From the NCBI GenBank assembly GCA_947469815.1, contig CANIRI010000037.1, forward strand, positions 1-11,530: a stretch of 11,530 nucleotides of DNA, in the 5' to 3' direction. Under the pieces are notes generated by a model that was given only the letters and a program-made list of their open reading frames with translations, did not search any database and was not told the DNA's origin. Origin of the DNA: Comamonadaceae bacterium. Its GTDB lineage: Bacteria; Pseudomonadota; Gammaproteobacteria; Burkholderiales; Burkholderiaceae_C. Shown piece after piece: positions 1 through 11,530 of this stretch (position 1 is its first letter; the number at the start of each line of letters is the position of its first letter). A program made the position numbers and the translations under genes.

Positions 1-623
1 ACTTCCACAATCTTGCCGCCCAGTGCCTCATAGGCACGGCGGAATTCGGCGACCATATTGACGCCGAAGTCGTTGTTGACGTGGATCACCGTCAGGCTCT
101 TGAAGCCCTGGTCCAGCGCATATTTGGCCGCCGCAGTACCTTGCAGCGCGTCGCTGGTGATGGTGCGGAAGAACCAGCCGCCGGTCTTGCCCTCAACAGC
201 CAGTCTGGTCAGCGTGGGCGAGGAGGATGCGGGCGAAATTTGCACCACGCCAGCAGGCGCGGTCACCGAGGTGACCATGGGAATGGACACCGAGCTGATG
301 ATGCCGCCGATGATGGCCGGCGTCTTCTTCAAATCCACCAACTGGCGCGCCTGGTCCACGGCAACCGAGCCCTGGCTCTGCGCATCGCGCACATCGAAGG
401 CGAGCTTGCAACCGGCAACACCCGCGCTTCCGGCTGCTTTGTTCAAATCATTAAAAGCCAGCTCTACCGATTTGCTGGCGGCCTGGCCATAGCGGCCGGC
501 AGCGCCGGTGAGCGAGACCACCATGCCCACCGTGTGGGTGCATGACGGTGTTTGGGCGACGGCGGGCGCAGCGCCCAGGCTGGCGAGCAGGGCCGCCGTA
601 GTAACAGAAAGCACATAACGCAT
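1..623 (-). CDS. ABC transporter periplasmic substrate-binding protein, branched-chain amino acid (LivK) type, partial
   Basis: The minus strand is open from an ATG at 623 to the window edge, giving 207 codons and missing the C-terminal part. Residues 1-23 form a signal peptide: a short basic start (MRY), a hydrophobic stretch, and an Ala-Val-Ala|Gln cleavage site. The mature part begins with a strand reading HTVGMVVSLTGAAGRYGQ, typical of type I periplasmic binding proteins of the Leu/Ile/Val family. It continues with the family's IGGIISSVSIPMVTSVTAPAGV and ISPASSSPTLT segments and FRTITSDALQG. A GGAG ribosome site (633-636) sits 9 nt before the ATG. It is the last gene of the leftward operon seen here, 30 nt after the aldo/keto reductase stop; the permease and ATPase genes would lie outside the window. 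Members bind amino acids, urea, amides or aromatic acids. The operon suggests a ureide or related nitrogen compound, but the ligand cannot be read from sequence. Confidence 0.9.
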   Translation of the reverse strand, partial: MRYVLSVTTAALLASLGAAPAVAQTPSCTHTVGMVVSLTGAAGRYGQAASKSVELAFNDLNKAAGSAGVAGCKLAFDVRDAQSQGSVAVDQARQLVDLKKTPAIIGGIISSVSIPMVTSVTAPAGVVQISPASSSPTLTRLAVEGKTGGWFFRTITSDALQGTAAAKYALDQGFKSLTVIHVNNDFGVNMVAEFRRAYEALGGKIVE

Positions 624-653
624 GGTGAGAGTCTCCAGGGTGGGTTGTTGAAA

Positions 654-1706
654 TCAGGATTGGTTGAGGTTGTACTTCATGATGCGGCCATGCGGCCCCG
701 TCTTGTCGCGCTCCAGACTATACGGCGCGCCCGCAGGGCCCGGGCAGGCATCCAATATCGGCTGCAAAAGCGCGTGGTCTGCGGCATCGAGTGCAAAGCG
801 AAAGACTTCCAGCGTGCTGGCCAGGCGGTCCGCGTAGCGCGCACCCACAATCGCAGCGGCCACACTGGGCTGCTCCAGCACCCAGCGCACCGCCACGCTG
901 GACAGGCTGACCGCATAGCGCCGCGCAATCTGGTCCAAGGCCTGCAAGAGCGACTGGAAGGCGGCCCAACCGCCGAACTCGTCAATGATGAGTTGGTATT
1001 TCACCAGCGAGCGGTTCGCTAAGGGCGCTTGCGGCTGCGGCTTGCCGAGCCACTGCTCCGTTAAAAACCCCCCGGCCAGGGTGCCGTAACACAGCAGTTG
1101 CATGCCATGGCCTTGTGCCAACGCGGCCAAATCATGCGCCGGGCGGCGGTCAAGCAGGGAGTATTGCGTTTGCATACTCACCAGCGGCACCCCGGCATCC
1201 ATGATTTCCAGCGCATGCGCGCTATCGAAGTTGGTACCGCCGATGCGGGCAATCAGACCTTCTTTTTGCAGCGCATACAAAGCCAGCGCGGTTTCCACAT
1301 AGCGCGGCACGCCGTAGTCCCACCAATGGAACTGCACCAGATCCAGGCACTCGGTGTCCAGGCGTTGCAGCGAACGGGTGATGATGCGCCGCACATAGGC
1401 CGCGTCCACCGTCGCCAGGTCGGCGTAGTTCGGCACAAACTTGGTGTGCACCTGCATGCGCGGCAGCCCAGCGGCACGGCGGGCGCGGTTGAACGCGCCA
1501 TACATATCTTCGACGCCGGTGTAAATATCGGCACCATCCACGGTGTTCATACCGGCGTCCAGAAAAACGCCCATGTCGGCAATGGCGCGTTCGCGCTCCA
1601 CCGGGCCGTGGTCACCGGCGAGTTGCCAGCCGCCCCGGATCACGCGCGCGATGCGGTAGCCGGGTGCCAGGGCAGTCGTCTCAACCGTCGGGCTGGCCAG
1701 GCTCAT
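654..1706 (-). CDS. Aldo/keto reductase family protein
   Basis: A 350-residue NAD(P)H-dependent (beta/alpha)8-barrel reductase of the COG0667 type, near the usual family length. The catalytic tetrad is visible: Asp57 and Tyr62 in DGADIY, Lys89 in HTKF, and His127 in VQFHWWD. Later family signs are IARIGGTNFD (152-161), MQTQYSLLDRRP (178-189) and the cofactor-binding AAIVGAR (284-290). The ATG at 1706 was chosen because it overlaps the stop of the upstream gene as ATGA. An in-frame start further upstream (1793) would read deep into that gene. No signal peptide, so cytoplasmic. The aldehyde or ketone substrate cannot be told from sequence. Its place in an oxalurate/oxamate operon suggests a role with glyoxylate-like or ureide-derived carbonyls, or with a compound brought in by the adjacent transporter. 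That is inference only. Confidence 0.9.
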   Translation of the reverse strand: MSLASPTVETTALAPGYRIARVIRGGWQLAGDHGPVERERAIADMGVFLDAGMNTVDGADIYTGVEDMYGAFNRARRAAGLPRMQVHTKFVPNYADLATVDAAYVRRIITRSLQRLDTECLDLVQFHWWDYGVPRYVETALALYALQKEGLIARIGGTNFDSAHALEIMDAGVPLVSMQTQYSLLDRRPAHDLAALAQGHGMQLLCYGTLAGGFLTEQWLGKPQPQAPLANRSLVKYQLIIDEFGGWAAFQSLLQALDQIARRYAVSLSSVAVRWVLEQPSVAAAIVGARYADRLASTLEVFRFALDAADHALLQPILDACPGPAGAPYSLERDKTGPHGRIMKYNLNQS

Positions 1707-2047
1707 CTGACGGGCGGCATGGGTACCGCGGTTGTCTCGCTGTGGCGGAAGGTCCGTTTGCCCAGACGGGTGATGCGAAAACGCGTGGGGCAATGCGGAT
1801 CCGGACAGGCGACTTCGGCGTCGGTGCTCATCCAGTCCGCTTCGTGCGTGGCCCGCTGCTTGGCGGGCAAAAGCGGCAGCACAGCCGCCAGCGAATACAT
1901 GGAAAAACCCTGGCCATCGGGGAAGTGCAAGACCTCGCCACGGACCTCGAAGTAATCACCCACCCGGGCGTTGCATTGGATCTTGCGCTCGTCGTGCACC
2001 ACGACTTCCACCCGCAGGTCGTACAACTCAAATTCGTCGGCTTGCAT
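1703..2047 (-). CDS. TIGR04076 family small protein, function unknown
   Basis: A 114-residue soluble protein with no signal peptide or membrane segment. The N-terminal half is a small beta-rich region (LYDLRVEVVVHDERK, then CNARVGDYFEVRGEVLHFP). It is followed by FSMYSLAAVLPLLPAKQR and a Cys-containing segment ACPDPHC near residues 80-86 leading into TRFRITRL. The order 'C...VGD.FEV', 'YSLAAVLP', 'CPD' and 'FRI.R' matches my memory of the TIGR04076 family, which has no assigned biochemical role. An AAAGG ribosome site (2054-2058) lies 6 nt before the ATG. The gene begins 15 nt after the amidohydrolase stop, and its TGA overlaps the reductase ATG, so the two are probably translationally coupled. 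The three cysteines could bind a metal, but the spacing does not prove it. Confidence 0.78.
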   Translation of the reverse strand: MQADEFELYDLRVEVVVHDERKIQCNARVGDYFEVRGEVLHFPDGQGFSMYSLAAVLPLLPAKQRATHEADWMSTDAEVACPDPHCPTRFRITRLGKRTFRHSETTAVPMPPVR

Positions 2048-2062
2048 CGTGAACCTTTGGCT

Positions 2063-3688
2063 TTAAAACGCTGCCACCAAACCGTCGCTGCGCGGATCCG
2101 CAGCGCCCAAGTACAAGCCATCGGTCTGGCGCACGATAGCGCCAGCATGGCCCATGGTGTCGCTGTAGTCGCCGAGGATTTCCACATCGTGGCCAGCGGC
2201 TGACAAGGTCTGCATCACCTGCGGGTCAAAGCGGTTCTCGAACTTCAGCGTGGTGCTTTCCTGGCCCCAGGTTTTGCCCAGCAACCAGCGCGGCGCGCTC
2301 ACCGCCTGCTGTAAGGTCTGGCCGTAAAACGCGTAGCGGCTGAACACCGCCGACTGGCTTTGCGGCTGGCCGTCGCCACCCATATTGCCGTAGACCATGT
2401 GGCGGCCATCGTCGAAGCGCGCATGTACCGGGTTCAGGGTGTGGAAGGGTTTTTTGTGCGGAGCCAAAACCAGGTGCGAGGCCGGGTCCAGCGAGAAGCT
2501 CGATCCCCGGTTTTGCCAGGCAATGCCGGTGTCTGCCAGCACCACGCCCGAGCCGAACTCCCAGTACACGCTCTGTATGTAGCTGACCATGCGGCCCTGC
2601 GCATCGGCCGTGCCCATCCAGATGGTGTCACCGGGAATGCTGCGCTCCGGCCAGGGCAAGGCCTTGGCCATGTCCACGGCTTCGACGCAGCTGTCGATAA
2701 AGCTGTCGCTCAGGAATTGCGCAGGGCTCACGCCCATGCGGTCCATGGTGGCCGGGTCGGCCACGAAGCGGTTGCGGACCTTGAAGGCCTGCTTGGTGGC
2801 TTCCACCAGCGCGTGCAAATACGGCGCGCCGTCGGCCTCGTGGATACCGTGGCGCAAGCGCAAGCGGTCGAAGATGGCCAGGATCATCAACGAGGCCAAG
2901 CCCTGCGTGGGCGGCGTCATGTTGTACAGCGTGGCACCGGTCACGCGCACACTCAGCGGCGTCACGCTGCTGGCGCTGTGCGCATGCAAATCAGCCAGGC
3001 GCAGCGGCCCACCCAGGCGCTCGTGCTCGGCGGCAATGGCCGCAGCGACGCTGCCCCGGTAATGGTCGTCCAAGCCCTTGTCGGCCAAGGTTTGCAGCGT
3101 GCGCGCCAAGGCGGGGTAGCGGCGCAGCGTGTTGACCAGCGGCACCTGCCCCGCCGCGCCGGTGGCGGCTGGCGCATCCAAAAACTGTCCGGCAAAGCCG
3201 GGAATATGGGCCAACTCTGGCAAAAATTTGCCCGTGAAATTGACCTGGCTTTGGGTGACCGGCGCGCCTTCGCGGGCGTACCAGATCGCGTCTTGCAGCA
3301 AGCGCGCAACCGGCAGCTTGCCGCCCAAACGTTCGCTGTGGCGCAGCGCTTCCTGCCAGCCCGATATGGCACCAGCGACCGTGTTGGCCGCCAGCGGACC
3401 ACGTCCGGGAATGGCTTTGTGACCGGCGTAAAAATCCAGCGTTGCCGCACCGGCCGCGCGGCCGCAAGCGTCAATGGCCACCGGTGCTTGGCCGGGTTCG
3501 GAGATCAGCCAGAAGCCGTCACCGCCGATGGCGTTCATGTGGGGGTAGACCACGGCAATCGTGGCGGCTGCGGCGACCATGGCCTCGATGGCGTTGCCGC
3601 CCTCGCGCAAGACCGCGCAGGCGCTGCTGGCAGCCAGGTGGTGGGGCGCGGTCACCATGCCGCGCGGGGAAGTCAGAGTTTGGCGCAT
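2063..3688 (-). CDS. hpxW: Gamma-glutamyltransferase-family Ntn-hydrolase, probable oxamate amidohydrolase (HpxW-like)
   Basis: A 541-residue protein of the gamma-glutamyltransferase fold, made as one chain and expected to self-cleave before the nucleophile Thr355 (in PGDTIWMG). An ungapped comparison from memory with E. coli Ggt sets Thr391 against Thr355 and also matches Asp362, Gly365 and Ser369; the second hydroxyl, Thr409, becomes Ser373. Glycine-rich GNMGGDG is at 434-440. There is no signal peptide, unlike periplasmic Ggt. Residues that hold the glutamyl alpha-amino and carboxylate groups in Ggt differ (Asn411 to Tyr375, Asp433 to Ser397, Ser462-Ser463 to His416-Thr417), so a different substrate is likely. 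Directly upstream are the oxamate carbamoyltransferase genes, and Klebsiella HpxW is a family member that hydrolyses oxamate to oxalate and ammonia. Oxamate is therefore the favoured substrate. The start is 9 nt after the allG stop, with a weak GAAAG site. Family certain, substrate inferred. Confidence 0.9.
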   Translation of the reverse strand: MRQTLTSPRGMVTAPHHLAASSACAVLREGGNAIEAMVAAAATIAVVYPHMNAIGGDGFWLISEPGQAPVAIDACGRAAGAATLDFYAGHKAIPGRGPLAANTVAGAISGWQEALRHSERLGGKLPVARLLQDAIWYAREGAPVTQSQVNFTGKFLPELAHIPGFAGQFLDAPAATGAAGQVPLVNTLRRYPALARTLQTLADKGLDDHYRGSVAAAIAAEHERLGGPLRLADLHAHSASSVTPLSVRVTGATLYNMTPPTQGLASLMILAIFDRLRLRHGIHEADGAPYLHALVEATKQAFKVRNRFVADPATMDRMGVSPAQFLSDSFIDSCVEAVDMAKALPWPERSIPGDTIWMGTADAQGRMVSYIQSVYWEFGSGVVLADTGIAWQNRGSSFSLDPASHLVLAPHKKPFHTLNPVHARFDDGRHMVYGNMGGDGQPQSQSAVFSRYAFYGQTLQQAVSAPRWLLGKTWGQESTTLKFENRFDPQVMQTLSAAGHDVEILGDYSDTMGHAGAIVRQTDGLYLGAADPRSDGLVAAF

Positions 3689-3697
3689 AGCGAGCTT

Positions 3698-5143
3698 TCA
3701 GTCTTTCAAAAATTGCTGCGTCATGGCTTCGAACGCAGACACATAACAGGCCATGGGCACACGCACCACGCCGGCACCGATCTGGCCGACGCCGGCTTTT
3801 TTGTGGGCAATGCCGGTAGTCACCAGCGGGCGGATGCCGGTGTCGAGCACCTTGCGCACATCGATACCGCAGGGCGCGCCGGCAAAGTCCAGCGCGGGCA
3901 GGCTCAAGGCGGGGTTTTTGGTGACGGTGATCTCGTACATCTCCTGGCTGTAGCGCACCGCGTCGCTGACCGAGCCACCGGCCAGCAGCGTGAGCGCGGG
4001 CGATGCCGCAAACGAGCAACCACCGAAACCGGCGGTCTCGGTGATGGCGCTGTCGCCGATGTCGGGGCAGGCGTCGTCTTGCGAGAAACCGGGGAAGTAC
4101 AAGCCGTTGGGCAGATCCGATTTGGCGGTAAACCATTGCTGGCCCAGGCCGCTGATGCGCAAGCCGGTCTCGGTGCCGTTGCGCGCCATGGCCGTGACCA
4201 CCGAGCTGAAAGGCACGCCGTGGGCTGCGTCCATGATGGCTTTGCACGACACCATCGAAAAGTTCAAAAAGAACTGCGAGGTCTTGGCCACAAAGTCCAA
4301 AGTCTGGTGGATATGGTCTTGCGGCACCCGGCCCTGCGCGGCGGCCAGGGGCACGGCCAGGGTCATGAAAAACAGCGAGGTGGATGCGGCGTTGCGGCTG
4401 TGTACCTCGTCACCCATGAGCAGCGCCTGCGACTGAATGGCCTTGAGGTCAATGCCACCGGTCTTGTCAAAGTTGTGGCGCACAGCGGCTTTCAAAACCG
4501 GTGCCAGCACGTTCTCAAACCACTTGAGGCGCTGCAACACATCCGGGCCATTCGCACCAAAGCGCAGGCAGCGGCCGATGCCTTCGTTGATGTTGGTGTA
4601 GGCCACATTACCGTGTGTCGCATCGCGCACCTGGATCACCGGCATGGACGGGCTGATGATGCCGGTCATGGGCCCCACGGCCTGGAAGTCGTGGCACTGT
4701 CCGAACGCGATCTCGCCGCGTTGCAGCATTTTTTCGGCCTGCTCTGCCGTTTTGGCCCAGCCCTCGTACAAGACCGCGCCAATCATCGCGCCGTGCATGG
4801 GCCCGCACATATCACCCCAGGCCACCGGCGGGCCCGCGTGCAGCAGCAGCCGCGCACCCTTCATCTCGCTCCACACGCCATCGGCACGCAGGGCGACGTC
4901 TTCCCACATGGGCCGGGAATTGATGATGCGCTGGGTCACTTCCTGATTGGCTGCCGCAATGCGCGGGTCGTCCATCAGGCGTGCGAGGTTCCAGGCCAAG
5001 ACGGGGTCGGCGTTACCCGGCGGACGCCAGCCCAGGTGGTCGACTTGCCCGCCGTTGTGGCTGATGCTGTCATTGAATCCATCGATGCCGATATTGAGAA
5101 CAGCGGGTGGCTGGCTGAGCAGGGAGTTGGCAGGCATTTTCAT
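3698..5143 (-). CDS. allG: DUF1116 protein, oxamate carbamoyltransferase subunit AllG (YlbE family)
   Basis: A 481-residue DUF1116 protein, homologous to E. coli AllG (formerly YlbE). With AllF and AllH it forms the oxamate carbamoyltransferase that phosphorolyses oxalurate to oxamate and carbamoyl phosphate. Conserved-looking blocks are LLHAGPPV (100-107), GPMHGAMIGA (114-123), VGPMTGIISPSMPV (156-169), MGDEVHSRNAAST (243-255), CKAIMDAAHGV (300-310), ARNGTETGLRISGLG (320-334) and GDSAITETAGFGG (363-375). There is no signal peptide or clear membrane helix, so it is cytoplasmic. The ATG at 5143 overlaps the allH stop as ATGA and is preferred over an in-frame upstream start at 5167. A GGAAA site lies just before it. 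The length is full for the family. The subunit role is established for E. coli; its transfer here rests on family and on the neighbouring allF, allH and allK. Confidence 0.9.
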   Translation of the reverse strand: MKMPANSLLSQPPAVLNIGIDGFNDSISHNGGQVDHLGWRPPGNADPVLAWNLARLMDDPRIAAANQEVTQRIINSRPMWEDVALRADGVWSEMKGARLLLHAGPPVAWGDMCGPMHGAMIGAVLYEGWAKTAEQAEKMLQRGEIAFGQCHDFQAVGPMTGIISPSMPVIQVRDATHGNVAYTNINEGIGRCLRFGANGPDVLQRLKWFENVLAPVLKAAVRHNFDKTGGIDLKAIQSQALLMGDEVHSRNAASTSLFFMTLAVPLAAAQGRVPQDHIHQTLDFVAKTSQFFLNFSMVSCKAIMDAAHGVPFSSVVTAMARNGTETGLRISGLGQQWFTAKSDLPNGLYFPGFSQDDACPDIGDSAITETAGFGGCSFAASPALTLLAGGSVSDAVRYSQEMYEITVTKNPALSLPALDFAGAPCGIDVRKVLDTGIRPLVTTGIAHKKAGVGQIGAGVVRVPMACYVSAFEAMTQQFLKD

Positions 5144-5859
5144 AAGGTTTCCGCAGGGGGTTCGCAAATCTGTAAAGCCAAAAAGACGCCGGCCAGCATA
5201 TCGCCGCCCGAGCTGGCGCCCAGGCCCAAAAGCCGGTTGACGGCGTCGGTGATCCGGCGCGGTTCACCGGCCTGGAAAGCGTCGAATACATCGTGCAGCA
5301 CGCGGTAGCTGCTGCCGCGCATCAGGTCATCGAGCAAGGCCGCGCTGATCGGGTTAGTCGCACTTTGTGCGGCGCTTCTAATGCGGGCGTGCACACCCGG
5401 CATGGCGCTGCGCCAAGCCGCATCAGACGTGATGGGCGCGTGCGCCAGGGTAAAGAAAATGCCGCCCAAGAGGTCGTCGCCACTCGGTGTGAGACCGTGG
5501 CCCAGACCCAGAACGCGCAGCGCGGCGGCCTGAAAAGCAGCGAGGTCTTGCGCGCGCAGCGACTGAGCCACAGCGTTCAGCCGGGGCCGCGCCAGGTCCA
5601 ACGGAAACACCAGACGCTGCCCGGCTAGCCAACCGAGCAGGCCGATGTGCGTATCCATGCCCGCCCAGGCCTGCGCCGCACCGCTGCGAAGCGCTTTCGC
5701 GTCGTATGCGACCGGCGCGGCATTCCAGGGATGCGCTAGGTTCCGCGGGTGGTCGGTGCGGGCCTTGGAGCCGGTCCAGACGATGCGTCCGTCCATAAGC
5801 GCGTAGTCCGTGGTCTCGAAACCCGGTACGGCTTGCAAGTCGGTCGCGGCAAGATTCAC
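5140..5859 (-). CDS. allH: DUF2877 protein, oxamate carbamoyltransferase subunit AllH (YlbF family)
   Basis: About 239 residues of the DUF2877 family, the third subunit of the AllFGH oxamate carbamoyltransferase of E. coli (AllH, formerly YlbF). The hallmark is LGLGHGLTPSGDDLLGG (117-133), echoed near the C-terminus by LLGLGASSGGDMLAG (210-224). Both glycine/Asp-rich loops are also present in the E. coli protein as I remember it. The start is uncertain. A GTG at 5859 overlaps the carbamate kinase stop as GTGA, matching the ATGA joins elsewhere in this operon, and was chosen for that reason. A TTG at 5877 would add six residues. No ATG is available before an in-frame stop a little further upstream, and neither start has a strong ribosome site. 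The N-terminus seems slightly shorter than in E. coli. The protein is soluble and cytoplasmic. Confidence 0.86.
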   Translation of the reverse strand: MNLAATDLQAVPGFETTDYALMDGRIVWTGSKARTDHPRNLAHPWNAAPVAYDAKALRSGAAQAWAGMDTHIGLLGWLAGQRLVFPLDLARPRLNAVAQSLRAQDLAAFQAAALRVLGLGHGLTPSGDDLLGGIFFTLAHAPITSDAAWRSAMPGVHARIRSAAQSATNPISAALLDDLMRGSSYRVLHDVFDAFQAGEPRRITDAVNRLLGLGASSGGDMLAGVFLALQICEPPAETL

Positions 5860-6848
5860 CGGGGCGGCGCTTTGCAAGTGATGTGCGTGCCCGCCCGCCC
5901 CATCAGCGCGTCAAACGCACGCTCCAGCGAGGTGATGATCACTTCGCCATCGTGGTTGGCGTTGGGCAGCTCTTCCAGGTAGCTGATGGCCGCTTCGATC
6001 TTGGGCCCCATGCTGCCGGGCGGGAACTGGCCATCGGCGGTGTACTGGCGCGCCTGCGCCAAAGTCATGTGGTCCAGCGGCCGCTGGGTCGGCTTGTTGA
6101 AGTCCAGCGCCACCTGCTCCACACCGGTGAGCATGATCAGCGCATCGGCATGCAAATGCGCCGCCAGCATGGCGCTGGTCAGGTCTTTGTCAATCACCGC
6201 CGCAACACCGGTCCAGTGGCCGTTGTCGCCATGCAGCACCGGCACGCCGCCACCGCCGCAGGCGATGGGGATCACGCCCGCATCCAGCAGCGCGTCAATG
6301 GTTTTGAGGTCCAGGATTTTTTTCGGTTTGGGGCTGGCCACCATGCGCCGCCAGCCGCGCCCCGAATCTTCGGCAAAAAGCCAGCCGGTCTTGGCCGCCA
6401 TATCGGCCGCATCGGCTTCGCTGAAAAACTTGCCCACCGGTTTGGTCGGGTTTTTGAAAGCAGGGTCATCGACGTCGACTTCGACTTCGGTGACCACGCA
6501 GGACACCACAATGTCCATGCCGCTGTCGACCAGCACATTGGCAAAACTCTGCTGCAGCATATAGCCCATGCCGCCTTGCGAATGCGCCACGCACACGTCC
6601 ATGGGCATGGGCGGCAGCTCATCCGCCGTGCGCGCCATGCGGTACAAAATATTCCCCACCACCGGTCCGTTGCCATGGGTTAGCACCAGCTGCCAACCGG
6701 CGCGGATGATCTCGACCAAATGCGCGCAGACCTGGCGCATCAAAACCAGCTGTTCTTCGGCCGTGCCTTTGATCGTCGGCGGGTAGGCAGCGTTGCCGCC
6801 CAGCGCCACCACGACCCGCTTGCGCGCAGGCACGGGGCCGGTATTCAT
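5856..6848 (-). CDS. allK: Carbamate kinase, catabolic (AllK/ArcC family)
   Basis: A 330-residue amino-acid-kinase-fold enzyme that transfers the phosphate of carbamoyl phosphate to ADP. It makes ATP and carbamate, which falls apart to CO2 and ammonia. Family motifs are VVVALGGNA (12-20), THGNGPVVGN (57-66), HSQGGMGYMLQQ (89-100), RRMVASPKP (167-175), CGGGGVPV (197-204), VIDKDLTSAMLA (218-229), TGVE (241-244) and FPPGSMGPKIEAA (275-287). The length is typical. The ATG at 6848 overlaps the allF stop as ATGA; an in-frame start at 6872 is less likely. The gene sits between allF and allH/allG, so the kinase is made together with the enzyme that forms its substrate. This is the energy-yielding step of the oxalurate route, as with E. 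coli AllK (formerly YbcF), rather than part of an arginine deiminase pathway: no arcA or arcB is present. Confidence 0.95.
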   Translation of the reverse strand: MNTGPVPARKRVVVALGGNAAYPPTIKGTAEEQLVLMRQVCAHLVEIIRAGWQLVLTHGNGPVVGNILYRMARTADELPPMPMDVCVAHSQGGMGYMLQQSFANVLVDSGMDIVVSCVVTEVEVDVDDPAFKNPTKPVGKFFSEADAADMAAKTGWLFAEDSGRGWRRMVASPKPKKILDLKTIDALLDAGVIPIACGGGGVPVLHGDNGHWTGVAAVIDKDLTSAMLAAHLHADALIMLTGVEQVALDFNKPTQRPLDHMTLAQARQYTADGQFPPGSMGPKIEAAISYLEELPNANHDGEVIITSLERAFDALMGRAGTHITCKAPPR

Positions 6849-8398
6849 CGCACCCACTCGCCGGCCAACCAAGCCGCGTTAGCGCTGTTGCCCGCCAGCA
6901 CCATACCGGCGGCGCGCAGCGTGGCTTCCTGTGCGCTCAGGACCTGCGGGTCGGTCTCGGTGCCACACACAAAACCCACGACCGCCAGGTTGCGACCGGC
7001 TTTACGCGCCACCGCCTTGGCACGTTGGATAGCCGGGGCCAGTTCGCCCGCCGGGTTGCTGTGCGCGCCCCAGCCGATCACCACATCCAGCAAGATGACG
7101 CGCACCGACGGGTCAGCGGCTTCCATGGCCAAGCGTTCGATGCGCGCGGCCTGGTCGATCATGGGGTGCGGACGGCCTACGGTGAACGCATCGTCGCCCA
7201 AATCCAGCGCGCTGTGGGCCTGGCTGGCCTGGCGCGGATGCGGCAGTTCCATGTCTTTGTTCAAGGGTACGTTGGACCAGACGCTCAAGCCCGCAGCCGC
7301 CCACAGCAACTGCGCCTCGGCCGCAAAAGTGCCGCCGGAGAACAGTGCGCGCAAATACTTTTGGCCTTTGCCAAAAACCGGCTTTTTCGGCAGCTCATAC
7401 ACCGGCGGTGTGCTGCGCCGCACACCCGCCAGCTTGACCGCCAGCGCCGCGCAATCGACCAGCGTGTGGGCCACGCGCACCAGACTGCCTTTGGCGGGTT
7501 TGGGCAGCGTTGCCGCATGGCCCAAAAACAACACGATGGACGGTTTGCCGGTCGCCTGCAGCGCCCCCAGCACCCGCGCAGCCACCACCGCGCCCGGCGG
7601 CTTGGAGACGATGACGATGACCTTGGTCGCTGCGTCTTGGGCCAGCAAGGCAATGCCTTGCAGCATGGTCGCGCCGCCCACCGCGTCATACACATCGCGC
7701 CCACCGGTTCCGATGGCGTGGCTGATACCACCGCCCATGCGGTGGATCTGCGTGCTCACCTCCTGCAAGCCCGTGCCCGATGCGGCCACCAGCCCAATGG
7801 AGCCGCGCCGCACCGCGTTGGCAAAACCCAAAGGCACGCCGCCGATGATGGCGGTGCCGCAGTCCGGCCCCATCACCAGCAGGCCGCGCCGGGTGGCCTC
7901 GCGCTTGAGCGCCGCTTCCTGTGCCAGCGGGACGTTGTCACTGAACAAAAACACGTTAAGTCCGAGCTTGATAGCCTTGAGCGCCTCGGCCGCTGCATAG
8001 GGACCAGGGACTGAGATCTGTGCCAAGTTGGCACCGGCCAAAGCGGCCTTGCCCATACCCAGATTGGTGGGCACCACCCGCGTTGCGTCTGCATCCTGCG
8101 GCCCTGCCGCCTGGGTGCCTGCCAGTTCGGCTTTGCAACGGGTGACCGCAGCGTCGCAGGCGTCCGCTGTGCGCGCCTGCACCACCACCATCACGTCGCT
8201 GGGTCCGGCGTCTTGCACTGCGCTCTTGAGCAAGCCGGCCTCACGCAAGATGTCCTTGTTCGCCGGGTTGCCCATCTGCAAGGTGGCGTTGACCACGCCG
8301 GGCATGGCCAACAAACTTTGCGCCACGCGCATCAGGGCGACGGAGTCTTTGTACAGGTTGGCGTGGATGAATGCGGCCGTGTGCAGGGAGGTGGTCAT
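6845..8398 (-). CDS. allF: FdrA/AllF-type protein, oxamate carbamoyltransferase subunit
   Basis: A 517-residue protein of the FdrA family, which resembles the succinyl-CoA synthetase alpha chain and is often labelled 'acyl-CoA synthetase FdrA'. In E. coli the same family member is AllF, a subunit of oxamate carbamoyltransferase, and that role fits this operon better. Motifs are IHANLYKDSVALM (11-23), LFSDNVPL (151-158), MGPDCGTAIIGG (176-187), LVAASGTGLQEVSTQI (203-218), SHAIGTGGRDV (226-236), GRPHPMID (408-415) and LLDVVIGWGAHSNP (436-449). These include the Rossmann-like nucleotide/CoA-type loops of the fold. The ATG at 8398 was chosen; a TTG at 8413 would add five residues. The ribosome site is weak (GGA, ten bases upstream). 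It is the first gene of the leftward operon, facing pucG across a 51-bp gap, and its stop overlaps the allK start. Confidence 0.92.
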   Translation of the reverse strand: MTTSLHTAAFIHANLYKDSVALMRVAQSLLAMPGVVNATLQMGNPANKDILREAGLLKSAVQDAGPSDVMVVVQARTADACDAAVTRCKAELAGTQAAGPQDADATRVVPTNLGMGKAALAGANLAQISVPGPYAAAEALKAIKLGLNVFLFSDNVPLAQEAALKREATRRGLLVMGPDCGTAIIGGVPLGFANAVRRGSIGLVAASGTGLQEVSTQIHRMGGGISHAIGTGGRDVYDAVGGATMLQGIALLAQDAATKVIVIVSKPPGAVVAARVLGALQATGKPSIVLFLGHAATLPKPAKGSLVRVAHTLVDCAALAVKLAGVRRSTPPVYELPKKPVFGKGQKYLRALFSGGTFAAEAQLLWAAAGLSVWSNVPLNKDMELPHPRQASQAHSALDLGDDAFTVGRPHPMIDQAARIERLAMEAADPSVRVILLDVVIGWGAHSNPAGELAPAIQRAKAVARKAGRNLAVVGFVCGTETDPQVLSAQEATLRAAGMVLAGNSANAAWLAGEWVR

Positions 8399-8420
8399 GC
8401 GGGGGCAATCCAAGGGGATT

Positions 8421-8430
8421 TTGTTAACAA
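8421..8430. promoter_or_regulatory. Palindromic operator candidate TTGTTAACAA between allF and pucG
   Basis: A perfect 10-bp palindrome in the 51-bp gap between the divergent allF and pucG starts. The pattern TTGT-N2-ACAA resembles sites bound by GntR-family regulators of the FCD group. It lies just upstream of the pucG -10 candidate and downstream of the leftward -10 candidate, so one bound dimer could affect both directions. Position and symmetry are seen directly; the regulator family is inference, and no regulator gene is in the window. Confidence 0.45.
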
Positions 8431-8432
8431 TT

Positions 8433-8441
8433 TGCTATCAT
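8433..8441 (+). promoter_or_regulatory. Extended -10 promoter element for pucG (TG-C-TATCAT)
   Basis: TGCTATCAT matches an extended -10 (TGnTATAAT) with one mismatch. No good -35 sits 16-18 bp upstream, which suits an extended -10 promoter under activator or repressor control. Transcription would begin near 8448-8450, almost on the first ATG at 8450. This implies either leaderless translation from 8450 or use of the ATG at 8504. Confidence 0.45.
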
Positions 8442-8442
8442 A
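8437..8442 (-). promoter_or_regulatory. Candidate -10 (TATGAT) for the leftward allF operon
   Basis: Read on the minus strand, 8442-8437 is TATGAT, overlapping base for base with the plus-strand TATCAT element. No convincing -35 is visible upstream, and TATAAA just before it is an alternative. If both are real, polymerase could occupy only one direction at a time. Weak evidence. Confidence 0.3.
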
Positions 8443-8449
8443 CTTTTAT

Positions 8450-9724
8450 ATGTCCAGCACCCACCTCCCCAGCCTCTCCCCCTTGCCAAACCCCGCCAGC
8501 GCCATGGACGAATTGCATTTCGCCCCGCGCCTGCTGATGGGCCCCGGCCCCATCAACGCCGACCCCCGGGTGCTCAAGGCCATGTCCTCCCAATTGCTGG
8601 GGCAGTTTGACCCGCAGTTCCGCCGCATGATGCGCGAAACCATGGCGCTGTACCGCGCGTTTTTTGAGACGCAAAACGACTGGACGCTGGTGCTCGACGG
8701 AACCGCCCGCTCGGCCATCGAGATGGTCATGCTCTCGGCCATTGAGCCCGGCGACAAGGTGCTGGTCTGCAGCTTCGGCCGCTTCGGCCAACTGCTCAAC
8801 GAGATTGCCCAACGCTGCGGCGCGAATGTGCAGGTGGTGCAAGCGCCATGGGGCACGGTGTTTGATTTGGCACAGATCGAGGCGGCGCTTCAATCGTTCT
8901 CGCCCAAGCTGGTAGCCATCTGCCAAGGGGACACCTCCACCACCATGTTGCAACCGCTAGACGGCTTGGGCGCTTTGTGCCACCGCTATGGCGCGATGCT
9001 GCAAGTCGACGCGACCGCATCCTGCGGCGGCACGCCCCTGCCGGTGGACGCATGGGCCATCGACGCGGTGACCGCAGGCTTGCAAAAATGCCTGGCCGGT
9101 CCCTCGGGCGCAGCGCCCATCACCTTGTCGGACGAGATGGCGCGCACCATTTACCGCCGCCGCCACATTGAAGACGGCTTGCAACCCGCAGGCTATGTGC
9201 CCGGCGCGGGCAAGCGCATCGCGTCCAACTACATGGACATGGCGATGATCATGGACTACTGGAGCGACGCCGGTCTGAACCACCACACCGAAGCCACCAC
9301 CATGCTCTATGGCGCGCGCGAATGCGCCCGCATTTTTGTGCAAGAGGGCTTGCCCCAGGCCTACGCCCGCCACGCCGCCGCATCGCGCGCAGTCGTCGCC
9401 GGGGTGCAGGGCATGAACCTCAAACCCTACGGCGATATCAGCAACAAAATGCCCAACGTCACCGGCGTCTACATCCCCGATGGCATCAACGGCGACAAGC
9501 TGCGCGCCGCTTTGCTGAACGACTTCAACATCGAAATCGGCACCAGCTTCGGCCCCTTGGCCGGCAAGGTCTGGCGTATTGGCGCCATGGGCTACAACGC
9601 ACGCCTTGATTGCGTGCTGCAAACCCTGGGCGCGCTGGAGATAGTGCTCGCCGCAGAGGGCCACCGCTTCACGCGGGGGGCGGGGGTAGATGCGGCTTAT
9701 CAGGCTTATAAGGGCGGGGCTTAG
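8450..9724 (+). CDS. pucG: Class V PLP aminotransferase, probable (S)-ureidoglycine:glyoxylate aminotransferase
   Basis: A 424-residue fold-type I enzyme of the alanine:glyoxylate/PucG family. Visible features are RLLMGPGPINADPR (27-40), the phosphate/PLP region DGTARSAIEMVM (83-94), Asp187 in QVDA (pyridine nitrogen), the Schiff-base Lys213 in GLQKCLAGPSG, and the substrate carboxylate Arg377 in VWRIGAMG. An Asn-Tyr pair at 260-261 lies where, from memory, PucG-type enzymes carry a ureido-group contact; an alignment would settle this. The reaction is ureidoglycine + glyoxylate to oxalurate + glycine, the step that feeds the divergent allFGHK genes. The start is ambiguous: ATG 8450 gives an 18-residue Ser/Pro-rich leader, while ATG 8504 (MDELHF) is closer to where I recall the family beginning. 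Neither has a clear ribosome site. Alternatives are alanine- or serine-glyoxylate aminotransferase; the context argues against them. Confidence 0.87.
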   Translation: MSSTHLPSLSPLPNPASAMDELHFAPRLLMGPGPINADPRVLKAMSSQLLGQFDPQFRRMMRETMALYRAFFETQNDWTLVLDGTARSAIEMVMLSAIEPGDKVLVCSFGRFGQLLNEIAQRCGANVQVVQAPWGTVFDLAQIEAALQSFSPKLVAICQGDTSTTMLQPLDGLGALCHRYGAMLQVDATASCGGTPLPVDAWAIDAVTAGLQKCLAGPSGAAPITLSDEMARTIYRRRHIEDGLQPAGYVPGAGKRIASNYMDMAMIMDYWSDAGLNHHTEATTMLYGARECARIFVQEGLPQAYARHAAASRAVVAGVQGMNLKPYGDISNKMPNVTGVYIPDGINGDKLRAALLNDFNIEIGTSFGPLAGKVWRIGAMGYNARLDCVLQTLGALEIVLAAEGHRFTRGAGVDAAYQAYKGGA

Positions 9725-9944
9725 ACGATTAAGGCCCCGCTTGGGCCGACCCTCGCTGAACGACGGAGCTTGGCCACCTTAGATGGAAGGCTTCCATAAC
9801 AGCCACTTGCTGACAACTGCTCGTGGCCCGGTTCGGTCGGCGTTGGCAAGTACCGCCTTATCGCACCCATAAGGGCTAATGACCCAAAAAATCCGCAAAT
9901 AAAATCACCATACAAATGTCTACACATCGGTGCACCATTGCACC
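9725..9944. other. Intergenic region between pucG and brnT, with hairpin and palindrome
   Basis: About 220 bp with no convincing gene. Just after the pucG stop is a short inverted repeat GGCCC-CGCTT-GGGCC (9733-9747) without a T-run, so at best a weak terminator. A 15-bp perfect palindrome around one central base (ATGGAAGGCTTCCAT) is at 9783-9797. GCCGACC (9745-9751) is repeated inverted as GGTCGGC at 9835-9841. The last 60 bp become AT-rich and include TAAAAT (9900-9905) as a weak -10 candidate for brnT. Confidence 0.5.
9783..9797. repeat. 15-bp palindrome ATGGAAGGCTTCCAT
   Basis: Seven bases on each side of a central G are perfectly complementary. As RNA the stem could close only five pairs over a five-base loop. 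It may be an operator, or part of a short dispersed intergenic repeat. Symmetry is seen directly; function is unknown. Confidence 0.5.
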
Positions 9945-9946
9945 AT
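9931..9946 (+). repeat. Tandem 8-bp repeat TGCACCAT x2 over the brnT start
   Basis: Two exact adjacent copies, 9931-9938 and 9939-9946. The second runs into the brnT ATG (9945-9947). GGTGCACC (9929-9936) is also a perfect palindrome. Because BrnA-type antitoxins repress their own promoter, this is a candidate operator, or it may affect ribosome access at the start codon. Confidence 0.45.
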
Positions 9947-10247
9947 GAGGTTTTCGGGCTTTGAATGGCATGAGGGAAACTGGCCCAAATGTGGCAAACA
10001 TGGTGTTACCCGCGAGGAAATCGAGCACCTGTTCGCCTCTGCGCGGGTTGCTCCCGATTTGTTGCGTTCTCAGAAGGAGACGCGGTACATCGCGGTTGGC
10101 CGAAACCAATCCGGGCGGGCTATGTTCGTAGCGTTTGCTATCAAGCAAGCTCAGGGTGGCCTGCATCTCATTCGGCCCATCAGCGCACGCTTTATGCACG
10201 AAAAGGAAGTACAACGGTATGAAGAAAATTCCGACGCTCAAAACTGA
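9945..10247 (+). CDS. brnT: BrnT family toxin (type II toxin-antitoxin ribonuclease)
   Basis: A 100-residue protein with the BrnT pattern: FEWHEGNWPKCGKHGVTREEIEHLF (in two parts, residues 6-30), KETRYIAVGR (44-53), MFVAFAIKQ (60-68), and the family-defining RPISARFMHEKEVQRYE (77-93). BrnT is a RelE-like ribonuclease that halts translation when not bound by BrnA. The ATG at 9945 gives the standard MRF start; an in-frame GTG at 9930 would add five residues. No strong ribosome site is visible. The next gene overlaps its end by 29 nt, in the usual toxin-first order. The gene is visibly more AT-rich than the ureide genes, consistent with acquisition as a mobile module. Confidence 0.88.
   Translation: MRFSGFEWHEGNWPKCGKHGVTREEIEHLFASARVAPDLLRSQKETRYIAVGRNQSGRAMFVAFAIKQAQGGLHLIRPISARFMHEKEVQRYEENSDAQN
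10203..10209 (+). promoter_or_regulatory. Ribosome binding site for brnA (AAGGAAG)
   Basis: AAGGAAG ends 9 nt before the brnA ATG at 10219 and lies within brnT. It fixes the brnA start over the in-frame upstream ATG at 10135 and suggests the antitoxin is translated more strongly than the toxin, which has no clear site. Confidence 0.7.
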
Positions 10248-10470
10248 CCAGCAAGCGGAAGCTTTCTTGGATCAAGACCTGTCAGATCTCGATTTTTCAC
10301 AATTCAAAACCATGCGGCTTGAATTTGCCCCGAAGTCGGCGGCGCTGCATTTGCGACTTCCTGAAGCGCTGCTAGAGGGCCTTAAAGTCCGCGCAAAGGC
10401 TCAAGGAGTGCCCTACACCCGGTACGTGCGGATGCTCTTGGAAAATGACTTGGCAAAGGGTCATTCTTAA
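10219..10470 (+). CDS. brnA: BrnA-type CopG/ribbon-helix-helix antitoxin
   Basis: An 83-residue protein. The N-terminal acidic segment AEAFLDQDLSDLDFSQF (13-29) probably wraps the toxin. The C-terminal ribbon-helix-helix domain has a short strand (AALHLRLPE, 41-49), a helix (LLEGLKVRAKAQG, 51-63) and a second helix (YTRYVRMLLENDLA, 66-79), the pattern of CopG-like BrnA proteins. The start is set by the AAGGAAG site at 10203-10209. It overlaps the end of brnT by 29 nt, so the two are co-transcribed. By family precedent it neutralises BrnT and represses the brnTA promoter, probably near the repeats at 9929-9946. Confidence 0.87.
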   Translation: MKKIPTLKTDQQAEAFLDQDLSDLDFSQFKTMRLEFAPKSAALHLRLPEALLEGLKVRAKAQGVPYTRYVRMLLENDLAKGHS

Positions 10471-10615
10471 AACCTCGTAAAGACGCTAGCTGGTGGTCAC
10501 TCTTTGTGCCGCCGGCGAGCGCGAGAGCTTGGTCAAATCAGAACTTCTCGAACTACTGCAGCTGGCCCCGATCGTGTCGGCAATATAAAACCGCTATTCA
10601 CGAGCCGCCGAATCG
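10471..10615. other. Intergenic gap between convergent brnA and the MNT gene
   Basis: 145 bp with no recognisable gene and no clean terminator hairpin. One plus-strand frame (10493-10588) could encode about 31 residues ending LVKSELLELLQLAPIVSAI. It looks protein-like but has no ribosome site and no recognised family, so it may be the remnant of a lost gene. Confidence 0.4.
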
Positions 10616-10906
10616 TCAGACATTGATCGCGTCGCGCGCAATGTAAGCGCGCAATTCCTTACGAAGCGCCTTGTCGGTTACCAGATCGACCGGGCATTGC
10701 AAGACATCCTCTAGGTAAAACCGCGCGCCGAAATACTGCTTGGATGTCGCCGCCGTATTGAACGAAATCAGAATATCCACATCGCTGCCTTCATGGGCTT
10801 GCCCGCGCGCAGTCGAGCCAAAGAGCGCCAGACTGCTCACGCCAAATTGGCGTGCGAGTTGCGGCTTGTGCGTGGCCAGCAAGATTAATGCAGTTTGACG
10901 ATCCAT
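10616..10906 (-). CDS. MNT-type minimal nucleotidyltransferase, no HEPN partner visible
   Basis: A 96-residue MNT-domain protein. The polymerase-beta-type signature is complete: LFGSTARGQAHEGSDVDILI with Gly30-Ser31, catalytic Asp42 and Asp44, and a third carboxylate Asp74 in VDLV (73-76). Proteins of this size usually act as the antitoxin of a HEPN/MNT pair, silencing the HEPN ribonuclease by AMPylating it. No HEPN gene lies next to it: downstream are only about 145 bp before brnA (opposite strand), and upstream is the aldolase. It starts at ATG 10906, 9 nt after the aldolase stop and without a clear ribosome site, so it may be read through from the aldolase transcript. Catalysis looks intact; its partner or target is unknown. 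Confidence 0.88.
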   Translation of the reverse strand: MDRQTALILLATHKPQLARQFGVSSLALFGSTARGQAHEGSDVDILISFNTAATSKQYFGARFYLEDVLQCPVDLVTDKALRKELRAYIARDAINV

Positions 10907-10915
10907 CGTAATTGT

Positions 10916-11530
10916 TTACGGGAGCGGCTTTGTACTCCCCCACCCCCAAGCCCCCGCATATTCCAGCGCCTTCACCCGCACCGCCTCCGTATCCGCACCC
11001 GGCGCATACAACTGGCTGCCAATCCCAAAACCCGTAGCTCCCGCTGCGACCCAGCCTGCCATGCTGCTTGGCGTGATGCCGCCGACCGGCCAGAGTTCGG
11101 TGCCAGACGGCAGCACCGAGGCCAGGGCTTTGAGGCCGCTGGGGCCCAGCACATCTGCAGGAAATAGTTTCAGTGCGTGGGCGCCGGCTTGCAGGGCAGT
11201 AAATGCTTCGGTGGGGGTGATGACGCCGGGCACGGCCAACATGCCCAAGCGTACGGCGTGTGCGATCAGGCGCGCATCGCAATGCGGCGAGACCATCAGG
11301 CGGCCACCGGCTGCGTACACGTCGTCCACGTCTTGCAGCGTACACATGGTGCCGCCGCCGATCAACACATCCGAGGGCAGCGTTTTGACCAGCGCTTCTA
11401 TGCAGGCCAGCGCACCGGGCCGGTTCAGCGGGACTTCCAGCGCGCGAAAGCCGCAGGCAACCAGGGTCTGGCCGATGTGGGCGGCGTGCTGCGGGTCGAG
11501 CCCGCGCAAGATGGCGATTAACGGCATGGG
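10916..11530 (-). CDS. dgoA: 2-dehydro-3-deoxy-6-phosphogalactonate aldolase (DgoA-type), N-terminus probably beyond the edge
   Basis: At least 203 residues of the class I KDPG/KDPGal aldolase family, which splits the 2-keto-3-deoxy-6-phospho sugar acid to pyruvate and glyceraldehyde 3-phosphate. Visible features (numbered from ATG 11527) are PLIAILRG (2-9), Glu31 in EVPLNRPG, IGGGT (56-60), the Schiff-base Lys120 in ALKLFPAD, PVGGITPSS (147-155) and FGIGSQLY (167-174). The PLIAILRG start and EVPLN favour DgoA (galactonate route) over Eda, which differs at these points. ATG 11527 is at the edge, and the frame stays open upstream (next codon Pro). E. coli DgoA has several residues before PLIAILRG, so the true start is probably outside the window. 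A kinase (dgoK) would be expected to the right. It has no obvious link to the ureide genes. Confidence 0.88.
   Translation of the reverse strand, partial: PMPLIAILRGLDPQHAAHIGQTLVACGFRALEVPLNRPGALACIEALVKTLPSDVLIGGGTMCTLQDVDDVYAAGGRLMVSPHCDARLIAHAVRLGMLAVPGVITPTEAFTALQAGAHALKLFPADVLGPSGLKALASVLPSGTELWPVGGITPSSMAGWVAAGATGFGIGSQLYAPGADTEAVRVKALEYAGAWGWGSTKPLP

Follow-up and report, generated by a model that had tools for sequence, protein, structure and literature searches.

A Comamonadaceae gene cluster predicted to form an oxalurate/oxamate branch of purine (ureide) breakdown that conserves energy

Introduction

In the HPX pathway of Klebsiella (HpxJ, HpxXY, and HpxW), the oxalurate hydrolysis step is carried out by HpxXY, which belongs to the AtzE family. 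HpxXY bears the name oxalurate amidohydrolase in the matched text of PMC12625717, and K. pneumoniae lacks AllFGHK according to the discussion of Kim and Kim 2024 (PMC11326118). The same paper reports that AllFGH of Escherichia coli has oxamic transcarbamylase (OXTCase) activity and gives kinetics measured from carbamoyl phosphate and oxamate, with the reaction drawn as reversible (PMC11326118). For each allantoin, the oxamate branch of E. coli gives 3 NH3 together with one oxamate and one ATP, as described in the matched portion of PMC12535856. A 2016 text, in the section matched, suggests that transcarbamylase-derived oxamate is split by HpxW and notes that the HpxW-like protein YwrD co-evolves with xanthine-degradation genes in Bacillus subtilis (PMC5270733). 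According to an excerpt of PMC3560190, hpxW is frequently mislabeled ggt.

Here, we describe a locus on an 11,530-bp stretch of DNA (the window). This stretch makes up all of contig C37 of a MAG (G000) that is 75% complete and has Comamonadaceae kin, so the visible sequence stops at both window ends. Judging from sequence, its six-gene cluster very likely encodes a branch of purine (ureide) breakdown that runs through oxalurate and oxamate and conserves energy. Like the Klebsiella HPX pathway, it would start with a ureidoglycine aminotransferase (UGXT) that makes oxalurate and end with an HpxW that makes oxalate, and the Klebsiella proteins are the closest solved relatives of both. Whereas Klebsiella splits oxalurate with HpxXY by plain hydrolysis, yielding no ATP, the window has AllFGH and AllK, which would take the place of HpxXY between HpxJ and HpxW and conserve ATP.

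Results

Gene layout. The window contains the following features.

3..623, minus strand: branched-chain-amino-acid-type periplasmic binding protein (PF13458, 95.8 bits), cut by the contig end
654..1706, minus strand: aldo/keto reductase (PF00248, 209.9 bits), with an ATGA overlap with the TIGR04076 stop
1703..2047, minus strand: TIGR04076 family protein (68.1 bits; cut-off, 33)
2063..3688, minus strand: hpxW, predicted oxamate amidohydrolase, an Ntn-hydrolase proenzyme (G_glu_transpept, 4e-118)
3698..5167, minus strand: allG, OXTCase subunit (PF06545 AllG, 280.3 bits, 1e-83); likely ATG at 5143
5140..5877, minus strand: allH, OXTCase subunit (PF11392 AllH, 69.2 bits, 6e-19; cut-off, 25)
5856..6872, minus strand: allK, carbamate kinase (PRK12352, 343.4 bits; cut-off, 266); likely ATG at 6848
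6845..8413, minus strand: allF (fdrA), OXTCase subunit (PRK06091 FdrA, 477.9 bits, 4e-143; cut-off, 433); likely ATG at 8398
8399..8503, no strand: divergent intergenic region, 105 bp separating the likely allF and pucG starts
8504..9724, plus strand: pucG/hpxJ, predicted (S)-ureidoglycine aminotransferase (UGXT), 406 amino acids (Aminotran_5, 2e-23); likely ATG at 8504

The six cluster genes are all intact and lie where the first-pass annotation had placed them. That annotation described pucG as facing allF; instead, the aminotransferase gene (8504-9724, plus strand) stands back to back with allF-allK-allH-allG-hpxW (8413-2063, minus strand), and the two diverge. ATGA overlaps occur at the allF/allK and allH/allG junctions, and the cluster is presumably co-transcribed, perhaps together with the TIGR04076 gene. 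A search of positions 8300-8600, around the divergent region, gave no match to a sigma-70-like promoter, and the window contained no tRNA and no RNA family at the gathering score. The TIGR04076, aldo/keto reductase, and binding protein genes were rejected as pathway members: they lie close 3' of hpxW but outside the conserved unit. Only L002 and L005 share them. The L003 contig stops within hpxW, and in the remaining kin this position is taken by unrelated genes.

Proposed route. UGXT (HpxJ/PucG) would transaminate (S)-ureidoglycine with glyoxylate as the acceptor, yielding oxalurate and glycine. Phosphorolysis of oxalurate by AllFGH would then release oxamate and carbamoyl phosphate, AllK would convert carbamoyl phosphate and ADP to ATP, CO2, and NH3, and HpxW would hydrolyze oxamate to oxalate and NH3. 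The net reaction would be ureidoglycine + glyoxylate + Pi + ADP -> glycine + oxalate + 2 NH3 + CO2 + ATP, and if the NH3 released by allantoate amidohydrolase is counted too, the four nitrogens of allantoin would all be recovered. In this scheme, we infer the substrates, the direction, glyoxylate as the acceptor, and the flux. HpxW may draw the reversible AllFGH reaction forward, and oxamate is probably consumed in this bacterium and not a dead end. The earlier claim that families for four successive steps stand side by side was borne out, since the best solved relatives are HpxJ/PucG, FdrA, carbamate kinases, and HpxW. The locus had also been called nearly self-contained. The listed steps are indeed clustered, but the amino acceptor, whether glyoxylate or another keto acid, is not made by the cluster, in which no glyoxylate source or regulator is visible.

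AllFGH and AllK. All three AllFGH subunits are encoded close together in the window. AllG is 50% identical to its E. coli OXTCase counterpart, and AllF is 41% identical to E. coli AllF and matches the E. coli FdrA structure 3dmy at 283 bits. AllH shares 31% identity with E. coli AllH over 124 residues; the low identities of AllH and AllF to the E. coli subunits count against the AllFGH assignment. The best solved relatives of AllK, which has an AA_kinase match, are carbamate kinases (1e19), and its score against the arcC model (357.0 bits) is slightly below the cut-off of 358.25. No window protein matched AllE or AllD.

HpxW. The predicted oxamate amidohydrolase is 57% identical to Klebsiella HpxW (5hft; 313.1 and 263 bits for chains A and B). 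The 5hft chain border maps to D354/T355 of the window protein and the catalytic T355 is kept, so that cleavage before T355 into 37- and 20-kDa chains is predicted. Six residues that we take to be diagnostic of Ggt (R114, N411, Q430, D433, S462, and S463, in E. coli numbering) all differ in the window HpxW, which has C, Y, R, S, H, and T at these positions; 5hft has S, Y, R, A, H, and T. R114 and D433 are presumably substrate contacts. A true gamma-glutamyltransferase was rejected because the GGT substrate pocket is absent, and the protein scores below the cut-off of Ggt model TIGR00066 (270.1 versus 357.85 bits). Genes for HpxW-like proteins with the same pocket residues are also found next to those for TRAP or oligopeptide ABC transporters, and oxamate specificity is thus not provable from sequence alone. 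In a tree of 20 hand-chosen rows, the window HpxW grouped with those of G502, G426, L010, and G442 at 100/98, which supports one origin for the AllG-linked HpxW; this tree gives no clear order of branching among 5hft, G062, and the remaining HpxW-like proteins.

Conservation of the locus. An AllG search yielded 15 loci, of which 11 have hpxW immediately after allG, and pucG is divergent in all 9 whose contig extends to it. Across related loci, the gene order persists down to an AllG identity of 75%. The flanking genes are common only to close kin, so the recurrence of the order in 11/15 loci places the arrangement beyond chance. In the AllG tree, which like the AllG counts excludes rows with stops, exact duplicates, and rows below 80 bits or 250 residues, the window AllG falls in a 24-row clade separate from the E. 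coli AllG clade. Two loci carry labels (L014, Cytophagales; L016, Klebsiella) that are probably binning or label errors, judging from AllG placement; L014 and G426:C1 (84,291 bp both) are probably one contig.

Within a family sample of 299 genomes, UGXT was found in 6 genomes from 4 genera, and in all 6 it shares one locus with AllG and HpxW (in G493 and G544, HpxW runs off the end of the contig). HpxW-like proteins of at least 466 bits were found in 29 genomes plus two edge fragments, versus 6 for UGXT, and most of these genes occur without the aminotransferase. In an order sample, 19 of the other 23 genomes with UGXT had an HpxW of at least 53% identity somewhere in the genome, and 14 of 24 UGXT genomes lacked a strong AllG (at least 280 bits). 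HpxW adjoined AllG in none of 29 order-sample loci checked (out of 45 nonwindow AllG places listed, with about 1.5 kb viewed on each side and some cut by contig ends), so its position after AllG was rejected as a general order-wide rule. In G211 and G300, HpxW lies on the AllG contig about 12 to 13 kb away. G442 has allF-allK-allG-hpxW, with allH and pucG absent on the contig and no UGXT at E 1e-90. The adjacency of AllG and HpxW is confined to one AllG branch and a distant pair; since AllG rows between G442 and the window clade have no adjacent HpxW, loss and transfer are both possible. The first-pass argument that an HpxW-like gene directly after allG supports the assignments thus holds for the 11 of 15 loci, but with a linkage limited in this way. 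Its view that the genes form one route with mutually supporting assignments is strengthened by the co-conservation of UGXT, AllFGHK, and HpxW genes.

These distributions bear on an alternative in which AllFGH is a different carbamoyltransferase, acting on another ureido acid, and the HpxW-like protein removes the amide of that product or some other amide. We consider this improbable. It would accommodate the separate AllG clade and the HpxW-like genes that have other neighbors, mostly without UGXT. However, UGXT makes oxalurate and is joined to AllG and HpxW in 6/6 family-sample genomes, and the presumed GGT substrate contacts R114 and D433 are missing from the window HpxW. Oxalurate -> oxamate -> oxalate fits every enzyme of the cluster; it is, to our knowledge, the only chain that fits UGXT, AllFGHK, and HpxW together.

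Aminotransferase. The 8504-9724 product is supported as a predicted ureidoglycine:glyoxylate aminotransferase. Structure searches, run with a query from 8507, one codon short of the likely start at 8504, gave Klebsiella HpxJ (3nnk) as the best match (518.6 bits, 58% identity), followed by Bacillus PucG (3isl; 396.3 bits, 47% identity). The assignment to PucG of Bacillus was therefore right as to the UGXT family, but the nearest relative is HpxJ. Q34 and N259 (406-amino-acid numbering) correspond to Q37 and N264 of PucG, which we take to be important active-site markers of UGXT; these markers are as in PucG and HpxJ and unlike those of alanine-glyoxylate aminotransferase (AGT).

UGXT and AGT are homologous, and the window protein could in principle be an aminotransferase of the alanine- or serine-glyoxylate type that detoxifies glyoxylate, with oxalurate made otherwise (e.g., by AllD) or imported. 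UGXT-like genes away from AllG in several order genomes, and the G442 locus that has allF-allK-allG-hpxW and no UGXT at the above threshold, would agree with this. Even so, it appears less probable still than a different carbamoyltransferase: AGTs reach at most 280.2 bits (1vjo), 1vjo has His and Tyr in place of the Gln and Asn, and the gene is divergent from allF in 14 of the 16 loci of its AllG clade, these being the ones whose contig reaches it. We therefore retain UGXT.

Upstream and downstream steps. The first-pass annotation found neither earlier nor later steps in the window and proposed looking for them in the flanking genome. Other contigs of G000 encode PuuE, a UraD-amidohydrolase fusion, and an oxalyl-CoA decarboxylase; kin have fuller sets. 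PuuE (484.8 bits; cut-off, 424.6) and the fusion are both encoded on G000:C107. The amidohydrolase half of the fusion falls below the cut-offs of the allantoate amidohydrolase models (445.2 versus 479 for the best one) and passes only a broader hydantoinase/carbamoylase model. A canonical AllB allantoinase on G000:C67 was rejected, since that protein scores 275.4 bits (cut-off, 357.85) versus 563.3 bits, over the cut-off, for dihydropyrimidinase; PuuE appears to be the better allantoinase candidate. In G426, the same ureide genes stand beside genes for an XDH-type FAD/iron-sulfur subunit, XdhC, urate oxidase, HIU hydrolase, and a permease.

Oxalyl-CoA decarboxylase (oxc) is above the cut-off in 6 of the 7 genomes of the AllG-HpxW type (the G000:C72 copy is cut by the contig edge), and frc adjoins oxc in G426, G544, G624, and G502. 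The HpxY/AtzE model TIGR02715 was over its cut-off (425.75) in none of these 7 genomes, with a best score of 251.3 bits in G000, which is 75% complete; it was above the cut-off in G465 and G564. G062 has a single cluster with PuuE, UGXT, HpxW, allantoate amidohydrolase, and an AtzE-family protein, the last two over the cut-off, which shows what is apparently the alternative, AtzE-type arrangement. That AllFGH and AllK run in the opposite direction, making carbamoyl phosphate or oxalurate anabolically, is scarcely credible: the published kinetics start from carbamoyl phosphate and oxamate in a reaction drawn as reversible (PMC11326118, in part), but HpxW would destroy the oxamate needed, and the upstream ureide genes and downstream oxc/frc indicate catabolism.

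For the catabolic route, one source of the acceptor could be a self-feeding loop in which HpxW oxalate passes through frc and a ketopantoate-reductase-like oxalyl-CoA reductase to glyoxylate for UGXT. We regard this loop as rather unlikely, and the reductase activity is a guess; if the loop were true, all of the ureidoglycine would end up as glycine, CO2, NH3, and ATP. In G426, G544, and G624, the ketopantoate-reductase-like gene has an frc gene on either side and is beside oxc (the G624 copies contain stop codons). In L007 and L008 (60% identity), it is the gene that follows hpxW, and in the genome of the window it directly follows the gene for isocitrate lyase, which is a source of glyoxylate. 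The protein has weak matches to ketopantoate reductase models, and searches of G502, G493, and G442 did not find it.

Discussion

The locus is a new combination of known parts, and its HpxW step was partly foreseen in print; that suggestion, as far as the matched part goes, was tied to YgeW and no gene cluster, at a time when allFGH had not been identified (PMC5270733). The same part names no UGXT-AllFGHK-HpxW locus, and none appeared in the literature searched, mostly abstracts and parts of papers. The pairing of AllFGH with HpxW supports both annotations; hpxW is frequently mislabeled ggt, and AllF bears the name acyl-CoA synthetase in NCBIfam. The locus also suggests that the recently identified transcarbamylase AllFGH functions as well in bacteria with relatives that possess urate oxidase.

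The puc route of B. subtilis, like the window, has a ureidoglycine-glyoxylate aminotransferase, PucG (3isl), to which the window enzyme is less similar than to HpxJ (47% versus 58%); the text of PMC6522883 examined contains no AllFGH-HpxW cluster. Ammonia-oxidizing archaea and comammox bacteria have the same OXTCase and kinase genes (allFGHK), with predicted oxalurate use, but beside biuret/triuret genes and with upstream purine genes reported absent; in the matched text, HpxW appears only in a tree legend (PMC12625717). Compared with hydrolysis by HpxXY, the window route would save one ATP per oxalurate.

The oxamate branch of the E. coli ALL pathway (allD-allFGHK) uses the same oxamic transcarbamylase and carbamate kinase families as the window. 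Its gene order is F-G-H-K, whereas that of the window is F-K-H-G, and its oxalurate comes from AllE and AllD and not from transamination. Oxamate is a dead-end by-product in E. coli, as stated in the matched part of PMC12535856, whereas its hydrolysis is predicted for the window, which suggests that oxamate is a through-intermediate in these Comamonadaceae. Relative to the E. coli branch, the pathway would recover the fourth nitrogen of allantoin.

Organization of the cluster

The window is a complete contig (C37) of a 2.31-Mb MAG (G000) that comprises 317 contigs and is 75% complete. Open reading frames and family scans place the following genes on it.

8504-9724, plus strand: class V aminotransferase (pucG/hpxJ)
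8413-2063, minus strand: AllF, carbamate kinase (AllK), AllH, AllG, and HpxW-like Ntn hydrolase, in that order
654-2047, minus strand: TIGR04076 protein and aldo/keto reductase, with an ATGA overlap, close after hpxW; elsewhere in the related loci L002 and L005 only
contig end, minus strand: end-cut binding protein
9930-10470: BrnT-like toxin and CopG-type antitoxin, adjoining pucG
10616-11527: nucleotidyltransferase-domain gene and KDPGal-type aldolase, the latter preceded in the related locus L004 by a DGOK kinase and a DHDPS-family gene

ATGA overlaps join allF to allK and allH to allG, allK and allH would overlap by 22 nt given a TTG start for allH, and 9 nt separate allG from hpxW. These short junctions fit a single predicted operon, allF-allK-allH-allG-hpxW.

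Identity of the encoded proteins

The first-pass annotation had placed families for (S)-ureidoglycine aminotransferase (UGXT), AllFGH, carbamate kinase, and HpxW in one divergent locus, and the open reading frames, family scans, and structure matches bear this out. The aminotransferase matched Klebsiella HpxJ (3nnk) at 518.6 bits (58% identity) and PucG (3isl) at 396.3 bits (47% identity), whereas matches to related aminotransferases (AGTs) reached at most 280.2 bits. At PucG positions 37 and 264, both of which we take to be important for UGXT, it has Gln and Asn, compared to His and Tyr in AGT 1vjo. The HpxW-like protein matched both chains of Klebsiella HpxW (5hft), the boundary between the two chains falling at D354/T355; its identity is 57% to Klebsiella HpxW and 28% to E. 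coli Ggt. It retains the catalytic Thr and the Gly-Gly pair; six residues of Ggt, presumably of the active site, are substituted. Identities to the E. coli counterparts were 50% (AllG), 41% (AllF), 39% (AllK), and, across 124 residues only, 31% (AllH). For E. coli AllFGH, oxamic transcarbamylase (OXTCase) activity has been demonstrated (PMC11326118).

Conservation of the arrangement

An AllG query against the genome contigs found 15 related loci. HpxW immediately follows AllG in 11 (L002 to L011 and L014), pucG diverges from allF in all nine HpxW-linked loci with a long enough contig, and four loci (L012, L013, L015, and L016) carry allF, allK, and allG without HpxW or pucG. Flanks are common to close kin only (window/L002/L004/L005, L007/L008, and L010/L011) and differ elsewhere, indicating that the conserved unit comprises the six genes. 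In L004 (AllG 96% identical), hpxW is followed at 13146-16818 by an opposite-strand acetamidase/formamidase-family gene and an NMT1-type ABC transporter.

A family sample of 299 genomes gave AllG-type genes in 11 and UGXT (E up to 1e-90) in 6. Each of the six UGXT genomes also has AllG and HpxW within about 8 kb on that contig; in G493 and G544, HpxW is truncated by the end of the contig. HpxW-like proteins of at least 466 bits occurred in 29 family genomes, to which G493 and G608 add edge fragments; most HpxW-like proteins in the family are therefore without UGXT. In 399 genomes of the order, AllG was found in 36 and UGXT in 24, and 10 of these 24, including that of the window, also had a strong AllG (at least 280 bits). 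HpxW adjoined AllG in none of the 29 nonwindow AllG loci checked from this sample. One gene separates the divergent pucG and allFKHG in G002, and UGXT lies between allG-allF and PuuE in G059. Of the 23 other UGXT genomes, 19 carry an HpxW of at least 53% identity at some location; matches in G010, G059, G097, and G241 were only 35 to 41% identical.

Several HpxW-like genes have other neighbors. In G002 (L133:7418-10133), HpxW is unlinked to allFKHG and preceded by a zinc-type alcohol dehydrogenase; an equal-size neighbor with a similar start recurs in L131, L137, and L138. In L066 and L068, HpxW-like proteins (60% and 54% identity) adjoin TRAP (DctM, DctQ, and DctP) or oligopeptide-type ABC transporter genes and may have substrates other than oxamate.

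Phylogeny of AllG and HpxW

In an AllG tree of 55 rows, a single clade (100/100) unites the 16 rows that have the HpxW-linked arrangement and is nested in a larger one of 24 rows (99/84); E. coli AllG lies in another clade. The deepest of the 24 rows, from G442, also has HpxW after AllG (allF-allK-allG-hpxW, L058:1756-7416), with no pucG or recognizable allH on its 7.4-kb contig, and its HpxW groups with that of the window (100/98). The gene trees are therefore consistent with either a single origin of the AllG-HpxW pair and loss in between or joint transfer. A second G442 contig (L074) carries a further allF-allG pair, accompanied by a weak match to AllH.

A distant second pairing occurs in G465 and G564, where an amidohydrolase, an HpxW-like protein, a divergent AllG-like protein (DUF1116), and an NMT1-type binding protein are encoded in a row (L059:6533-11781 and L060:6698-11714; families scanned in L059). 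No AllF or AllH was seen within the stretches covered, and AllG is possibly used differently there.

Proposed pathway

Most likely, UGXT would convert ureidoglycine and glyoxylate to oxalurate and glycine, AllFGH would cleave oxalurate with Pi to oxamate and carbamoyl phosphate, AllK would convert carbamoyl phosphate and ADP to ATP, NH3, and CO2, and HpxW would hydrolyze oxamate to oxalate and NH3. Allantoin's four nitrogens would thus yield three NH3 (counting that from allantoate amidohydrolase) and one glycine, plus one ATP. PMC11326118 depicts the OXTCase reaction as reversible, so HpxW should draw it forward by using up oxamate.

Genes for earlier and later steps were sought elsewhere in the genome. 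PuuE allantoinase (484.8 bits; cutoff, 424.6) and an oxalyl-CoA decarboxylase gene (oxc) were found in G000, the latter end-cut; the candidate allantoate amidohydrolase fell below the cutoffs for that family. On C107, PuuE is followed by a fusion of OHCU decarboxylase (UraD; 160.4 bits; cutoff, 96.25) and an M20 amidohydrolase and then by an M20 hydrolase truncated by the contig end. The fusion's amidohydrolase half scored above the hydantoinase/carbamoylase model and below the allantoate amidohydrolase models (at best 445.2 versus 479); we use the latter name because of the UraD fusion and the PuuE neighbor. In G426, the same trio lies beside an XDH-type FAD/iron-sulfur subunit, XdhC, urate oxidase (Urate_ox_N), and HIU hydrolase; further neighbors are a GntR/FCD regulator and a permease of the xanthine/uracil type. 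No such fusion was found in G493 (top TIGR01879 match, 34 bits).

Oxalyl-CoA decarboxylase was above the cutoff in six of the seven cluster genomes. In G000, it is truncated where C72 ends, matching the first half of TIGR03254 with 550.5 bits and PRK09259 with 559.5 bits (cutoff for PRK09259, 557). Genes for frc adjoin oxc above the cutoff in G426 and by similarity in G544, G624, and G502. Ureidoglycolate lyase (C67; PRK13395 above the cutoff) and isocitrate lyase (C114; 749.1 bits; cutoff, 562) are possible glyoxylate sources in G000, and glyoxylate carboligase with tartronate semialdehyde reductase (C17) would be a sink for surplus glyoxylate. A ketopantoate-reductase-like protein is encoded beside frc/oxc in three kin and beside hpxW in two; in G000, its neighbor is isocitrate lyase.

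L125:16302-17453: flanked by two frc genes within an oxc locus
L007:8160-9245 and L008:13304-14419: next after hpxW
L145:2151-3245: after isocitrate lyase, window's genome

It is a candidate oxalyl-CoA reductase, which would return glyoxylate.

A probable alternative oxalurate chemistry

The AtzE/HpxY model, representing the Klebsiella type of oxalurate amidohydrolase, was above its cutoff in none of the seven cluster genomes and above it in G465 and G564. The G062 cluster encodes PuuE, UGXT, allantoate amidohydrolase (549.6; cutoff, 479), HpxW, and an AtzE-family protein (592.2; cutoff, 425.75). Oxalurate would thus be handled by two chemistries, the AllFGH type and the AtzE type, amid the same neighbor genes, and the proposed pathway rests chiefly on this observation. 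In L129, L130, and L136, from another family, UGXT is apart from AllG, and HpxW has an amidohydrolase and an AtzE-like amidase close by (PRK08310 above the cutoff in L129), perhaps a third solution.

Relation to known systems

No locus combining UGXT, AllFGHK, and HpxW was found in the literature searched. Each component was already known; to the extent searched, their combination and its conservation are undescribed, and the predicted function is well supported by genomic context. HpxW was proposed to act downstream of an oxamate transcarbamylase in a 2016 essay, whose excerpt connects the proposal with YgeW and gives no genes for the transcarbamylase (PMC5270733). The genes fdrA, ylbE, and ylbF had been weighed as OXTCase candidates in 2012 (PMC3364942), and the activity was shown in 2024 (PMC11326118). 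The E. coli oxamate branch is described in PMC12535856 as yielding three NH3, one oxamate, and one ATP, with oxamate termed a dead-end by-product. Whereas that branch leaves oxamate as its end product, the cluster in the window has a predicted HpxW to hydrolyze it.
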